Assembly (NCBI GenBank): GCA_009838525.1
Contig: VXRJ01000018.1
Coordinates: 728,346 to 792,345, forward strand
DNA from: Acidobacteriota bacterium
GTDB taxonomy: Bacteria > Acidobacteriota > Vicinamibacteria > Vicinamibacterales > UBA8438
DNA: 64,000 nt
Direction: 5' to 3'
Shown here: positions 1 to 64,000 of the stretch, one piece after another
Layout: every line of letters begins with the position of its first letter
How positions within the stretch are numbered: position 1 is the stretch's first letter
Translations under genes and position numbers: made by a program
Notes under the pieces: model-generated
Database searches by the model: none
What the model was told of the DNA's origin: nothing
Seen by the model: only the letters and a program-made list of their open reading frames with translations

Positions 1-129
1 ACGTCCGATGAAGGTTTGGTCTCGCGAAACGGCTCCAGCGCTGCTGACACCACAGCCGCCGCGGCCTGCCGAAGGCTGGCTTACGCCAACGTCCGATGAA
101 GGTCTGGCCTCGCGGAGATGGCTCAGGCG
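1..129. repeat. imperfect direct repeat, two copies 88 bp apart
   Basis: A segment beginning ACGTCCGATGAAGGT at base 1 recurs at base 89 and stays similar for about 40 bases (1-40 and 89-129), with a few substitutions. Both copies are non-coding. The array may extend left of the window, so its copy number is unknown. Nothing else is recognisable in the 179 bases before the first gene. Confidence 0.6.
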
Positions 130-130
130 C

Positions 131-160
131 TTGGCCGACGTGACGATGGGCCGATAGGAT
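131..160 (+). promoter_or_regulatory. candidate promoter of lptFG
   Basis: TTGGCC (131-136), an 18-nt spacer and TAGGAT (155-160) form a passable sigma-70-type promoter ending 19 bases before the ATG at 180. The match is moderate and the call rests on position and pattern only. Confidence 0.3.
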
Positions 161-179
161 CGATCAACTGGAATACGCG

Positions 180-2537
180 ATGTTTCGTATTACGAGCCGG
201 TACATCGTCCGGGAAGTCATCCCGCCCTTCCTGCTGTCGCTTTTCGTGTTCACGTTTCTGCTGTTGCTTCCGCCGATTCGGGATCGGGCCGAAGAACTGA
301 TCGGGATCGGAATCGCGCCCGGCGAGATCATCCGGATGCTGGCGCTTCTGATTCCTCAGTCGCTCGGACTGACTATCCCGATGGGATTCCTGCTGGGCGT
401 TCTGATGGCCCTCGGACGTCTTTCCAGCGATCGGGAAACGGTGGCGATGCAGGCATGCGGGATCAGCTTCGGACGGATTCTCGCCCCGCTCCTTCTCCTC
501 GCTACTATCGTGGCGGCCGTCAACTGCTGGATCATGGTCGAGTTGATTCCCCGGTCGAATCTGGCGTTCCGCGAACTGGTCTTCCAGGTGGTGGCGAATC
601 GCGCCGAGGGTGAGATCAAGCCGCGGGTCTTCCACGCGGACGACTTCCCCAATCTCGTCCTGTACGTTCAGGAGGTCTCCCAGACGGGCGGCGGGTGGTC
701 AAATGTCTTCCTGGCGGACGTTGGGGACCCGAACCGGCCGGACATCTACGTGGCGGAGCGCGGCCAGGTCATGGTCGATGCGGAACGCGGCACCGTCGAA
801 GTCGCCCTATCGCGCGGAACACGCCACCATGTCGACCCGGCACGACCGGAAGAGTACGAGCGGCACGCGTTTGAGGACCTGCTGATTCAGGTAGATGCAT
901 CGTCGACTTTCCCCGCCGGTGGCGTGCAGGAAGGCTATGCGGAGATGACAATCCCGCAACTGCGCGAGCGAGCCTCGGAGATGGAGGCGGACGGTTTGTC
1001 GCCCCACTGGCCCATCATGTACCTCCACCAGAAGTTCTCCATCCCGGTGGCGTGTTTCGTCTTCGTGCTGTTGGGCGCGGCCTTCGGGATCAGCAATCGG
1101 AAGGATGGCCGCCTCGCCAGCTTCGCGTTGGGTATCGGCGTGATCTTTGCGTACTACATCGCGATGTATACGGGTGAAGCGATGGCAATGGGCCAGCGTA
1201 TGTCGCCCGAGCTAGCCCGATGGCTACCCAATATGGTCTTGGGAACCGCCGGAATCCTGCTGGTCTGGTGGCGTACGGGACGGACCGATCGACGCCTTCC
1301 GGGCGCAGCGCTGGCAGCGCGCCTACTTCCCCGCCGGGTTCCCGGCGCGGGCGCCGGGGCGGTCGACGGTCCGAAGGCTCCCGGTAACCGGGGCGAGGCG
1401 CTCGTCACGGTTCCCAGAGGATCGGCCACTATCGGCTTCAACATCCTCGACTGGTACGTGACCGGCATGTACCTCCGGTGGGTCGGTCTGGCCTTCGTCG
1501 GCCTGCTCGGCATCTTCTACATTACGGAGTTCGTCGAGCTCTCCGACAACCTGTTCAAGGAACAGGCGACCGGCCTGATGCTGCTGCAGTATCTCTGGTA
1601 CGCCACGCCGCAGTTCATCTACTACGTTCTGCCGGTAGCAGGACTCGTGGCGACGCTCGTGACTATCGGGGTTCTGACCCGGACGAGCGAGCTTACCGTC
1701 ATGAAGGCATGTGGCATCAGTCTGTACCGGGTGGCGCTCCCGCTACTTGCCTTCAGCCTGGTCTGGAGCGGCTGCCTGTTCCTGATGGCCGAGACGGTGC
1801 TTGCCAGAGCGAACCGGCAGGCGGAGGCGCTCGATCAGCAGATTCGTTCCGGCCGGGTCCAGATGTTCGATCCGCTGAACCGGCGGTGGCTGGTGGATGA
1901 CAACGGCCACATTTATCACTACCTCCATTTCGATCCGGATCGCCAGGAAGTCGGGGCGCTCTCGATCTTCGAGTTCGAAGATACCCCCTGGTCTCTCCGC
2001 CGGCGGACCTTCATCGCGGAAGCAACGTTCGGAACCGACGCCGGGGCACCCGCGGGCTGGAACGGTCGCGACGTCTGGGAACAGGACTTCACCGCCGGCA
2101 CTTCGAATGGCTCGGGGTACCGGCGCGATGCCGAGCGCCGACTAGCGACGATCGCCCCCCCGGAGGTGTTTGCGTCCGAACTGCCGGAAGCAGAGTTGAT
2201 GAGCTTCCGGGAACTACAGCAGTACATCGAGGAACTGCGGGCACGCGGCTTCGATGTCGTAAGCCTGGTGGTAGCGCTTCACCGCAAGGCGTCGTTTCCC
2301 TTCGTTACGGTGATCCTGACGCTGATCGCGATTCCGTTCGCGGTCACCACCGGCCGGCGCGGCACGTTGTACGGTGTCGGCGCAGGAATTGTCCTCGCGT
2401 TCACCTACTGGATCGTCGTCAGCATCTTCGGAGCTTTCGGCAGCGCCGGAATGCTTGCGCCGATCATCGCCGCGTGGGCGCCGAACGCCTTTTTCGGGGC
2501 ATCGGCCGGCTATTTCCTCTTCGCGGTTCGCACCTGA
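180..2537 (+). CDS. LptF-LptG fusion, lipopolysaccharide export permease
   Basis: Both inner-membrane permease halves of the LPS transporter lie in one 785-residue chain. In most diderms LptF and LptG are separate proteins of about 360 residues that pair with the LptB ATPase and pass LPS to LptC and LptA. Residues 1 to about 365 have LptF organisation: N-terminal membrane helices, a periplasmic beta-rich stretch (about 130-260), then three more helices. A basic, Ala/Gly/Pro-rich linker follows (about 366-425). A second YjgP/YjgQ unit begins near ILDWYVTGMYLRW, with its own periplasmic domain and terminal helices. The repeated phrase near MQACGIS in the first half and MKACGIS in the second shows the internal homology. 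No stop or restart signal separates the halves. It ends 13 bases from the convergent PHP gene. Confidence 0.9.
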   Translation: MFRITSRYIVREVIPPFLLSLFVFTFLLLLPPIRDRAEELIGIGIAPGEIIRMLALLIPQSLGLTIPMGFLLGVLMALGRLSSDRETVAMQACGISFGRILAPLLLLATIVAAVNCWIMVELIPRSNLAFRELVFQVVANRAEGEIKPRVFHADDFPNLVLYVQEVSQTGGGWSNVFLADVGDPNRPDIYVAERGQVMVDAERGTVEVALSRGTRHHVDPARPEEYERHAFEDLLIQVDASSTFPAGGVQEGYAEMTIPQLRERASEMEADGLSPHWPIMYLHQKFSIPVACFVFVLLGAAFGISNRKDGRLASFALGIGVIFAYYIAMYTGEAMAMGQRMSPELARWLPNMVLGTAGILLVWWRTGRTDRRLPGAALAARLLPRRVPGAGAGAVDGPKAPGNRGEALVTVPRGSATIGFNILDWYVTGMYLRWVGLAFVGLLGIFYITEFVELSDNLFKEQATGLMLLQYLWYATPQFIYYVLPVAGLVATLVTIGVLTRTSELTVMKACGISLYRVALPLLAFSLVWSGCLFLMAETVLARANRQAEALDQQIRSGRVQMFDPLNRRWLVDDNGHIYHYLHFDPDRQEVGALSIFEFEDTPWSLRRRTFIAEATFGTDAGAPAGWNGRDVWEQDFTAGTSNGSGYRRDAERRLATIAPPEVFASELPEAELMSFRELQQYIEELRARGFDVVSLVVALHRKASFPFVTVILTLIAIPFAVTTGRRGTLYGVGAGIVLAFTYWIVVSIFGAFGSAGMLAPIIAAWAPNAFFGASAGYFLFAVRT

Positions 2538-2550
2538 GGAACTCCCGCCT

Positions 2551-4410
2551 CTATGGCCCGACCAGGTGCGGGCCGACAATCGTCAGGCTGCCGCGCGTGC
2601 CGGGGAAAGTGTTGACGGTGTCGACGACGATCAACAGGCTGTCGACAGCTGCCAGATCCGGTTGCGCCTCCAGGTCCGGCGTCACCCGGACCAGTTGATC
2701 AAAAGGAACCGTCACGGCGCGTCGCTCCGTACCGACGTAGAACGAGCGGCGCCAGCGGTCACCCTCGCCGCCAGCCGGATGCGAACGCCTCAGCTGCAAC
2801 GAGAGCCTCATCGGCTGAGACGCTTCGGTTTCGAACCGTACGGCCGTTGTGCCGACAAGTTCTCCCGCCTCGAGGGGCTGGACGGCCGCGGCATAGGTCT
2901 CCACATCGGATCCCAGCTCGAACGTCATCTGGATCTCCTCACCGGCGTCTGTTTCCGGTCCGAGACGATTCGAAGCCAGGAACACTTCGGCATCCCTCTG
3001 CTCTACCTGCCATTCGCGTGGCAGCCTTCTACCCTGGCCAGTTGCCGCCGGGTCGTCGGCTTGTTCCGGCAGACTACTCGGTTCTGCAGAGATGGCGCTC
3101 ACCAGGTTGGTATCGCCCACCGCGTCGGCCGGCGCTCCCCCGACATAAATGGGGTTGCTCACGATCCAGGGAACGGGGGGATCGCCCGGGGCGTCCGGCA
3201 GAAAGACCTCGACGCGGAAGGCCGTCCAATCTTCGGGGGCCACCGGCGTGCGGTACGTCAGCGTCGGACCCGGCTCTCCCGCCAATATCGGGGCGCCGTT
3301 GCTCAAGAGCGTGAACGTCGCGTCCTCCACGCCAGCCACGTTCGCAATGAGGTCTACGGGGCCATTTCCCGGGGTCCACTCCCCCATTCGAATCAACTCG
3401 CCGCCCGCCGCCCGGCCGGTCCAGGCGACTCGGGCCGGCCCGGCAATGGCGTCTACCACGGTATAGACCCGTCCTTCGCGCAGCGAAGATAGGATGGCCG
3501 CCGCGTCCGGCAGTGCTTGACCAATGAGCGGCCGGTCCAGCTCGATCTGTACCGAGAGCGCACGGAAGACCGGTTCGTAGCCCGGCAGCCGCAGGCCTCC
3601 ATTCTCGGCACTGCCGTCCCCCGCTCCTTCCCCGCCGTAGCCCTCGTCGTCCGCTTCCGTGGAGAGACGCCCGTGAGCATCCGCTGCACCAATACCGACG
3701 ACCCGGCGCCGGGACGCCAGGTCGTCCCAGAGCGCCAGGGCCGACTCGGGGCGATCGAGCATCAAGGCAAGGCTCTCGGCGGGGCGAATCCAGTAGCCGA
3801 ACAACACGTGCGCCAACGAGGTCCAGTTCTCGTCGCGCCATTCGCTGTCACCATTGATCCATTCGACCGCGTCGACCGGCAGCGAGGGGTCGGACCAGGC
3901 CAACGCCGGCCTCGGCGACGTAGGATGCGCAGCGATCCCGATGCCCCCCAGTCGGCGGACATCCTCGATCACGCCCCGTGCATCACCACCGAGAGGGTAC
4001 GGCGCCGAGCCGAGACCTAGCGCTGCGTAGTGACCTCCATCGGTGCTGACTTCGACGCCATCGATCATCAGCACGCCCTCGTAGTAGGCCGGCGCCGCAA
4101 TCCCGGTCGCGTCGCCGTGATCCGTCAGAACGACGAAGTCGAGGTCCGCCTCGGCGGCGGCAGTTGCGATCTGCGGCACCGTCCCGCTCCCGTCCGAGCG
4201 ACGACTATGCACGTGGTACACGCCACGAGCCGTGTGAGTGATGCCGCCGGCTGCGCTACTCGCTGAGTCCGGACCGGCCTGGGACGGGGGGAGCGGCGTC
4301 TCCAGAACGCGTGCCGACGGCGGCAACAGGAGGCCGAAGACAAGGCCAGCGGCCGCCGCGAGGGCGACTATCCCGATGAGGGGCCGTAACCGCCCTGCTC
4401 GCCGTTCCAT
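2551..4410 (-). CDS. PHP-domain metallohydrolase, CehA/McbA-like, exported
   Basis: A 619-residue protein with an N-terminal hydrophobic segment (about 10-30) that is a signal peptide or anchor. A PHP domain follows with H66-V-H68, S72-D73-G74 and the TDHGD motif near 96-100. These histidines and aspartates are the usual metal ligands of PHP phosphoesterases and CehA/McbA-type hydrolases. An AAHPTSPRP segment supplies a further His. The C-terminal third (about 430-619) looks beta-rich and could be a carbohydrate-binding-like domain. The substrate cannot be deduced. It follows metK on the same strand after 63 bases and may be cotranscribed. The fold is confident, the function is not. Confidence 0.75.
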   Translation of the reverse strand: MERRAGRLRPLIGIVALAAAAGLVFGLLLPPSARVLETPLPPSQAGPDSASSAAGGITHTARGVYHVHSRRSDGSGTVPQIATAAAEADLDFVVLTDHGDATGIAAPAYYEGVLMIDGVEVSTDGGHYAALGLGSAPYPLGGDARGVIEDVRRLGGIGIAAHPTSPRPALAWSDPSLPVDAVEWINGDSEWRDENWTSLAHVLFGYWIRPAESLALMLDRPESALALWDDLASRRRVVGIGAADAHGRLSTEADDEGYGGEGAGDGSAENGGLRLPGYEPVFRALSVQIELDRPLIGQALPDAAAILSSLREGRVYTVVDAIAGPARVAWTGRAAGGELIRMGEWTPGNGPVDLIANVAGVEDATFTLLSNGAPILAGEPGPTLTYRTPVAPEDWTAFRVEVFLPDAPGDPPVPWIVSNPIYVGGAPADAVGDTNLVSAISAEPSSLPEQADDPAATGQGRRLPREWQVEQRDAEVFLASNRLGPETDAGEEIQMTFELGSDVETYAAAVQPLEAGELVGTTAVRFETEASQPMRLSLQLRRSHPAGGEGDRWRRSFYVGTERRAVTVPFDQLVRVTPDLEAQPDLAAVDSLLIVVDTVNTFPGTRGSLTIVGPHLVGP

Positions 4411-4439
4411 GCGCCCTGTCCCCAGAACGCTCGTCCTGG

Positions 4440-4451
4440 CAGCCCGTGGTG
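4440..4451 (+). repeat. dispersed 12-mer CAGCCCGTGGTG (copy 1)
   Basis: Identical to the copies at 33520-33531 and 40609-40620. It lies between metK and the PHP hydrolase gene and is followed by TAACCC. Confidence 0.45.
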
Positions 4452-4473
4452 TAACCCAACTCGGCCGGGCGGC

Positions 4474-5658
4474 TCAGGAGTGGACCGCCGCCAGGCAGTC
4501 CGGCGCGCCAGCGGCTGCGCGCAGAGCGTCCGCCTTGTCGGTTCGCTCCCAGGTGAACTCCGGCTCTGAACGCCCGAAGTGACCGAACGCCGCGGTTGAT
4601 CGGTAGATTGGCCTGCGCAGATCGAGTGTTTCAATGATGTCCCGGGGCTTCAGCGCGAAGTGAGCCTGCACGAGGTCCCCGAGCTGTTCGTCCGTCATTC
4701 CGGTGGTGCCGGTACCGAACGTCTCGACCAGCACCGAAACCGGGTCGGCGACCCCGATCGCGTACGCCAGTTGAACCTGCACGCGGTCCGCGAGACCCGC
4801 CGCGACGCAGTTCTTCGCAATGTAGCGGGCCATGTAGGCCGCGGAACGGTCCACCTTTGTCGGGTCCTTTCCGGAGAACGCGCCGCCGCCATGGGGCGCC
4901 ATGCCCCCGTACGTGTCGACGATGATCTTGCGTCCGGTCAGGCCGCAGTCGCCGTGCGGGCCGCCGGTGACGAACCGGCCGGTTGGATTCACGTGGATGA
5001 TCGTCCGGTCGTCGAGGAGGCTCGCCGGCAACGTCGAACGGACGACCGCCTCCTCGATTCCCGCGCGCAACCGCTCGGTCGACACTTGGTCGCTGTGCTG
5101 GCTCGATACGACGACCGTGTGGATCCGCTGCGGTTCGTCGCCGACGTACTCGACCGTCACCTGCGACTTTCCGTCCGGCCTCAGGTACTCGAGCACGCCG
5201 TCGCGCCGCGCCGTTGACAGCGCCTTCACGAGACGGTGCGACAGGGCGATCGGGAGCGGCATCCGTTCCGGCGTCTCCGTGCAGGCGTAGCCGAACATCA
5301 ATCCCTGATCGCCTGCCCCGCCCGGATCGACCCCCATCGCGATGTCGGGCGACTGGCTGTGCAGCCTCACCTGCACCTCGCAAGTGTTGGCGTCGAAGCC
5401 GAACGCAGCGTCGGTATAGCCGACGTCGCGCACCGCATCGCGCGCCACCGCCTCGTAGTCGACCTCGGCGCTGGTGGTGATCTCGCCCGCCAGGACGATG
5501 AGGTCGGTCGTCAGAAGCGACTCACAGGCGACACGTCCCCTGGGATCCTCGGCGAAGATGGCGTCGAGGACACCGTCCGAAACCTGATCCGCGATCTTGT
5601 CCGGATGTCCTTCGGTGACCGACTCGGAAGTGAAAAGATAGTGGCCGGTTCGGTGCAT
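4474..5658 (-). CDS. metK: S-adenosylmethionine synthetase
   Basis: This cytoplasmic enzyme makes S-adenosylmethionine from methionine and ATP. The 394-residue protein starts [20 protein letters not shown], the classic MetK N-terminus. It contains the GAGDQG hexapeptide and the [19 protein letters not shown] phosphate-binding segment, and its length is normal. I chose the ATG at 5658 because AAGGAGA lies 9 bases upstream; an in-frame ATG at 5754 would add 32 residues unlike the family. The gene follows xerC/D on the same strand after 102 bases, where a promoter candidate sits. Confidence 0.97.
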
Positions 5659-5724
5659 GGGTTGTGGTTCTCCTTCAGTATCGCTCCGGCTCTGGCGGGC
5701 AGGACGCGCCCACGGCAACCGTGG

Positions 5725-5754
5725 AGAGTACCAGCCCTCATACTGCCCGGTCAA
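5725..5754 (-). promoter_or_regulatory. candidate metK promoter with nearby hairpin
   Basis: On the minus strand TTGACC (5749-5754), an 18-nt spacer and TACTCT (5725-5730) resemble a sigma-70 promoter. Just downstream, CCACGG-TTG-CCGTGG (5710-5724) is a perfect 6-bp hairpin at the likely start of the 5' UTR. I do not recognise a SAM riboswitch here. Confidence 0.35.
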
Positions 5755-5760
5755 CGTAAG

Positions 5761-6684
5761 TCAGGCCCGCGGATGAAATGCCTCGAAGACCGCCTTGAGG
5801 CGAGCGTCCAGAACATGGGTGTAGATCTGCGTCGTAGACAGGTCCGAGTGCCCCAGCAGCGTCTGGATCGATCGGAGATCCGCCCCACGCTCCAGCAGGT
5901 GCGTGGCAAACGAATGCCGCAGAACATGGGGACTCAGGTCCCGTGGCAGCCCGGCCCGTTGGCCGTACTGTTTCAGTTTCTTCCAGAAACCGACGCGGCT
6001 CAGCTTTCCGCCCCCGCGAGCATTGACGAAGAGCCAGGACGATGTCCGCCCCTTGAGCAGCGCGGGCCGGGCTTCGTCGCGATAGCGGGTCACCCACTCG
6101 ACCGCGGGCGCTCCCATCGGCACGAGGCGCTCCTTGTTCCCCTTGCCGAGGCAGGTGAGATAGCCATGGCGCAGGTTGAGATCGCCGGGCCGAAGCGACA
6201 CCAGTTCAGTCACGCGGAGACCCGTGGCGTACAGGAGTTCAATGAGCGCCCGGTCGCGCAGACCGGCCGGCGTTCCGGTATCGGGCTGAGCGATCAATGT
6301 GTCGATTGCTTCGGCCGAGAGCGCCGACGGCAACGCCGGCCATGACCGCGGCGGCCGCAGATCTTCGGCCGGGTTCTCGTCGATGCGGCCGTCCGCCACC
6401 AGGAAGCGGTAGAAGCTCCGGACGCTGGCTACCACCCGGGCCACCGACCGGGGCGCGAGGCCGTCCGTCATTCTCTCGCGAACGAACGCCTCCAGGTCCT
6501 GCCGGCCAAGACGATCGAGCTCCTTGCGCCGACTGTCAGCGTACGCCGCGAGTGCCGCCAGGTCTCGGCGGTAGCTCGCGAGGGTGTGCGGAGACAGCCG
6601 GCGAACACCCTTCAGAACGTCAAGCCAAGCCTCAACCAGCCCGCGGGCGCGGTCGGCTGGAGACCAGCGTTGTATACTGGGCAA
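5761..6684 (-). CDS. Tyrosine recombinase XerC/XerD
   Basis: A 307-residue site-specific recombinase, most likely one of the XerC/XerD pair that resolves chromosome dimers at dif. It has the SAM-like N-terminal core-binding domain (about 10-105) and a complete catalytic set: R157 (in ATGLR), K181, H253-x-x-R256, H279 and Tyr288 (in QIYTH). Size and the absence of accessory integrase domains favour a housekeeping Xer over a phage integrase. The start is a TTG at 6684; no better ATG or GTG lies before the conserved LSPHTLASYRRDL region, so the exact start is uncertain. It is divergent from the lipoprotein gene at 6729 and may be cotranscribed with metK. Confidence 0.92.
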   Translation of the reverse strand: MPSIQRWSPADRARGLVEAWLDVLKGVRRLSPHTLASYRRDLAALAAYADSRRKELDRLGRQDLEAFVRERMTDGLAPRSVARVVASVRSFYRFLVADGRIDENPAEDLRPPRSWPALPSALSAEAIDTLIAQPDTGTPAGLRDRALIELLYATGLRVTELVSLRPGDLNLRHGYLTCLGKGNKERLVPMGAPAVEWVTRYRDEARPALLKGRTSSWLFVNARGGGKLSRVGFWKKLKQYGQRAGLPRDLSPHVLRHSFATHLLERGADLRSIQTLLGHSDLSTTQIYTHVLDARLKAVFEAFHPRA

Positions 6685-6728
6685 CGTCGAACAACCCGGT
6701 TCGCGTCACTCTACAGGGGTTTCGTCAG

Positions 6729-7961
6729 TTGGCTCAACAGTTCGTGCGGGTTGTCGCCATCGGCCTTGCGCTCGGTTTGCCGCTGGCCGGCTGCGCCACT
6801 CGCAACGCCTCCGTCATTCCCGTTGCCGCCCAGCCGGCCGACTTCCCGACCCAGCTCGCCGAGTATGTGCGGGCGCAGACGGCGCTCGCCGCCGACGATT
6901 TCGAAGGAGCCCAGACCGCGCTTGCCGGCCTGATCGCCATAGCGGATCCGACCATCCGGCCACTCGCCGAAGTGGCGGCCGGCGCGAACGACATTGCGTC
7001 CATGCGAAGTGACTTCAAGCCGCTGTCAGAGTTCCTGGCAGCCATGGAGTTGCCACCGGGCTATGCACGCGCCTACTGTCCGATGTACGACGGCGGATCG
7101 AACTGGGTGCAGGTGGACGGCCCGGTCCGCAACCCGTACTACGGTTCGGAGATGCTCACCTGCGGCGTGGTCGACGCGGCCCCGGGTGCGCACATGGACC
7201 ACAGCCCGCAACACGGCGGGCGAGTCTTCATGGCGCCCGACAGTTTTCACCACATCGAGGGGGTTTACCCCGAGCCGGGGATCTTCCGTCTCTATGCAAC
7301 CGACAACTACCGCGAGCCAGTGGATGTCACGTTCTGGATGGGACGCATCGTTCTCGAGGAGGAGTACGACGCGGAGAGCGACGAGTTCGTTGAAGTTCGG
7401 TCGGCCGCCCTGCTGCCGTCGCCCGACGGCGCGTACCTCGAGGCGGAAGTCGGCGATCAGCCCTTTCCCGCCGAGATGATCGCCAAGATTCGCGTCGTGG
7501 AGGAGTTTCCTGAGGATCGGTTCGATTTCATCTTCAGCGAGTTCTCCAGCGCTGCGCCCGATGTAATCGATACTTCGCCCGCTGCCGCGGTGCCCGAGAC
7601 GCTGCCGCTTGCCGAGCGTATCCGCCCACGCATCCCGGAACTGACGAGCGACATCGTTCAGGGGATCAGCCAGCGGAACGAAGAGATCGCAAACCTGGTA
7701 GCGACCGGCGGATTCACAGAGATCTTCATTCCGGCGCTTCAGTCGAAGGAACTGGCGCTCGCGCTGCACGATCGGGCGGAGGACCTGCCAGCGCAGGACC
7801 GCAATCTGATCCGAATCGCGGTTCGCAGCCTCGTCCGCTCCGCCTGGCTCCTTGACTGGTACGGAGATCTGGGCAACAAGCAGCAGGTCAGCGACGCGCA
7901 CGACGTCTTCGACGAGGCGGTCGATCTCATCACCGAGATCTACGGAGGCGTGGAACCATGA
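6729..7961 (+). CDS. Lipoprotein with DUF3347/CusB-tail-like metal site
   Basis: A 410-residue predicted lipoprotein: hydrophobic signal then lipobox LPLAG-C22. Residues about 95-147 read as a DUF3347-like module: FKPLSEFL, then YCPM (C117), a W, VRNPYYG and MLTCG (C145). This Cys/Met arrangement resembles the tail module of CusB-type copper efflux adaptors. A His/Met-rich run follows (HMDHSPQHGG, H155-H162). The rest is unrecognised and partly helical. I start it at TTG 6729 because it gives a compact signal peptide and AGGGG lies about 9 bases upstream; upstream in-frame sequence has unlikely composition. It overlaps the next gene by ATGA. Metal binding is inferred from motifs and the physiological role is unknown. 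Confidence 0.6.
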   Translation: MAQQFVRVVAIGLALGLPLAGCATRNASVIPVAAQPADFPTQLAEYVRAQTALAADDFEGAQTALAGLIAIADPTIRPLAEVAAGANDIASMRSDFKPLSEFLAAMELPPGYARAYCPMYDGGSNWVQVDGPVRNPYYGSEMLTCGVVDAAPGAHMDHSPQHGGRVFMAPDSFHHIEGVYPEPGIFRLYATDNYREPVDVTFWMGRIVLEEEYDAESDEFVEVRSAALLPSPDGAYLEAEVGDQPFPAEMIAKIRVVEEFPEDRFDFIFSEFSSAAPDVIDTSPAAAVPETLPLAERIRPRIPELTSDIVQGISQRNEEIANLVATGGFTEIFIPALQSKELALALHDRAEDLPAQDRNLIRIAVRSLVRSAWLLDWYGDLGNKQQVSDAHDVFDEAVDLITEIYGGVEP

Positions 7962-9226
7962 CATCGAGACGTCGGACGGGGGGCGCAACGATCGTGCGCA
8001 TCGCGGCCAGCGCGCTGCTCACTTTGGTGATCGTGCTCACGGCGAGCTTGCCAACGGAAACGCACACGCCGATCGCATCACGCTGGAACTACAACGAGCA
8101 CCTCTTCCCGATATTCCGGGACAACTGCGGAGCCTGCCACCGCGAGGGAGGCATCGCTCCGATGTCGCTCGTCACCTACAACGAGGCCTTCCCCTGGGCG
8201 CAGTCGATTCGCGAGGAGGTGCTTGGTCTTCGGATGCCGCCGTGGAAGGCGGAGGATGGCTTCGGCGACTTCCGGAACGGTCATGCCCTTCCCGCGAAGG
8301 AGATGGACATGATCCTCGAATGGTCCAGCGGCGGCTATCCGCAGGGGCCCCGCAACATGGAGCTCGACCCGGTCACCGGCCCCACCGACTGGCCACTCGG
8401 AGCGCCGGACCTGGAACTTGAGATGCCAGATCCGTTCACGGTCGACACAGGGACGAGCGAGACGGTTCGCTACTTCGTCTTACCGTCCGGCGCCAATGCG
8501 GATCGCCTTGTGACGGGCGCGGATGTGATACCCGGCGCGAGTGCGGTCGTCCGGGACGTGGCGATCTACATCGACCCGTCGGGGACGGCACGGTCGCTTG
8601 ACGAGGCTGATCCGGAGCCGGGCTTTGCCGAGCCCGACGGCGCCCGCTTCCCTGCCGCCCCACCGATGGCGCTCTGGTCACCCGGCCGCGCGAGTGTTGT
8701 TCTGGAGAACACCGCTCACCCGATGCCGGCCGGAGCCGATGTCGTTGTGCGAATCCACTACAAGAAGACCTGGATAACGGACGGGCAGGAATTCACGGAC
8801 CAGAGCCGGGTCGGCCTTTACTTCGCCGACGGTGATGCGGCGACCATCGAGTCGATCCTGATCGCTTCGCCAGCCGATGAAGCAGGCCGGACGATCACGT
8901 TCAGCCAGGCAATCGACAGCGACGTAAGAGTGCTTGCCATGCTGCCGGAGATCGAGATAGAGGCAAGGGACGTACAGGTCGTGGCAGTGACTCCTGACGG
9001 CTCTCGAGTGCCGATGCTGTTCCTCCGAGAGCCGGACACCGCATGGCCTACCCGCTACTGGTTCGATGCGCCGATCGCTCTGCCGGCCGGGACGACCATC
9101 GAGGTGGAGGCAGTCGTCCATCCAGGCGCGGACCATACGCCGGGACGGTCTCTGTTCGGCGCCGACGCGGGGGCGCCGATCCGCCTGATGATGGACTATG
9201 CGAGCGGCGCTGCCGTCGCCAACTGA
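7958..9226 (+). CDS. Mono-haem protein with degenerate Cu-monooxygenase-like domain
   Basis: A 422-residue exported protein. After an N-terminal hydrophobic segment (about 15-35) it has one c-type haem motif, CGACH, followed by MPPW, an arrangement seen in haem-linked ascorbate-dependent monooxygenase-like proteins. The middle and C-terminal parts follow that family: RFPAAPPMALWSPGR, MPAGADVVVRIHYKK, DQSRVGLYF, then LPAGTTIEVEAVVHPGAD. The positions normally holding copper ligands look replaced: VRDVAIYI stands where a His-His pair is usual, and LPEIEIEARD where PHMHLRG is usual. It is therefore probably an electron-transfer or structural relative and not an active hydroxylase. It is translationally coupled to the metal-site lipoprotein (ATGA) and overlaps the next gene by 29 bases. 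Confidence 0.65.
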   Translation: MTSRRRTGGATIVRIAASALLTLVIVLTASLPTETHTPIASRWNYNEHLFPIFRDNCGACHREGGIAPMSLVTYNEAFPWAQSIREEVLGLRMPPWKAEDGFGDFRNGHALPAKEMDMILEWSSGGYPQGPRNMELDPVTGPTDWPLGAPDLELEMPDPFTVDTGTSETVRYFVLPSGANADRLVTGADVIPGASAVVRDVAIYIDPSGTARSLDEADPEPGFAEPDGARFPAAPPMALWSPGRASVVLENTAHPMPAGADVVVRIHYKKTWITDGQEFTDQSRVGLYFADGDAATIESILIASPADEAGRTITFSQAIDSDVRVLAMLPEIEIEARDVQVVAVTPDGSRVPMLFLREPDTAWPTRYWFDAPIALPAGTTIEVEAVVHPGADHTPGRSLFGADAGAPIRLMMDYASGAAVAN

Positions 9227-10613
9227 GTCGATCGCGCTCGTCGCGGCTCTTTTCGCGACCGGCTGCGCGGAACTGAGTTCGCCCGCACCCATTCCCACCC
9301 TCTCAATTGGCGTCGTCGATGCCAACGTCTGGACTGGCGACCCGGAACGGCCGCTGGTCGAGGCGATCGGTGTGGCCGGTGATCGTGTCGCGGCGCTGGG
9401 ATCGAGTGACGCGATTCGGGCGCTGGCGACCGACGCAATCATCATTGACGCGGACGGCGCTACCGTCGTGCCCGGCTTCATAGACGCCCATGTCCACCTG
9501 CTCGACGCCGGTCACCGACTGCTGGCGGATTCCACGGGCGACGCGCTGCTGCTGGACGATGACTTCTGGCCAGTAGCGCCGGAGCCACCGCCCGCTTACA
9601 CGCCGGCCGAGGACGACGCGGCGCTGGACGCCGCCCTCGCCTATCTGGCAGAACGCGGAGTTACGTCGGTCCATCACATGGGAAGCTGGAGCGACCTGGA
9701 GGCACTCGGACGGGCGCGCGACTCGGGACGCCTTACCGTGCGGGTCTACGCCGCGGTGCCCCTGCCCACGTGGCGGCGGCTGCGCGACGCGATCGCCGAT
9801 GGCCGTTTTGGCGGCGACGACGGACGGGGAGACAACTGGCTCCGAGTCGGTGCGCTGAAGGGCGTAGTGGACGGTACCGTCGAGACCGGTACCGCCGCGC
9901 TTGATCGCCCCTATCCCGACTCGGCCGACGATCGCGGCTTGATGCTGTACGACGTCGATCGACTTAGCGCGCAGGTCGATGCGGCTGACGCGGCAGAGCT
10001 CCAGGTGGCCCTTCACGCGGTCGGCAGCCGCGCCAATCACCTGGCGCTCAACGCCTACGAGCGGGTGATAGCGGCAAACGGTCCGCGCGACCGCAGGTTT
10101 CGGATCGAGCATGCACAACATCTCCGGCCGGACGACATTGCCCGGTTCGCCGCGCTGGACGTGATCGCCAGCATGCAGCCGGCCGGGATAGGTGACACCG
10201 GTCCGCGATTGGAAGCGATGGTGGGCAGCGCCGCGCTCGCGGAACCGTTTCCCGTCCGGTCCCTTCTGGACACCGGCGCGGTCGTGGCGTTCGGGACGAA
10301 CTGGGGATTTGCACCGGCGGGCCCCATCCTCGGCCTGTACGGGGCGGTCACCCGGCGTCCGCTCGAAGCGTTCTATCGGAGCAGCTGGACCCCATCCGAG
10401 AGGATCACGATCGCCCGGGCTCTCAACGCCTACACCATTGCTGGCGCGTACGCCTCTTTCGAGGATCGAATCAAGGGGCGGCTGGCGATCGGGCAACTGG
10501 CCGACTTCGCGGTCCTCGACCTGGCGCTGCTCTCCGTGCCCTTGCCGGACGTCCGCCTGGCGTCGGTCGTCGTTACCGTTACCGGCGGCCGAATCGTCTA
10601 CGACGCGCGCTGA
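9198..10613 (+). CDS. Amidohydrolase family 3 (YtcJ-like), lipoprotein
   Basis: A 471-residue metal-dependent hydrolase of the amidohydrolase superfamily. The N-terminus has a short hydrophobic stretch and an ATGCAELSS lipobox-like site, so it is probably a lipoprotein. A small beta-sandwich segment (VDANVWTGDPERPL) precedes GFIDAHVHL, the metal-binding HxH. Later RIEHAQHL and VAFGTNWG supply further His/Asp positions, with Asn in the last motif where Asp is usual. KGRLAIGQLADFAVLD is the typical C-terminal closure. YtcJ-like proteins act on N-acyl or amide substrates; the substrate here is unknown. It overlaps the preceding gene by 29 bases and the convergent asd by 16. Confidence 0.8.
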   Translation: MRAALPSPTESIALVAALFATGCAELSSPAPIPTLSIGVVDANVWTGDPERPLVEAIGVAGDRVAALGSSDAIRALATDAIIIDADGATVVPGFIDAHVHLLDAGHRLLADSTGDALLLDDDFWPVAPEPPPAYTPAEDDAALDAALAYLAERGVTSVHHMGSWSDLEALGRARDSGRLTVRVYAAVPLPTWRRLRDAIADGRFGGDDGRGDNWLRVGALKGVVDGTVETGTAALDRPYPDSADDRGLMLYDVDRLSAQVDAADAAELQVALHAVGSRANHLALNAYERVIAANGPRDRRFRIEHAQHLRPDDIARFAALDVIASMQPAGIGDTGPRLEAMVGSAALAEPFPVRSLLDTGAVVAFGTNWGFAPAGPILGLYGAVTRRPLEAFYRSSWTPSERITIARALNAYTIAGAYASFEDRIKGRLAIGQLADFAVLDLALLSVPLPDVRLASVVVTVTGGRIVYDAR

Positions 10614-11662
10614 TTTAGCAGGCCATCGACCCGCATCATCTCGGCGTTCAGGATCGCCGCGCCGGCCGCGCCGCGAATGGTGTTGTGCCCGAGCGCAACG
10701 AACTTCCAGTCGAGGACGGGGCATCGCCGGAGGCGGCCGACCGTAACCGCCATGCCCTGCTCGCAGTCGACATCCAGCCGCGGCTGCGGGCGGTCCGGGT
10801 CGCCTGTGTAGTGAATCGGGCGCGCGGGCGCGGTCGGCAGCCCTTCCTCCTGTGGCCGGCCGCCGAACGAGCGGAACGCGTCGATCAGGTCCTGTTCCGA
10901 CGGCGAGTCCTCGAATTCGACCGAAACCAGCATCGTATGCCCATTCAGGACAGGCACCCGCGTCGTCGTCGCGCTCACGACCATCGGGTGCGGGTGGATC
11001 GCGCCACCGTTCAGCGTGCCGAGAATCTTCTGGGTTTCCGTTTCCATCTTGTCCTCCTCGCCCCGGATGTGCGGGAGGATGTTGCCCGTGATGTCGAGTG
11101 ACGCCACCCCCGGATAGCCGGCGCCGGACACTGCCTGCAACGTGGAAACGGTCACCCGGGAGGGATTGAATGGCCGGAGCGGCGCCAGGGCAAGCGTCAG
11201 GACGATGGTCGAGCAGTTCGGATTGGTGACAATACGCCCCGGCCATCCCCGTGCACGCCCCTGCACGTCTAGCAGCGCGAGATGGTCCGCGTTGATCTCC
11301 GGAATGAGCAGCGGCACGTCCGTTTCCATGCGGTAGTTCCGTGCGTTGCTCACCACCGTGTGCCCCGCCTCCGCGAACGCCCGCTCCACCTCACCCGCCA
11401 CGGACGAGTCGAGGCCCGAAAAGACGAGGCTCGGCGACGCGCCCCCGGGCTCGCAACGCTGCACGGTCATCCCGGCAACGAACTCCGGGCGAGGCGTCGG
11501 GAGACGCCACGCCGTGGCGTCCGCGTAGGGCTTGCCGGCGGAGCGCTCGCTTGCGCCAATCCAGGCCACCTCGAACCAGGGATGGTCCGCCAACCCTGCT
11601 ATGAACTCCTGCCCCACCGTCCCGGTGGCGCCCAGCACGCCAACCGGCACCCGCTCACTCAT
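10598..11662 (-). CDS. asd: Aspartate-semialdehyde dehydrogenase
   Basis: Reduces aspartyl phosphate to aspartate semialdehyde, the branch point to lysine, methionine and threonine. The 354-residue enzyme has the NADP-binding GATGTVGQ at residues 11-18 and the active-site Cys150 in TNPNCSTI. GEEDKMETETQKILG and a HPHPMVVSATTTRVPV segment mark it as the archaeal/fungal-like subclass of ASADH. It is the last gene of the thr operon and is coupled to lysC by an ATGA overlap. Its 3' end overlaps the convergent amidohydrolase gene. Confidence 0.96.
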   Translation of the reverse strand: MSERVPVGVLGATGTVGQEFIAGLADHPWFEVAWIGASERSAGKPYADATAWRLPTPRPEFVAGMTVQRCEPGGASPSLVFSGLDSSVAGEVERAFAEAGHTVVSNARNYRMETDVPLLIPEINADHLALLDVQGRARGWPGRIVTNPNCSTIVLTLALAPLRPFNPSRVTVSTLQAVSGAGYPGVASLDITGNILPHIRGEEDKMETETQKILGTLNGGAIHPHPMVVSATTTRVPVLNGHTMLVSVEFEDSPSEQDLIDAFRSFGGRPQEEGLPTAPARPIHYTGDPDRPQPRLDVDCEQGMAVTVGRLRRCPVLDWKFVALGHNTIRGAAGAAILNAEMMRVDGLLNQRAS

Positions 11663-12942
11663 CTCACCTCCTGCCGTTCCGCCGACGCTGCCGCATCCGC
11701 CGTCTCGCCCAGCGGGAAGAACTCGTCATGCACCGCCTGTACCGCCCGCTCCGCGTCGACGGCATTGATCACGCAGGCGATCTTCATCTCCGACGAGCTG
11801 ATGCAGTCGATGTTGATCCCCTCGCGCGCCAGCACGGCGAACATCCGGGCCGCGAGGCTGGGTGTCGAGGCCAGACGCGACCCGACGATCGAGATCTTGG
11901 CGACATCGGGGTCCACCTCGTCCGACTGCGCCAGGCCGCGCGCCTTCCAGCCATCGATCAGAGGGCGGGTCGCATCGACGTATTCGGTATCGAGAACGAA
12001 CGTAATTCGCCCGATTCCCGCCGCGCTCGCACTCTGAATAATCAACCGGACGTTGATCGACCGCGCGGCCAGGTCCTGAAACACCTCTGCCGCAAGGCCG
12101 GGCCGATCCGGCACATCAATCAATGTCACCTTGGCGATCTTCGTCTCCTTGTTGACGCCGACGACCGCCGCCTGTTCCATCACCATCTCTTCTGCTCCAC
12201 GGATCCACGTGCCTTCTCCGTTATGGAAGCTGGACCGCACATGGATCGGAATCCTGTAGGCCATGCAAACTTCCGCCGCGCGGGGATGCAGCACCTTGGC
12301 GCCGCTCGACGCCATTTCGATCGCTTCCTCGTAGGTCATCTCGACCCAGCGCGTCGCGTGCGGGACGACGCGCGGGTCTGCGGACATGACGCCATCGACG
12401 TCGGTGCAGATTTCGCATACGGTGGCGCCCACGGCCGCCGCCACCGCGGCGCCGGTGATGTCGCTGCCACCACGTCCAAGGGTGGTCACCTCCTGATCAC
12501 GCGTGATCCCCTGAAAGCCCGTGATGATCACCACGCGCCCGTGTTCGAACTCCGCGTTGATGCGTGCCGTGTCGATCGACTCGATCCGTGCGATGTTGTA
12601 CGCATCGTCGGTGCGGATGCCGCACTGCGACGCGGTCAGCGAGACCGCCGGTATCCCGCGATTCTGCAACGCCAGGCCGAGGAGCGATACGGACACCTGC
12701 TCACCCGTCGCCAGCAGGAGATCCATCTCTCGCCCGCGCGGTTCCGACGACACCTGATGCGCCAGACCAACCAACTCGTCCGTGGTCTTCCCCATCGCCG
12801 AAAGCACCACCGCCAGCCGCTGCGTCTCCTCCCGGGCGCGCGCTACGCGGTCGGCAATCCTGCAGATATGCTCTGCCGTGGCGACCGAAGTCCCGCCATA
12901 TTTCTGGACGACGACGGGGGCCGCGGCGCTGGCGCCGGTCAT
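11659..12942 (-). CDS. lysC: Aspartate kinase
   Basis: Phosphorylates aspartate, the first step of the lysine/threonine/methionine family. The 427-residue monofunctional kinase begins with KYGGTSV near residue 13 and has the GRGGSDITGAAVAAAVGA nucleotide/substrate region. It ends with two ACT domains (about 265-420), the usual sites of feedback control by lysine and/or threonine. SSSEMKIACVI is typical of the second ACT domain. The ATG at 12942 overlaps the stop of the preceding TIGR00300 gene (ATGA) and the gene overlaps asd in the same way, so it is translationally coupled inside the thr operon. Confidence 0.96.
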   Translation of the reverse strand: MTGASAAAPVVVQKYGGTSVATAEHICRIADRVARAREETQRLAVVLSAMGKTTDELVGLAHQVSSEPRGREMDLLLATGEQVSVSLLGLALQNRGIPAVSLTASQCGIRTDDAYNIARIESIDTARINAEFEHGRVVIITGFQGITRDQEVTTLGRGGSDITGAAVAAAVGATVCEICTDVDGVMSADPRVVPHATRWVEMTYEEAIEMASSGAKVLHPRAAEVCMAYRIPIHVRSSFHNGEGTWIRGAEEMVMEQAAVVGVNKETKIAKVTLIDVPDRPGLAAEVFQDLAARSINVRLIIQSASAAGIGRITFVLDTEYVDATRPLIDGWKARGLAQSDEVDPDVAKISIVGSRLASTPSLAARMFAVLAREGINIDCISSSEMKIACVINAVDAERAVQAVHDEFFPLGETADAAASAERQEVR

Positions 12943-14210
12943 CGCGCACCTCCCACCGCGGCGCTGGCCAGCTTCGCCGCCGCCAGCTGCGACGTCAACT
13001 GGTGCAGGAAGAGCCCGACGTCGGTGACGATGCCGGCCGTCTGGGACGACCCTCGATCCGCGAGCTTGGTTACAACCGCGGGATTGATGTCGACACAGAC
13101 GACGCGGACACTCGACGGGAGCATGTTGCCGACACCAATACTGTGGAGCATCGTGGAGAGCATCACCACAAGGCTGACGTCGCGCAGTGAAGCCGCGTAG
13201 CGATCCTGCGCCTCGATCAGGTCCATCACCGTGTCGGGCAGCGGTCCGTCATCCCGGATGCTTCCCGCCAGGACATACTCGACATTGTTGCGGATTGCCT
13301 CGTACATGATGCCGGAGCGAAGCACACCCCGCTCCACCGCTGGCCGCAGGCCGCCCGCGCGGCTCACGACGTTGATCGCCCGCATGTGATTCCGGTGACC
13401 TTCCTTGACCGCGATTCCCGCATTCAGGTCGATGCCGAGCGACGTGCCGAATAGTGCATGCTCGACGTCATGTACGGCCAGCGCGTTCCCGGCCAGAATG
13501 ACGTCGACGTAACCCTGGCGGATCAACTCGGCAAAGTACTCGGCGCCACCACTGTGAACCACCACCGGACCGGCAACGAACGCGATTCGTCCCCCCGCCG
13601 CCTTCGTCGTGCGCAACATCGACACGACGCGCGCCACGCTCACCTCCACGCGCCGCTCGGTCGAGACATCGCCCGTCATGAATGCGAAGCCGAGCCGGTC
13701 GCGCTCCCGGAACTCGGGCGACACGCGCACGCCGGCGACGCCGCAGACCACCTGGTCGCCGGCCCGGACGTCGCGGAGCTTGCGACACTCGGCATGGCCG
13801 TCCGCGACGATGATCACCGCGTCCATGCGCTGCCGCGCCACTTCAAGCCAGTCGCCGCCGTGATGGACGAAAGTCCGGTGGTTCGTAGTCGAATAGAAAT
13901 CGTCCGGCACGCAGCCGTCCGCTTCCGCCGGCTCGAGCTTCGCATCCCGTTTCGCCGCTGCATGACAACCGAGCGGCATGAGATTCGAGAGCAGCTCCGT
14001 CAGCACCGCCGGGCTCGGCGCCGTCACCCTCAGCTGGAGATGCGAAATTTCCTCGTTCGTTCGTCCCAGATCAAACCGGAGCACCTCGAACGATGCTCCG
14101 TGCTCGATCACCCGGTCGAAGACCTCCTGGAGGAGGTTCGAATCGACCAGATGGCCTTCCGCCTCGACAACTTCGCTTCTCTCGGAGCGCAGCGCTTCGG
14201 TCTCGGTCAT
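12939..14210 (-). CDS. TIGR00300 / LOR-SDH family protein (ornithine cyclodeaminase-like?)
   Basis: A 423-residue protein of the family named for the conserved LOR/SDH bifunctional-enzyme region. Relatives include the archaeal ornithine cyclodeaminase and the C-terminal domain of cyanobacterial ArgZ/AgrE. Visible landmarks are GHLVDSNLLQEVFDRV at the N-terminus, MPLGCHAA, FYSTTNHRTFVHHGGDW, and a Rossmann-like half with AFVAGPVVVHSGGAEYFAEL, ILAGNALAVHDVEHALFGTSLG and VCVDINPAVVTKLADRG. No guanidine-hydrolase domain is attached. It sits between thrC and lysC with one-base (TGATG) and ATGA couplings. Ornithine chemistry would be unexpected there, so a different amino-acid substrate is possible. 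I start at ATG 14210; GTG at 14213 would add one residue. Confidence 0.75.
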   Translation of the reverse strand: MTETEALRSERSEVVEAEGHLVDSNLLQEVFDRVIEHGASFEVLRFDLGRTNEEISHLQLRVTAPSPAVLTELLSNLMPLGCHAAAKRDAKLEPAEADGCVPDDFYSTTNHRTFVHHGGDWLEVARQRMDAVIIVADGHAECRKLRDVRAGDQVVCGVAGVRVSPEFRERDRLGFAFMTGDVSTERRVEVSVARVVSMLRTTKAAGGRIAFVAGPVVVHSGGAEYFAELIRQGYVDVILAGNALAVHDVEHALFGTSLGIDLNAGIAVKEGHRNHMRAINVVSRAGGLRPAVERGVLRSGIMYEAIRNNVEYVLAGSIRDDGPLPDTVMDLIEAQDRYAASLRDVSLVVMLSTMLHSIGVGNMLPSSVRVVCVDINPAVVTKLADRGSSQTAGIVTDVGLFLHQLTSQLAAAKLASAAVGGAR

Positions 14211-15487
14211 CACGCCCCTGCTGCTCCCGACGCACCGACCTTCGCTCCCCGCGCCGCGTCGCGCTCGGCGACGAACTGCTCGAACTCCCCCAGCGAGCGG
14301 CCGAGGGCGGTCGGTGCGTCGACCAGCGAGGACATCACGTCGGCGGTCTTGTAGCCATTGCCAGTAATACAGATGACCGTGCTCTCGTCGCGCGGGATTA
14401 CCCCCTGCTCGAACAGCTTGCGCGCCACCGCAAGGGTCGTCCCGCCCGCCGGCTCCGTGAAGATGCCCTCGGTTCGCGCCAGCAGCCCGATCGCATCGAG
14501 AATCTCATCGTCGGTGGCGGAGGCGCCACCACCGCCCGATTCCCGCACGCTACGCAGTACGTGATAGCCGTCGGCCGGCGCGCCGATCGCGATTGACTTG
14601 GCAATCGTGTCCGGCCGAACCGGCTCGGGATAGTCGAGCCCCGTCTCGAGCGCGTGGATCACTGGAGCGCAGCCCGTCGCCTGCGCCGCATGGATGCGGG
14701 GTGGCGATCCATCCATCAGACCAGCGTCCAGAAGGTCGTTAAAGCCACGGCCGATCCGCGGCAACAACGTACCGCCCGCCACCGGACAGACGAGGTGCTG
14801 CGGGAAGCGCCAGCCGAGCTGCTCGACGATCTCGAAACCCATCGTCTTCGCGCCCTCGGCGTAGTAGGCGCGCAGGTTGATGTTTGCGAACGCCCAGCCG
14901 TACTTGTCTCCCACCTGCGTACAAAGGCGATTGACGTCATCGTAGGTCCCGTCGATCGCCACCACGTGCGGCCCGCTCACCGCGGAGCCCAGGATCTTCC
15001 CCGGCTCGAGCGTCCGCGGGATAAAGACGTAACACTCGAGGCCAAGCCGCGCCGCGTGCGCGGCGACGCTGTTCGCGAGGTTGCCGGTCGAGGCACAGCC
15101 GAACACGCCGGCGCCCAGCTCGCACGCCCGCGTGGCCGCCACCGGAACGACACGGTCCTTGTACGACAGGGTCGGGTGATTGACCGAATCGTCCTTCACA
15201 TAGAGCTCGCGCACGCCCAGCTCCGCCGCCAGGCGGTCGGCGCGCACGAGCGGTGTGAATCCGGACGCAAGGCCGGTCCGAGGCTCGCCGTCGATTGGAA
15301 GAAACTCACGATACCGCCAGAGGCTGGGAGGCCGTGCGGCGATCGTCTCGCGCGAGACGTCCCGCCGGATCGCGTCACGATCGTACGTCGTCTCAAGGGG
15401 ACCGAGGCACTCCGGGCAAACGTAGAACGCCTCGGCCGGAAAAGACGCCTGGCACATTGAGCATTGCAGGCCGGTCAGGTAGCTCAT
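14210..15487 (-). CDS. thrC: Threonine synthase
   Basis: A PLP enzyme converting O-phosphohomoserine to threonine. The 425-residue protein starts MSYLTGLQCSMC and carries an N-terminal zinc-ribbon-like pair (C9, C12, C24, C27), common in this class. PLP binds Lys in LSYKDRVV, and GCASTGNLANS is the phosphate-contact loop. I chose ATG 15487 because it overlaps the hom stop by ATGA and begins at the conserved zinc ribbon; a longer in-frame start at 15592 adds an unrelated Arg-rich tail. No homoserine kinase (thrB) is in the operon, so ThrB must be encoded elsewhere or replaced. Confidence 0.95.
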   Translation of the reverse strand: MSYLTGLQCSMCQASFPAEAFYVCPECLGPLETTYDRDAIRRDVSRETIAARPPSLWRYREFLPIDGEPRTGLASGFTPLVRADRLAAELGVRELYVKDDSVNHPTLSYKDRVVPVAATRACELGAGVFGCASTGNLANSVAAHAARLGLECYVFIPRTLEPGKILGSAVSGPHVVAIDGTYDDVNRLCTQVGDKYGWAFANINLRAYYAEGAKTMGFEIVEQLGWRFPQHLVCPVAGGTLLPRIGRGFNDLLDAGLMDGSPPRIHAAQATGCAPVIHALETGLDYPEPVRPDTIAKSIAIGAPADGYHVLRSVRESGGGGASATDDEILDAIGLLARTEGIFTEPAGGTTLAVARKLFEQGVIPRDESTVICITGNGYKTADVMSSLVDAPTALGRSLGEFEQFVAERDAARGAKVGASGAAGA

Positions 15488-16767
15488 CGACGGTCTCCGG
15501 GAAGCAGGATTGGCATCCAGACGGGTGGGCGGGCGTGAAAATCGAACGCGGCGATTTCCGCCAGCGCCGCCTGCACGACATCCGTGCGGCACGGTTCGAG
15601 TGTGACGACGAATGGAAGCTCCGACTTCGAATAGCCCGGCACCTGCAACACCGAGTCGAAGTTCAATTCATGGCGGAGACACACTTCTGCGATCGCCGCG
15701 ATGATTCCGGGACGGTCGACGACGACGAACCGAAGGTACTGCGGCGCAACGAAGTCCGCTTCTATCTCTGCGCGCGGTGGCACGGGCGTCCGCAGGGGCG
15801 GCGCTTCGCTGCCGATCCGCGCGATCGCCTCAAGGTCGGAGACCACCGCCACGGCAGTCGGATTTCCACCCGCGCCGAAGCCGCGAAACGCCGTCTCGCC
15901 GCCGTGCGAGCCCTCGACCACGACGACGTTCTGGCTTCCTTCGGCGCGCGCCATTGGCGATCGAATCGGGACCAGCATCGGCTGAACCGATGCCGTTATG
16001 CGATCGTCGCCGCCCCCGTTCACCAGTTCGGCGTGCGATACCTGGCGAATGGTGCTGTCAAGGCGTCGCGCGTAGACGAAGTCGATCGGCTCGACCGGAC
16101 GGATCGATCGGAGGGGAATCGTGCTGGCGTCGAGGCGGCGTCCGAGGCCGACCGCCGCAAGTATCGCCAGCTTCGCGCCGGCATCGCCTCCGTCGATGTC
16201 CGCCGTCGGATCCGCCTCGGCGAAACCCTTCTCCTGCGCCTCCGCGAGCACTGCGTCGAACGACAGCTCCGGCTCCCTTTCCATGCGCGTCAGAATGTAG
16301 TTGCAGGTGCCGTTCAGCACCCCCGCGACACGGCAAAGACGGTCACCTGCCAACCCTTCCCGCACCGCGCGGATGATCGGCACGCCGCCAGCTACCGCCG
16401 CCTCGAACAGCAGATGCCGCCGGTGTTCCGCCGCCACATCAAGCAACTGGGCGCCGCTCTCGGCGATCACCTGCTTGTTTGCAGTGACGACGGACTTCCC
16501 CGCCTCAAGGGCCTGCCGGATCCAGTCGGCAGCCGGATGGGTACCGCCAATCAGCTCGACCACGATGTCGGCGTCGGAATCGAGAACGTCGGCAAAATCG
16601 GAAGTCCACACCAGATCGTCCGGTGTCCAAACCGCCGACGTCCGCTTCCGATTGACGTCGCGGTTGCAGACATGGGTAAGCCTGAGCGGCCGACCGTCCC
16701 CCGTGCCGAGGATCCTGGCGACCGACTGCCCGACCGTACCGAAACCGACGATCGCAACCTTCAGCAC
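15484..16767 (-). CDS. hom: Homoserine dehydrogenase
   Basis: Reduces aspartate semialdehyde to homoserine, the committed step to threonine and methionine. The 427-residue protein has the NAD(P)-binding motif VAIVGFGTVGQSV at its N-terminus, the VVTANKQVIAE catalytic-core signature, GVLNGTCNYIL, and a C-terminal ACT domain (about 345-420) for threonine feedback. I start it at GTG 16767, which gives VLKVAIVGFGTVG as in the family. An in-frame ATG at 16794 lies inside the stem of the attenuator hairpin and would add MAIFFGNDA, so I reject it. It is the first structural gene of the thr operon and is coupled to thrC by ATGA. Confidence 0.95.
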   Translation of the reverse strand: MLKVAIVGFGTVGQSVARILGTGDGRPLRLTHVCNRDVNRKRTSAVWTPDDLVWTSDFADVLDSDADIVVELIGGTHPAADWIRQALEAGKSVVTANKQVIAESGAQLLDVAAEHRRHLLFEAAVAGGVPIIRAVREGLAGDRLCRVAGVLNGTCNYILTRMEREPELSFDAVLAEAQEKGFAEADPTADIDGGDAGAKLAILAAVGLGRRLDASTIPLRSIRPVEPIDFVYARRLDSTIRQVSHAELVNGGGDDRITASVQPMLVPIRSPMARAEGSQNVVVVEGSHGGETAFRGFGAGGNPTAVAVVSDLEAIARIGSEAPPLRTPVPPRAEIEADFVAPQYLRFVVVDRPGIIAAIAEVCLRHELNFDSVLQVPGYSKSELPFVVTLEPCRTDVVQAALAEIAAFDFHARPPVWMPILLPGDRR

Positions 16768-16779
16768 AGCGTCATTACC

Positions 16780-16820
16780 AAAAAAAATAGCCATCAGCCG
16801 ACTGGCGGATGATGGCCATT
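16780..16820 (-). terminator. intrinsic terminator (attenuator) before hom
   Basis: On the minus strand AATGGCCATCA (16820-16810) pairs with TGATGGCTATT (16796-16786), 11 bp with one G.U. An inner GCC/GGC stem (16806-16804 with 16799-16797) closes the AGTC loop. The right arm runs into eight consecutive Us (16787-16780). It lies after a Thr-rich leader and 13 bases before the hom start, the position expected of an attenuator. Confidence 0.82.
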
Positions 16821-16853
16821 GGAGCGTCGAGTTGTGCCGCTGGCGTCATCCGC
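16805..16853 (-). promoter_or_regulatory. candidate antiterminator pairing
   Basis: GCGGATGA (16853-16846), which contains the leader stop codon TGA, is perfectly complementary to TCATCCGC (16812-16805), part of the left arm and loop side of the terminator. Pairing would block the terminator. A ribosome reaching the stop codon would cover GCGGATGA and let the terminator form; a ribosome stalled at upstream Thr codons would leave it free. This is a hand-made structure proposal. Confidence 0.5.
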
Positions 16854-16917
16854 TACCCGTGCGCCCCGTCATCGGGGTGCCCGGAGTAGCCGTGGTCTTC
16901 ATGTGGCCAGCCGTCAT
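16846..16917 (-). CDS. thr operon leader peptide (attenuation control)
   Basis: A 23-codon ORF starting at ATG 16917 and ending TGA at 16848-16846. Seven of 23 residues are Thr (positions 2, 8, 9, 11, 14, 17 and 20), encoded by ACG, ACC and ACT, with no Ile codon. It begins MTAGHMKTTATPG. AAGG lies just upstream of the ATG, a weak and close ribosome site. It sits between a good promoter and the intrinsic terminator upstream of hom. A CCCCG-ATGA-CGGGG hairpin (16877-16864) inside it could act as a pause structure. Function would lie in translation-coupled sensing of charged threonyl-tRNA. The peptide itself probably has no other role. Confidence 0.72.
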   Translation of the reverse strand: MTAGHMKTTATPGTPMTGRTGSG

Positions 16918-16971
16918 GACCTTATGGCGATGCACCTTCTGCGGCTCCAACCCTCGGCAAGTCAACCGTGC

Positions 16972-17001
16972 TTTATACTCCGGCCGCCGGCCGCGCGTCA
17001 A
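16972..17001 (-). promoter_or_regulatory. promoter of the thr operon
   Basis: Minus-strand TTGACG (16996-17001), an 18-nt spacer and TATAAA (16972-16977) make one of the best sigma-70-like promoters in the window. Transcription would start near 16965, about 48 bases before the leader ATG. It lies in the divergent gap shared with the SSS symporter gene at 17046. Confidence 0.68.
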
Positions 17002-17045
17002 ACCGACGCCGGCCGCGCGATCCGCCCGGTGGCCGGGACTGCCAG

Positions 17046-18544
<1,499 letters not shown>

Positions 18545-18548
<4 letters not shown>

Positions 18549-19612
18549 GCAGTTTCTCTCGGGCGGAACAACAGCTCCGTGATGCGGTCGCCGACGGCGT
18601 CTTCCCAGGCGCCGTCGCCGAGGCAGGAACCCTTGACGGCCCCGTCTGGAGTTGCGCGACCGGACATCTCACTCTCGGCCAGGACAGCCCGGCGGTCACC
18701 GCGGAGACCATCTTCGACCTGGCCTCACTCACAAAAGTGGTAGCCACGACAACGATTGCCATGCGACAGGCTGATGCTGGCGTGACGCCGCTCGATCTTC
18801 GTGTTGGCGATGCATTGACCGGCTGGCGCGGCGACGACCGCCGACAAGTCACCGTGCGCGATCTGCTGGCGCACTGCTCCGGTCTGACGGCGCATCTTCC
18901 CTTCTATCGCGACCACGCGGATCGCGCAGAGTTCGAAGCGTCCGTCTGCCAGCTGCCGCTCGAGTACCCCCCCCGAACGCGGTCCGTCTACAGTGACCTC
19001 GGTTTCATTCTGCTCGGTTTCATCCTGTCGAACCGGCACCCGGACGGCGCCGGTCTGGCGGAACAGTTCGCTCACTTCGCCGCGGAGCGCGGCTGGGGAG
19101 AAATCGGCTACCACCCACCCGCATCCTGGCGGCCCCGGACCGCCCCGACGGAACAGGATCCCTGGCGCGGACGAACCCTCGTTGCGGAAGTTCACGATGA
19201 AAACGCGTGGGCGCTGGGTGGTGCTGCAGGGCACGCCGGCCTCTTCGGCACGGCGGCGGCGGTCAGCGCGTTCGCGCGCGACATCCTGCGCGGGTTCAAC
19301 GGCGACGCTACGATTGCTTCGCCTGCGACCTTCGAGACATTTTGCAGGTGCACCGATGTTCCCGGCAGCTCGCGCGCTCTCGGCTGGGACACGATGCGCC
19401 CTACGTCGTCATGCGGCGAGCGCCTCTCGCCGCGCTCCATAGGCCATACTGGGTTCACCGGCACGTCGCTCTGGATCGATCCGGACGCCGGCCTCTCGAT
19501 CGTGTTGCTCACCAACCGTGTCCACCCGTCGAGAAAGAACGAAGCGATCCTGCAATTCCGCCCCGGCTTCCATTCGGCCGTCCATGCGGCGGTGACGCAC
19601 CCATGCTCCTGA
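18545..19612 (+). CDS. Serine hydrolase, beta-lactamase/PBP fold
   Basis: A 355-residue penicillin-binding-protein-like hydrolase. The nucleophile motif is S61-L-T-K64, the second motif is Y149-S150-D151 (in place of Y-x-N), and HTGFTGTSLWIDP near residue 300 is the KTG-equivalent. This is the pattern of class C-like esterases and DD-peptidases (for example YfeW relatives). No signal peptide is obvious, so a cytoplasmic location is possible. It is translationally coupled to the upstream SSS symporter (ATGA) and overlaps the next SSS gene by 10 bases. A role in uptake and processing of muropeptides or other amides is a guess from this context. Confidence 0.8.
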
Positions 19613-21345
19613 CGCCGCTCGACTGGTTCCTGCTAGCCGTAACTCTGGCGCTTCCGATTACGGTGGGCATCCTGGCCGGACGAGGGGCAGGCCGGAGTCT
19701 GTCGGACTACTTTCTCTCCCGCCGCAACCTCCCGTGGTGGATCGCCGGAACTTCCATGGTCGCGACGACATTCGCCGCCGATACCCCGCTCGCGGTAACC
19801 GGCCTGGTGGCAACAAACGGCATCGCGGGCAACTGGCTCTGGTGGAACGCGGCCCTCGGCAGCATGTTGACCGTCGTCTGCTTCGCACGACTCTGGCGGC
19901 GCGCCGGCATCCTGACCGACGTGGAGTTCGTAGAGATTCGTTACACGGGCAGGACGGCGGCGCTGCTGCGCGGGCTGCGGGCGATCTGGCTCGGCCTTCC
20001 CGTCAACTGTCTGGTCATCGGTTGGGTAAACCTGGCGTTGTCGAAGGTGCTCTCCATCGCTCTGGGCTGGAATCGTCTGACCGCGGTGCTGATCGGCTTG
20101 GCGGCCACCGGCGCCTACGCGGCCCTCGCCGGACTCCGCGGAGTCGTCGCAGCAGATGTAGTGCAGTTCGTCGTCGCCATGACGGGAGCCGTCGCGCTGG
20201 CGTACTACGCACTCTCCACGCCCGCGGTGGGCGGGATCGAGGGCTTGCGGGCAGCGCTGCCGGAATCGACCTTCCGCCTGCTGCCGGCGGTCGGCTCCTC
20301 CGACCTGTCACTCACGACCGGCACGTTGCTACTGCCCCTCGGCGCGTTCTTCGCATACCTCGGCGTGCAATGGTGGGCGAGCTGGTATCCGGGGCAGGAG
20401 CCCGGGGGCGGCGGTTATGTCGCTCAACGGATGCTGTCGGCCAAGAACGAACGCCATGCCGTCCTGGCGACACTGTGGTTTACGCTGGCGCACTACTGTC
20501 TACGCCCCTGGCCCTGGGTGCTGGCCGCACTCGCCTCGCTCGTCCTCTACCCTGGCCTCGCCGACCCGGAGGCGGGCTACATCATGCTGATTCGCGATCA
20601 TCTTCCCGCCGGCTGGCGCGGCCTGCTCGTGGGCGCCTTCTTCGCTGCCTACATGTCGACGGTATCGACCCAGCTGAACTGGGGCACGTCGTACCTGGTA
20701 CACGACGGCTACCGGCGATTTGTTCGACCGGACGCGACCGAGAACCATCTGGTCACCGTCTCTCGCCTCACGACGATCGGCCTGATGATCGTGAGCGGGG
20801 CGATCACGTTCTGGCTCGACTCGGTCCGGCAGGCCTGGGAGTTCATGCTGGAAGCGGCGGCCGGACTTGGCCTGGTGCTGATCCTCCGGTGGTACTGGTG
20901 GCGTGTGACCGCGTTGTCGGAGATTACCGCCCTGGTCGCGTCCGCCGTCGGCTTCGTCCTACTTCGGACTCTGACCGATATCCCCTTCCCTGATTCCCTC
21001 CTCTATCTGGTCCCCTGGACCACCGGCTGGTGGATCGCGGTGACGCTCGCAACGCCACCCGACCCCCTCCCGCACCTGATTGCCTTCTACCGCCGCGCCC
21101 GCCCGGCCGGCCCCGGATGGCGTCCGATTGCCACCGCCGCCGGTGAGGCGCCACCTGAGCCGGTCGCACCGCTTCTGCGACGCTGGGCGGTTGGTGGCGC
21201 GGCAGTCTATGCGACGCTGGCGGCAACCCACCAGTGGTTGTTCGGAACGCGCACGTTCGCCGCTCTCCTGTTTGGGGCAGGGGCGGTATTGACCGTCTGG
21301 CTTGCGCGCGATCTGACGGCTACGGACCGGCGTCAGGCAACGTGA
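19603..21345 (+). CDS. Sodium:solute symporter (SSS family), second copy
   Basis: A 580-residue SSS transporter, longer than its neighbour because of a C-terminal extension with additional helices after about residue 460. The N-terminus reads SLSDYFLSRRNLPWWIAGTS, the family hallmark, and GAFFAAYMSTVSTQLNWGTSY is the conserved helix-8 sodium-site region. It differs strongly from the first SSS protein, so the pair is not a recent duplication. The ATG at 19603 lies 10 bases inside the preceding hydrolase gene. The 3' end overlaps the convergent PDZ gene by 26 bases. Substrate unknown. Confidence 0.87.
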   Translation: MLLTPLDWFLLAVTLALPITVGILAGRGAGRSLSDYFLSRRNLPWWIAGTSMVATTFAADTPLAVTGLVATNGIAGNWLWWNAALGSMLTVVCFARLWRRAGILTDVEFVEIRYTGRTAALLRGLRAIWLGLPVNCLVIGWVNLALSKVLSIALGWNRLTAVLIGLAATGAYAALAGLRGVVAADVVQFVVAMTGAVALAYYALSTPAVGGIEGLRAALPESTFRLLPAVGSSDLSLTTGTLLLPLGAFFAYLGVQWWASWYPGQEPGGGGYVAQRMLSAKNERHAVLATLWFTLAHYCLRPWPWVLAALASLVLYPGLADPEAGYIMLIRDHLPAGWRGLLVGAFFAAYMSTVSTQLNWGTSYLVHDGYRRFVRPDATENHLVTVSRLTTIGLMIVSGAITFWLDSVRQAWEFMLEAAAGLGLVLILRWYWWRVTALSEITALVASAVGFVLLRTLTDIPFPDSLLYLVPWTTGWWIAVTLATPPDPLPHLIAFYRRARPAGPGWRPIATAAGEAPPEPVAPLLRRWAVGGAAVYATLAATHQWLFGTRTFAALLFGAGAVLTVWLARDLTATDRRQAT

Positions 21346-22189
21346 CGTGGATCGACAACGGCGTACCGTCGCGAACGATACTCAGTGTGAACTCCTCAGC
21401 CGGGTCGACCGAGCGGAGATACCGTCGAAGCTCCTGGCGACCCTCGACCGCGGTCTCATCAATCATCGTAATCACGTCGCCCGCGCGCAAACCAGCCTCC
21501 GCGGCTGGAGTGGACGGCTCGACGTGTGTCACGAGCAGTCCCCGCTCAATGCCAAAGTAGTCGGCCAATTGTCCGTCGACGCCACGGACGCGCACCCCGA
21601 GGCGGCCCGGCGCAGACTCGAGGCGCAGCAGGGCGTCGCCCACGATGTCTCGCAACTCCAGTTCTTCCAGGCGCTCGGACAGTTCGCCTAAATGCAGCTC
21701 GAGTTCATCGATGTCGAACTCTCCTTCAGGACTTGTGAACATCCACGCCCGCCCACGGAAGCCGGGGTGTTCCGCGGTAGCAAGCGTCAGTGTCTCACTC
21801 TCGCCGTCGCGCAGCACCTCGAGCGTCACTTGCCGCCCGACTGGCGTTTCCCGGACCACCCTCGCGAGATGCCGGCTGCTCCGGACCCGCTCGCCGTCGA
21901 ACTCGACGACGACGTCTCCCTCACGCAGCCCGGCCTGCGCCGCGGGACTTCCATCGGTCACGACAGTCACCGTCGCACCGACGTCCTGATCGTCGGCATC
22001 GCGGATCGCGATGCCGATCCAGCTTACGTCACGGGCTGGAGACAGGAACTCCGGCATTACGAAGCGAGAATCGTTGCCGCGCCACTCGAACTCCCGCTCG
22101 GTCTGGGCGGCGACGGGAATGGCCATGGCCAGTGCAGCCAGCACCGCCGCGCGCGCGCCGACGTACGCTCGGTATCCAATCCGTCGCAT
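21320..22189 (-). CDS. Exported double-PDZ protein without protease domain
   Basis: A 289-residue protein with a signal peptide (AAVLAALAMAIPVAAQ) and two PDZ domains. The first is at about 55-135 (IGIAIRD...GSPAAQAGLREGDVVVEFDG); the second, C-terminal, at about 195-285 (LGVRVRG...STPAAEAGLRAGDVITMIDE). HtrA/DegP-type PDZ pairs normally follow a trypsin-like domain, which is absent here. A Glu/Leu-rich, probably helical, linker separates them. I start at ATG 22189 because AGGAGG lies 6 bases upstream. It follows the pseudopilin genes on the same strand and may be a periplasmic scaffold or substrate adaptor for that system. Confidence 0.78.
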   Translation of the reverse strand: MRRIGYRAYVGARAAVLAALAMAIPVAAQTEREFEWRGNDSRFVMPEFLSPARDVSWIGIAIRDADDQDVGATVTVVTDGSPAAQAGLREGDVVVEFDGERVRSSRHLARVVRETPVGRQVTLEVLRDGESETLTLATAEHPGFRGRAWMFTSPEGEFDIDELELHLGELSERLEELELRDIVGDALLRLESAPGRLGVRVRGVDGQLADYFGIERGLLVTHVEPSTPAAEAGLRAGDVITMIDETAVEGRQELRRYLRSVDPAEEFTLSIVRDGTPLSIHVTLPDAGP

Positions 22190-22285
22190 GGTGCGCCTCC
22201 TGTCGAGGTTCATGCTCTTGAGACGCGCGAGTCGCGATGTTGGTCTGCGCGGAGGATACGAGGGCAGAATCCCCCGTCACCCGGT

Positions 22286-22897
22286 CTACTGCAAACCCGG
22301 TGCCGTTGACGGGTCGCCCGCCGAGTCGACGACGAACAACCACTGGTCGTACTGCGCGGCGCCGTTGTACTGGCCGATGGAAGACGTGGTGCTCCGGCTC
22401 GCCACACCAGCGACGCCGCCTTCGACGCCGCCGGGGTCGTGGTCACCTCCGATCGCCCGGTCTCCCGTCATGGCCGGATCCGCACCGCCGGTACGGTCGG
22501 TCCCCGCGGGCGGTGCTTCCTCCCCACCGCCAGCCGTCCCGCCCAGTTCCGACGGGAGGATCAGACGGAATTCGCCATCTTCGGTCATCGGGTCCCGGTA
22601 CGCGCGCCGGAGATACCGCCCCTCGACCAAAGTCTCGAGATCGGGAGGAAACGCCCCGGGCTGCTCGCGCTGGTAGAGCATGATGGCGCGCGCGTATTGC
22701 TCACCCCGAAAGACCAATTCCGCTTCGCGCTCCCGCTGGGCGGCATGTCGCCACGCAGGGAGCGCCATCGACGCCACCACACTCAGGACAGCCAGGCTGA
22801 CGAGAAGCGCCGCCATCGCATAACCGCCCTCCGGTGCGCGTCCGATGCGGGAATCCCTCCGCCCGCGCCCTGACCGGCCCCGGCTACCACTCCGCAT
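22286..22897 (-). CDS. Minor pseudopilin lacking Glu5
   Basis: A 203-residue type II secretion/type IV pilus-like pseudopilin. A basic leader of about 25 residues ends in EGG, followed by YAMAALLVSLAVLSVVASMALP, the hydrophobic helix. The +5 residue is Ala, where most prepilins have Glu; among type II secretion pseudopilins the tip subunit GspK is known to lack it. A helical ARAIMLYQREQPGAFPPDLETLV segment follows as in GspG-like proteins. The C-terminal part is Gly/Asp-rich and low in complexity (about 115-170). The start codon lies 14 bases inside the upstream pilin gene. No ortholog assigned. Confidence 0.72.
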   Translation of the reverse strand: MRSGSRGRSGRGRRDSRIGRAPEGGYAMAALLVSLAVLSVVASMALPAWRHAAQREREAELVFRGEQYARAIMLYQREQPGAFPPDLETLVEGRYLRRAYRDPMTEDGEFRLILPSELGGTAGGGEEAPPAGTDRTGGADPAMTGDRAIGGDHDPGGVEGGVAGVASRSTTSSIGQYNGAAQYDQWLFVVDSAGDPSTAPGLQ

Positions 22898-23297
22898 AGT
22901 TGGTTCCGTCCAGCGCCACCGCCTCCGATCCGCTCCGCACGTCGTACACCCCGCGTGCGAACGGATCGGCCGGATCGGAGGGGGCCGGCTCCAATTGCCA
23001 GGTGTCCGCCGATCCCGTAAACGGATCGACCGGGATCGCCCGGAGATAGCCCGTGCTCACAAGCGACTCGAGTGCCGGCGGGTACTCGCCCCGGTCCGCG
23101 TAGTGCTGATCGATCGCGTCGCGCATCCGGAAAAGATCCTCCTTCAGCACCGCCTCCCGCGAGCGGGTGACGGCACTCTGGTAACCGACCAGCGCGATGG
23201 TCGACAGAACCGTGATGAGCGAGATGACTATCGTCAGCTCGATCAGCGTCCATCCGTTGCACCGGAACGTGCAACGCCCTTTCGTCGTTGTCGACAT
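22884..23297 (-). CDS. Pseudopilin, GspG-like (second)
   Basis: A 137-residue prepilin: short leader ending CNG, then WTLIELTIVISLITVLSTIAL with Glu at +5, the prepilin peptidase signature. DLFRMRDAIDQHYADRGEYPPALESLVSTGYLR is the conserved pseudopilin helix and PP loop. The end, VYDVRSGSEAVALDGTNYAEW, closely parallels the end of the neighbouring pilin (VYDVYSRARGTALDGTRYRDW), so the two are paralogs. The ATG at 23297 overlaps the preceding stop by one base (TGATG). It is probably a structural or minor subunit of the pseudopilus. Confidence 0.82.
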   Translation of the reverse strand: MSTTTKGRCTFRCNGWTLIELTIVISLITVLSTIALVGYQSAVTRSREAVLKEDLFRMRDAIDQHYADRGEYPPALESLVSTGYLRAIPVDPFTGSADTWQLEPAPSDPADPFARGVYDVRSGSEAVALDGTNYAEW

Positions 23298-23782
23298 CAC
23301 CAGTCGCGGTAGCGGGTGCCGTCGAGCGCGGTGCCGCGAGCGCGGGAGTAGACGTCATAGACGTTCTCCCCACCCCAGCGGGCCGTGTCCGGATCGTCCT
23401 GGTACGACCGCAGCCCCCAATCCGCCTCGCGCGTCATCGGATCGATGGGAATTCGCCGAAGGAACCGGATCACCTCGCCCGCGTTCTCGTCAACCGGCTC
23501 GACCCCGTCAACCAGAGTCTGCAGATCCGGCGGATAGCCCTGGTTCTGCGGATCGACATCCGGCCCGGCGATCACGCCGAGGTCGACGGCATCCTTGTAG
23601 TTGTCAATCGCCACTCGCATTTCGCGCAGCGCGCGGCGCAGTTCGGTCTCCCGCTGCCGCTGCACGGTTACGCGGGCAAGCGGCGCCGCGGCCGACGCCA
23701 GGATCAGCAGGATGACGCTGACGATCAGCAGCTCGACAAAGGAGTAGCCCCGCTCGCTACGGTTGCGCGGGAGTCGCATCAT
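23297..23782 (-). CDS. Pseudopilin, GspG-like (first)
   Basis: A 161-residue prepilin with leader RLPRNRSERG and mature start YSFVELLIVSVILLILASAA, keeping Glu at +5. A helical VAIDNYKDAVDLGVI segment is followed by YPPDLQTLVDGV and RIPIDPMTREADWG, typical of GspG-type major pseudopilins. The shared C-terminal ALDGT-x-Y-x2-W motif makes it a paralog of the next gene. Tandem ATGs at 23782 and 23779 both fit. The start overlaps the pilO-like gene by 26 bases. It would be processed by a prepilin peptidase, none of which is encoded in this window. Confidence 0.85.
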   Translation of the reverse strand: MMRLPRNRSERGYSFVELLIVSVILLILASAAAPLARVTVQRQRETELRRALREMRVAIDNYKDAVDLGVIAGPDVDPQNQGYPPDLQTLVDGVEPVDENAGEVIRFLRRIPIDPMTREADWGLRSYQDDPDTARWGGENVYDVYSRARGTALDGTRYRDW

Positions 23783-24374
23783 CGTTCCCCTCGGCCGTGG
23801 CGTTCAGGTAGTACGTCGCCAGACCTAGCGTCAGGACCTGCATTCCCTCCACGTCTTCGCCGCCGCTCAGCAGAATCTCTTCGATCACCAAGAACTCGGG
23901 CAAGGCCTCCACCGCGGCGATGAACTGCCGCAGGTCGCGGTAGACGCCCTGCACCACCATCGAGACGCGGAGCCGCTCGAGGCTACTCGTCGCGTCCGTG
24001 TCGATTTCCGACGCGCGCCGCTCCATCATGAGGCCGTGCATATCGACAAGGGAGGCCAGCCGCGAGAAAGCGATCGCCCGCGCCCCCGGCAAATCGGACG
24101 GCAACAGACTGCTGCGGAAGGTACGGAGCTCCGTATCGACACGCGTCAGCCCATCGGCCGCGGCAGTGCTGCTTGCGAGTCGCTGCTCGGCCACGGCCAG
24201 TGCGGCAGCCGCCCCCGATGCGCGCTGCTCGGCGTTGGCCAACTTCACCGTCCAGGGGTAGACCGCGAATCCCCACAACCCGGCGTCGACCGCCAACAGG
24301 ATTGCCACCGCCGACACCGCCACGCGCTTCTCAGTCACGACGCGCCGGGCGAAGGTCCAGGCCGAATCGGTCAC
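23757..24374 (-). CDS. pilO: PilO-like pilus/secretion assembly protein
   Basis: A 205-residue inner-membrane protein with one N-terminal transmembrane helix (about 18-38), a coiled-coil region (about 45-90) and a C-terminal ferredoxin-like domain with VQGVYRDLRQFIAAVEALPEFLVIEEILL, the typical PilO core. PilO pairs with PilN in the alignment complex linking the PilM ring to the outer-membrane secretin. It starts at GTG 24374, overlapping the pilN stop. GspM of type II systems is the alternative name for this fold. Confidence 0.82.
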   Translation of the reverse strand: MTDSAWTFARRVVTEKRVAVSAVAILLAVDAGLWGFAVYPWTVKLANAEQRASGAAAALAVAEQRLASSTAAADGLTRVDTELRTFRSSLLPSDLPGARAIAFSRLASLVDMHGLMMERRASEIDTDATSSLERLRVSMVVQGVYRDLRQFIAAVEALPEFLVIEEILLSGGEDVEGMQVLTLGLATYYLNATAEGNDDATPAQP

Positions 24375-24964
24375 GATCGTCCCTCCGCGTCCGACCCGGC
24401 TGCCCTGGCCGCCGCCGCCGGGGCGACCCGCCCACGAACCTGCGCCCGGTAGGTTCCGGCCTCGGCAAGTTCCGCCTGGCGCACCAGCACGTCCATGAAC
24501 GCGCCGGTCGCCTCCAGCCGCTCGATGAACTGATCGATCTCCGCGAGATTCCGCCCCACCATACCCAGCTCAAGGGCCAGCACGCCATCGGCTGTGTCCG
24601 GCCGGACCGCCGTCAGCATCACCCCGGGCGGAAGCGTCTCGTCAATCAGATTGAAGAAGCCGGTCCAGGAAAAATTGCGCTGCGCAATCAGCCGGTTCAC
24701 TTCTCCCGCGGCGGAGGCAAGTGAATCGACGTGCTCCTCCCCGAGGCCTCGCTCCAGGGCCGTGCTCCGGCCGGTAATCGCGGAAGCGTCACGCTCCGCC
24801 ACCTCCGCTTCGCGAGTCAACAGGTCCGCCGCGCGGGAAAGCTCGACCAGGCGCACCGCGCCGAAGGCCAGAACCACGATGGCTGCGAAGCCGATTACCG
24901 CCAGTCCCAAGTGAATTGCGCGTTCGTTGTAGAAGGGACGCGTCGCGAGGTTCGTCGTCAGCAT
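24371..24964 (-). CDS. pilN: PilN-like pilus/secretion assembly protein
   Basis: A 197-residue bitopic protein. The cytoplasmic start NLATRPFYNERAI matches the PilN peptide that binds PilM (INLLPWR-type segment). A transmembrane helix follows (about 18-40), then a coiled coil and a compact domain with FFNLIDETLPPGVMLTAVRPD. The tail is Ala-rich. It lies 12 bases after the pilM-like gene, consistent with assembly of a PilM-N-O complex. In type II secretion terms it matches the C-terminal half of GspL. Confidence 0.83.
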   Translation of the reverse strand: MLTTNLATRPFYNERAIHLGLAVIGFAAIVVLAFGAVRLVELSRAADLLTREAEVAERDASAITGRSTALERGLGEEHVDSLASAAGEVNRLIAQRNFSWTGFFNLIDETLPPGVMLTAVRPDTADGVLALELGMVGRNLAEIDQFIERLEATGAFMDVLVRQAELAEAGTYRAQVRGRVAPAAAARAAGSDAEGRS

Positions 24965-24976
24965 CGGATCGTACTG

Positions 24977-25954
24977 TCAGGCTGCGGGCATCTCCACTGC
25001 TCGCGACCGATCGCGCAGCAGAATCCCTATCGGCGCCGCCAGCAGTTCCAGAGGCGCCGTCCCGCCGGCGCCCCGGTCGTCCATGAGCGGCGCCAGCCGA
25101 TCGACGAGGCGTTCGGTCGGAAGCTCCGGCAACCGCTCGGCGATGACGGTGTCGACATGCCCCTCCCCCACGATCAGCGCGCGCATCAGGCCACGGCCTC
25201 CGAGGCGATCCTGGTAATACATCACCGTCTGGTGCACGAGGTCCTCGACCCGTCCGCCATCAGCCGGCATGTGGCGGAAGAAGAGGAGTCGATCACTACG
25301 AACAATCGCTATCGAGGCAGCGTCCCCCACGGTCTGCACCAGCATCCAGTCGCCACCGTCGTCCCCCGCGCCGCGGGCCAGCGCCGCGTTGAGCAGATTG
25401 ATACAAGCAAGATCCGCCACTCCCGCCCGCGCTGCTACGGCATCGCAGACTGCCTCGTATTCCTTCACGACATCGCGCCGGGCCAACACGGTTACGAAGG
25501 ACTGTGCCCCCGCGTCGTCCCGGACCCCAGGCGTCCAGGCGAGCTGCGCCTCGTCCAGGCGAAACGGCGCCGAACCCCCTACCTGCCACCTGATCAGCTC
25601 ATCGAGATCCGCGACGCGAATCGGCGGCTCGTCGAAACGGATGATTGACACCTTCGCCGCACCATCCGGCATAACGAGGGCGACGCGGGGCGGACGGCGC
25701 GGCAGCTGCCGCAGAGCCTCGTCGACCGCGCCGTTGACGGCCTGCGCATCCTGAATGTTCTGGCCGGTGATCGACGGAGTCACGGCTCCGTCCGGCAATC
25801 CGACACGGGCGTACCCTGCGAGCTGCGGCGGACCACTCCCGCGCGCGAGTTGGACAACGGAAACATGATCGGCGCCAATCGACACGGCTGAGGACGGTCC
25901 CGGCGATACCGCCAGCGCCCGCAACATGCGGCCGAACGCTCCCCGCTCAGGCAA
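24977..25954 (-). CDS. pilM: PilM-like actin-fold assembly protein
   Basis: A 325-residue cytoplasmic protein with the actin/FtsA-like fold of PilM or the N-terminal half of GspL. SSAVSIGADHVSVVQLARG is the first phosphate-binding-like strand. ELIRWQVGGSAPFRLDEAQLAW and YEAVCDAVAARAGVADLACINLLNA are family landmarks. DWMLVQTVGDAASIAIVRSD is degenerate compared with nucleotide-binding actin folds. The start is uncertain: TTG 25954 has AAGGTG upstream and overlaps the ATPase gene by 8 bases, while ATG 25927 would be 9 residues shorter. Confidence 0.8.
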   Translation of the reverse strand: MPERGAFGRMLRALAVSPGPSSAVSIGADHVSVVQLARGSGPPQLAGYARVGLPDGAVTPSITGQNIQDAQAVNGAVDEALRQLPRRPPRVALVMPDGAAKVSIIRFDEPPIRVADLDELIRWQVGGSAPFRLDEAQLAWTPGVRDDAGAQSFVTVLARRDVVKEYEAVCDAVAARAGVADLACINLLNAALARGAGDDGGDWMLVQTVGDAASIAIVRSDRLLFFRHMPADGGRVEDLVHQTVMYYQDRLGGRGLMRALIVGEGHVDTVIAERLPELPTERLVDRLAPLMDDRGAGGTAPLELLAAPIGILLRDRSRAVEMPAA

Positions 25955-27581
25955 CGAACGTCACCTTGTTGATCTCGTGCAGAGTTGTCCGGCCCGCGAG
26001 CACCTGCTCGACAGCAGCCTCTCGCAGAAACCGCATCCCGGTAGCGTGAGCTGCCACCTTGATCTCCGACGCCGGGCGCCTTTCCAGAATCATCTCGCGC
26101 AGCTCGTCGGTGAGGTCGAGAAGCTCCCCTATCGCCGTGCGGCCCCGATAACCCGTGCCGGCGCACTCGATGCAGCCGCTCCCCTCGTACAACGCATGCC
26201 CCGCAGCCGCCGCCGGATCGATTGCCGACTCGCGGAGCGCTGACTCGGTCAGCTCCGCCGGCCGGCGGCAATCTCGGCAGAGGGTCCGAACCAGCCGCTG
26301 GGCCAAGACGCAGTTGAGGGCGGAGACGAACTGGTAGGGCTCCACACCCATATTGAGAAAGCGGCCGAGCACGTCGATCACGTTGTTCGCATGCACGGTC
26401 GTGAAGACCAGGTGTCCGGTGAGCGCGGACTGAATCGCGATCTGCGCCGTCTCCGGGTCGCGGATCTCGCCCACCATTATCTTGTCCGGATCGTGGCGAA
26501 GGATCGACCGCAGGCCGCGCGCGAACGTCAACCCCTTGCGTTCGTTGATCGGGATCTGCGTGATCCCTTTTAGCTGGTACTCGACCGGATCCTCGATCGT
26601 GACGATCTTGTCCTCCGGTGAGGCGATCTCCGAAAGCGCCGCATAGAGCGTGGTCGTCTTTCCGCTGCCGGTCGGGCCGGTCACGAGCACCATGCCGTAT
26701 GGCTCCGCGATGGCGCGGCGAAACCGGCGAAGCAGGTCCTTCCGGAAGCCGAGAATGTCGAGGCGCAGCTCGCGAAACTGTTCGCTGATGGACGTCTTGT
26801 CGAGGATCCGGATCACCGCATCCTCGCCATGGATGCTGGGCATGATCGACACCCGGAAGTCGATCGCCTTGCCCGGCATGCGCAACTTGAACCGCCCATC
26901 CTGCGGCACCCGCTTCTCGGCGATGTCCAGTTCGGCCATCACCTTGATCCGGGAAAGGACCGCCCCATGGAACTGGCGGTCGATTGGCCGCATCGCCGGC
27001 TGCAGAACGCCGTCGATCCGATACTTGACGTGCACGGCGTCATCCTGGGTCTCGACGTGGATATCGCTCGCGCGCCGCTGAATAGCCGTGTAGATGATCG
27101 AATCAACCAGCTTGATCACGGGCGAGAGATCGCTTGTGAGCCGCTCGACGGTCAGCGCCTCTTCGCCAGCATCGTCTTCGCGGAGCAGTTGCAGGCCGAA
27201 GCTCTCGGTTGCTTCATCAAGCACGCGCTGAGAGCTCTCACTGCGCGAGAGAATCGCGTCGATCGCCGACGGCGTTCCGACCGTTACCGTGACCGTCGTG
27301 CCGAGCAACAGGGAAAGCTCGTCGATCATCGGCAGGTCGGTGGGATCCGAGACGACGATCTCAAGCGCCTCGCCGTTGCGGCGGCGCGGAACGAAGCGGT
27401 AACGAAGCATCAGGTCGGCCGGGATCGATCGCAACAACTCCTGGTCGATGACGAACGCGCTCATGTCGACAAAGTCGAGCCGGTAGCGCTCCGCCAACTC
27501 GCGCGTGCGCTCCTCCTCGACCGCCGGGTCGACAACCGTGCTCTCCGGGATTCCCGTTGCGGCGGCGTCCGTCTCGGCCAT
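25947..27581 (-). CDS. Assembly ATPase PilB/GspE
   Basis: A 544-residue hexameric ATPase powering pseudopilus extension. It has an N-terminal MshEN-type domain (about 20-120), the N2 domain, and an ATPase core with Walker A GPTGSGKT at 302-309. The Asp box, IMVGEIRDPETA (Walker B) and the His box follow. A tetracysteine zinc module (CRDC ... GCIEC) lies near the C-terminus, as in GspE and PilB. It starts at ATG 27581, one base overlapping the stop of pilC. Gene order pilC-pilB-pilM-pilN-pilO with no pilT nearby favours a secretion-type or non-retractile system. Confidence 0.95.
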   Translation of the reverse strand: MAETDAAATGIPESTVVDPAVEEERTRELAERYRLDFVDMSAFVIDQELLRSIPADLMLRYRFVPRRRNGEALEIVVSDPTDLPMIDELSLLLGTTVTVTVGTPSAIDAILSRSESSQRVLDEATESFGLQLLREDDAGEEALTVERLTSDLSPVIKLVDSIIYTAIQRRASDIHVETQDDAVHVKYRIDGVLQPAMRPIDRQFHGAVLSRIKVMAELDIAEKRVPQDGRFKLRMPGKAIDFRVSIMPSIHGEDAVIRILDKTSISEQFRELRLDILGFRKDLLRRFRRAIAEPYGMVLVTGPTGSGKTTTLYAALSEIASPEDKIVTIEDPVEYQLKGITQIPINERKGLTFARGLRSILRHDPDKIMVGEIRDPETAQIAIQSALTGHLVFTTVHANNVIDVLGRFLNMGVEPYQFVSALNCVLAQRLVRTLCRDCRRPAELTESALRESAIDPAAAAGHALYEGSGCIECAGTGYRGRTAIGELLDLTDELREMILERRPASEIKVAAHATGMRFLREAAVEQVLAGRTTLHEINKVTFVA

Positions 27582-28807
27582 CACACAATTGTCCCCAACT
27601 GCAGGAGCGGCATGTACAACGCCAACAGCAGTGCCGCGATCACCAACCCCATCACCACCAGGAGGATCGGCTCGACGAGCGTCAGAAAGCGGGCGAGCGT
27701 CGTCTCGATCTCCTCGTCGAAAAAGTCAGCCACCGCGTTCAGCATCTCGCCCAAGGCTCCTGTCGATTCTCCCACCTCCACCATTTCTATCGCGACGGCC
27801 GGGAACCCGCCACGCGTATCCATCGACCCAGCGAGCGGCTGCCCCCCTCTGACGTCTCTCGCCACCTCGACGAGTTCCTGCGCGATATGACGGTTCCCCA
27901 CCGCCTGGGACGTCACGTCGAGAGCCTGCACGAGCGGAATCCCCCCGCCCAGCAGCGTCGCAAGCGTACGGGCCATTTGCGACGTAGCGAACTTCGTTGC
28001 GACCCCGCCGGCGAACGGCACGCGCAGAAGCAGACGGTCAAGCTGGACGCCCCGCCCAGTCCGCCTCGACCATCCCCAGACGGCCGCGACCACGCCCACG
28101 GCAGCCAGCAGAATCAGCCAGCCGTAGCTGAGCGCAATAGTCGACATGCCGGTGAGTACGCGTGTTGCCAATGGCAGCGTGGCGCCCATCCCTTCGTAGA
28201 AGCTGGCGAACTCCGGGACAACGCGCAGCATGATGATTGCCACCACGCCGGCCGAAAGCGCAAGCAGAATCGCCGGGTAGATAAGCGCCGACAGCGTGCG
28301 CCGACGTACGCCGCTGATGACCCGTGCGTAGCTGACATATCGCCGAAGCGTCGCTTCGAGACTGCCGCTCTGCTCACCGGCCAGAACGGAGGCGGTGTAG
28401 ACACCGGGCACGAGGTCGCCATGACTCGCGAACGCTTCAGAGAGCGCCACACCCCCTCGCACCTGTTCGTAGACATCGTCGAGGAGAGCCTTGAGCGCCG
28501 GCGCGTCGGTTCTCCGGCGCAGGATGTCGAGCGATTGCACTAGCGGCATCCCGGCCTGGAGCAGCACCGCCAACTCCTGATTGAAGACGGTGAATTCGCG
28601 GGTGCCAGGACGCCGGCCGATGGTACCGAGGGGGTGAGTCGCCCGGAGAAGCTGTGCCGGCATCCCGAACACGCCGGAACGGCGCAGAGAGAAGATGTAC
28701 AGGCCTTCCTGCTCCAATTCGGCGCGTAGTCGCGCCTCATTGTCGGCCACGCACACCCGTTCGAGGATCCGGCCGTCGGCGGTCCCCAATCGGCAGCGGA
28801 ACTCCAT
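27581..28807 (-). CDS. Inner-membrane platform protein PilC/GspF
   Basis: A 408-residue platform protein with two GspF domains. Helical cytoplasmic domains (about 70-165 and 275-365) each precede membrane helices (about 170-190 and 215-240, then a C-terminal helix near 375-400). VFNQELAVLLQAGMPLVQSLD and TLATLLGGGIPLVQALDVT are the repeated signature of the two domains. An N-terminal segment about 65 residues long is typical. It starts at ATG 28807 and is the first of the tightly overlapped assembly genes. 129 bases with no recognisable feature separate it from the transglycosylase gene. Confidence 0.94.
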   Translation of the reverse strand: MEFRCRLGTADGRILERVCVADNEARLRAELEQEGLYIFSLRRSGVFGMPAQLLRATHPLGTIGRRPGTREFTVFNQELAVLLQAGMPLVQSLDILRRRTDAPALKALLDDVYEQVRGGVALSEAFASHGDLVPGVYTASVLAGEQSGSLEATLRRYVSYARVISGVRRRTLSALIYPAILLALSAGVVAIIMLRVVPEFASFYEGMGATLPLATRVLTGMSTIALSYGWLILLAAVGVVAAVWGWSRRTGRGVQLDRLLLRVPFAGGVATKFATSQMARTLATLLGGGIPLVQALDVTSQAVGNRHIAQELVEVARDVRGGQPLAGSMDTRGGFPAVAIEMVEVGESTGALGEMLNAVADFFDEEIETTLARFLTLVEPILLVVMGLVIAALLLALYMPLLQLGTIV

Positions 28808-28936
28808 ACCTCATGTCGCGGCCCGGGTCAGAGCCGGCCGGACAACAGAATCTCTCTCAGATTATCGGCGGGCCGCGGCTGCGGCAACAACCGGGTCGCC
28901 GCCAGAACCCTGCGGTGGAACGCGCGAAACGGCGTC

Positions 28937-29644
28937 CTAATTGACGTTATCGCCCGACTCGGCATCGCGGTGGGCGTCGACCAGGGCAAGCACCCGACCG
29001 ACAAAATGGCGGGTCTCCCGGTACGGTGGTACGCCGTTGAACTGGCGGACCGCTGCTTCACCGGCGTTGTAGGCAGCGAGCGCGCCCCGGGTGCCGAACT
29101 TGTCCAGAAGACTCCGGAGATACCGGGTGCCCGCATCGATATTGGTCGCGGGATCGTACGGGTCGTCCACACCGAGGCTTTTCACCGTGGCGGGCATCAA
29201 CTGCATGAGGCCGAGCGCGCCATGCGATGAGATCGCATCGGCGCGATAGGCTGACTCGGTCTCTATCAACGCGTGCACGAGCAGCGGATCGACGCCGTGC
29301 CGCGCCGAGGCCACCGCGACGATCTCGGCGTAGGGGCGCGCCGGGAGAGCCGGACCCGCGCTGGCTCTGGCCATTGCCATTGCTTCCGCCGGACGCGGCA
29401 GACCGGCGTCATCGACGTCGATCCTAGCGATCAGTTCGGGCACGATCGCCAACTCGCCGCCATCCCGAAGTTGAAGAACCAGCCCGTCGCCAACGGTGCT
29501 ACGACCCGTCGTCGCGAGCACTTGCCCGTTACTGAAAATGACCCGCTCGGCGGCAACGGGCGCCTCGGCCGTGCGGCTGGGCCAGACAGCCAGCACGACA
29601 GCACAGCAGACGCACCATGCCAGGGTCTTCTTCAGGTTTGGCAT
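28937..29644 (-). CDS. Lytic transglycosylase, SLT domain
   Basis: A 235-residue periplasmic muramidase-like enzyme. The signal peptide spans about 1-28. A small beta-rich segment (about 33-75) precedes an SLT/GEWL domain (about 103-215) with the catalytic Glu in HALIETESAYRADAISSHGA. GLMQLMPATVKSLGV and the AYNAGEAAVRQFNGVPPYRET motif follow. Such enzymes open peptidoglycan for trans-envelope machines, which fits its position directly upstream of the pilC-pilB-pilMNO-pilin cluster on the same strand. Confidence 0.92.
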   Translation of the reverse strand: MPNLKKTLAWCVCCAVVLAVWPSRTAEAPVAAERVIFSNGQVLATTGRSTVGDGLVLQLRDGGELAIVPELIARIDVDDAGLPRPAEAMAMARASAGPALPARPYAEIVAVASARHGVDPLLVHALIETESAYRADAISSHGALGLMQLMPATVKSLGVDDPYDPATNIDAGTRYLRSLLDKFGTRGALAAYNAGEAAVRQFNGVPPYRETRHFVGRVLALVDAHRDAESGDNVN

Positions 29645-29737
29645 CTCAACAGCGTTCCATTCCGGGTCGAACGGGGCTAACCCTCTGAGCGCAGGTCAGC
29701 CTGTACCCGTCCCTATCGGCCGATCGCGGCGTCCCCT

Positions 29738-30634
29738 CTAGATCGGTTCGACGTAAACGCTCAGGACCCGTGCGCCCAGTTCGCGCGCGTCGTCCCCTGC
29801 ACCCAATTCAGAGGGGATGAAGGTCTGATCCACAACCAACTCCAGCCGGACCACGTCGTCGGATCCGATCTCGGCAGCCGTGATCGTCCGGTCGATCATC
29901 ACAGGCTCGGAGGTGTCGAGAGTCAGTTCCTCCAGAACCCGGTCGCCGATCCGGAGACTGAACTCTTGCGGCGTCTCGAAAACATTGGGCCGCCCCGCCA
30001 CCTCCACCATCAGCCGCGCATCGCCCCTGGGATTCTGGAAGGAGACTACGCCGCGACCGTCGGTCCAGCGCCAATAGGCCTGGCCGTCGGGCTGGAACTC
30101 CGCCCCGTGCCATCCCTCCTCGTAAACGAGAAAACTGCTCTCGTGTTGCGGCGTGAAAGTAACGGTGGCGGTGCGGTAGGCGTTCTGGCCGATGTGGTCG
30201 CCCGCGAGCGCCAGTCGCTCACCGGTCGACGGCAGATACAGCCCCACGGCAATATCTCCGTCTCCGATGTACGGATAGAGCGGCACCATGATCCGGCGCG
30301 AGTACTCGATGGTCTGCCCCGGTTCCCAATCGCTCGTCGGCGTCGCCGGTTGATGATCGTCGTTCCAGATCCGCTCACCGTTGTTGTCGAGCACGTGGAC
30401 GAAAACCATGTAGTCGTCCGTTATCGGTACGAGGTCCGGCGAGACATCGAAGCGAAACGCTATCTCGAGCGGTCCCCCGATAGGCACGCTCGTCCGATCG
30501 AGGCGCAGGTTCACCGCGGCGACCGGCGGTCCGGACGCCCCGCCGCCGCAGCCGGCAGCGGCCAGAAGCATCGTCGCCAGCACCAGCAGACTGGCACCTA
30601 CGGCTCGTACCGTGCGTTCCATTTGGTGACTCAT
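29738..30634 (-). CDS. Predicted lipoprotein, function unknown
   Basis: A 298-residue protein with a signal peptide and lipobox LAAAG-C-GGG. The mature part looks all-beta: an Ig-like first half with IPIGGPLEIAFRF-like and YMVFVHVLDNNGERIWNDDHQP strands, and a second half with SFLVYEEGWHGAEF and RWTDGRGVVSFQNPRGDARLMVE. I recognise no named family or active site. The second half resembles carbohydrate-binding-like or glycosyltransferase-associated beta domains, which is only an impression. It is divergent from the microcompartment genes with a 26-base gap and upstream of the SLT gene on the same strand. Confidence 0.6.
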   Translation of the reverse strand: MSHQMERTVRAVGASLLVLATMLLAAAGCGGGASGPPVAAVNLRLDRTSVPIGGPLEIAFRFDVSPDLVPITDDYMVFVHVLDNNGERIWNDDHQPATPTSDWEPGQTIEYSRRIMVPLYPYIGDGDIAVGLYLPSTGERLALAGDHIGQNAYRTATVTFTPQHESSFLVYEEGWHGAEFQPDGQAYWRWTDGRGVVSFQNPRGDARLMVEVAGRPNVFETPQEFSLRIGDRVLEELTLDTSEPVMIDRTITAAEIGSDDVVRLELVVDQTFIPSELGAGDDARELGARVLSVYVEPI

Positions 30635-30660
30635 GAACCTTGGAGTGTACCATAGGCCCC

Positions 30661-30951
30661 ATGACGCTGGAAGCGCTCGGCATGATTGAAACCAAGGGGC
30701 TCGTAGGCTCGATCGAAGCCGCTGACGCGATGGTGAAGGCGGCCAACGTCATTCTCGTCGGCAAGGAATATATTGGCGCCGGCTACGTCACCGTCATGGT
30801 GCGGGGCGACGTCGGCGCGGTGAAGGCGGCAACGGACGCCGGCGCGGCAGCGGCGCGACGCGTTGGCGAACTGATTTCGGTCCATGTCATCCCCCGACCG
30901 CACACCGAGGTCGAGAAGATATTGCCGCAGGTGACGGAGGCCGCCCGATAG
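30661..30951 (+). CDS. Bacterial microcompartment shell protein, BMC-H (PduA/EutM-like)
   Basis: A 96-residue single-domain shell protein. [36 protein letters not shown] and [16 protein letters not shown] match the PduA/EutM/CcmK family almost residue for residue, so it should form flat hexamers. The pore loop reads EYIGAG (KIGSG in PduA), which suggests a small polar pore. I start at ATG 30661; an upstream TTG would add seven unrelated residues. It is followed after 3 bases by an acylating aldehyde dehydrogenase. No pentamer (BMC-P) or tandem-domain (BMC-T) shell gene is in the window. Confidence 0.96.
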
Positions 30952-30954
30952 CCT

Positions 30955-32736
30955 GTGCCTGTGTCGCCCGAGTCCGGCCAGTCCCCGGAGCGCAGTTCCC
31001 GCGCCGCCGCCGAAGCGCAACACCTGGCCGATCGGGCGCACGACGCGCTTCCGCGACTCGCCGAACTGACGCAGGATCAGGTCGACGCCATCGTTGACGC
31101 CATGGCCACGGCGGCCGCTGGCGAGGCGGAAGCCCTTGCCGCCGACGCCGTGGCGGAGACTGGCTACGGCGTCATCGCCGACAAGGTTCAGAAGAATCTG
31201 TTCGCTGCGCGTGACATCCACCGATTCATCCGGTCCATGCGTACAGTCGGGGTGATCCGACGGCTGGACCAGCAGCGCGTCGTGGAGATCGCGGAGCCCT
31301 TCGGCGTTGTCGCGGCCATCGTTCCGTCGACAAATCCGACTTCCACGGCGATCTACAAGCTGCTCATAGCAATCAAGGCACGCTGCCCGATCGTGCTGAG
31401 CCCGCACCCGGCCGCGGCGGGTTGCGTGAACCGCACCGTCGCCTTGATGGAACGCGCAGGTCGCGACGCCGGCATGCCCGCCGGAGCAATCGGCTGCCTG
31501 TCGGAGGTATCGATAGAGGCGACTCAGGCGCTGATGACCCATCGTCGCGTGGCCGTGATCCTGGCCACCGGTGGAATGGGCCTGGTCCGCGCCGCCTACT
31601 CGGCCGGAAAGCCGGCGTACGGCGTCGGGCCAGGAAACGCTCCTGCCTACATCGAGCGTAGCGCCGATGTCGGAAAGGCGGTCGCCGACATCGTCACCGG
31701 CAAGACGTTCGACAACGGCCTGCTCTGCTCGTCGGAGAACGCCGTGGTTGTGGACACCGCGATCGACGACGCGGTACGCAACAGTTTCAAGGCCGAGGGT
31801 GGCTGTTTCCTGCGTCCCGAAGAGGCGGCGGCCCTTGCCGACTTGCTGGTGACGCCGCAGCGGCTGCCGAATCCGGCATGCGTCGGCCGCGACGCCATGA
31901 CGATCGCACGGAAGGCGGGTCTTGGCGTGCCGCGTGGAACGCGCGTCTTGCTCGCGCCGCTTGACGGCGTCGGGCGGGACTATCCCCTCTCGATCGAAAA
32001 GCTCTGCCCCGTCCTCGCCTACTACGTGGTCGACGACTGGCGCGACGGTTGCGAGAGGTGCAAGGAACTCCTGCGTTACGGCGGCATGGGTCACACAATG
32101 GCCATCCACTCGCGGGACGAGGCGGTGATCCTGGAATTCGGCCTGAAGAAGCCCGCGTTTCGGATTGTCGTGAACACGCCGACGACGCTCGGATCGATCG
32201 GCATGACGACCGGTCTGGATCCTTCGATGACTCTCGGCTGCGGAGGTTGGGGAGGGAACATCACATCGGACAACATCTCTCCACGACACCTGCTGAACAT
32301 CAAGCGTCTGGCGTACGAGACACGTCCCGCACCGCGAACCGGCAGATCGGATGGCGCGGCGGACGCGGTGGCCTCCCCTGACGGAACGCTGACCGGGCCC
32401 GATGCCATGGATGCCCACTCCGCGGCGACGTCGGACTCGGGAGCACATTCGGGTGGGCTTGATGCCAGCGGGCTCGATGCGCGGGTTGTGGCGGATCGGG
32501 TCGACGCCCTTTTGACGAAAGGCGATCGCGCGCCGTTGGGCGGAGCGCCGATCACGCCACCTCCGCCGGAGAGCGAGGCGGTCCCATTCGTCTGCGAGGA
32601 CGATGTCCGCGCCGCCTTTCGGGACTCTCGACGGATAGTGATCGGCCCGCACACCATCGTCACGCCCGCCGCGCGCGACCTCGCGGAACGCCACCAGGTC
32701 TTCGTCGAGACGGACGCCACGCGAGACGGGCGCTGA
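30955..32736 (+). CDS. CoA-acylating aldehyde dehydrogenase, microcompartment type
   Basis: A 593-residue enzyme expected to oxidise an aldehyde to acyl-CoA inside a microcompartment, like PduP/EutE. The catalytic Cys258 lies in FDNGLLCSSENAVV. FGVVAAIVPSTNPTSTAIYK and ATGGMGLVRAAYSAGKPAYG are signature segments of this NAD/CoA class. The dehydrogenase core ends near residue 460. A roughly 130-residue extension follows: an Ala/Gly/Asp-rich linker (about 462-545), then a short conserved-looking tail with VIGPHTIVTPAARDLAERH. The tail could be an encapsulation or docking peptide; I do not recognise it. Start is GTG 30955 (GTG 30961 also possible). It is coupled to the BMC-H gene. Confidence 0.92.
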   Translation: MPVSPESGQSPERSSRAAAEAQHLADRAHDALPRLAELTQDQVDAIVDAMATAAAGEAEALAADAVAETGYGVIADKVQKNLFAARDIHRFIRSMRTVGVIRRLDQQRVVEIAEPFGVVAAIVPSTNPTSTAIYKLLIAIKARCPIVLSPHPAAAGCVNRTVALMERAGRDAGMPAGAIGCLSEVSIEATQALMTHRRVAVILATGGMGLVRAAYSAGKPAYGVGPGNAPAYIERSADVGKAVADIVTGKTFDNGLLCSSENAVVVDTAIDDAVRNSFKAEGGCFLRPEEAAALADLLVTPQRLPNPACVGRDAMTIARKAGLGVPRGTRVLLAPLDGVGRDYPLSIEKLCPVLAYYVVDDWRDGCERCKELLRYGGMGHTMAIHSRDEAVILEFGLKKPAFRIVVNTPTTLGSIGMTTGLDPSMTLGCGGWGGNITSDNISPRHLLNIKRLAYETRPAPRTGRSDGAADAVASPDGTLTGPDAMDAHSAATSDSGAHSGGLDASGLDARVVADRVDALLTKGDRAPLGGAPITPPPPESEAVPFVCEDDVRAAFRDSRRIVIGPHTIVTPAARDLAERHQVFVETDATRDGR

Positions 32737-32798
32737 GTCCGCCCGCGTACGCCAACAACTTCCGGGTGGGCATTGCGGCCCCGCCGCCCGCAGTCTTG

Positions 32799-33476
32799 CT
32801 AACGGTGCTTGAGAAGTGTCCAGACCGCCTGAAAAAAGTCTCTCCAGGAGATCTTCTTGCCCTCGGCGAAACTCCGACCCTGGTACCGGATCGGCACCTC
32901 GTGAATCGGAATCCCGCGCTTCAGGATCTTCGCCGTAATCTCCGGCTCGAAGTCGAAACTGTCGGCCACCGTCTCGATCTGCTGCAACAGCGTCCGGTCG
33001 ATCAGCTTGTAGCAGGTCTCCATGTCGGTAAGCGATGAACCGTAGCAACGATTGGTAAGCCAGGTCAGCAGGCGGTTGCCTACGCGGTGACGAATCGCCA
33101 TCGCCGGCCGCCCCGACGCCAGGCGCGAGCCGTACACCACCCGCGCCTCCTCCGTAACCGCGACGTGCAGCAGCGCCGCGTAGTCGGCCGGGTCGTACTC
33201 GAGGTCCGCGTCCTGCACGATCACGTAGTCGCCGGTCGCGCGAGCGAAACCCGCCCTGAGCGCCGCTCCCTTACCTTGGTTGCGCGGCTGCAACAGCAAC
33301 GTCATCCTGTCTCCGTCGCGCACCGCACGCTCCCGCAACATCTCGCGTGTCCCGTCGGTCGAGCCATCGTCCACGACGATGACTTCGGTGTCGAGATCGA
33401 CCGCTGCGACGCGGTCGAGGAGTTCTGCAATCGTCGCCTGCTCGTTGTAGACGGGGATCACAATGGAAAGGCGCAT
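32799..33476 (-). CDS. Family 2 glycosyltransferase, DPM1-like
   Basis: A 225-residue GT-A fold glycosyltransferase. [21 protein letters not shown] opens the nucleotide-sugar fold, [10 protein letters not shown] holds the first Asp pair and [10 protein letters not shown] the DxD-type metal site. [20 protein letters not shown] is typical of dolichol/undecaprenyl-phosphate mannose synthase-like enzymes. No C-terminal membrane helices are present, so it is probably peripheral. It would transfer a sugar to a polyprenyl phosphate. It is monocistronic and divergent from comM. Confidence 0.88.
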
Positions 33477-33519
33477 CGCGAAGGGCGTGAAGTCATGCGC
33501 ATCATACAGAACGACTCAG

Positions 33520-33531
33520 CAGCCCGTGGTG
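33520..33531 (+). repeat. dispersed 12-mer CAGCCCGTGGTG (copy 2)
   Basis: One of three identical, same-orientation copies of CAGCCCGTGGTG in the window (others at 4440-4451 and 40609-40620). This copy and the first are followed by an A/T base and AACCC. It lies in the divergent gap between the glycosyltransferase gene and comM. Origin unknown. Confidence 0.45.
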
Positions 33532-33570
33532 AAACCCCCGCTTGGAACGGTTCTTGCATCACTGCAAGCC

Positions 33571-35082
33571 ATGCTGGCCACGCTGCGGTCCGCCGCTGTC
33601 CTGGGCATCAACGCCTCGGTGGTGGACGTCCAGGTGGATATTTCGGATTCCGGACTGCCCACCTTCGCCATAGTCGGCCTTCCCGACTCCACCGTCCGAG
33701 AGAGCCGCGAACGCATCAGGAGCGCGCTGGAAAACGCGAACTACCCGTTCCCGCTCCGCCGGATTATCGTCAATCTCGCGCCGGCCGACACACCAAAGAG
33801 CGGTGCGTCGTTCGATCTGCCGATTGCCCTCGGCCTTCTGACCGCGATGGGCTGCCTCCCGCCGGAAGGGTTCGAGCAGACGCTTGTCGTCGGAGAGCTG
33901 TCACTCGATGGCCGCGTCCAGGCCGCGCACGGCGTGCTTCCGGTGGCCCTGCTGGCGGCTCGGCTCGGCCACCATTTGGTATTGCCGGCCACCAACGTTC
34001 CGGAGGCCCGAATCGTCGACGGTGTGGAGCTGATTCCTGCCCAGGGGCTCGTGCAGACGATCCGGGATCTCAAGAACGGGACCCGGACCGCCGATCCGCT
34101 GCCCGACGTCGCCCCGGTCCGGCGCGACGGTTGCCCGCTCGATCTGTCGGATGTGCAGGGACAACTGGGCGCGCGACGCGCGGCGGAAATCGCCGCCGCC
34201 GGTAGGCACAACTTGCTGATGATCGGACCGCCCGGGGCCGGCAAGACCCTGATTGCGCGGCGCATCCCGGGCCTGCTGCCTCCTCCGACGTTCGCGGAGG
34301 CAAGCGCTGTGACATCGATTCACTCGGTGGCCGGGCTGCTGGACCCGTCAGCCGGTCTGTTGTCGGACCGGCCGTTCCGGGCTCCGCATCACACCGCGTC
34401 GGTCTCCGCACTGATTGGCGGCGGACGCGATCCGCGGCCGGGCGAGATCAGTCTTGCGCACGCGGGCGTGCTGTTTCTCGACGAGATGGTCGAGTTCGAC
34501 CGGCGTGTGCTCGAGGCGCTGCGAGAACCGCTAGAGGAAGGCGCCGTCCGCGTGGCCCGTGCGCTGCGAACCGTGCGGTTCCCCGCCCGCTTCCTTCTCG
34601 TGGGCGCCATGAACCCGTGCCCCTGCGGCTATGCCGGCGAGCCGTCCGGTCGGTGCCGGTGCACGCCATCGGAGGTGCGGCACTATAGCGATCGCATCTC
34701 AGGCCCCTTGCGCGACCGGATCGACCTCACGGTGCGGGTGGATCCCGTGCCGTTCGAGGCCCTCGCCCGCGAAGCAGCCGCGGAGTCGTCGGCCGATGTG
34801 CGCGCCCGCGTAAACGAGGCGCGAGAACGGCAGGCGACGCGCGATCGAACCGGGACAGGGCGGACCAATGCCGACTTGTCGGGCGAGGCGCTAAAGCGGC
34901 ACGGCGCCCTCGATCCTTCCGGTCTTGCCCTTGTCGAACAGGCAATGAATCGACTGGGGCTCACCGGGCGCAGCTTCGATCGAGTCCGCCGTGTGGCCCG
35001 GACAATTGCCGATCTGGACGGCGCCGACGGCATACGCAGAGCGCACATCGTAGAAGCCCTCCACTACCGTGGGATCGACTGA
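33571..35082 (+). CDS. comM: YifB/ComM-family Mg-chelatase-like AAA+ ATPase
   Basis: A 503-residue protein matching the length of ComM, a hexameric helicase that promotes branch migration during natural transformation. It has the N-terminal Lon-like/ChlI domain (TFAIVGLPDSTVRESRERIRS), Walker A GPPGAGKT, Walker B VLFLDEM and the MNPCPCGYAG cysteine motif, then the C-terminal Mg-chelatase domain. I start at ATG 33571, which gives MLATLRSAAVLGI, the usual beginning; upstream in-frame sequence is not conserved in type. The ribosome site is weak. It suggests, but does not prove, competence for DNA uptake, alongside the pilus-like cluster upstream. Confidence 0.93.
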   Translation: MLATLRSAAVLGINASVVDVQVDISDSGLPTFAIVGLPDSTVRESRERIRSALENANYPFPLRRIIVNLAPADTPKSGASFDLPIALGLLTAMGCLPPEGFEQTLVVGELSLDGRVQAAHGVLPVALLAARLGHHLVLPATNVPEARIVDGVELIPAQGLVQTIRDLKNGTRTADPLPDVAPVRRDGCPLDLSDVQGQLGARRAAEIAAAGRHNLLMIGPPGAGKTLIARRIPGLLPPPTFAEASAVTSIHSVAGLLDPSAGLLSDRPFRAPHHTASVSALIGGGRDPRPGEISLAHAGVLFLDEMVEFDRRVLEALREPLEEGAVRVARALRTVRFPARFLLVGAMNPCPCGYAGEPSGRCRCTPSEVRHYSDRISGPLRDRIDLTVRVDPVPFEALAREAAAESSADVRARVNEARERQATRDRTGTGRTNADLSGEALKRHGALDPSGLALVEQAMNRLGLTGRSFDRVRRVARTIADLDGADGIRRAHIVEALHYRGID

Positions 35083-35143
35083 ACCGGCTGGTTTGTGGTA
35101 AAGTCCCGCAACCCAACACCGTACCTGTACGCGGGCAAGGTGC

Positions 35144-36022
35144 ATGCCATCGAAGCGTTATACCGTCATTGTCGCGGATCGCGAAACAGGTGAAGTCCGT
35201 CGCGTTACCGTTGCCGTCCGACCGGCGGTAACCGCGCTTGCCATTCTGGCGCTTCTGCCGGCCATCGGGCTCGGCGTCTCCCGTTGGGACGCGAATACCG
35301 AGATCAACCGTCTTCGCGCCGAGAACGCCCGGTTACAAGTCGAGAGCGCAAGCTACCGCTCCGGTGCGGCCGATCTGGCGGGCCAGATAGGGTCGCTCCA
35401 GACCGCGATCGACAGACTGACTTCGCGCGCCGGGATGAACGAGCCGGTGCAGCGCTTGATTGATCGTCTGCCGGCGACGGTGGACCTCGAGATTCCGGCC
35501 ACCCCGGCGCCGGGCCCGACGTTCGATCGGATCATGACGTTGCTTGATTCGCTGGACCGCGGACTATCAGCAATTCGCCACAGCGTCGCGCTGCGAGAAA
35601 CACTGGCCAGTGCAACTCCCACGATCTGGCCGGCCGATGGCTGGATTTCGAGCGGCTACGGCTACCGGAACGACCCGTTCACGGGAGAACGGGAATTCCA
35701 TTCCGCCCTCGATATATCCACTCGATCGGGTGAACCGGTCCACGCCACCGCGAGCGGCCTGGTCGCGGCGGCGCACCGTCAGGGCAACTACGGCAACATG
35801 GTCGAGATCAGGCACGGCTTCGATCTCACTACCCGCTATGGCCACCTGTCGTCGTTTGCAGTCGGCGTCGGTGACACCGTCGAACGAGGCGACATCATCG
35901 GCTACGCGGGAGCCACCGGTCGCGCCACCGGCTACCATGTACACTACGAAGTGGCCGTCAACGGCCAGAACATCAACCCGCTTCGTCTGCTGACCGAAAC
36001 CGACCCGATTTCAGCGAATTGA
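35144..36022 (+). CDS. M23 peptidase with membrane anchor and coiled coil
   Basis: A 292-residue membrane-anchored, LytM-type protein. It has a cytoplasmic N-terminus, one transmembrane helix (about 27-45), a coiled coil (about 48-95) and a C-terminal peptidase M23 domain (about 160-285). The zinc ligands look intact: HSALD supplies His and Asp and HVHYE supplies the last His. It is therefore a likely active endopeptidase of peptidoglycan cross-links, unlike degenerate EnvC/NlpD activators. It lies 61 bases after comM and 28 bases before secA on the same strand. Confidence 0.9.
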
Positions 36023-36050
36023 CCGCTTCGCGCCATGCGCGCCTGATGTG

Positions 36051-38978
36051 ATGCTGGACACCGTCCTTGCGAAGGTCTTCGGCACACAGAACCAGCGGGA
36101 TCTCAAGCGCGTCCAGCCACTCGTTACCCGAATCGGCGAACGCGAATCCGACGTGCGGGCGTGCTCCGACGCCGAGTTGCGCTCCCACACCAACACGTTC
36201 CGCGAGCAGATCGACCAGGGGGCGACACTCGACGACCTTCTGATCGACGCTTTCGCGGTGGTGCGCGAGGCGGGTCGGCGCGTGCTGGCGATGCGCCATT
36301 TCGACGTGCAGTTGATCGGCGGCATCATGCTGCACCGCGGCAAGATCGCAGAGATGAAGACCGGCGAGGGTAAGACGCTGGTTGCCACGCTCGCCGCCTA
36401 CCTCAACGCGCTCGACGGCGGCGGCGTCCATGTCGTCACCGTGAACGACTACCTCGCCCGGCGCGACGCGGAATGGATGGGACGGATCTACCGCTTCCTC
36501 GGCATGACCGTCGGCGTCGTTCAGCACGACCTGCGGGACCACCAGCGGCGCGAGGCCTACGAGTCGGACATCACGTACGGCACGAACAACGAGTTCGGGT
36601 TCGACTACCTACGGGACAACATGAAGTTCGACCTGTCCCAGTTTGTCCAGCGGGGGCACCGCTACGCGATCGTCGACGAAGTGGACAGCATCCTCATCGA
36701 CGAGGCGCGCACCCCGCTGATCATCTCCGGGCCCGCCCAGCAATCAACGGAGCTCTACTACGAAGTTGATCGGATTATCCCGCGACTCAAGCCTGGCGCG
36801 GTCACCCAGGGCAACGTCCCGGCGGAGCGGCGGGAGGAACTCGAGGACACGGGCGACTTCCTGATCGACGAGAAACACAAGACGGTAACCCTGACCGAGA
36901 GCGGAATGGCCATCTGCGAAAAACTGCTGGGCCACCGCCTGCAACCTGGCGGTCTCTACGATCCGGTCAACATGCCGCTCTTGCATCACGTCAACCAGGC
37001 GCTCCGGGCCCACTCGCTGTACGAACGCGACGTCGACTACATGGTGAAGGACGGCCAAGTCGTGATCGTCGACGAATTCACCGGCCGGCTTATGCCGGGA
37101 CGCCGCTGGAGCGACGGTCTGCATCAGGCGGTGGAAGCGAAGGAGAAGGTGAAGATCGAGCGGGAGAACCAGACGCTCGCCACCGTCACATTCCAGAACT
37201 ACTTCCGCAAGTACGACAAGCTGGCCGGCATGACCGGCACGGCCGAGACCGAGGCGACCGAGTTCGCGAAGATCTATGAGCTGGACGTTTTCTCGGTCCC
37301 GACCAACCGACCCCTCATCCGGATCGAGGAACCAGATCTGATCTACCGGACGTCGCGGGAGAAATACGACGCGATCGTCGAGGACGTCATCGCCACGCAG
37401 GAGGCGGGACGCCCGGTACTGGTCGGGACCGTATCGATCGAGAAGTCGGAACGGCTTTCCGGCTTGTTGAAGCGTCGCGGCGTCAAGCACACGGTGCTCA
37501 ACGCGAAGTACCACGACAAGGAGGCGGAGATCGTCGCGCAGGCGGGACGCGAGGGAACGGTGACGATCGCCACCAACATGGCGGGACGCGGCACGGACAT
37601 TCTCCTTGGCGGCAACCCGGAACACATGGCGCGCCGCCAGGCGCTCGCGGAAGAGGTGGCCGAGAGGCTGCCCGCGGGCGAGCAGAAGTTCGTTGACGAC
37701 GAAGAGTTCGCGTATTTCTCCCACGACGGCTTCTACCGCGTGCCCAGAGCCGACTGGGATCGGATCTTCACGCACGTCAGGGCGGAAACGGGCTCCGAAC
37801 ACACCGGCGTCGTCGAGGCGGGTGGACTGCACATCATTGGCACCGAGAGGCACGAGGCCCGGCGGATAGACAACCAGCTCCGGGGCCGCGCCGGACGACA
37901 GGGAGACCCCGGATCCTCCCGCTTCTACCTGTCGCTCGAGGACGACCTGATGCGCATCTTCGGCTCGGACAAGATCCAGGGACTGATGGATCGCCTCGGC
38001 ATGGAGGAAGGCGTGCCGATCGAGCACGGCATGGTGACCAAGGCCATCGAGCGGGCGCAGAAGCAGGTGGAAGGCCAGCACTTCTCCGTGCGCAAGCACC
38101 TGCTCGAGTACGACGACGTGATGAACAAGCAGCGCGAGAACGTGTACGCGCTTCGGCGTGAGTTGCTCGACAACCGGATTCGACTGGAAGACTACGAAGA
38201 GCCCGTCAGCGCGCACGAGTACCTCCTGATACTCGCGGAGGGGTTGATCGACGAGATCATCGAAGACTACTGCGGCCCCGATACGGAGCCGGAAGAATGG
38301 GACCTGCCGGCCGTCGTGCAACGGGTCGGCGATCTCTTCGGCCTCGACGAGGAGACGCGCGCCGCGTTCGATCTCAGCGACAAGAGCCCGGACGAAATGC
38401 GCGATCTGCTCTGGGGCGCAGCACGGACGGCGTACGAAACAAAGTCCGAGAATATCGACGAAGCCATCATGCAGCGTGTGGAACGTGACGTCATGCTGCA
38501 GGTCGTGGACACGCAGTGGAAGGACCACCTGTACGGTCTCGACCACCTGAAGGAGGGGATCAGTCTCCGCGGCTATGGTCAGCGCAACCCGCTCGTGGAA
38601 TACAAGCGGGAGAGCTTCGCGATGTTCCAGGCCATGAAGGAGCGGATTGACGAAGAGACCGTTCGCTACCTCTGGCGGATCCGGCCGGTCGTGCGCGAAC
38701 CCGACGAAACCGACAGCGGCCTGCAGCGGCCGATACCGGCACGCCCGTCGACGCCTCTTTCGTTCAATGATCCCGGCGCGGCGGAACCGGCGTTCGCGGC
38801 CGCGGGCGCGGCCGTGAGCGCGGGTGGCCCCGGTGGGCGCGGCCGACCGCGCCCCGCACGGGTCGGTGGCGACGACGCGCCGGTGGTGACGGTGCGGCGC
38901 GACTCGCCGAAGGTGGGACGGAACGATCCGTGCCCCTGCGGCAGTGGAAAGAAGTACAAGAAGTGCTGCGGGGCATGA
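36051..38978 (+). CDS. secA: Preprotein translocase ATPase SecA
   Basis: A 975-residue motor that drives preproteins through SecYEG. Walker A MKTGEGKT lies near 102-109 and [20 protein letters not shown] is the DEAD-box region. The preprotein cross-linking domain, NBD2 ([14 protein letters not shown]) and the helical scaffold and wing domains follow in order. A Gly/Ala/Pro-rich linker leads to the zinc-binding tail [15 protein letters not shown], which contacts SecB or ribosomes. I start at ATG 36051; a GTG one codon earlier is possible. The length is at the upper end for the family because of an insertion near residues 550-590. Confidence 0.97.
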
Positions 38979-38987
38979 CGGAGGTGA

Positions 38988-40532
<1,545 letters not shown>

Positions 40533-40545
40533 GTCCAGTGGGTGC

Positions 40546-40599
40546 GCCGGCGTCCACGCCGGCATCGACTGTTGTCCTCAGGCCGGCCTGGAGGCCGGC
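40546..40599. repeat. paired perfect palindromes between guaB and tsaE
   Basis: Two 8-bp-stem hairpins with 2-base loops: GCCGGCGT-CC-ACGCCGGC (40546-40563) and GCCGGCCT-GG-AGGCCGGC (40582-40599). They share the GCCGGC core and sit in the 72-base gap between convergent genes. They could serve as a bidirectional transcription barrier, although no U-tract follows, or be a REP-like element. Confidence 0.6.
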
Positions 40600-40604
40600 G
40601 AACC

Positions 40605-41036
40605 TTAACAGCCCGTGGTGTTGATCCTCACGGTTCGGTCGTCACCTCCGCCATCGTCGATCCGTACCTGGATCGCACCCGCCGGAGCCACCGCCAGACG
40701 GTCTGCCCACTCCACCGCCACGATGACGTCGCCGGCGGCCAACTCAAGCAGGTGCGGCTCGAACGCCACCGTCTCTGCCGTGCTCAACCGGTACAGGTCG
40801 ACATGGTGGACGGTGCGTCGTCCCGCGTACTCCTGGGCCAGCACGAACGTTGGGCTGCTCACGTCGTCAGGCGACCCGCCGGCACCCTCTACCAAGCCGC
40901 GAACGAACGCAGTCTTGCCGGCCCCCAACTCCCCGTAGAGCAGTACCGTCGCCGGAACGCCGTCGTCGAGTGATGCCGCGAAGTCGCGCGCGATGCGGTA
41001 CGTGTCGTCCTCGGAATGGCTCTCGTGAATCACCAA
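40605..41036 (-). CDS. tsaE: tRNA threonylcarbamoyladenosine biosynthesis ATPase TsaE
   Basis: A 143-residue P-loop protein needed with TsaB and TsaD for t6A37 modification of tRNAs reading ANN codons. Walker A is GELGAGKT at residues 35-42, and SSPTFVLAQEY and VHHVDLYRL are family signatures. VEWADRL is the Walker B-like segment. Length is slightly short but normal. It overlaps the end of nnrDE by 7 bases on the same strand. Its last codons lie in one copy of the dispersed 12-mer repeat, so the C-terminal TTGC may derive from that repeat. Confidence 0.94.
   Translation of the reverse strand: MVIHESHSEDDTYRIARDFAASLDDGVPATVLLYGELGAGKTAFVRGLVEGAGGSPDDVSSPTFVLAQEYAGRRTVHHVDLYRLSTAETVAFEPHLLELAAGDVIVAVEWADRLAVAPAGAIQVRIDDGGGDDRTVRINTTGC
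40609..40620 (+). repeat. dispersed 12-mer CAGCCCGTGGTG (copy 3)
   Basis: Identical to the copies at 4440-4451 and 33520-33531 in the same orientation. It overlaps the last codons of tsaE, next to the paired palindromes. Confidence 0.45.
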
Positions 41037-42640
41037 GCGTCGACCGCCTCCCCCCGTTCGAGCATCGCCGTCGCCAGACCGAGCCGGACCGCGATGTCAC
41101 CCGCAATCAGGCCGGTCTGCCCCATGTCCCGCGCAGCCAGATCTCCCGCGAGGCCATGCAGGTAAACGGCGAGTGCGACGGCCTCGGCAAGGTCGTTCAT
41201 CTGGCCGATCCAGCCCGCGATGGCTCCGGTCAGCACGTCGCCACTCCCGCCGGTCGCCATCCCGGGGTTGCCGGTTGCATTGATCCGGACGGTGCCGTCC
41301 GGGGAAGCAATCACGGTCCGTGCTCCCTTCAGAACGACGGTGACTTCGTGTTCCTGCGCGAACGCGCTGGCGATCCCAAGCCGATTCCGTTCCACCGCCC
41401 CGCTCGAGGTGCCAGCCAGCCGCGCCATTTCGCCGGCATGGGGCGTGATCACTAGTGGGCTGCCCCTGCGGCCGCGCAGTCGTCTTGGCGTTTCGGCACA
41501 GACGTTGAGTGCGTCCGCATCCAGCACGAGCGGCACCGAACTCTCTCGATCGATCAGCGCCTGCACCAACTTCGTCGTTCCCTTGCCAGTACCGAGTCCC
41601 GGGCCGGCGGCGATCACGTCCCATTTACCGGCCAACAGCTCGGCCAGGCCCTTTCGGCCAATCGTGCCGTCACGCTCCGGCAGGGCGTGCGTCATGTACT
41701 CCGGGATGGAGGCGACCAGCGCCTGACACGACGCCGGCGTCGCCACTGTTACAAGGCCCGCGCCCGCCCGAAGGGCGCCAAGGCCAGCCAGCCGCGCCGC
41801 CCCGGTCTTCCCGCGTGAACCCGCGACTATCGCGACACGGCCGAACATTCCCTTGTGGGCGTCAACCCTGCGTCTGGGCATCCACAACCGGAGTTCGGAT
41901 CCGGTCATCAGGTCAATCCGCGGGCCGTCAAGGGCATTGACGACGTCAGGCGGAATCCCGATGTCGGCCACCTTGAGCGCACCGATTTCATCCGGGTGGA
42001 GGAGCAACGCGAGCTTCGGCGCGGCAAGCGTGACGGTAAGCGCCGCCCGGACAGAGAGCGCCCGTGCGTCCACGTCCACCGGACCATCTCCGTCCTTGCG
42101 GGCCTCCACCCTGGGCGCCTGCTCCAGCAGGCCCGACGGGACATCGATCGACACCACCGGCCGCCCCGACGCGTTGACATCCGAAACGGCCCGCGCCAGC
42201 GTACCCGCGAGCGGCCGGTTCAAACCGGTGCCCACGAGGGCATCGACGATGAGCGACGATGACGGAAGGCGCGCCGCCGAACCGCCCCAGGCGGTCTCCT
42301 CCTCCACCTCCGCGATCGACACGCCGGCGCTTCGCGCCCGCTCGAGCATCTCGCGCGCGTCGCCGGCGATGTCCTCGATCCGTCCGAGCAGGACGCCCGC
42401 GATGTCCTGCAGGCCGCGCTCCCGCAGGAGGCGCGCCACGACCCAGCCATCGCCGCCGTTGTTGCCCCGCCCGCAGAGTACGGTCACCGGCCCGCCGTCC
42501 AGCCGTTCCGACAGCCGATCGTCAATCGCCGCGACGACTTCGCGGCCCGCCCGCTCCATCAACTCGAGCGACGGCACGCCCCGTTCGTCTATCGTCAGCC
42601 GGTCCGCCTCGCGCATCTGCGTCGCTGTCACGACACGCAT
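41030..42640 (-). CDS. Bifunctional NAD(P)H-hydrate repair enzyme
   Basis: A 536-residue fusion of NAD(P)HX epimerase (N-terminal YjeF_N, about 1-220) and ADP/ATP-dependent NAD(P)HX dehydratase (C-terminal ribokinase-like, about 235-525), the NnrE-NnrD arrangement of E. coli YjeF. VLCGRGNNGGDGWVVAR is the epimerase signature. VITPHAGEMARL and GSGDVLTGAIAGWIG mark the dehydratase. It repairs hydrated nicotinamide cofactors. The start ATG at 42640 gives MRVVTATQMREAD, as expected. It overlaps tsaE downstream, an association common in bacteria. Confidence 0.95.
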   Translation of the reverse strand: MRVVTATQMREADRLTIDERGVPSLELMERAGREVVAAIDDRLSERLDGGPVTVLCGRGNNGGDGWVVARLLRERGLQDIAGVLLGRIEDIAGDAREMLERARSAGVSIAEVEEETAWGGSAARLPSSSLIVDALVGTGLNRPLAGTLARAVSDVNASGRPVVSIDVPSGLLEQAPRVEARKDGDGPVDVDARALSVRAALTVTLAAPKLALLLHPDEIGALKVADIGIPPDVVNALDGPRIDLMTGSELRLWMPRRRVDAHKGMFGRVAIVAGSRGKTGAARLAGLGALRAGAGLVTVATPASCQALVASIPEYMTHALPERDGTIGRKGLAELLAGKWDVIAAGPGLGTGKGTTKLVQALIDRESSVPLVLDADALNVCAETPRRLRGRRGSPLVITPHAGEMARLAGTSSGAVERNRLGIASAFAQEHEVTVVLKGARTVIASPDGTVRINATGNPGMATGGSGDVLTGAIAGWIGQMNDLAEAVALAVYLHGLAGDLAARDMGQTGLIAGDIAVRLGLATAMLERGEAVDAW

Positions 42641-42688
42641 GACTCGATCCTATCCGGTCGGCGATAATTCGCTGATCCGTCACTACAC

Positions 42689-43585
42689 ATGGAGATAGCG
42701 GTCAACGTCAACGGCCGGATCAGCGAGGGACGCGAGGCCACCGTGCCCGCGCTCGACTACGGCTACCTCTTCGGCGACGGCGTCTACGAGACGTTGCGAA
42801 CGTACAATCGGCGTCCCTTTCTCTTCGACCGGCACCTCGCGAGGTTCAGGGCGTCGGCCGAGCAGCTCGCCTTGTCCATGCCGCTCGATGCCACGGCGTG
42901 GGAGGCGCGGCTCGCCGAGACGATGCGAGCCCTCGATCATGACGGAGAAGTCACGATCCGGCTGCTGCTGACCCGCGGCCTGGGAGACTTCACGTACAAC
43001 CCGGCTGCATGCCCCTCCCCTACCGCCGTGATCATTGTCCGGCCCGTCGCCGAAGTGCCCTCGGCTCATGTCAGGCACGGGATCACGATCCGAATCTCGT
43101 CCGTTATCCGGAACCACCCGCGGGCTCTGAGTCCCCGAATCAAGTCGAACAACCTGTTGAACAACATCCTGGCGATGCAGGAAGCGATCCAGCACGGAGC
43201 CGGCGAGGCGCTGCTCCTCAATGACCGGGGCGAGCTGACGGAGTGCGCTCAGTCGAATATCTTCTTGGTGCTGGACGGGACGGCGCTGACGCCACCCCTG
43301 GGCGCCGGTCTCCTCGAAGGCGTCACGCGCAATTTCCTCTTCGAGGTCGGCGAAGCGGCCAGCGTACCGGTTCGAGAGCAGACGCTCCGGCCGGAACATC
43401 TCGCGAACGCCGACGAACTATTCGTTACGAGCACAACGCGCGAGGTGCTCGGCGTCACACGTGTCGACGAAACCGAATACAGCCAAGGCCGCCCCGGCCC
43501 GATCACGACGAAGCTCGCGGTCGAATTCCGGCGACTAGCCCACGGGACTACTCCCATGCCTCGACCGGCGGACAGGCGCAGATGA
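42689..43585 (+). CDS. Class IV PLP aminotransferase (IlvE/PabC/Dat type)
   Basis: A 298-residue fold-type IV PLP enzyme. [20 protein letters not shown] is the N-terminal signature, the PLP lysine lies in [13 protein letters not shown], and [13 protein letters not shown] is the conserved phosphate/PLP-edge segment. It could be a branched-chain aminotransferase, 4-amino-4-deoxychorismate lyase or D-amino-acid transaminase; the sequence alone does not settle this. SNNLLNN in place of the common TLNYL/NYLPN may favour PabC- or Dat-like activity. Its 3' end overlaps convergent gcvP by 38 bases. It is divergent from nnrDE. Confidence 0.85.
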
Positions 43586-46436
43586 GGTTCCGGTCGCCCC
43601 GGGCGTCGTCAATCCGGCTCACCGGTGGCCAGAACTTGCGGGCGGCAACGAACCGTAGCGGATACGCCGCCTGCTGCCGCGAGTACGGATGAGACCAGTC
43701 GTCGGCCGTGACATCAGCCGCCGGATGCGGCGCATTCACGAGAACGTTGTCGTCCCGATTCGCGCGGCCGTCGGCGACCGCCCGGATCTCCTCGCGGATG
43801 GCCAGCATCGCGGCGCAGAAGCGATCCAACTCGTCGAGCGGCTCACTCTCGGTCGGCTCCACCATAAGGGTTCCAGGCACCGGAAAAGACACCGTCGGCG
43901 CGTGAAAGCCATAGTCCATGAGCCGCTTGGCCACATCCTGAGCGGTGACGCCGCTCGACTCGCGCAGTGGGCGGAGATCGAAAATCAGCTCGTGCGCAAC
44001 GCGGCCGTTGGGGCGCGTGTAGAGGACATCGTAGGCTGATTCCAGACGCGACTTGATGTAGTTCGCGTTGAGCAGCGCGTAACGGGCTGCGTCCGTAACG
44101 CCGTCGCGGCCCAGCATGCGGATGTAGGCGTACGAGATCAGCAGAATGCTCGCGCTCCCCCACGGTGCCGCCGCAACTGGCGCAATGCCGCCGTCGGCAT
44201 TCTCAACGGCCAGGGGATGCCGCGGCAGGTACTCCGCCAGGTGCCGCGCGACCGCAATCGGTCCCATGCCAGGTCCGCCACCCCCATGCGGTATCGCAAA
44301 GGTCTTGTGCAGGTTGAGATGGCAGACGTCGGCACCGATCCGGGCCGGGGATGTGAGCCCCACCTGGGCATTTAGGTTGGCGCCATCCATGTAGACCTGG
44401 CCGCCCTCCTGGTGAACGGTGTCGCATATTTCCCGTATCGCCTCTTCGAATACGCCGTGAGTGGAGGGATACGTAATCATCAGCGCGCTCAGGCGGGATC
44501 CGTGCGCGGCGGCCTGTTCACGCAGGTGCTCCAGATCAACATTCCCGTCGCCGTCGCACCGGACGATTACCGGTTCGAGTCCCGCCATGGCCGCGCTCGC
44601 CGGGTTCGTGCCGTGAGCGGAGGCGGGAATCAGGACGACGTTTCGTTCGGATTGTCCCCGTGCCTGATGGTATGCCCGGATCGCAAGCAGCCCGGCGAAT
44701 TCCCCCTGCGCGCCGGAATTGGGCTGCAGCGAGACCGCCTCGAAGCCGGTAATCGCGCAGAGCATCGCCTGGAGTTCATCGACGATCTGCTGATAGCCGG
44801 CCGCCTGCGACGCAGGCGCATACGGATGGACGCGGCCGAACGCCGGCCATGTCACAGGCAGCATCTCCGCGGCCGCGTTCAGCTTCATCGTGCAGGAGCC
44901 AAGCGGAATCATTGACGTGTCGAGACCGAGGTCCTTCCGTTCGAGCTGCTTCAGGAACCGCGTCATCTGAAGCTCGGAGTGGTGACTGTTGAAGACCGGA
45001 TGCGTCAGGAACGGCGTGACTCGCTGCAGCGCGGCCGGCCAATCAGGAGGCGCCTCGTCTCCAACGACGCCGGCGACGGCGGTATTCGTTTCGCTTCCCG
45101 CGGCCCGGGCAAAGCAGTCGACGATCGCAGCGACATCCGCCTCGGTCACCGTTTCGTCAAGCGAGATCCCGACGTCGCCGTCGCCGTGGTACCGGAGGTT
45201 GATTCGCGCCGTCTCCGCCACCGCGCGAACGCGTGAAGTCGTGCGGCTCCCACTCGTAGCGATCCGGAGCGTGTCGAAGAACGCGTCATTGCGCTGAGAA
45301 AAGCCCAGCGACCCGAGGCGGCCCGCCAGCCCGCGAGTCAGCCCATGAACGCGCCGAGCGATCCGGCGCAAGCCCTCCGGTCCGTGCCAGACGGCGTACA
45401 TACCCGCGACGTTCGCCAGGAGCGCCTGTGCCGTGCAGATGTTCGATGTCGCGCGCTCACGCCGGATGTGCTGCTCGCGCGTCTGCAGCGCCATGCGGTA
45501 CGCCGTCCGTCCGCGCGAATCGACCGAAACACCGATCAGCCGCCCCGGCATCTGACGCGCGTGGCGCTTCTGCGTCGCGAAGAACGCAGCGTGCGGTCCT
45601 CCGCCGCCGACCGGCACACCGAAACGCTGTGCGCTCCCGACGACGACGTCAGCACCCGACTCGCCCGGCGGGGTCAACAGGGTCAACGCCAGCAGGTCGG
45701 AGGCCACCGCCACGAGCGCGCCCGCATCACGGGCCCATCCGGTCACCGGTCGCAAGTCGCGCAGGCGTCCCGACGCATCGGGGGACTGCGCGAGGATTCC
45801 GAAGACACCATCGGGTGCCCCTTCGGCGGTGGGCGCATCGATTTGGTGGAGACGATCCGGGTCAAACAGCTCGACGCGAATACCCAGCGGCTCGGCCCGG
45901 CCACGGATGACGGCGATAGTCTGGGGGAAACAGTCGGCCGACACCAGGAATCGGTTCGCGCGACGCCGGTGCTGGGCCTGGAGTCGGTGCAGCATGGCCA
46001 TCGCCTCTGCCGCGGCGGTCGCCTCATCCAGCAGGGACGCGTTCGCCACTTCCATGCCGGTCAGGTCCTCGACCATTGTCTGGAAGGTCAGGAGCGCCTC
46101 GAGTCTCCCCTGCGCCACCTCCGCCTGGTAAGGCGTGTAGGGCGTGTACCAGCCCGGCTGCTCCAGCATGTTGCGCAGCAGTACCGGCGGCGTCACGGTG
46201 CCGTAGTAGCCGAGGCCGATGTACGACCGCCAGCGCTCGTTGCGCTCGGCTAGGCGGCTCATCCGTTCAAGGAACGCCGCCTCCGATTCGGCCGGTGGGA
46301 GATCCAGCGGACCATCGAGGCGGATGGTGGACGGCACGACCTCATCCGTCAGGGCGTCAAGGGACGGTGCGCCGACCGCCTGCAGCATCGCGTCCAGGTC
46401 GGACCGGCGCGGGCCAATGTGACGGGCTGCGAACAT
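43548..46436 (-). CDS. gcvP: Glycine dehydrogenase (decarboxylating), P protein
   Basis: A 962-residue single-chain P protein that decarboxylates glycine and loads the aminomethyl group on GcvH lipoate. The PLP lysine lies in [20 protein letters not shown] in the C-terminal half, with GSCTMKLN and [19 protein letters not shown] nearby. The N-terminal half (FIGLGYY-like [31 protein letters not shown]) keeps the same fold, so this is the fused form and not the two-subunit type. Start ATG 46436 overlaps the gcvH stop by one base. It is last in the gcvT-gcvH-gcvP operon. Confidence 0.96.
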
Positions 46437-46816
46437 CACGCGACGCCGATCAGCGCACGGTAGCCGTCGGCGTCCATGAGGTCGTCCGCCTGCGACGGGT
46501 CATCCACGGCAATCGAAACCATCCAGGCGCCATGCGGATCCTGGTTGACCGACTCGGGCTGATCCTGAAGCGTGCCGTTCACTTCGACGACACGGCCGCT
46601 CATCGGGGCATACAGGTCGGAGACCGCCTTCACCGATTCAATCGACCCGAACTGTTCGCCCTTCGTCAACGTGGCGCCCGGCTCGGGGAGATCAACGAAC
46701 ACGACGTCGCCCAGTTGTTGCTGCGCGTAGTCGGTGACGCCGATGCGTCCGGTCTCCCCCTCGATCCGGATCCACTCATGGTCTTTCGTGTAGCGCAAGT
46801 CGGTCGGATAACTCAT
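46436..46816 (-). CDS. gcvH: Glycine cleavage system H protein
   Basis: A 126-residue lipoyl carrier shuttling the aminomethyl intermediate between P, T and L proteins. The lipoylated Lys63 lies in [38 protein letters not shown] is the standard start. Length is normal. It overlaps both neighbours by 1-4 bases. Confidence 0.97.
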
Positions 46817-47958
46817 CGTGGCCTCCGATAGAACGGCATCCGGACTACCCGCGCGCGCAGGCGCGTTCCCCGAACGTCGATCAGCAGCTCGGTATCGCGC
46901 TTCGCCAGTGGCGCCGGAACGTACGCCATGCCGATGGCCTTCTTCAGATGCGGTGTCAACGTACCGCTGGTCACGCAGCCGATCGCATCGTCCGCACCAT
47001 CGCCGTCGCCGGCATAAACGCCGCAGCCGTGGCGCGCGATCCCACGGTCGATCATCTCGAAACCGACAAGACGCCGCCGCGGCCCCGCATCTCTTTCGGC
47101 TGCCAGCGCCTCGCGCCCAATGAACGGTCCCTTCTCCCAGTTGACCAGCCAGCCCAGACCCGCTTCCAGCAGCGTCGTGGTCCGGTCCATGTCCTGCCCG
47201 TGCAGGCGCATCCCGGCTTCCAGCCGGAGTGTGTCGCGAGCACCCAGACCCGCGGGAACCAAGCCGTCTTCCTCACCCGCCCCAAGCACGCTGGTCCAGA
47301 CCGCGTCGGCCGCCGCCGGGGCGACGAGGAGTTCGAAGCCGTCCTCTCCCGTATAGCCGGTCCGCGCAATCGTCGCGCGGGCGTTCGCCACTTCACCGGT
47401 TGCAAACCCAAAGGTGGGAACCGCCCGCAGCTCGACGCCGGTGAGCGGCTGCAGGATCGCCTCGGCGCGTGGCCCCTGCAGCGCAAGCAACGCATACCGT
47501 GCGCTCGTATCGATGACGATAGCGTCACTAGGTTTGCCTTCTCCGCCCGCCGCGAGGGAGTCCCGGATCCAACGCAGGTCAGTCTCGACGTTGGCGGCGT
47601 TCACGACCAGCAGGAAGTGATCGGGCGCCAGACGATATATCACGAGATCGTCAACGACCGTCCCCTCCCGTGTCGTCAGCGCCGAATACTGCGCCTGCCC
47701 TACCTCCAGCCGGCCCGCGTCGTTGGCGGTGACTCGCTGCAGCGCGGCGGGCGCATCCGCGCCAGCCAGCTCCAGCTCTCCCATGTGGCTCACGTCGAAG
47801 AGGCCGGCCGCAGTCCGCACCGCCTCGTGTTCTGCCGCGATACCGGCATACTGCAGTGGCATCTCCCAACCGCCGAACGGCACGATTCGGGCTCCAAGCG
47901 CCACGTGGCGCGAGTAGAGAGGCGTTCTCCGCGGGATATCGGCCGGCGTCCAGGCCAT
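46813..47958 (-). CDS. gcvT: Aminomethyltransferase, glycine cleavage T protein
   Basis: A 381-residue tetrahydrofolate-dependent enzyme that releases ammonia and makes 5,10-methylene-THF from the GcvH-bound aminomethyl group. RTPLYSRHVALGARIVPFGG and FDVSHMGELEL are the N-terminal signatures, followed by ITRTGYTGEDGFEL-like IARTGYTGEDGFEL and ARDTLRLEAGMRLHGQDM. First gene of the gcvTHP operon. A promoter candidate lies 55 bases upstream. I searched its leader by eye for a glycine riboswitch and saw none. The L protein is not encoded here. Confidence 0.96.
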   Translation of the reverse strand: MAWTPADIPRRTPLYSRHVALGARIVPFGGWEMPLQYAGIAAEHEAVRTAAGLFDVSHMGELELAGADAPAALQRVTANDAGRLEVGQAQYSALTTREGTVVDDLVIYRLAPDHFLLVVNAANVETDLRWIRDSLAAGGEGKPSDAIVIDTSARYALLALQGPRAEAILQPLTGVELRAVPTFGFATGEVANARATIARTGYTGEDGFELLVAPAAADAVWTSVLGAGEEDGLVPAGLGARDTLRLEAGMRLHGQDMDRTTTLLEAGLGWLVNWEKGPFIGREALAAERDAGPRRRLVGFEMIDRGIARHGCGVYAGDGDGADDAIGCVTSGTLTPHLKKAIGMAYVPAPLAKRDTELLIDVRGTRLRARVVRMPFYRRPR

Positions 47959-48012
47959 CGGTGTGGGAAGGGTCCGTCGCCCACGGCAGCGGACCGTGCA
48001 AGGGACGGCGTA

Positions 48013-48041
48013 ACCCTACTACGCACCCGCTACCCGGTCAA
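48013..48041 (-). promoter_or_regulatory. candidate promoter of gcvTHP
   Basis: Minus-strand TTGACC (48036-48041), a 17-nt spacer and TAGGGT (48013-48018) lie 55 bases upstream of the gcvT ATG. The -10 match is moderate. Confidence 0.4.
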
Positions 48042-48090
48042 GAATCTGCGGGGTCGGGGTATCATTGAGCGAGTCCGTTGCGTGGCCCGT

Positions 48091-48123
48091 TCGTTTTGTA
48101 AACGATCGGCAGGCGGTAGCGCT
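48091..48123 (+). promoter_or_regulatory. candidate ECF promoter and inverted repeat before sigma gene
   Basis: A perfect inverted repeat TCGTTT-TGT-AAACGA occupies 48091-48105. Overlapping it, GTAAAC (48098-48103), a 16-nt spacer and CGCT (48120-48123) resemble an ECF-type -35/-10 pair. The same geometry (GAACC, 16 nt, CGTC, both with TAG just before the CG) occurs before tolC at 51240-51264. This suggests autoregulation but is speculative. Confidence 0.3.
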
Positions 48124-48164
48124 CTATACAAGGAAGACGGGCTGCGACTGCATCTGCATCGACC

Positions 48165-48839
48165 ATGACAACCGCGAACGTCTCAGCCTCTGACCGGCGG
48201 GCCGCCGCCGACTCCGAACTCGTGGCGGAAGTGAAGACCCTCCTCGCCTCGGGCAAGCAAGTAGCCGCGGGTGAGCGCTTCGCCGAACTGATAGATCGCC
48301 ATCAGCGTCGAGCGGCCAGGATCGCCTACTACTATCTGAGGGATCCGGCGGAGGTCGACGAAGCGGTGCAGGACGCGTTCGTCAAGGCGTTCACCCATCT
48401 GCCGTCCTTCCGCGAACGTCTGTTTTTTGAGCTCTGGTTCACGCGCATCCTGATGAACGGCTGCTACGACCGGCTCAAGGCCCGTTCGCGGCGCCTCCGC
48501 TGGATGGTACCGGTCGACGAATCCGAAGCGGACCAACAGGACTGGATCGCGCGCCAGCCAGCCACTGGATTGTCACCCGAAGCGGAACTGCTCGAAGCGG
48601 AACGGCGCACGGAGCTGCTCGCCGCTGTCGACCGTCTGCCGGAGCGGCAGCGCGCGGTCGTCGTGCTGAGCCAGTTCGAAGGGCATGCGACACGTGATGT
48701 AGCGGAGATGCTCAACTTGAGCGAGGCAACCGTCCGTGTCCACCTGTTCAGGGCGATCCGGACGCTGCGCCGACATCTGGCCGGCGCCACGTGGCTGGCG
48801 CAGCCGCCGACACGCAGCGCCGGGGAGGCGAAAGTCTGA
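48165..48839 (+). CDS. ECF-family RNA polymerase sigma factor
   Basis: A 224-residue group 4 sigma factor. Sigma-2 (about 40-110) contains YYYLRDPAEVDEAVQDAFVKAF and LPSFRERLFFELWFTRIL. Sigma-4 (about 150-210) contains LPERQRAVVVLSQFEGHAT and the helix-turn-helix DVAEMLNLSEATVRVHLFRA. No sigma-3 domain and no C-terminal SnoaL-type extension. The one-base overlap with the following zinc-finger/transmembrane protein (TGATG) indicates a sigma/anti-sigma pair controlling an envelope-stress regulon, perhaps including the tolC-macAB genes downstream. Confidence 0.95.
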   Translation: MTTANVSASDRRAAADSELVAEVKTLLASGKQVAAGERFAELIDRHQRRAARIAYYYLRDPAEVDEAVQDAFVKAFTHLPSFRERLFFELWFTRILMNGCYDRLKARSRRLRWMVPVDESEADQQDWIARQPATGLSPEAELLEAERRTELLAAVDRLPERQRAVVVLSQFEGHATRDVAEMLNLSEATVRVHLFRAIRTLRRHLAGATWLAQPPTRSAGEAKV

Positions 48840-49510
48840 TGGCTCCGATACGCTGGCGGGAGATCGGAACGTGGTCGTTCTGGTTGCGCCGCCTCCATCC
48901 CGCACGGCATCTAACGGAACGGGAAACCGCGGCGATGGCGGTCGAACAGGAGACGACCGCGGACCCGGTCACGGCGTCACTTGCAGCGCATCTGGCAGCC
49001 TGCCCCGAGTGCGCGGCTCGTCGATCGGAGGCCCGGGTGGTCCTTGACCGCTTCGCCAACGCGGCGGAATCGGCATTCGACGCCGAGATGCCGCCCCATC
49101 GGCTTGCCAGACAGCGCCGCCGCGTCCTGCGCCGGATTGAAGGGGTTCTCGGTCAGCGCACGGCACGTATCCTGCGTTTCCCGGTGACCGACCGACCGAC
49201 CGTACGCCAAGCCTCGCGTGCTGCTCGCTGGTTCGGCGCCACGGCGGCGGCCGGGCTGCTGGTCGCAATGGTGCTGGTGCAGCCTGGCGACGCACCACGT
49301 TCCGCATCGGACGTCGCTCCGCCTGGTGCAGAGACCCTTGCTACCGTGCCTGCCCTCGAGCTGGCGAGCGAGACGCCGCCGGCGTTGATGACGGACGAGC
49401 AACTCATGCGCGATCTGGAAACGGCACTCGCCACCCGGCGCGTCGAGCCCCTGATGGCGCTCGACGAACTGACCCCGCAGATCCGTGCAGCATTGACGGA
49501 CATCCGCTGA
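48839..49510 (+). CDS. Probable anti-sigma factor, zinc finger and one TM helix
   Basis: A 223-residue bitopic protein. The cytoplasmic part holds HLAACPECAA, the H-x3-C-x2-C zinc-binding anti-sigma signature. A helix-rich segment follows and then one transmembrane helix (WFGATAAAGLLVAMVLVQ, about 138-155). The C-terminal periplasmic part (about 70 residues) is Ala/Glu-rich with no recognised domain. Start ATG 48839 shares one base with the sigma-factor stop and has GGGGAGG upstream. By position and motif it should bind and inhibit the ECF sigma factor until cleaved or released. Confidence 0.82.
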   Translation: MAPIRWREIGTWSFWLRRLHPARHLTERETAAMAVEQETTADPVTASLAAHLAACPECAARRSEARVVLDRFANAAESAFDAEMPPHRLARQRRRVLRRIEGVLGQRTARILRFPVTDRPTVRQASRAARWFGATAAAGLLVAMVLVQPGDAPRSASDVAPPGAETLATVPALELASETPPALMTDEQLMRDLETALATRRVEPLMALDELTPQIRAALTDIR

Positions 49511-49539
49511 ACTGCCAACCGAGCACCGATCATCCTCTC

Positions 49540-50721
49540 GTGACCACGATTTTTCGCAAAGGCCTCGACGTCAAGCACCTCGTCGCGGATGAACTGGCGC
49601 GCGACTATCACAGCCAGCTAATCGACCGGATACGTGAGAACGGCCATACGCATCAGGATGGACGAGTGACGATCCACCTCGCTCAGGAGTTCGGTTTCTG
49701 TTACGGGGTCGATCGGGCAGTCGACTACGCCTACCAGACCAGACGCCGGTTCCCTAATCGGAAGGTCTACCTGACGGGTGAGATCATCCATAACCCGCAG
49801 GTCAATGAAAGGCTGCGCGACGCCGGCGTCCGCTTCCTGAGCGACTGCGGAGAGGCCATCGACAAGCTCGGGCCGGAAGACGTGGTGATTCTGCCAGCCT
49901 TCGGCGTAACCGTCGGTGACCTCGCGGAGTTGGATCGTCGCGGATGCACGCTGGTCGACACGACCTGCGGCTCGGTCCTCAACGTCTGGAAGAACGTTCG
50001 CCGCTACGCGCGTGACGGCTACACGTCGGTCATCCATGGCAAGATCGGACACGAAGAGACGCAGGCGACGGCCTCGCAGGCGGGGCTGACTCCAGGAGGC
50101 CGCTATGCCGTCGTGCGCGACAGGGCGGAAGCCACGCTCCTGTGCGACCGCATCCGGGGAGAATCGACGTCCAGAGCGTTCATGGAACGGCTTGGTCATG
50201 CCTGTTCGCCGGGCTTTGACCCGGAACGTGACCTCCGCAAGGTGGGCTTGGCCAACCAGACGACCATGCTGATGAGCGAGTCGCTGGAGGTGGGCGAAAT
50301 GGTTCGCCAAGCGATGATCGATCGCCACGGTGAAGCGGACCTCGATGAACACTACCGGGCATTCGACACCATCTGCAGCGCCACGCAGGACCGGCAGGAT
50401 GCCATTCTCGAGATGCTCGGCAGCAAACGGCTCGACCTGGCAATCGTCATCGGAGGGTACAACAGCAGCAACACCCGGAACCTCGCCCGTATCTGCAGGG
50501 ACCGGGTGCCCACGTACCACATCGCCGGACCGGGCTGCCTGGAGTCGGCGCGCCTCGTGCGGCACCTTCCGGCGTCAAGCCCACCTGCCAACCCGGTGGA
50601 GGCGGCAGCGCGCGATTGGTTGCCGCCGGACGGACCGCTGGCCGTCGGCGTCACCGCCGGCGCGTCGACACCGGACACCGTCGTGGGCGAAGTGATCGAA
50701 CGTCTCGTGGAACTGGCTTGA
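49540..50721 (+). CDS. ispH: 4-hydroxy-3-methylbut-2-enyl diphosphate reductase
   Basis: Last enzyme of the MEP pathway, making IPP and DMAPP from HMBPP with a 4Fe-4S cluster. The 393-residue protein has the three cluster cysteines C54 (FGFCYGVDRA), C143 (DTTCGSV) and C279 (TICSATQDRQ). It is about 80 residues longer than the E. coli enzyme. The N-terminal DYHSQLIDRIRENGH then VTIHLAQEFGF corresponds to the longer cyanobacterial/plant-type IspH. Start is GTG 49540. It lies between the anti-sigma gene and a Spy/CpxP-like gene on the same strand. Confidence 0.96.
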   Translation: MTTIFRKGLDVKHLVADELARDYHSQLIDRIRENGHTHQDGRVTIHLAQEFGFCYGVDRAVDYAYQTRRRFPNRKVYLTGEIIHNPQVNERLRDAGVRFLSDCGEAIDKLGPEDVVILPAFGVTVGDLAELDRRGCTLVDTTCGSVLNVWKNVRRYARDGYTSVIHGKIGHEETQATASQAGLTPGGRYAVVRDRAEATLLCDRIRGESTSRAFMERLGHACSPGFDPERDLRKVGLANQTTMLMSESLEVGEMVRQAMIDRHGEADLDEHYRAFDTICSATQDRQDAILEMLGSKRLDLAIVIGGYNSSNTRNLARICRDRVPTYHIAGPGCLESARLVRHLPASSPPANPVEAAARDWLPPDGPLAVGVTAGASTPDTVVGEVIERLVELA

Positions 50722-50732
50722 GGAGAACCGGC

Positions 50733-51197
50733 ATGCGAAACCGAAGGCCGCGCATCGTCTCCCTGTTCTTGTTCTTGCTGCCTGCTCTCATCTGGACCGT
50801 GACCAGCCGGCCCGTGGAATCGGAGGCGGCACAACGCTTCAAGTGGTGGCAATCCGTCGAGGTCCAGACGGAGATCGGACTCACGCCGGAGCAGGGCGTC
50901 CGGATCGAAGCTATCTTCCAGGAACTCAGACCGACCCTGCGCAAGCTGATGCACCGCCTCGATCGGGAAGAGAAGGAGCTGAGTCAACTCATGCACGCCA
51001 TGATCGCGGAGGAGTGGGAGGTGGCGCTGCAGATTGATCAGGTCGAGGCGGCGCGCGGCGCGCTCAGCAAGACCCGGACGCTGATGCTCTACCGGATGCA
51101 CAAGGAACTCGAACCGGCCCAGATCGAGGCGTTGCACGAAATGTGGGAGCGTCGCGACAACAAGGAATCGTCGTCACGCGGGCCCCGCCAGCGCTAG
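50733..51197 (+). CDS. Spy/CpxP-like periplasmic protein
   Basis: A 154-residue exported helical protein. The signal peptide spans about 1-30. The mature part has two LTxxQ-type segments: IGLTPEQGVRIEAIFQ and LEPAQIEALHEMW, with a long charged helix in between, as in Spy, CpxP and ZraP chaperones. Many His and Met residues (MHRLD, LMHAM, YRMHKE) could bind metal. The ATG at 50733 follows AGGAGA with correct spacing and lies 11 bases after ispH. Its position between a sigma/anti-sigma pair and a TolC-MacAB system fits an envelope-stress chaperone. Confidence 0.75.
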   Translation: MRNRRPRIVSLFLFLLPALIWTVTSRPVESEAAQRFKWWQSVEVQTEIGLTPEQGVRIEAIFQELRPTLRKLMHRLDREEKELSQLMHAMIAEEWEVALQIDQVEAARGALSKTRTLMLYRMHKELEPAQIEALHEMWERRDNKESSSRGPRQR

Positions 51198-51239
51198 CGC
51201 GACCGTGCGGGCGCGCCGCCGCGAAGCGCCTAGCAGTTC

Positions 51240-51264
51240 GAACCGTTCGGGCGCGTTTAGCGTC
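51240..51264 (+). promoter_or_regulatory. candidate ECF-type promoter of tolC-macA-macB
   Basis: GAACC (51240-51244), a 16-nt spacer ending TTTAG and CGTC (51261-51264) match the general ECF promoter form. The predicted transcript would start about 65 bases before the tolC start. A similar pair precedes the sigma gene itself. Confidence 0.35.
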
Positions 51265-51333
51265 AATACGGATATCCCGGAAAGAAAACCGCCACGGAGC
51301 GGGTCCAAGTTACCGGGGCGGGAGGAAAACGCC

Positions 51334-52986
51334 TTGAACACGCATGCAACTCGTCTGACTGCCTTTTTTCTCGTCGCGACCGTGGCGCTCGTCGCGCCCG
51401 CCGCCCAGGCCCAGATCCTGGTTCCCGACGGAAGCGTGGCTCCGGAAACGATAGCCGCGGCTCGCCGTAGCGGCCAGCAGAACGTGTCGTCCGGCCGTTA
51501 CGAACTTACGCTCGACGACGCCATCGAGCGAGCCCTCGAGCGCAACCTCGACATCGCCGTTCAGCGGATCAATCCGCTCGTGCAGGACATGGCGGTGGTG
51601 ACCGCGAACGCCGCCTTCCTGCCGCTGGCTTCGTCCGGCTTCGGTCTGAACCAGTCCACTTTTCCCAACCGCACGCTGTTCGACGGAGGCGGCCTGACCG
51701 GGCGTTCGATCGTTACCGACCGAGGCAACTACGACGTCGGAATCGACCAGGCGGTCAAATGGGGCGGCGGACAATACAGCGTCACCTGGGACAGCAGCCG
51801 GTCCGAGTCGACCAACATCTTCAACAGCTTCAATCCGAGCTACGCCGCCAACATGAGCCTGACCTACACGCAGCCGCTACTGCGCGGGTTCCGGACGGAT
51901 CAACGCCGCACGCAGCTCGCCGTCTCACGGATCGGCCGTGACATCTCGGACATCGACCTGGAGCAGACGATCATCAACACGCTTGCCGACGTCCAGTCAC
52001 GTTACTGGGATCTGGTCTATGCAAACGCCTCGGTCGCCGTTCAGGAACAGGCGCTTGCCCTGGCCGAGCAGCTCGTCCGTGACAACCAGGTGCGGGTCGA
52101 GATCGGTACGCTCGCGCCCATCGATGTCGTGCAGGCCGAGTCCGAGGCCGCCGCGCGGCGACAGGCTCTGGCCCAGGCCATCCAGGTGTTGCGGACGGCC
52201 GAGCTTGCCCTGAAGCAGTTGATCGTCGGAGGCACGTCGGACGAGCTCTGGAGTATCGGGCTATTCCCCATTGATGAACCACAGGTCGCGACGTCGCCGA
52301 TCGATCTCGAGGGAGCGGTTGCCAGCGCACTTGAACGCCGTACGGACATCGAGCGCGTCCGGCGGCAACTCGACATCAATGACGCGAACGTGGACAACCT
52401 GCGCAACTCCACCCTCCCGGCCCTCGACGTGGTCGGCAACTACCAATTGACCGGGCAGGGTGGACCGCGGCTGGTCCGGGACAACATCTTCGGTGGGAAC
52501 GTCACGACGGAGATCCCTGGCGGTTACGGTGACGCCGTCAGCAGCATCGCCGGGAACGACTACCCGTTCTGGAGCGTCGCGCTCCAGATGAGCTACCCGT
52601 TGGGGCGAAGTGCCGACAAGGCGGCCTACGAGCGTGCCCGGCTGCAGGTGCAGCAGACCACCGCACAGATCCGGCAGATCGAGTTGCAGATCGCGAGCGA
52701 GATCACCAACGCCGCGTTGCAAATCGACGCCATTCAGGGGCGAATCGAGGCAGCGACGGCGGCGCGCGAACTCGCCGAGGAACAGTTGCGCGCCGAAGAG
52801 AGCCGTTTCGAGGTCGGCCTGTCGACCAATTTCTTTGTCGTGCAGGCCCAGCGCGACCTGGCAACCGCTCAGGACAACGAATTGCGCGCGATCCTCGACT
52901 TTCAATTGGCCTTGATTGAGTTCGAGCGGGCGCAGCGGTCGTCGCTGGGCGCGGCCGGGGTCACCGTAATCGGCGGAGGTGGGTAG
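51334..52986 (+). CDS. TolC-family outer-membrane efflux protein
   Basis: A 550-residue outer-membrane channel of a tripartite efflux or secretion system. Signal peptide AFFLVATVALVAPAAQA is followed by two OEP repeats. YELTLDDAIERALERNLDIAVQRIN opens the first and LEGAVASALERRTDIERVRRQLD the second, each with long helices (for example LQVQQTTAQIRQIELQIASEITNA) and a beta strand block. I start at TTG 51334 because GGGAGGAAA is ideally spaced upstream and gives a clean signal peptide; the 43 in-frame residues before it are basic and unlikely. It precedes macA and macB homologs. Confidence 0.92.
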   Translation: MNTHATRLTAFFLVATVALVAPAAQAQILVPDGSVAPETIAAARRSGQQNVSSGRYELTLDDAIERALERNLDIAVQRINPLVQDMAVVTANAAFLPLASSGFGLNQSTFPNRTLFDGGGLTGRSIVTDRGNYDVGIDQAVKWGGGQYSVTWDSSRSESTNIFNSFNPSYAANMSLTYTQPLLRGFRTDQRRTQLAVSRIGRDISDIDLEQTIINTLADVQSRYWDLVYANASVAVQEQALALAEQLVRDNQVRVEIGTLAPIDVVQAESEAAARRQALAQAIQVLRTAELALKQLIVGGTSDELWSIGLFPIDEPQVATSPIDLEGAVASALERRTDIERVRRQLDINDANVDNLRNSTLPALDVVGNYQLTGQGGPRLVRDNIFGGNVTTEIPGGYGDAVSSIAGNDYPFWSVALQMSYPLGRSADKAAYERARLQVQQTTAQIRQIELQIASEITNAALQIDAIQGRIEAATAARELAEEQLRAEESRFEVGLSTNFFVVQAQRDLATAQDNELRAILDFQLALIEFERAQRSSLGAAGVTVIGGGG

Positions 52987-53032
52987 CGGGCCGGAAGAAT
53001 GGGCCCGCGCGCGGCGCACGGAGCATTAGATC

Positions 53033-54709
53033 ATGAAGAAGCTGCTCATTACCGTCCTCCTGCTCGGGGGCGCGTCAGTCGCCTACGGCTACTACTACAA
53101 CCTGCGGACCGTCGAGTTCGTGCCGGAAGTCACCACAACCCGTGTCAATGCGGGGGACGTGGTTGACACCGTTGGTGCAACCGGCGCACTCGAAGCGGTG
53201 ACGACCGTACAGGTGGGCAGCCAGGTCTCGGGGATCATCCAGGAGCTGTACGTCGACTTCAACTCGATCGTCCGGGAAGGGGACGTCATCATGCGGCTCG
53301 ACCCGGATCTGTTCGAGACTCAGATCGAGCAGTCGCGGGCCAATCTGCTGCGCGCCGAAGCGGACGTCGAGCGGCTGCGGGTCGGCGTCGAGGACGCGCA
53401 GACCCAGCTGCGTCGCTCCCGGGACTTGTCCGCCGCCGACTTGATTTCGCCGACCGAGCTCGAAGCGGCCGAGGTTGCGCTCCGCTCCGCTGAAGCGCAA
53501 CTCAAGTCGGCAGAGGCGCAAGTGACCCAGGCCGAGGCTTCGCTGAACCAGAGCGAGGTCAACCTGGAGCACACCGTTATCCGCGCGCCGATCGACGGTA
53601 TCGTGACTTCCCGCCTGGTCGATATCGGTCAGACCGTCGCGGCCAGCTTTCAGGCTCCGGAGTTGTTTGTCATCGCCGCCGATCTGACGAAGATGCGGGT
53701 CATCGCCGACATCGACGAGTCGGACGTCGGGCGTATCCGGCCGAATCAGCGAGTCACGTTCACGGTCGACGCCTACCCCGAGGAGCTGTTCGAGGGAACC
53801 GTGTCACAGATTCGCCTTGAGCCAATCCTGACACAGAACGTCGTGACCTACGCCACCGTGATCGACGCTCCCAACCCGGAATTGAAGCTGAAGCCCGGGA
53901 TGACGGCGACCGTCACGGTCGAAGTGGCGCGGCGAAATGCCGCCTTGCGGGTGCCGAACGCGGCGGTCCGCTTTCGCCCCACGCCGGCGATGTTCGCGGC
54001 GCTGAATCAGCCCGCCCCGGCCGAACTGCAGGGAGGCCCGCCGCGCAACGCGATGGCGTCGCCGACCGGCGACCGGAGTGGTCCCCCCGCCGCGGCGGCG
54101 GACGCCGCTGCCGGGCAAGGTGGCGGGCCCGGAGGTCCCGGCGGCGGGTTCGGCGGCTTTGGCGGCTTTGGCGGCTTTGGCGGCGGCCAGGGTGGCCCGC
54201 CGAGCGAGGAACAGCGCCAACGGATGCGCGATCGGATACAGCAGATGTCACCGGAAGAACGCGAACAGTTCTTCGCCCAGATGCGTGAGCGTCGCGGCGG
54301 AGCCGGTGGTCCTGGCGGCGGCCCCGGCGGATTCGGTCGCCGCGGTGGCGGCCCGCCGACGGCGCGGCGGCCGGCGGCTGCGCCGACGACAGAGACCGTT
54401 CCAGCCGTCGAGCGGGGCGCTACGACGATCGATGCCCTGTTCGCGCCCCTTGAGGTGGCGGAACGCAACGCAAGGGTCTGGCTTCTGGAAGAATCCGGCC
54501 AGCTCCGCAGCGTCGACATCCGCCTCGGGGTAACCGACGGCTCGGCAAGCGAACTGGTCGAGGTTCTCGACGACGGGGTGACCCTCGCCGACGGTACGCT
54601 CCTCGTTACCAACATCAGCACGCCCGAATCGGGCGCCGGCCCGCCGTCCGGGAGCGGCAGCAGTTCGCCGCTGATGCCGCAGTTTCCGTTTGGGCGCCGA
54701 GGGCGCTAG
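53033..54709 (+). CDS. MacA-like periplasmic adaptor with Gly-rich insertion
   Basis: A 558-residue membrane-fusion protein linking the MacB-type pump to TolC. It has an N-terminal membrane anchor (about 3-20), a lipoyl half-motif (VQVGSQVSGIIQELYVDFNS), a coiled-coil hairpin (about 95-180) and a beta-barrel domain (about 200-290). Most MacA proteins are about 370-400 residues. Here about 335-440 is an added Gly/Pro/Phe-rich stretch with repeated GGF units, interrupted by a charged helix (EEQRQRMRDRIQQMSPEE), and then a short final beta segment. It is 46 bases after tolC and abuts the ATPase gene. Confidence 0.9.
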   Translation: MKKLLITVLLLGGASVAYGYYYNLRTVEFVPEVTTTRVNAGDVVDTVGATGALEAVTTVQVGSQVSGIIQELYVDFNSIVREGDVIMRLDPDLFETQIEQSRANLLRAEADVERLRVGVEDAQTQLRRSRDLSAADLISPTELEAAEVALRSAEAQLKSAEAQVTQAEASLNQSEVNLEHTVIRAPIDGIVTSRLVDIGQTVAASFQAPELFVIAADLTKMRVIADIDESDVGRIRPNQRVTFTVDAYPEELFEGTVSQIRLEPILTQNVVTYATVIDAPNPELKLKPGMTATVTVEVARRNAALRVPNAAVRFRPTPAMFAALNQPAPAELQGGPPRNAMASPTGDRSGPPAAAADAAAGQGGGPGGPGGGFGGFGGFGGFGGGQGGPPSEEQRQRMRDRIQQMSPEEREQFFAQMRERRGGAGGPGGGPGGFGRRGGGPPTARRPAAAPTTETVPAVERGATTIDALFAPLEVAERNARVWLLEESGQLRSVDIRLGVTDGSASELVEVLDDGVTLADGTLLVTNISTPESGAGPPSGSGSSSPLMPQFPFGRRGR

Positions 54710-55471
54710 ATGCCGGTCATTGCCGTCGAAGACCTGACGAAGACCTATTCGATGGGCGACATCGACGTGCATGCCTTGCGTGGCGTCACCCTTTCCATCG
54801 ATGCCGGTGAGTTCGTGGCGGTCACCGGTGCGTCGGGCTCCGGCAAGTCCACCCTCATGCACATCCTCGGTTGCCTCGACCGTCCGACGAAGGGCCGGTA
54901 TCTGTTGGACGAACGGGACGTGTCGCGGTTGTCGCGCGATCAGCTTGCCGAGGTGCGCAACCGGAAGATCGGCTTCGTCTTCCAGGGCTTCAACCTGCTG
55001 GCCCGAACCACGGCGCTGGACAACGTCGAGCTGCCGCTGCTGTACGGCGGGTCCAGGCTGCGAGGCGTGAAGCGTCGGCAGCGAGCCGAGGCGATGCTGA
55101 CCGCGGTCGGTCTCGCCGACCGGATGGACCACCTGCCGAATCAACTCTCCGGTGGTCAGCAGCAGCGGGTGGCGATCGCCCGGGCGCTGGTGAACCAGCC
55201 GTCGATCCTGCTGGCGGACGAGCCGACCGGCAACCTCGATTCCCGCACCAGCGTCGAAGTGATGGAGATCTTCCAGAGGCTCAACCAGGAAGACGGGATT
55301 ACGGTACTCTTGATTACGCATGAACCGGATATTGCCGAGTACGCCAAACGGATCATCCGGTTCCATGACGGTCTGGTTGCTTCGGATGAACTGAACGTCC
55401 AGGTGCGGGCCACGCGCGCCATTGCCGGGGAGCCTGCCCCGACCGGAAGCCCCGTAGTTGCCGCGTCGTAG
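54710..55471 (+). CDS. ABC transporter ATPase, MacB/LolD type
   Basis: A 253-residue ATPase with Walker A GASGSGKST near 41-49, Q-loop FQGFNLL, signature LSGGQQQRVAIARAL and Walker B ILLADEPTGNLD. This is the mechanotransmission subclass (MacB, LolD, FtsE). In E. coli MacB the ATPase and permease are fused; here they are separate, as in many other phyla. Its ATG directly follows the macA stop. It works with the permease that starts 14 bases downstream to energise efflux through the MacA-TolC conduit. Confidence 0.94.
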   Translation: MPVIAVEDLTKTYSMGDIDVHALRGVTLSIDAGEFVAVTGASGSGKSTLMHILGCLDRPTKGRYLLDERDVSRLSRDQLAEVRNRKIGFVFQGFNLLARTTALDNVELPLLYGGSRLRGVKRRQRAEAMLTAVGLADRMDHLPNQLSGGQQQRVAIARALVNQPSILLADEPTGNLDSRTSVEVMEIFQRLNQEDGITVLLITHEPDIAEYAKRIIRFHDGLVASDELNVQVRATRAIAGEPAPTGSPVVAAS

Positions 55472-55485
55472 CGGAGGAGTTGACC

Positions 55486-56712
55486 ATGTCGATCTTCATG
55501 GTGCTGCGCGTCGCCCTCAAGGCGCTTGGCCGGAACAAGATGCGAACGAGCCTGACGATGCTCGGCATGATCATCGGTGTCGCCGCCGTCATCACGATGG
55601 TGGGACTTGGCCGGGGGGCACAGGACGAAATCGAGCAGCAGATCCGCGCGGCCGGCACGAACATGATCAATATCCGCGCCGGCAACTTCCGCCGGGGCGG
55701 AGTCAGCATGGGAATGGGCCAGTCGCCCCGGTTGAAGGCGGAGGATGTCGACGCCATCCGCGAGCAGGTGCCCGGCGCCGTCTACCTGGCGGCGGGGGTC
55801 CGGACGCGCGACCAGGTAGTCGCCGAAGGGCAAAACTGGAATACCACCATCCAGGGTACGGACATCGAGTTTCCACAGATCCGTTTCTGGGGGATCGAGT
55901 ACGGAGACTTCTTCACGACGACCCATGTCCAGAGTGCCGCGAAGGTTGCCGTGCTCGGTTCGGTCGTGCGCGACAACCTGTTCGGTGAGGGAGTCGATCC
56001 GGTAGGCTCCCGGGTTCGAATCCGGAACCAGTCGTTCCAGGTGATCGGCGTGATGCAGGCGAAGGGATCCGGTCAGTTTGGCGAGGATCAGGACGACGCG
56101 GTCTTCGTTCCGTTCACGACCGTCAACAAGAAGCTGCGGGGTCGTGACGGCACCAACATCTCGGAGATCGTCATCTCGGCGGCAGACGCCGACCGGATCA
56201 ACGATGTGGCGGATGAGATCTCCGCCGTGCTGCGCGTAGAGCACGACCTGCAGCCGGGCGAAGACGACGACTTCATGGTACGGACCCAGGAAGACATGAC
56301 CAGCATGCGGACGCAGACCACGCAGACCATGACCGGCCTGCTGGCCAGCATCGCCGGTGTCTCGCTGATCGTCGGCGGCATCGGCATCATGAACATCATG
56401 TTGGTCTCGGTGACCGAACGAACCCGCGAGATCGGGCTCCGCATGGCGGTGGGCGCCAAGGGGCGCGATGTCCTGCTGCAGTTCCTGGTCGAGGCGATCG
56501 TCCTGAGCCTGGTCGGCGGCCTGGTCGGGGTCGGCCTCGGCTTCGGGCTTTCCGAGGGACTGACCCAGTTCCTCGCCTGGCCTACTGCGATACCGCCCGA
56601 CGCCGTGATTATTGCGGTCGGCTTCGCGGCGGGAACGGGGATCTTCTTTGGCTTCTACCCCGCCAGGAAGGCGGCCCAACTCGACCCGATCGAGTCACTT
56701 CGGTTCGAGTAG
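55486..56712 (+). CDS. ABC transporter permease, MacB type
   Basis: A 408-residue permease with one N-terminal helix (about 20-42), a large periplasmic MacB_PCD domain (about 43-280) and a three-helix FtsX domain at the C-terminus (VSLIVGGIGIMNIMLVSVTERTREIGLRMAVGA). RNKMRTSLTMLGMIIGVAAVI and GTNMINIRAGN are typical of MacB-type permeases. ATG 55486 follows GGAGGAG at good spacing, so it is preferred over TTG 55480. It completes the tolC-macA-macB operon. Substrate (antibiotic, peptide, siderophore or lipoprotein) is unknown. Confidence 0.93.
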   Translation: MSIFMVLRVALKALGRNKMRTSLTMLGMIIGVAAVITMVGLGRGAQDEIEQQIRAAGTNMINIRAGNFRRGGVSMGMGQSPRLKAEDVDAIREQVPGAVYLAAGVRTRDQVVAEGQNWNTTIQGTDIEFPQIRFWGIEYGDFFTTTHVQSAAKVAVLGSVVRDNLFGEGVDPVGSRVRIRNQSFQVIGVMQAKGSGQFGEDQDDAVFVPFTTVNKKLRGRDGTNISEIVISAADADRINDVADEISAVLRVEHDLQPGEDDDFMVRTQEDMTSMRTQTTQTMTGLLASIAGVSLIVGGIGIMNIMLVSVTERTREIGLRMAVGAKGRDVLLQFLVEAIVLSLVGGLVGVGLGFGLSEGLTQFLAWPTAIPPDAVIIAVGFAAGTGIFFGFYPARKAAQLDPIESLRFE

Positions 56713-56783
56713 CTGCCGCGTCGGAGCCTTCACACGCACGGCGGCGGAACGACACCGACAACACCTGAAGGAGGGCCAGCACC

Positions 56784-57176
56784 ATGCGTTTCCTTGACCC
56801 GTGGGCCAACTGCATACTCGCCACGCTCCGCATCGTGGCGGGCTACGGCTTCATGCTCCACGGTGTGCAGAAGCTATTCGGCGTTCTCGGCGGCACGCAA
56901 CAGGAGATCCTGTCGTTGCTCGGGGTCGCCGGAGTCATCGAACTCGTCGGAGGAACGCTCATCGCGATCGGGTTGTTCACCCGCCCGGTGGCGTTCCTCT
57001 GCAGCGGACAAATGGCGGTGGCCTACTTCCTCGGTCACGTGGCGCGTTTCGGGGGGTTCCTGTTCCCCGTCGTGAACGACGGCGAGCGGGCCGTGCTGTA
57101 CTGTTTCGTCTTCCTCTACATCGCCTCGCGCGGCCCGGGCGAGTGGAGCGTTGACGGCCTGTTCGGCAAGGGCTGA
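56784..57176 (+). CDS. DoxX-family membrane protein
   Basis: A 130-residue protein with about four transmembrane helices. ATLRIVAGYGFMLHGVQKLFG is the DoxX signature, followed by GVIELVGGTLIAIGLFTRPVA and FLFPVVNDGERAVLYCFVFL. DoxX proteins are linked to terminal oxidase or thiosulfate:quinone electron transfer, or to redox stress, but many have no assigned role. AAGGAGG lies upstream of the ATG. It is convergent with folK and overlaps it by 61 bases. Confidence 0.88.
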   Translation: MRFLDPWANCILATLRIVAGYGFMLHGVQKLFGVLGGTQQEILSLLGVAGVIELVGGTLIAIGLFTRPVAFLCSGQMAVAYFLGHVARFGGFLFPVVNDGERAVLYCFVFLYIASRGPGEWSVDGLFGKG

Positions 57177-57679
57177 TCGACCTCGTCGAGCACGGCCAGC
57201 AGCTCACGCACGGTTCGGCCACTCATCGGATCCACGAGATCCGGCGCGACCGCGGCAAGCGGCTCCAGCACGAACCGCCGTTCCCGAAACCGGGGGTGCG
57301 GGATCACGACCTCCGGTGTGCGAACTGTCAGGTTGCCCATCAGGATGAGGTCGAGGTCGAGCGTCCGGGGCGCCTGCGCGTGCGGCCGCGTGCGGCCGCT
57401 GGCCCGTTCGATCGCGTGCAGCTCGCGAAGCAGCGTGGCGGGATCCGAACTGCTGGAGCCAACAACGACACCGTTCAGGTAGGAAGGCTGCGGGCCAAGC
57501 GAGGGATCGCCGACGAACGTGGATTCGACGAACGGGGAGACTCGCAAACGCTCCAGAAGCGTCTCGAGGCGGCTGACGGCGTACGCGAGGTGGGCGCGGC
57601 GATCACCCAGGTTGCTACCCAGGGCGACGACGGTCAGGTGCGCTGCCGTTCCTTGCAGGTGATGCAGACCCGCGTCCAT
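57116..57679 (-). CDS. folK: 2-amino-4-hydroxy-6-hydroxymethyldihydropteridine pyrophosphokinase
   Basis: Folate-pathway HPPK transferring pyrophosphate from ATP to hydroxymethyldihydropterin. The 187-residue protein has VALGSNLGDRRAHL near the start, then SRTRPHAQAPRTLDLDLILMG and VIPHPRFRERRFVLEPL, all family signatures. ATG 57679 lies 46 bases inside the DksA-like gene; no other ATG or GTG fits before the conserved core. The C-terminal end overlaps the convergent doxX by 61 bases, a large overlap for two confident genes. Confidence 0.93.
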   Translation of the reverse strand: MDAGLHHLQGTAAHLTVVALGSNLGDRRAHLAYAVSRLETLLERLRVSPFVESTFVGDPSLGPQPSYLNGVVVGSSSSDPATLLRELHAIERASGRTRPHAQAPRTLDLDLILMGNLTVRTPEVVIPHPRFRERRFVLEPLAAVAPDLVDPMSGRTVRELLAVLDEVDQPLPNRPSTLHSPGPREAM

Positions 57680-57978
57680 GGAATAGCGTTCAGGCGGGCG
57701 GGGGCGATCGGTTCGCCGCAATCCCGGCAGATCCCGTAGCTCCCTTCGTCCATGCGCCACAACGCCTCTTCGATCGCATTCAGGATCTTGGCGTCGGTCT
57801 GCTTCAGCTTGAGCTGAATGTGCACCTCGTTGTTGCCGTTGGCCTGATCGGCCATGTCGCCCTGGCGGGTGTTGTTCTCCATCGGCGTGGTGAGCGTATG
57901 CCCCCCTCGCTCGTTCAGGATTTCCCCCCGCTTCCTCAGCAACGCGTCCCGGTAAGTCTCGTAGGCGGCCTGCTCCAT
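57634..57978 (-). CDS. TraR/DksA-family zinc-finger protein
   Basis: A 114-residue DksA-like regulator of RNA polymerase. A coiled-coil N-terminus (MEQAAYETYRDALLRKRGEI) is followed by a four-cysteine zinc finger of form C-x2-C-x17-C-x2-C (CRDCGEP to CITC). The DxxDxA-type tip is not clear: DAKILNAIEEALWRMDEGSYG fits the family region leading to the finger. I start at ATG 57978 because GGGAGGGG precedes it; a longer in-frame start would add 76 unlikely residues. It lies upstream of folK and 65 bases after the permease gene. Confidence 0.88.
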   Translation of the reverse strand: MEQAAYETYRDALLRKRGEILNERGGHTLTTPMENNTRQGDMADQANGNNEVHIQLKLKQTDAKILNAIEEALWRMDEGSYGICRDCGEPIAPARLNAIPWTRVCITCKERQRT

Positions 57979-58043
57979 GGCCAGCCCCTCCCTGCGGGCC
58001 GATCCGGCGCCCGCTAACCCTGACAATTTATCACGGGCGCGGT

Positions 58044-60614
58044 TTACTCGGCACGCAGCGTCAGCAGCGGTTTCTGCCTCAGGACGCTGGCGCTTGCCGC
58101 GACTCCCACCACCAACACCGCCGACGCCGTCAACATCAGGCCGATAACGTTGATTGCCGGGGTGGGTGTCCAGGCCACCTCGAGGACCTGCCGAGTGAGA
58201 ACCCACGTCAGACCGAGCGCGCCGACCGATCCGATCAGACCGGCCAGCAGGCCGAGCACACCGTACTCCAGGATGTACATGGACGTCAGGGCGCGCGTGT
58301 TGGCGCCGAGGGTACGGAAGACGGCAGCGTCATACAGTCGCTGGAACCGGGTCATGGCTACCGACCCGATCAGGATCAGCACGCCGGCAAAGAGCGCGAT
58401 GGCGCCCACCGCCGTCACCGCGAGGATCACGTAATCAAGCACGCGGCGGAAAGTCCGGAGAATCTCCAGACCGTCGATCACCGAGACGTTCGGGAACTGA
58501 CTCACGAGCTCCCGCTGCATCGCGCCGCGCGCCTCCGTACCGGCCGGACCCCGCAGGAACGCGATATAGGAATGCGGCGCGTCGGCGAACGCTCCGGGGC
58601 GAAACACGAAGATGAAGCCGCCGCTCCGTGAGTCATCCCAGTCGACTTCCCGGACGCTGGTTACCCGCGCTTCGATGGGACGGCCCAACAGGTCGAAACG
58701 GATTGTGTCGCCCAGCTGAACCCCGCGTTCGATCACGCTGTCCTCGACCGACACCTCCAAAGGCCCGTCCGGATCGGCGGGCGGAGCGTCGTCCCAGAAT
58801 CTCCCCGCCACAATCCGTTCGTTCTCGGCCATCCGGGCCCGGTAGGTCACGGTGTACTCGCGGCCAAGCCCGGCGCGGCGGATGGCGCGGCGCCCCTCGA
58901 TGTTGGTCTGCGAGCCGCTCACACCGGTGACTCGGGCGCGCAGCACGGGAAGCAGTGCGGGTACTGGATCCGTGCCGTCCGGGCCGAGCGGGGCCGCCTC
59001 CAGCACCCGCGTGATACCCGCCACCTGATCCTGTTGAATGTCGATCAGGAACATGTCGGGCATATCGTCCCGCAACTCGAGCGAGAAGGCGGTCAGCAGG
59101 TTCTCCTGGACGGCGTGGACACCGATGATGAAGAAGCTCCCGAGACCCACCGCGAGCAGGACAACCCGCGTCTGGTTGCCCGGCCGCCGCAGGCTGCGCG
59201 CCGCATGCCGCAGGGGAAACCAGGTCGACGTCTCGAGCGGACGGACGGCGCGAATGAGGCCGCGACTCACCAGATGCAGGGCGGCAGCAACCACGATGAA
59301 TCCACCCGCCACCCACGCCCCGACCTCGAGCGAGGCGGCTTGCCACGCCGCCGACAGGACGAGACCCGTCACGGCGACGCCGATCGCAACAAGGCGCAGG
59401 GGGTCGCGTCCCGGCGGGTTCGGCGTCTCGCCCGGTCGCAGCAGCAGCAGCGGCTTGGCATGCCGTGTCTCGAGCAGCGGCACCAGGGCAAAGAGCATCG
59501 CCACGATAACGCCCACGGCGACGCCCTGCACGGCGGCTGACCACGTAAGCCCCGGCGCGATGCTGTCGGATCCAGTGATGGCTGCCGCCTGCTCGGTCAG
59601 GGAAGCCGGCAGCGACCAGATCGCGCCCTGTGCCACCACGACACCCAGCAACGCCCCACCCAGGCCGAGCAGGGCCACCTGCACGACGTAGATGGCCAGG
59701 ACGCGGCCGTGCGTGGCGCCGAGACACTTCAGGATGGCGGCGCTCCGAAGCCGCTGCTGCACGAAGACCCGCGTCACGCTCCAGACGCCGATGCCGCCAA
59801 GGATGACGACGACGAAGCCGATCAGGCTGAGGTAGTTCTCGGCTCGGCTGAAGTTCCGCTCGATCCGATCCTCCGTGCGGCGGTACGACCCGAGCCGGAC
59901 GAAGGCATCCTGAAGATCTTCACGCAAGGTATCAACGAGCGGTTCGATCGCCGGTTCCGGGACGCGGATGAGTACCTGACGCTCCGCTCGGCTGGCGAAA
60001 CCGACGAGGCCGGTTGCCTCCAGTTCCGCGAGGTCGACGAGGACGCGCGGGCCGAAGCTGAACCCGCCCAACTGGCGGCCCGGCTCACTGATGATCGCGT
60101 CCCGGATAGTGAATGCCCGGTCGCCAATCACGATCTCGTCGCCTACCGCAACGTCCAGTTGCGGAAGCAATTCGCGCCCGACGAGGATGCCGCCGTCACG
60201 CAGCAATGCGGACGAGTACTCGGCCCCGCTCTGGAGCACGAACCGCCCGTAAAAGGGGAACGCGGCCTCGACTCCCCGCACTTCGACCACCTTTGTCTGC
60301 AACCCCCGCCCTTCCGGCAGGCGCGCCACGGTGATCGTGTCGATCGTCTCCATCCTGGCCGAGCCGGGAATGGCGTCGGCCCGCGCTTCAATCCGGGCCA
60401 GGATTTCTTCCGTCCACGGCTGTTCCGTCCGGACGTAGACATCGCCCCCGGTCAGACTGCGCGCCTCGCCGGCAAGGGCGGTCCGGACGTTCTGCACGAG
60501 AGAGCGCAGCGTGACGATGCCACCGACACCGATAGCGACGCACAGGAAGAAGAAGATGAGCCGGCGCCACGACGCGCGCAGTTCACGGAGCGACATGCGC
60601 AGGATGAATCGCAT
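58044..60614 (-). CDS. FtsX-family ABC permease, YbbP-like
   Basis: An 856-residue permease with two FtsX modules, the size class of E. coli YbbP. N-terminal SLRELRASWRRLIFFFLCVAIGVG is the first helix. A large periplasmic domain (about 45-250) precedes three helices. Additional helices near 390-470 and another extracytoplasmic domain follow, then a C-terminal FtsX block (VILIGSVAMTRFQRLYDAAVFRTLGANTR). YbbA/YbbP-type transporters are thought to handle lipids or lipoproteins; the substrate is unproven. It follows the ATPase gene after 23 bases. Confidence 0.92.
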   Translation of the reverse strand: MRFILRMSLRELRASWRRLIFFFLCVAIGVGGIVTLRSLVQNVRTALAGEARSLTGGDVYVRTEQPWTEEILARIEARADAIPGSARMETIDTITVARLPEGRGLQTKVVEVRGVEAAFPFYGRFVLQSGAEYSSALLRDGGILVGRELLPQLDVAVGDEIVIGDRAFTIRDAIISEPGRQLGGFSFGPRVLVDLAELEATGLVGFASRAERQVLIRVPEPAIEPLVDTLREDLQDAFVRLGSYRRTEDRIERNFSRAENYLSLIGFVVVILGGIGVWSVTRVFVQQRLRSAAILKCLGATHGRVLAIYVVQVALLGLGGALLGVVVAQGAIWSLPASLTEQAAAITGSDSIAPGLTWSAAVQGVAVGVIVAMLFALVPLLETRHAKPLLLLRPGETPNPPGRDPLRLVAIGVAVTGLVLSAAWQAASLEVGAWVAGGFIVVAAALHLVSRGLIRAVRPLETSTWFPLRHAARSLRRPGNQTRVVLLAVGLGSFFIIGVHAVQENLLTAFSLELRDDMPDMFLIDIQQDQVAGITRVLEAAPLGPDGTDPVPALLPVLRARVTGVSGSQTNIEGRRAIRRAGLGREYTVTYRARMAENERIVAGRFWDDAPPADPDGPLEVSVEDSVIERGVQLGDTIRFDLLGRPIEARVTSVREVDWDDSRSGGFIFVFRPGAFADAPHSYIAFLRGPAGTEARGAMQRELVSQFPNVSVIDGLEILRTFRRVLDYVILAVTAVGAIALFAGVLILIGSVAMTRFQRLYDAAVFRTLGANTRALTSMYILEYGVLGLLAGLIGSVGALGLTWVLTRQVLEVAWTPTPAINVIGLMLTASAVLVVGVAASASVLRQKPLLTLRAE

Positions 60615-60637
60615 CGGCAGGAGGGCGGACCTGCTGG

Positions 60638-61360
60638 CTACCCGCCCGCGGCGGCCGCGGGCGCAGGCGCCGAATCCGGTTCCGGGTCACGTACTGCGGT
60701 TCGTCCGTCCAGCATCTCCAGGGTCACGTCGGTGCGGCCGGCAAGAGCCCGATCATGCGTCACCAGGACGATGGTCGTCCCTCGAGAACGGTTCACCTCG
60801 ATCAGCAGGTCGACGACATGGCGGCCGTTGGTGCTGTCGAGGTTCCCGGTCGGCTCGTCCGCCAGGAGAAGCGGCGGATCGTTTGCGAGCGCTCGTGCGA
60901 TGGCAACTCGTTGCTGCTCGCCCCCGGAAAGCTGCGACGGGTAGTGGTGCCCGCGATCGGTAAGACCCACTTCCTCCAGCAACGCGCGCCCCTTGCTCCA
61001 AGCATCGGCGGCACCCGCGATCTCGAGGGGCACCACGATGTTCTCGAGCGCGCTGAGCGACGGCAGAAGGTGGAAAAACTGGAAGACGAAGCCAATCCGG
61101 CCGCCACGGAAACGGGCCAGACGATCTTCGTCGAGCGACGTGATCGTCGTGCCGTCGATAACAATCTCGCCTGTCGACGGCATGTCCAGGCCGGCGATGA
61201 GGCCGAGAAGCGTGGACTTCCCACTGCCCGAAGGGCCGACGACCGAGAGCAACTGCCCCGCCGGCACGGCGAGGTCGAGCGGATGCAGGATTGTCAGCGG
61301 CTTGTCTCCGCTCCGGACGGTCTTCGAAACCCCGCGCAGCTCGATCATTGGGCGGTTCAT
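60638..61360 (-). CDS. ABC transporter ATPase, YbbA-like
   Basis: A 240-residue ATPase with Walker A GPSGSGKST, Q-loop FQFFHLLPSL, signature LSGGEQQRVAIARAL and Walker B LLLADEPTGNLD. It belongs to the LolD/MacB-type group and should energise the FtsX-type permease encoded next. Its start overlaps the tesA-like stop by ATGA. A C-terminal Ala/Pro-rich tail is not conserved in the family. Confidence 0.94.
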   Translation of the reverse strand: MNRPMIELRGVSKTVRSGDKPLTILHPLDLAVPAGQLLSVVGPSGSGKSTLLGLIAGLDMPSTGEIVIDGTTITSLDEDRLARFRGGRIGFVFQFFHLLPSLSALENIVVPLEIAGAADAWSKGRALLEEVGLTDRGHHYPSQLSGGEQQRVAIARALANDPPLLLADEPTGNLDSTNGRHVVDLLIEVNRSRGTTIVLVTHDRALAGRTDVTLEMLDGRTAVRDPEPDSAPAPAAAAGG

Positions 61361-62094
61361 TGTGCACCCTCGAGCCGCACTGCCGACCCGGTGGCGATCT
61401 CCGCCAGCAGCGGCTCCAGCGTCGACCAGAGATGCGAGGCAACCCGTTCTGCTCCGGCCGCGTTCGGATGAATTCCGTCGCGCTGGTTCAGGTCCGGCTC
61501 GCCCGCCACCCCTTCCAGCAGGAACGGTATCAATACGACGTCGCGCGTCTCTGCCAGCGTCCGAAACACCTCCCGGAACTGAGACGTATAGATGGCGCCG
61601 AAGTTCGGCGGCGCCTCCATCCCGGCCAGCACCACCGCGATATCGCGCTCCCCGGCGCGATCGACTATGGCCGCAAGGTTGTCATGCATCTGCTCGACCG
61701 GCAGCCCGCGCAGTCCGTCGTTCCCTCCCAGGGCCACCACCAGCATGTGGACATCGCCGTCTATCGCCCAATCAAGCCGCCGCAAGCCACCCGCCGTCGT
61801 ATCACCCGACACGCCGCGCGGCGCGATCTCGATCGGCCAACCCGCGGCGTCCACGCGCGCCTGCAGACGCGCCGGAAACGCTTCGTGCTCCGGCAGGCCG
61901 AGGCCCGCGGTAAGCGAGTCGCCGAGGATCACCACGCGAGGACGTGGGCCGACGGGAGGTTCCGGAGCGGATCGCCGCCCTGTCTCCGTGGCGTCCGGAG
62001 CGGTCCGGAACGCCGATGGAACAACACTCTCCGGCGGGGCCGCCCCGCACGCGGTCATCCCCGCGACGAGCAACGCTGTCGGGACGAACCGCAT
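61357..62094 (-). CDS. SGNH/GDSL lipase-esterase, TesA-like lipoprotein
   Basis: A 245-residue esterase related to TesA (thioesterase I/lysophospholipase L1). The N-terminus has a lipobox-like LLVAGMTAC followed by a Pro/Ala linker. VVILGDSLTAGLGL holds the nucleophile Ser, ALGGNDGLRG the Asn block, and QRDGIHPNAAG the Asp/His pair. The order tesA-ybbA-ybbP matches the neighbourhood in E. coli (there tesA is divergent), supporting a lasting functional link between this lipase and the ABC transporter. Confidence 0.92.
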   Translation of the reverse strand: MRFVPTALLVAGMTACGAAPPESVVPSAFRTAPDATETGRRSAPEPPVGPRPRVVILGDSLTAGLGLPEHEAFPARLQARVDAAGWPIEIAPRGVSGDTTAGGLRRLDWAIDGDVHMLVVALGGNDGLRGLPVEQMHDNLAAIVDRAGERDIAVVLAGMEAPPNFGAIYTSQFREVFRTLAETRDVVLIPFLLEGVAGEPDLNQRDGIHPNAAGAERVASHLWSTLEPLLAEIATGSAVRLEGAQ

Positions 62095-62195
62095 CCGCTA
62101 ATTTTACCTTCCCGTGATGCGGGTTACCGTTCCACCCCCCGTGCTCGCGCGAAGGGCGCATCCGTGGACGGTTTTCAGGTAGCATTGACCGCCCG

Positions 62196-63293
62196 ATGAG
62201 TGGAGTGACAGTACGCCTCGGGTGCGCCGTTGTCTGTGCCGCGGTGGCCGGCGCCGCACCGGAAGACGCCGCCGTGGCGGCGGGATCGATGACGACACGC
62301 GGCCTGACCGCCATTGACGGCCTCGTTGTAGGCCACCACACGCTCGAATCCCGGCCGACCGGCTGCACGGTCATTTTGGCCGAGGGAGGTGCGACGGCGG
62401 CCGTCGATGTCCGGGGCGCCTCCCCGGGTACTCGCGAAACCGCGCTGCTGGATCCCACCAACCGGGTGCAACAGGTGCATGCCATTGTCCTCTCCGGCGG
62501 CAGTGCGTTCGGACTCGCCGCTGCGGACGGCGTCATGCGCTATCTCGACGAGCGCGGTGTGGGGTTTCCGACGCGCGGCGGCCCCGTACCGATCGTGCCC
62601 GCCGCCATTCTGTTCGATCTGACGTTGGGTGACGGTACCATCCGTCCCGACGCGGAATGCGGTTACCGCGCGGCCCAGACGGCCACGGGCGACGGCGTTG
62701 CCGAAGGCAGCGTCGGAGCCGGCGCCGGCGCCACCGTCGGCAAGCTCGGAGGGCCGGGGCGCGCGATGAAGGGTGGAATCGGCACCGCGTTAATCGAGTT
62801 GCCGGACGGTGTCCGCGTAGCAGCGCTGATGGCGGTCAACGCCGTGGGAGACATCCACGATCCGGAAACCGGCGCACTGATTGCCGGGGTCCGGACTCGG
62901 GATGGTCGCACCCTGGAAGGAGCGGGCAGCCTGCTCCGCCAGACTCCCTCCGCGGCGCCCCGCGGCGAGAACACGACGATCGGCGTCGTGGCTACCAACG
63001 TGCCCCTCACGCAGGCCCAACTGGGCGTCGTCGCCCGAATGGCCCACGACGGTCTGGCGCGGGTCGTCCGTCCGGCGCACACGCCGGTCGACGGCGACAC
63101 GATCTTCGCGCTCTCCACCGACTCCATCGATTCCGGTGACTGGACAACCGACATTGGACGGCTTCGGATCGGCGCGCTGGCCGCCGAGGTTACGGCCGAG
63201 GCAATCGTCCGCGCAGTGCGCGAGGCGACAGGAGTGCCGGGCTATCCGGCGGCGCGTGATTTGATCGACGACGCGAAGGAGGACGGACGATGA
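62196..63293 (+). CDS. P1-family peptidase (DmpA/BapA-type aminopeptidase), exported
   Basis: A 365-residue Ntn-like, self-cleaving peptidase. A putative signal peptide covers about 1-29. ITAIDGLVVGHHT-like LTAIDGLVVGHHT, GCTVILAEGGATAAVDVRG, GGSAFGLAAADGVM and GAGATVGKLGG are signatures of the P1/DmpA family. Autocleavage is expected before the Thr in GENTTIGVVATN, giving alpha and beta chains with an N-terminal nucleophile. Such enzymes remove N-terminal D- or L-residues or beta-amino acids. It is coupled to the downstream cstA homolog (ATGA), suggesting peptide use and uptake together. Confidence 0.9.
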   Translation: MSGVTVRLGCAVVCAAVAGAAPEDAAVAAGSMTTRGLTAIDGLVVGHHTLESRPTGCTVILAEGGATAAVDVRGASPGTRETALLDPTNRVQQVHAIVLSGGSAFGLAAADGVMRYLDERGVGFPTRGGPVPIVPAAILFDLTLGDGTIRPDAECGYRAAQTATGDGVAEGSVGAGAGATVGKLGGPGRAMKGGIGTALIELPDGVRVAALMAVNAVGDIHDPETGALIAGVRTRDGRTLEGAGSLLRQTPSAAPRGENTTIGVVATNVPLTQAQLGVVARMAHDGLARVVRPAHTPVDGDTIFALSTDSIDSGDWTTDIGRLRIGALAAEVTAEAIVRAVREATGVPGYPAARDLIDDAKEDGR

Positions 63294-64000
63294 ACGCTGT
63301 CGTGCTTGCCGCGATCGGCCTCGTGGCGATCTTCTCGGGCTACCGCTTCTACTCGAAGTTCATGGCCGAGAAGATCTACCAGCTTGACCCGGACTTCGAG
63401 ACGCCGTCGCACGCGATGCGCGACGACATCGACTACGTCCCCACCAACCGGTTCGTGCTCTGGGGCCACCACTTCACCGCGGTGGCTGGTGCGGCGCCGA
63501 TCATCGGGCCGAGCATCGCCGTCGTCTGGGGCTGGCTGCCCGCCTTTCTCTGGGTGGTGCTCGGAACCATGTTCTTCGCGGGCGTGCATGACTTCGGCGC
63601 AATCTGGGCGAGCGTGCGGAACAAGGCGCTCTCGGTCGGCTCGCTGACCGGCGAAGTCGTGAGCCATCGAGCCCGCAACCTCTTCATGATCGTCGTCTTC
63701 TTCCTTTTGCTGATGGTGAACGCGGTTTTCGCGGTGGCCATCGCGGGCGAGTTCATCAATACCCCAGCGAGTGTCATTCCCGCGTGGACCGCCGTCGTGG
63801 TGGCGGTCGCCATCGGCATTCTCCTCTACAAGGTGGGGGTCGGCATAACCTGGCCGACGGTTCTCGGAACCATCATCCTGTATGCCGTCATTTATCTGGG
63901 CGAGCTCTTCCCCATCGCACTCGCCCCGATGGGCGGCATCGCCCCCGCGGCCCAGTGGATCCTGATCCTGTTCGCGTATGCCGCAGTTGCCTCGATGCTG
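63290..64000 (+). CDS. Carbon starvation protein CstA family, 5' part (truncated by window)
   Basis: The first 237 codons of a CstA/YjiY-type transporter, still open at the window edge. GYRFYSKFMAEKIYQLDP, YVPTNRFVLWGHHFTAVAGAAPIIGP and FAGVHDFGAIWASVRNK are hallmark segments, and several membrane helices follow. CstA-type proteins import peptides or pyruvate in other bacteria. ATG 63290 overlaps the peptidase stop by ATGA and follows AAGGAGGA. Coupling to a peptidase gene favours peptide uptake here. Confidence 0.93.
   Translation, partial: MNAVVLAAIGLVAIFSGYRFYSKFMAEKIYQLDPDFETPSHAMRDDIDYVPTNRFVLWGHHFTAVAGAAPIIGPSIAVVWGWLPAFLWVVLGTMFFAGVHDFGAIWASVRNKALSVGSLTGEVVSHRARNLFMIVVFFLLLMVNAVFAVAIAGEFINTPASVIPAWTAVVVAVAIGILLYKVGVGITWPTVLGTIILYAVIYLGELFPIALAPMGGIAPAAQWILILFAYAAVASML

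Follow-up and report, generated by a model that had tools for sequence, protein, structure and literature searches.

In Escherichia coli, the thr attenuator (thrL) combines Thr codons in a short leader ORF with a mutually exclusive antiterminator and U-tailed terminator, and it serves an aspartate-family operon. Leader-peptide attenuators have also been described in Actinobacteria at trp, ilv and leuS (PMC1262725), in Corynebacterium at ilvBNC (PMC11857589) and in Firmicutes at his (PMC2965389, PMC9413887); threonine elements were not found in the survey of Actinobacteria (PMC1262725). According to Naville and Gautheret (2010), Proteobacteria and Actinobacteria were, as far as they knew, the only groups with demonstrated leader-peptide systems before their his cases in Firmicutes; they also predicted and counted attenuators in Acidobacteria, almost none of which had an associated function (PMC2965389).

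Here we analysed a 64,000-nucleotide stretch of DNA (hereafter, the window) from a genome of 4.29 Mb in 38 contigs. An earlier note on this DNA had described a promoter, a 23-codon leader ORF with seven Thr codons, two complementary strands and a hairpin with eight Us ahead of hom, in an operon hom-thrC-(TIGR00300)-lysC-asd of a host that seemed to lie outside Proteobacteria. The coordinates and counts were right, the NCBIfam assignments agree with the operon content, and the host belongs to the phylum Acidobacteriota. The features, with the basis for each, are as follows.

16,996-17,001, minus strand: -35 hexamer TTGACG (sequence; kept in relatives)
16,972-16,977, minus strand: -10 hexamer TATAAA, separated from the -35 hexamer by an 18-nt spacer (sequence; kept in relatives)
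16,846-16,917, minus strand: leader ORF MTAGHMKTTATPGTPMTGRTGSG with its stop, 23 codons, 7 of them Thr (sequence; in relatives, Thr-rich counterparts that also end in this RNA motif)
16,846-16,853, minus strand: putative antiterminator 5' strand GCGGATGA, holding the leader stop TGA (exact complement of 16,805-16,812; covariation)
16,805-16,812, minus strand: putative antiterminator 3' strand TCATCCGC, within the terminator 5' arm (sequence complementarity; covariation)
16,786-16,820, minus strand: terminator hairpin, 11-bp stem plus 3 inner pairs, one G-U (RNA folding; covariation)
16,780-16,787, minus strand: T8 run of the intrinsic terminator (sequence)
15,484-16,767, minus strand: hom, homoserine dehydrogenase (PRK06349), the first structural gene (NCBIfam)
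14,210-15,487, minus strand: thrC, threonine synthase (TIGR00260) (NCBIfam)
12,939-14,213, minus strand: gene of the TIGR00300 family (nickel-pincer-dependent ornithine cyclodeaminase) (NCBIfam)
11,659-12,942, minus strand: lysC, aspartate kinase (NCBIfam)
10,598-11,662, minus strand: asd, aspartate-semialdehyde dehydrogenase (asd_EA type) (NCBIfam)

The Thr codons occupy positions 2, 8, 9, 11, 14, 17 and 20 of the leader, which contains no Ile codon and is preceded by a weak Shine-Dalgarno sequence. The hom start is GTG at 16,767, about 12 bases past the T-run; an in-frame ATG at 16,794, inside the terminator, is unlikely to be used. RNA folding recovered the terminator hairpin, with z = -2.8 for the whole leader, and the best fold also includes a 1:2 hairpin. 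A simple consensus scan of the window listed neither the promoter nor the terminator because its hexamer, loop and tail rules are fixed, and this result is not evidence of their absence.

This element is very probably a transcription attenuator of the classic ribosome-mediated type, with charged tRNA-Thr as its signal. We propose that a sigma-70-like promoter would start the transcript and that a ribosome would translate the leader. With ample Thr-tRNA, the ribosome would reach the stop codon inside GCGGATGA and cover that strand, so that TCATCCGC would fold into the terminator and transcription would stop ahead of hom, at the T8 run. Under a shortage of Thr-tRNA, the ribosome would stall at an upstream Thr codon, and the free GCGGATGA would pair with TCATCCGC; this pairing would block the terminator and allow hom-thrC-TIGR00300-lysC-asd to be transcribed. 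Leader translation, ribosome stalling and threonine-dependent read-through are what we infer from this arrangement.

The locus resembles the E. coli thr attenuator in its Thr-codon leader ORF, its mutually exclusive antiterminator and terminator, and its aspartate-family operon. It differs in that its leader lacks Ile codons, its stop codon lies inside the antiterminator strand, and its operon is hom-thrC-TIGR00300-lysC-asd, in Acidobacteriota, rather than thrABC. As had been anticipated, the Rfam Thr_leader model (RF00506) had its best match in the genome at an unrelated place, with 16.5 bits against a cut-off of 55, and did not list the site at E values up to 10; no other relevant Rfam family appeared at the window site either, whether at the gathering threshold or at E values up to 10. 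The element is thus predicted to function like the E. coli thr attenuator, yet it stands outside the Thr_leader family. It shares a codon-rich leader, an antiterminator and a terminator with the attenuators of Actinobacteria, Corynebacterium and Firmicutes; those cases were reported for individual operons, whereas a single core here precedes many operons with swapped codons. For the predicted 5' terminators of Acidobacteria (PMC2965389), a function and a mechanism can now be proposed. Searches of the open-access literature turned up no such attenuator in Acidobacteriota; a subscription comparative paper outside that scope (Lopatovskaya et al. 2010) may hold an earlier prediction. Judged by Rfam and the open literature, the attenuator family is uncatalogued. 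Its principle is ordinary, and what is new in place and form is a common switch core in which the sensor codons are exchangeable.

Conservation and covariation upstream of hom

The antiterminator and terminator are kept in 24 of the 25 same-family genomes for which hom and its upstream region were recovered. The pattern consists of a hairpin, GCCATCATCCG...GGRTGATGGC, with a T-run before hom, and of GGRTGATGTAGC or a close form shortly upstream of the hairpin; the exception, G009, lacks the hairpin. TTGAC(N), followed by an 18-nt spacer (17 nt in rare cases), lies at -127 to -149 from the antiterminator in nearly all genomes of the family, and the TATAA -10 element is likewise conserved. The gene order hom-thrC-TIGR00300-lysC(-asd) is found in family f14 as well as in nearly all genomes of the host's own family. 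The TIGR00300 gene sits firmly between thrC and lysC in this threonine/lysine operon, and in other families it directly follows hom. No Thr leader with a terminator like that of the window was present at the other named hom loci examined.

Conservation of the Thr codons and hairpins in close relatives had been named beforehand as a point on which the reading could fail, and both are conserved, the Thr-rich leaders being retained in all same-family genera except one. In that genus (G008, G016 and G026; loci L037, L036 and L035), the promoter, antiterminator and terminator are kept and the Thr codons and TGA stop are gone, which may mean either that the sensor has been lost naturally or that the signal has changed. 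The antiterminator 5' strand has the family consensus GGRTGATG(UA)GC. The leader stop is either the TGA in GGRTGA or, in other families, a TAG five bases on, and the leader's frame with respect to the RNA core therefore differs between families. Despite this change of frame the Thr codons persist, as in MVTTKTTPTTPTMAPAVRGLRG, MTENMTTPVVTTTMAPAPRGHSG and MTQTRGTTATMMTPTVVMSITTTATPMRARHCRMM, so that both the RNA core and the sensor codons are retained across families with different stop frames. The description of the leader as Thr-only holds for the window but not for the family, since in relatives the hom leaders contain Met codons, and some Ile codons, in addition to Thr.

The check for covariation that the earlier note had suggested revealed compensatory changes in both helices. 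We built a covariance model, R1, from 26 cores upstream of hom. Across 96 sites, 98.1% of the cells in the terminator were paired, with 16 compensatory cells against a shuffled mean of 1.7; in the antiterminator, GGRTGATG(UA)GC pairing with GCCATCATCC, 90.8% were paired, with 27 compensatory cells against a shuffled mean of 11.1. The two results are not independent because one strand belongs to both helices in the shared alignment, which was fitted to the terminator. When the partners were slid by 1-3 columns, the pairing of both helices collapsed. These data argue for a mutually exclusive antiterminator and terminator that share one strand. A conserved leader (1:2) protector hairpin was not found across the relatives, in which pairing between the leader and the antiterminator strand (0.61) was close to that of shuffled leaders (0.60); we did not let this hairpin decide the classification. 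The locus had been said to display the complete architecture of attenuation; this stands for the promoter, leader, antiterminator and terminator, and is slightly too strong because no conserved 1:2 hairpin was found.

Sensor codons and the operons they precede

R1 matched in 75 of 120 genomes of the host's order, with scores up to 79 bits and with more than one core site in many of the 75. When 396 genomes were drawn from across the phylum, 51 had a match, families beyond the order included. Among 32 genomes located by way of more distant hom relatives, the R1 score never exceeded 32 bits; we therefore take this ceiling as the noise level and regard R1 matches below about 37 bits as not trustworthy. 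The core was found before ilvD-ilvB-ilvN-ilvC, where the leader in the host genome itself is MITWWERLVVVIVRVAGAIAPAATG; before pheA followed by ilvD; before a fused thrA, with a Thr-run leader containing METMTTTTTTIGVDGRCG; before ileS, with the Ile-rich leader MTPDHRPSGIITPIGIPIGIIGAGIRVGRGRVM; before the citramalate synthase gene (cimA); and before hom-metY-metX, with Met-rich leaders. The finding is thus larger than the one first noted, because the core also stands before ilv, met, thrA, ileS, cimA and further operons. Judged from sequence comparison, these sites belong to a predicted attenuator family in which one antiterminator/terminator core is combined with exchangeable sensor codons, in the host's order, which is probably Vicinamibacterales, and in some families elsewhere in the phylum.

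The sensor codons match the operon: Thr at hom and thrA, Val and Ile at ilv, Met at hom-metY-metX and Ile at ileS. At hom/thrA sites, Thr accounts for 19.8% of the final 22 codons of the leader, compared with 6.6% at other sites and 2.7% when the same hom/thrA DNA is read in its other two frames, and Ile and Val together account for 30.5% at ilv-type sites, compared with 11.2% elsewhere. None of 20,000 label permutations, in which related genomes were counted as independent, gave differences as high for either set, and the specificity also held in per-genus means, except in the genus that has lost its Thr codons. The regulatory codons are also positioned with respect to the stop: they make up 2% of the last three codons and about 10% of codons 4-6 before the stop, and they peak 7-18 codons before it, at 40-57% in the best bins. 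A ribosome stalled in the last leader codons would cover the antiterminator strand, and the scarcity near the stop is what would be expected if a stalled ribosome had to leave this stop-containing strand free. The codon-rich leader, the predicted mutually exclusive helices, the placement of promoter and terminator, and the position of the codons are those of a classic attenuator. One core with exchangeable sensor codons also amounts to an experiment done by nature, in which the classic stalling model is tested and no mutants are needed.

Since threonine, methionine and isoleucine are all fed by hom, the leader could be a multi-signal attenuator of the aspartate family, sensing Thr and Met, and also Ile in relatives; this would refine the tRNA-Thr reading and would not exclude it. 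Met codons are enriched in the hom leaders of relatives (9.6% versus 3.6%, with none of 20,000 permutations as high), although the Met count includes some start codons; some of these leaders contain Ile, for example MLAITMVPTVIRVPRATMMPAARGPRG, and the window leader has two internal Met codons. In the window, however, Thr outnumbers internal Met by 7 to 2 and Ile is absent, and we entertain multi-signal sensing only as a tentative possibility.

It is very unlikely that another RNA sensor (a riboswitch or T-box) or a protein governs the terminator, with the Thr-rich ORF being incidental. Such control by riboswitches and T-boxes is common for 5' terminators of biosynthetic operons, and one genus keeps the hairpins without the Thr codons. 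However, apart from tRNAs, no Rfam family, T-box and amino-acid riboswitch models included, reached the gathering threshold in the window or at 20 related loci, and the sensor codons change with the operon.

We also considered translational coupling, in which the leader would mainly boost hom translation by reinitiation and the hairpin would be a leaky terminator. Leader-gene reinitiation is a proposed mechanism in bacteria, Acidobacteria among them (PMC4833913), and the hom start lies about 12 bases after the T-run in the window. The distance from the leader stop to hom is nevertheless long, at about 80 bases in the window and up to about 300 in relatives, and coupling leaves the codon specificity and the conserved antiterminator unexplained, which makes it highly improbable.

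Thr-richness alone is weak evidence, as three other, unrelated ORFs reach at least 28% Thr among the 368 start-stop pairs of 15-45 codons in the window, although none of the three is followed by a T-run; a random 8-mer met its exact reverse complement at the same distance in 11 of 4,000 trials. The combination of elements and its conservation in relatives nevertheless is far beyond chance, and an ordinary terminator beside a random Thr-rich ORF is scarcely conceivable, being already refuted by the conservation, the covariation and the swapping of sensor codons.

Further sites and reach of the core

Beyond the predicted tRNA-Thr attenuator of the window, individual sites suggest additional specificities. 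At L083, L084 and L085 (genomes G057, G047 and G074), hom is preceded by Met-rich leaders, such as MGMAMRMRSMAAMSMRRRAGG, and at L084 it is followed by metY-metX; we regard these leaders as candidate methionine attenuators. The core predicts operon specificity, distinguishing, for example, a hom for methionine from a hom for threonine, and the covariance model can be used to annotate amino-acid regulons in these genomes. At L252 (532-613, genome G049), the core lies before a cysG-like (siroheme synthase) gene and a nitrite/sulfite-reductase-like gene, and the leader contains ICPICSCCCTT; this single case is a candidate cysteine attenuator.

Similarity between cores within one genome gave no sign of recent duplication: in one family, hom and ilv cores were as alike in the same genome (0.608) as in different genomes (0.605), and such duplication is not supported. 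The likeness of their linkers was also the same within a genome as between genomes of the family (0.333 in both). The shared cores may reflect either common ancestry or convergence, and no within-genome homogenisation of cores was seen.

On balance, we favour a broader reading in which one core with a built-in leader stop is a general module of Acidobacteriota, with repeated exchanges of its sensor codons. It would control threonine, branched-chain, methionine, cysteine-related and aminoacyl-tRNA synthetase genes and even genes for unknown small peptides, and leader-peptide attenuation would be a main mode of amino-acid control. A mechanism is proposed for the predicted attenuators of a large, mostly uncultured phylum; if the broader reading is true, attenuators that were previously almost without assigned function gain a main role in amino-acid control.

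At L216 (+81 to +348 past the core), and likewise at L219, L222, L217, L247 and L236, a Leu-rich leader is followed by a small ORF, and an ORF of the same kind lies between the terminator and hom at L057. These ORFs encode 46-99 amino acids with a C-terminal GYG[HYF]G[VI], and five examples gave no Pfam match. In family f2, such an ORF adjoins ilvB-ilvC in convergent orientation. It is possibly an uncharacterised peptide gene under leucine control. At L215, L233, L242 and L248, the core precedes genes for LysR-type regulators, and the leaders contain Val, Leu and Ile codons.
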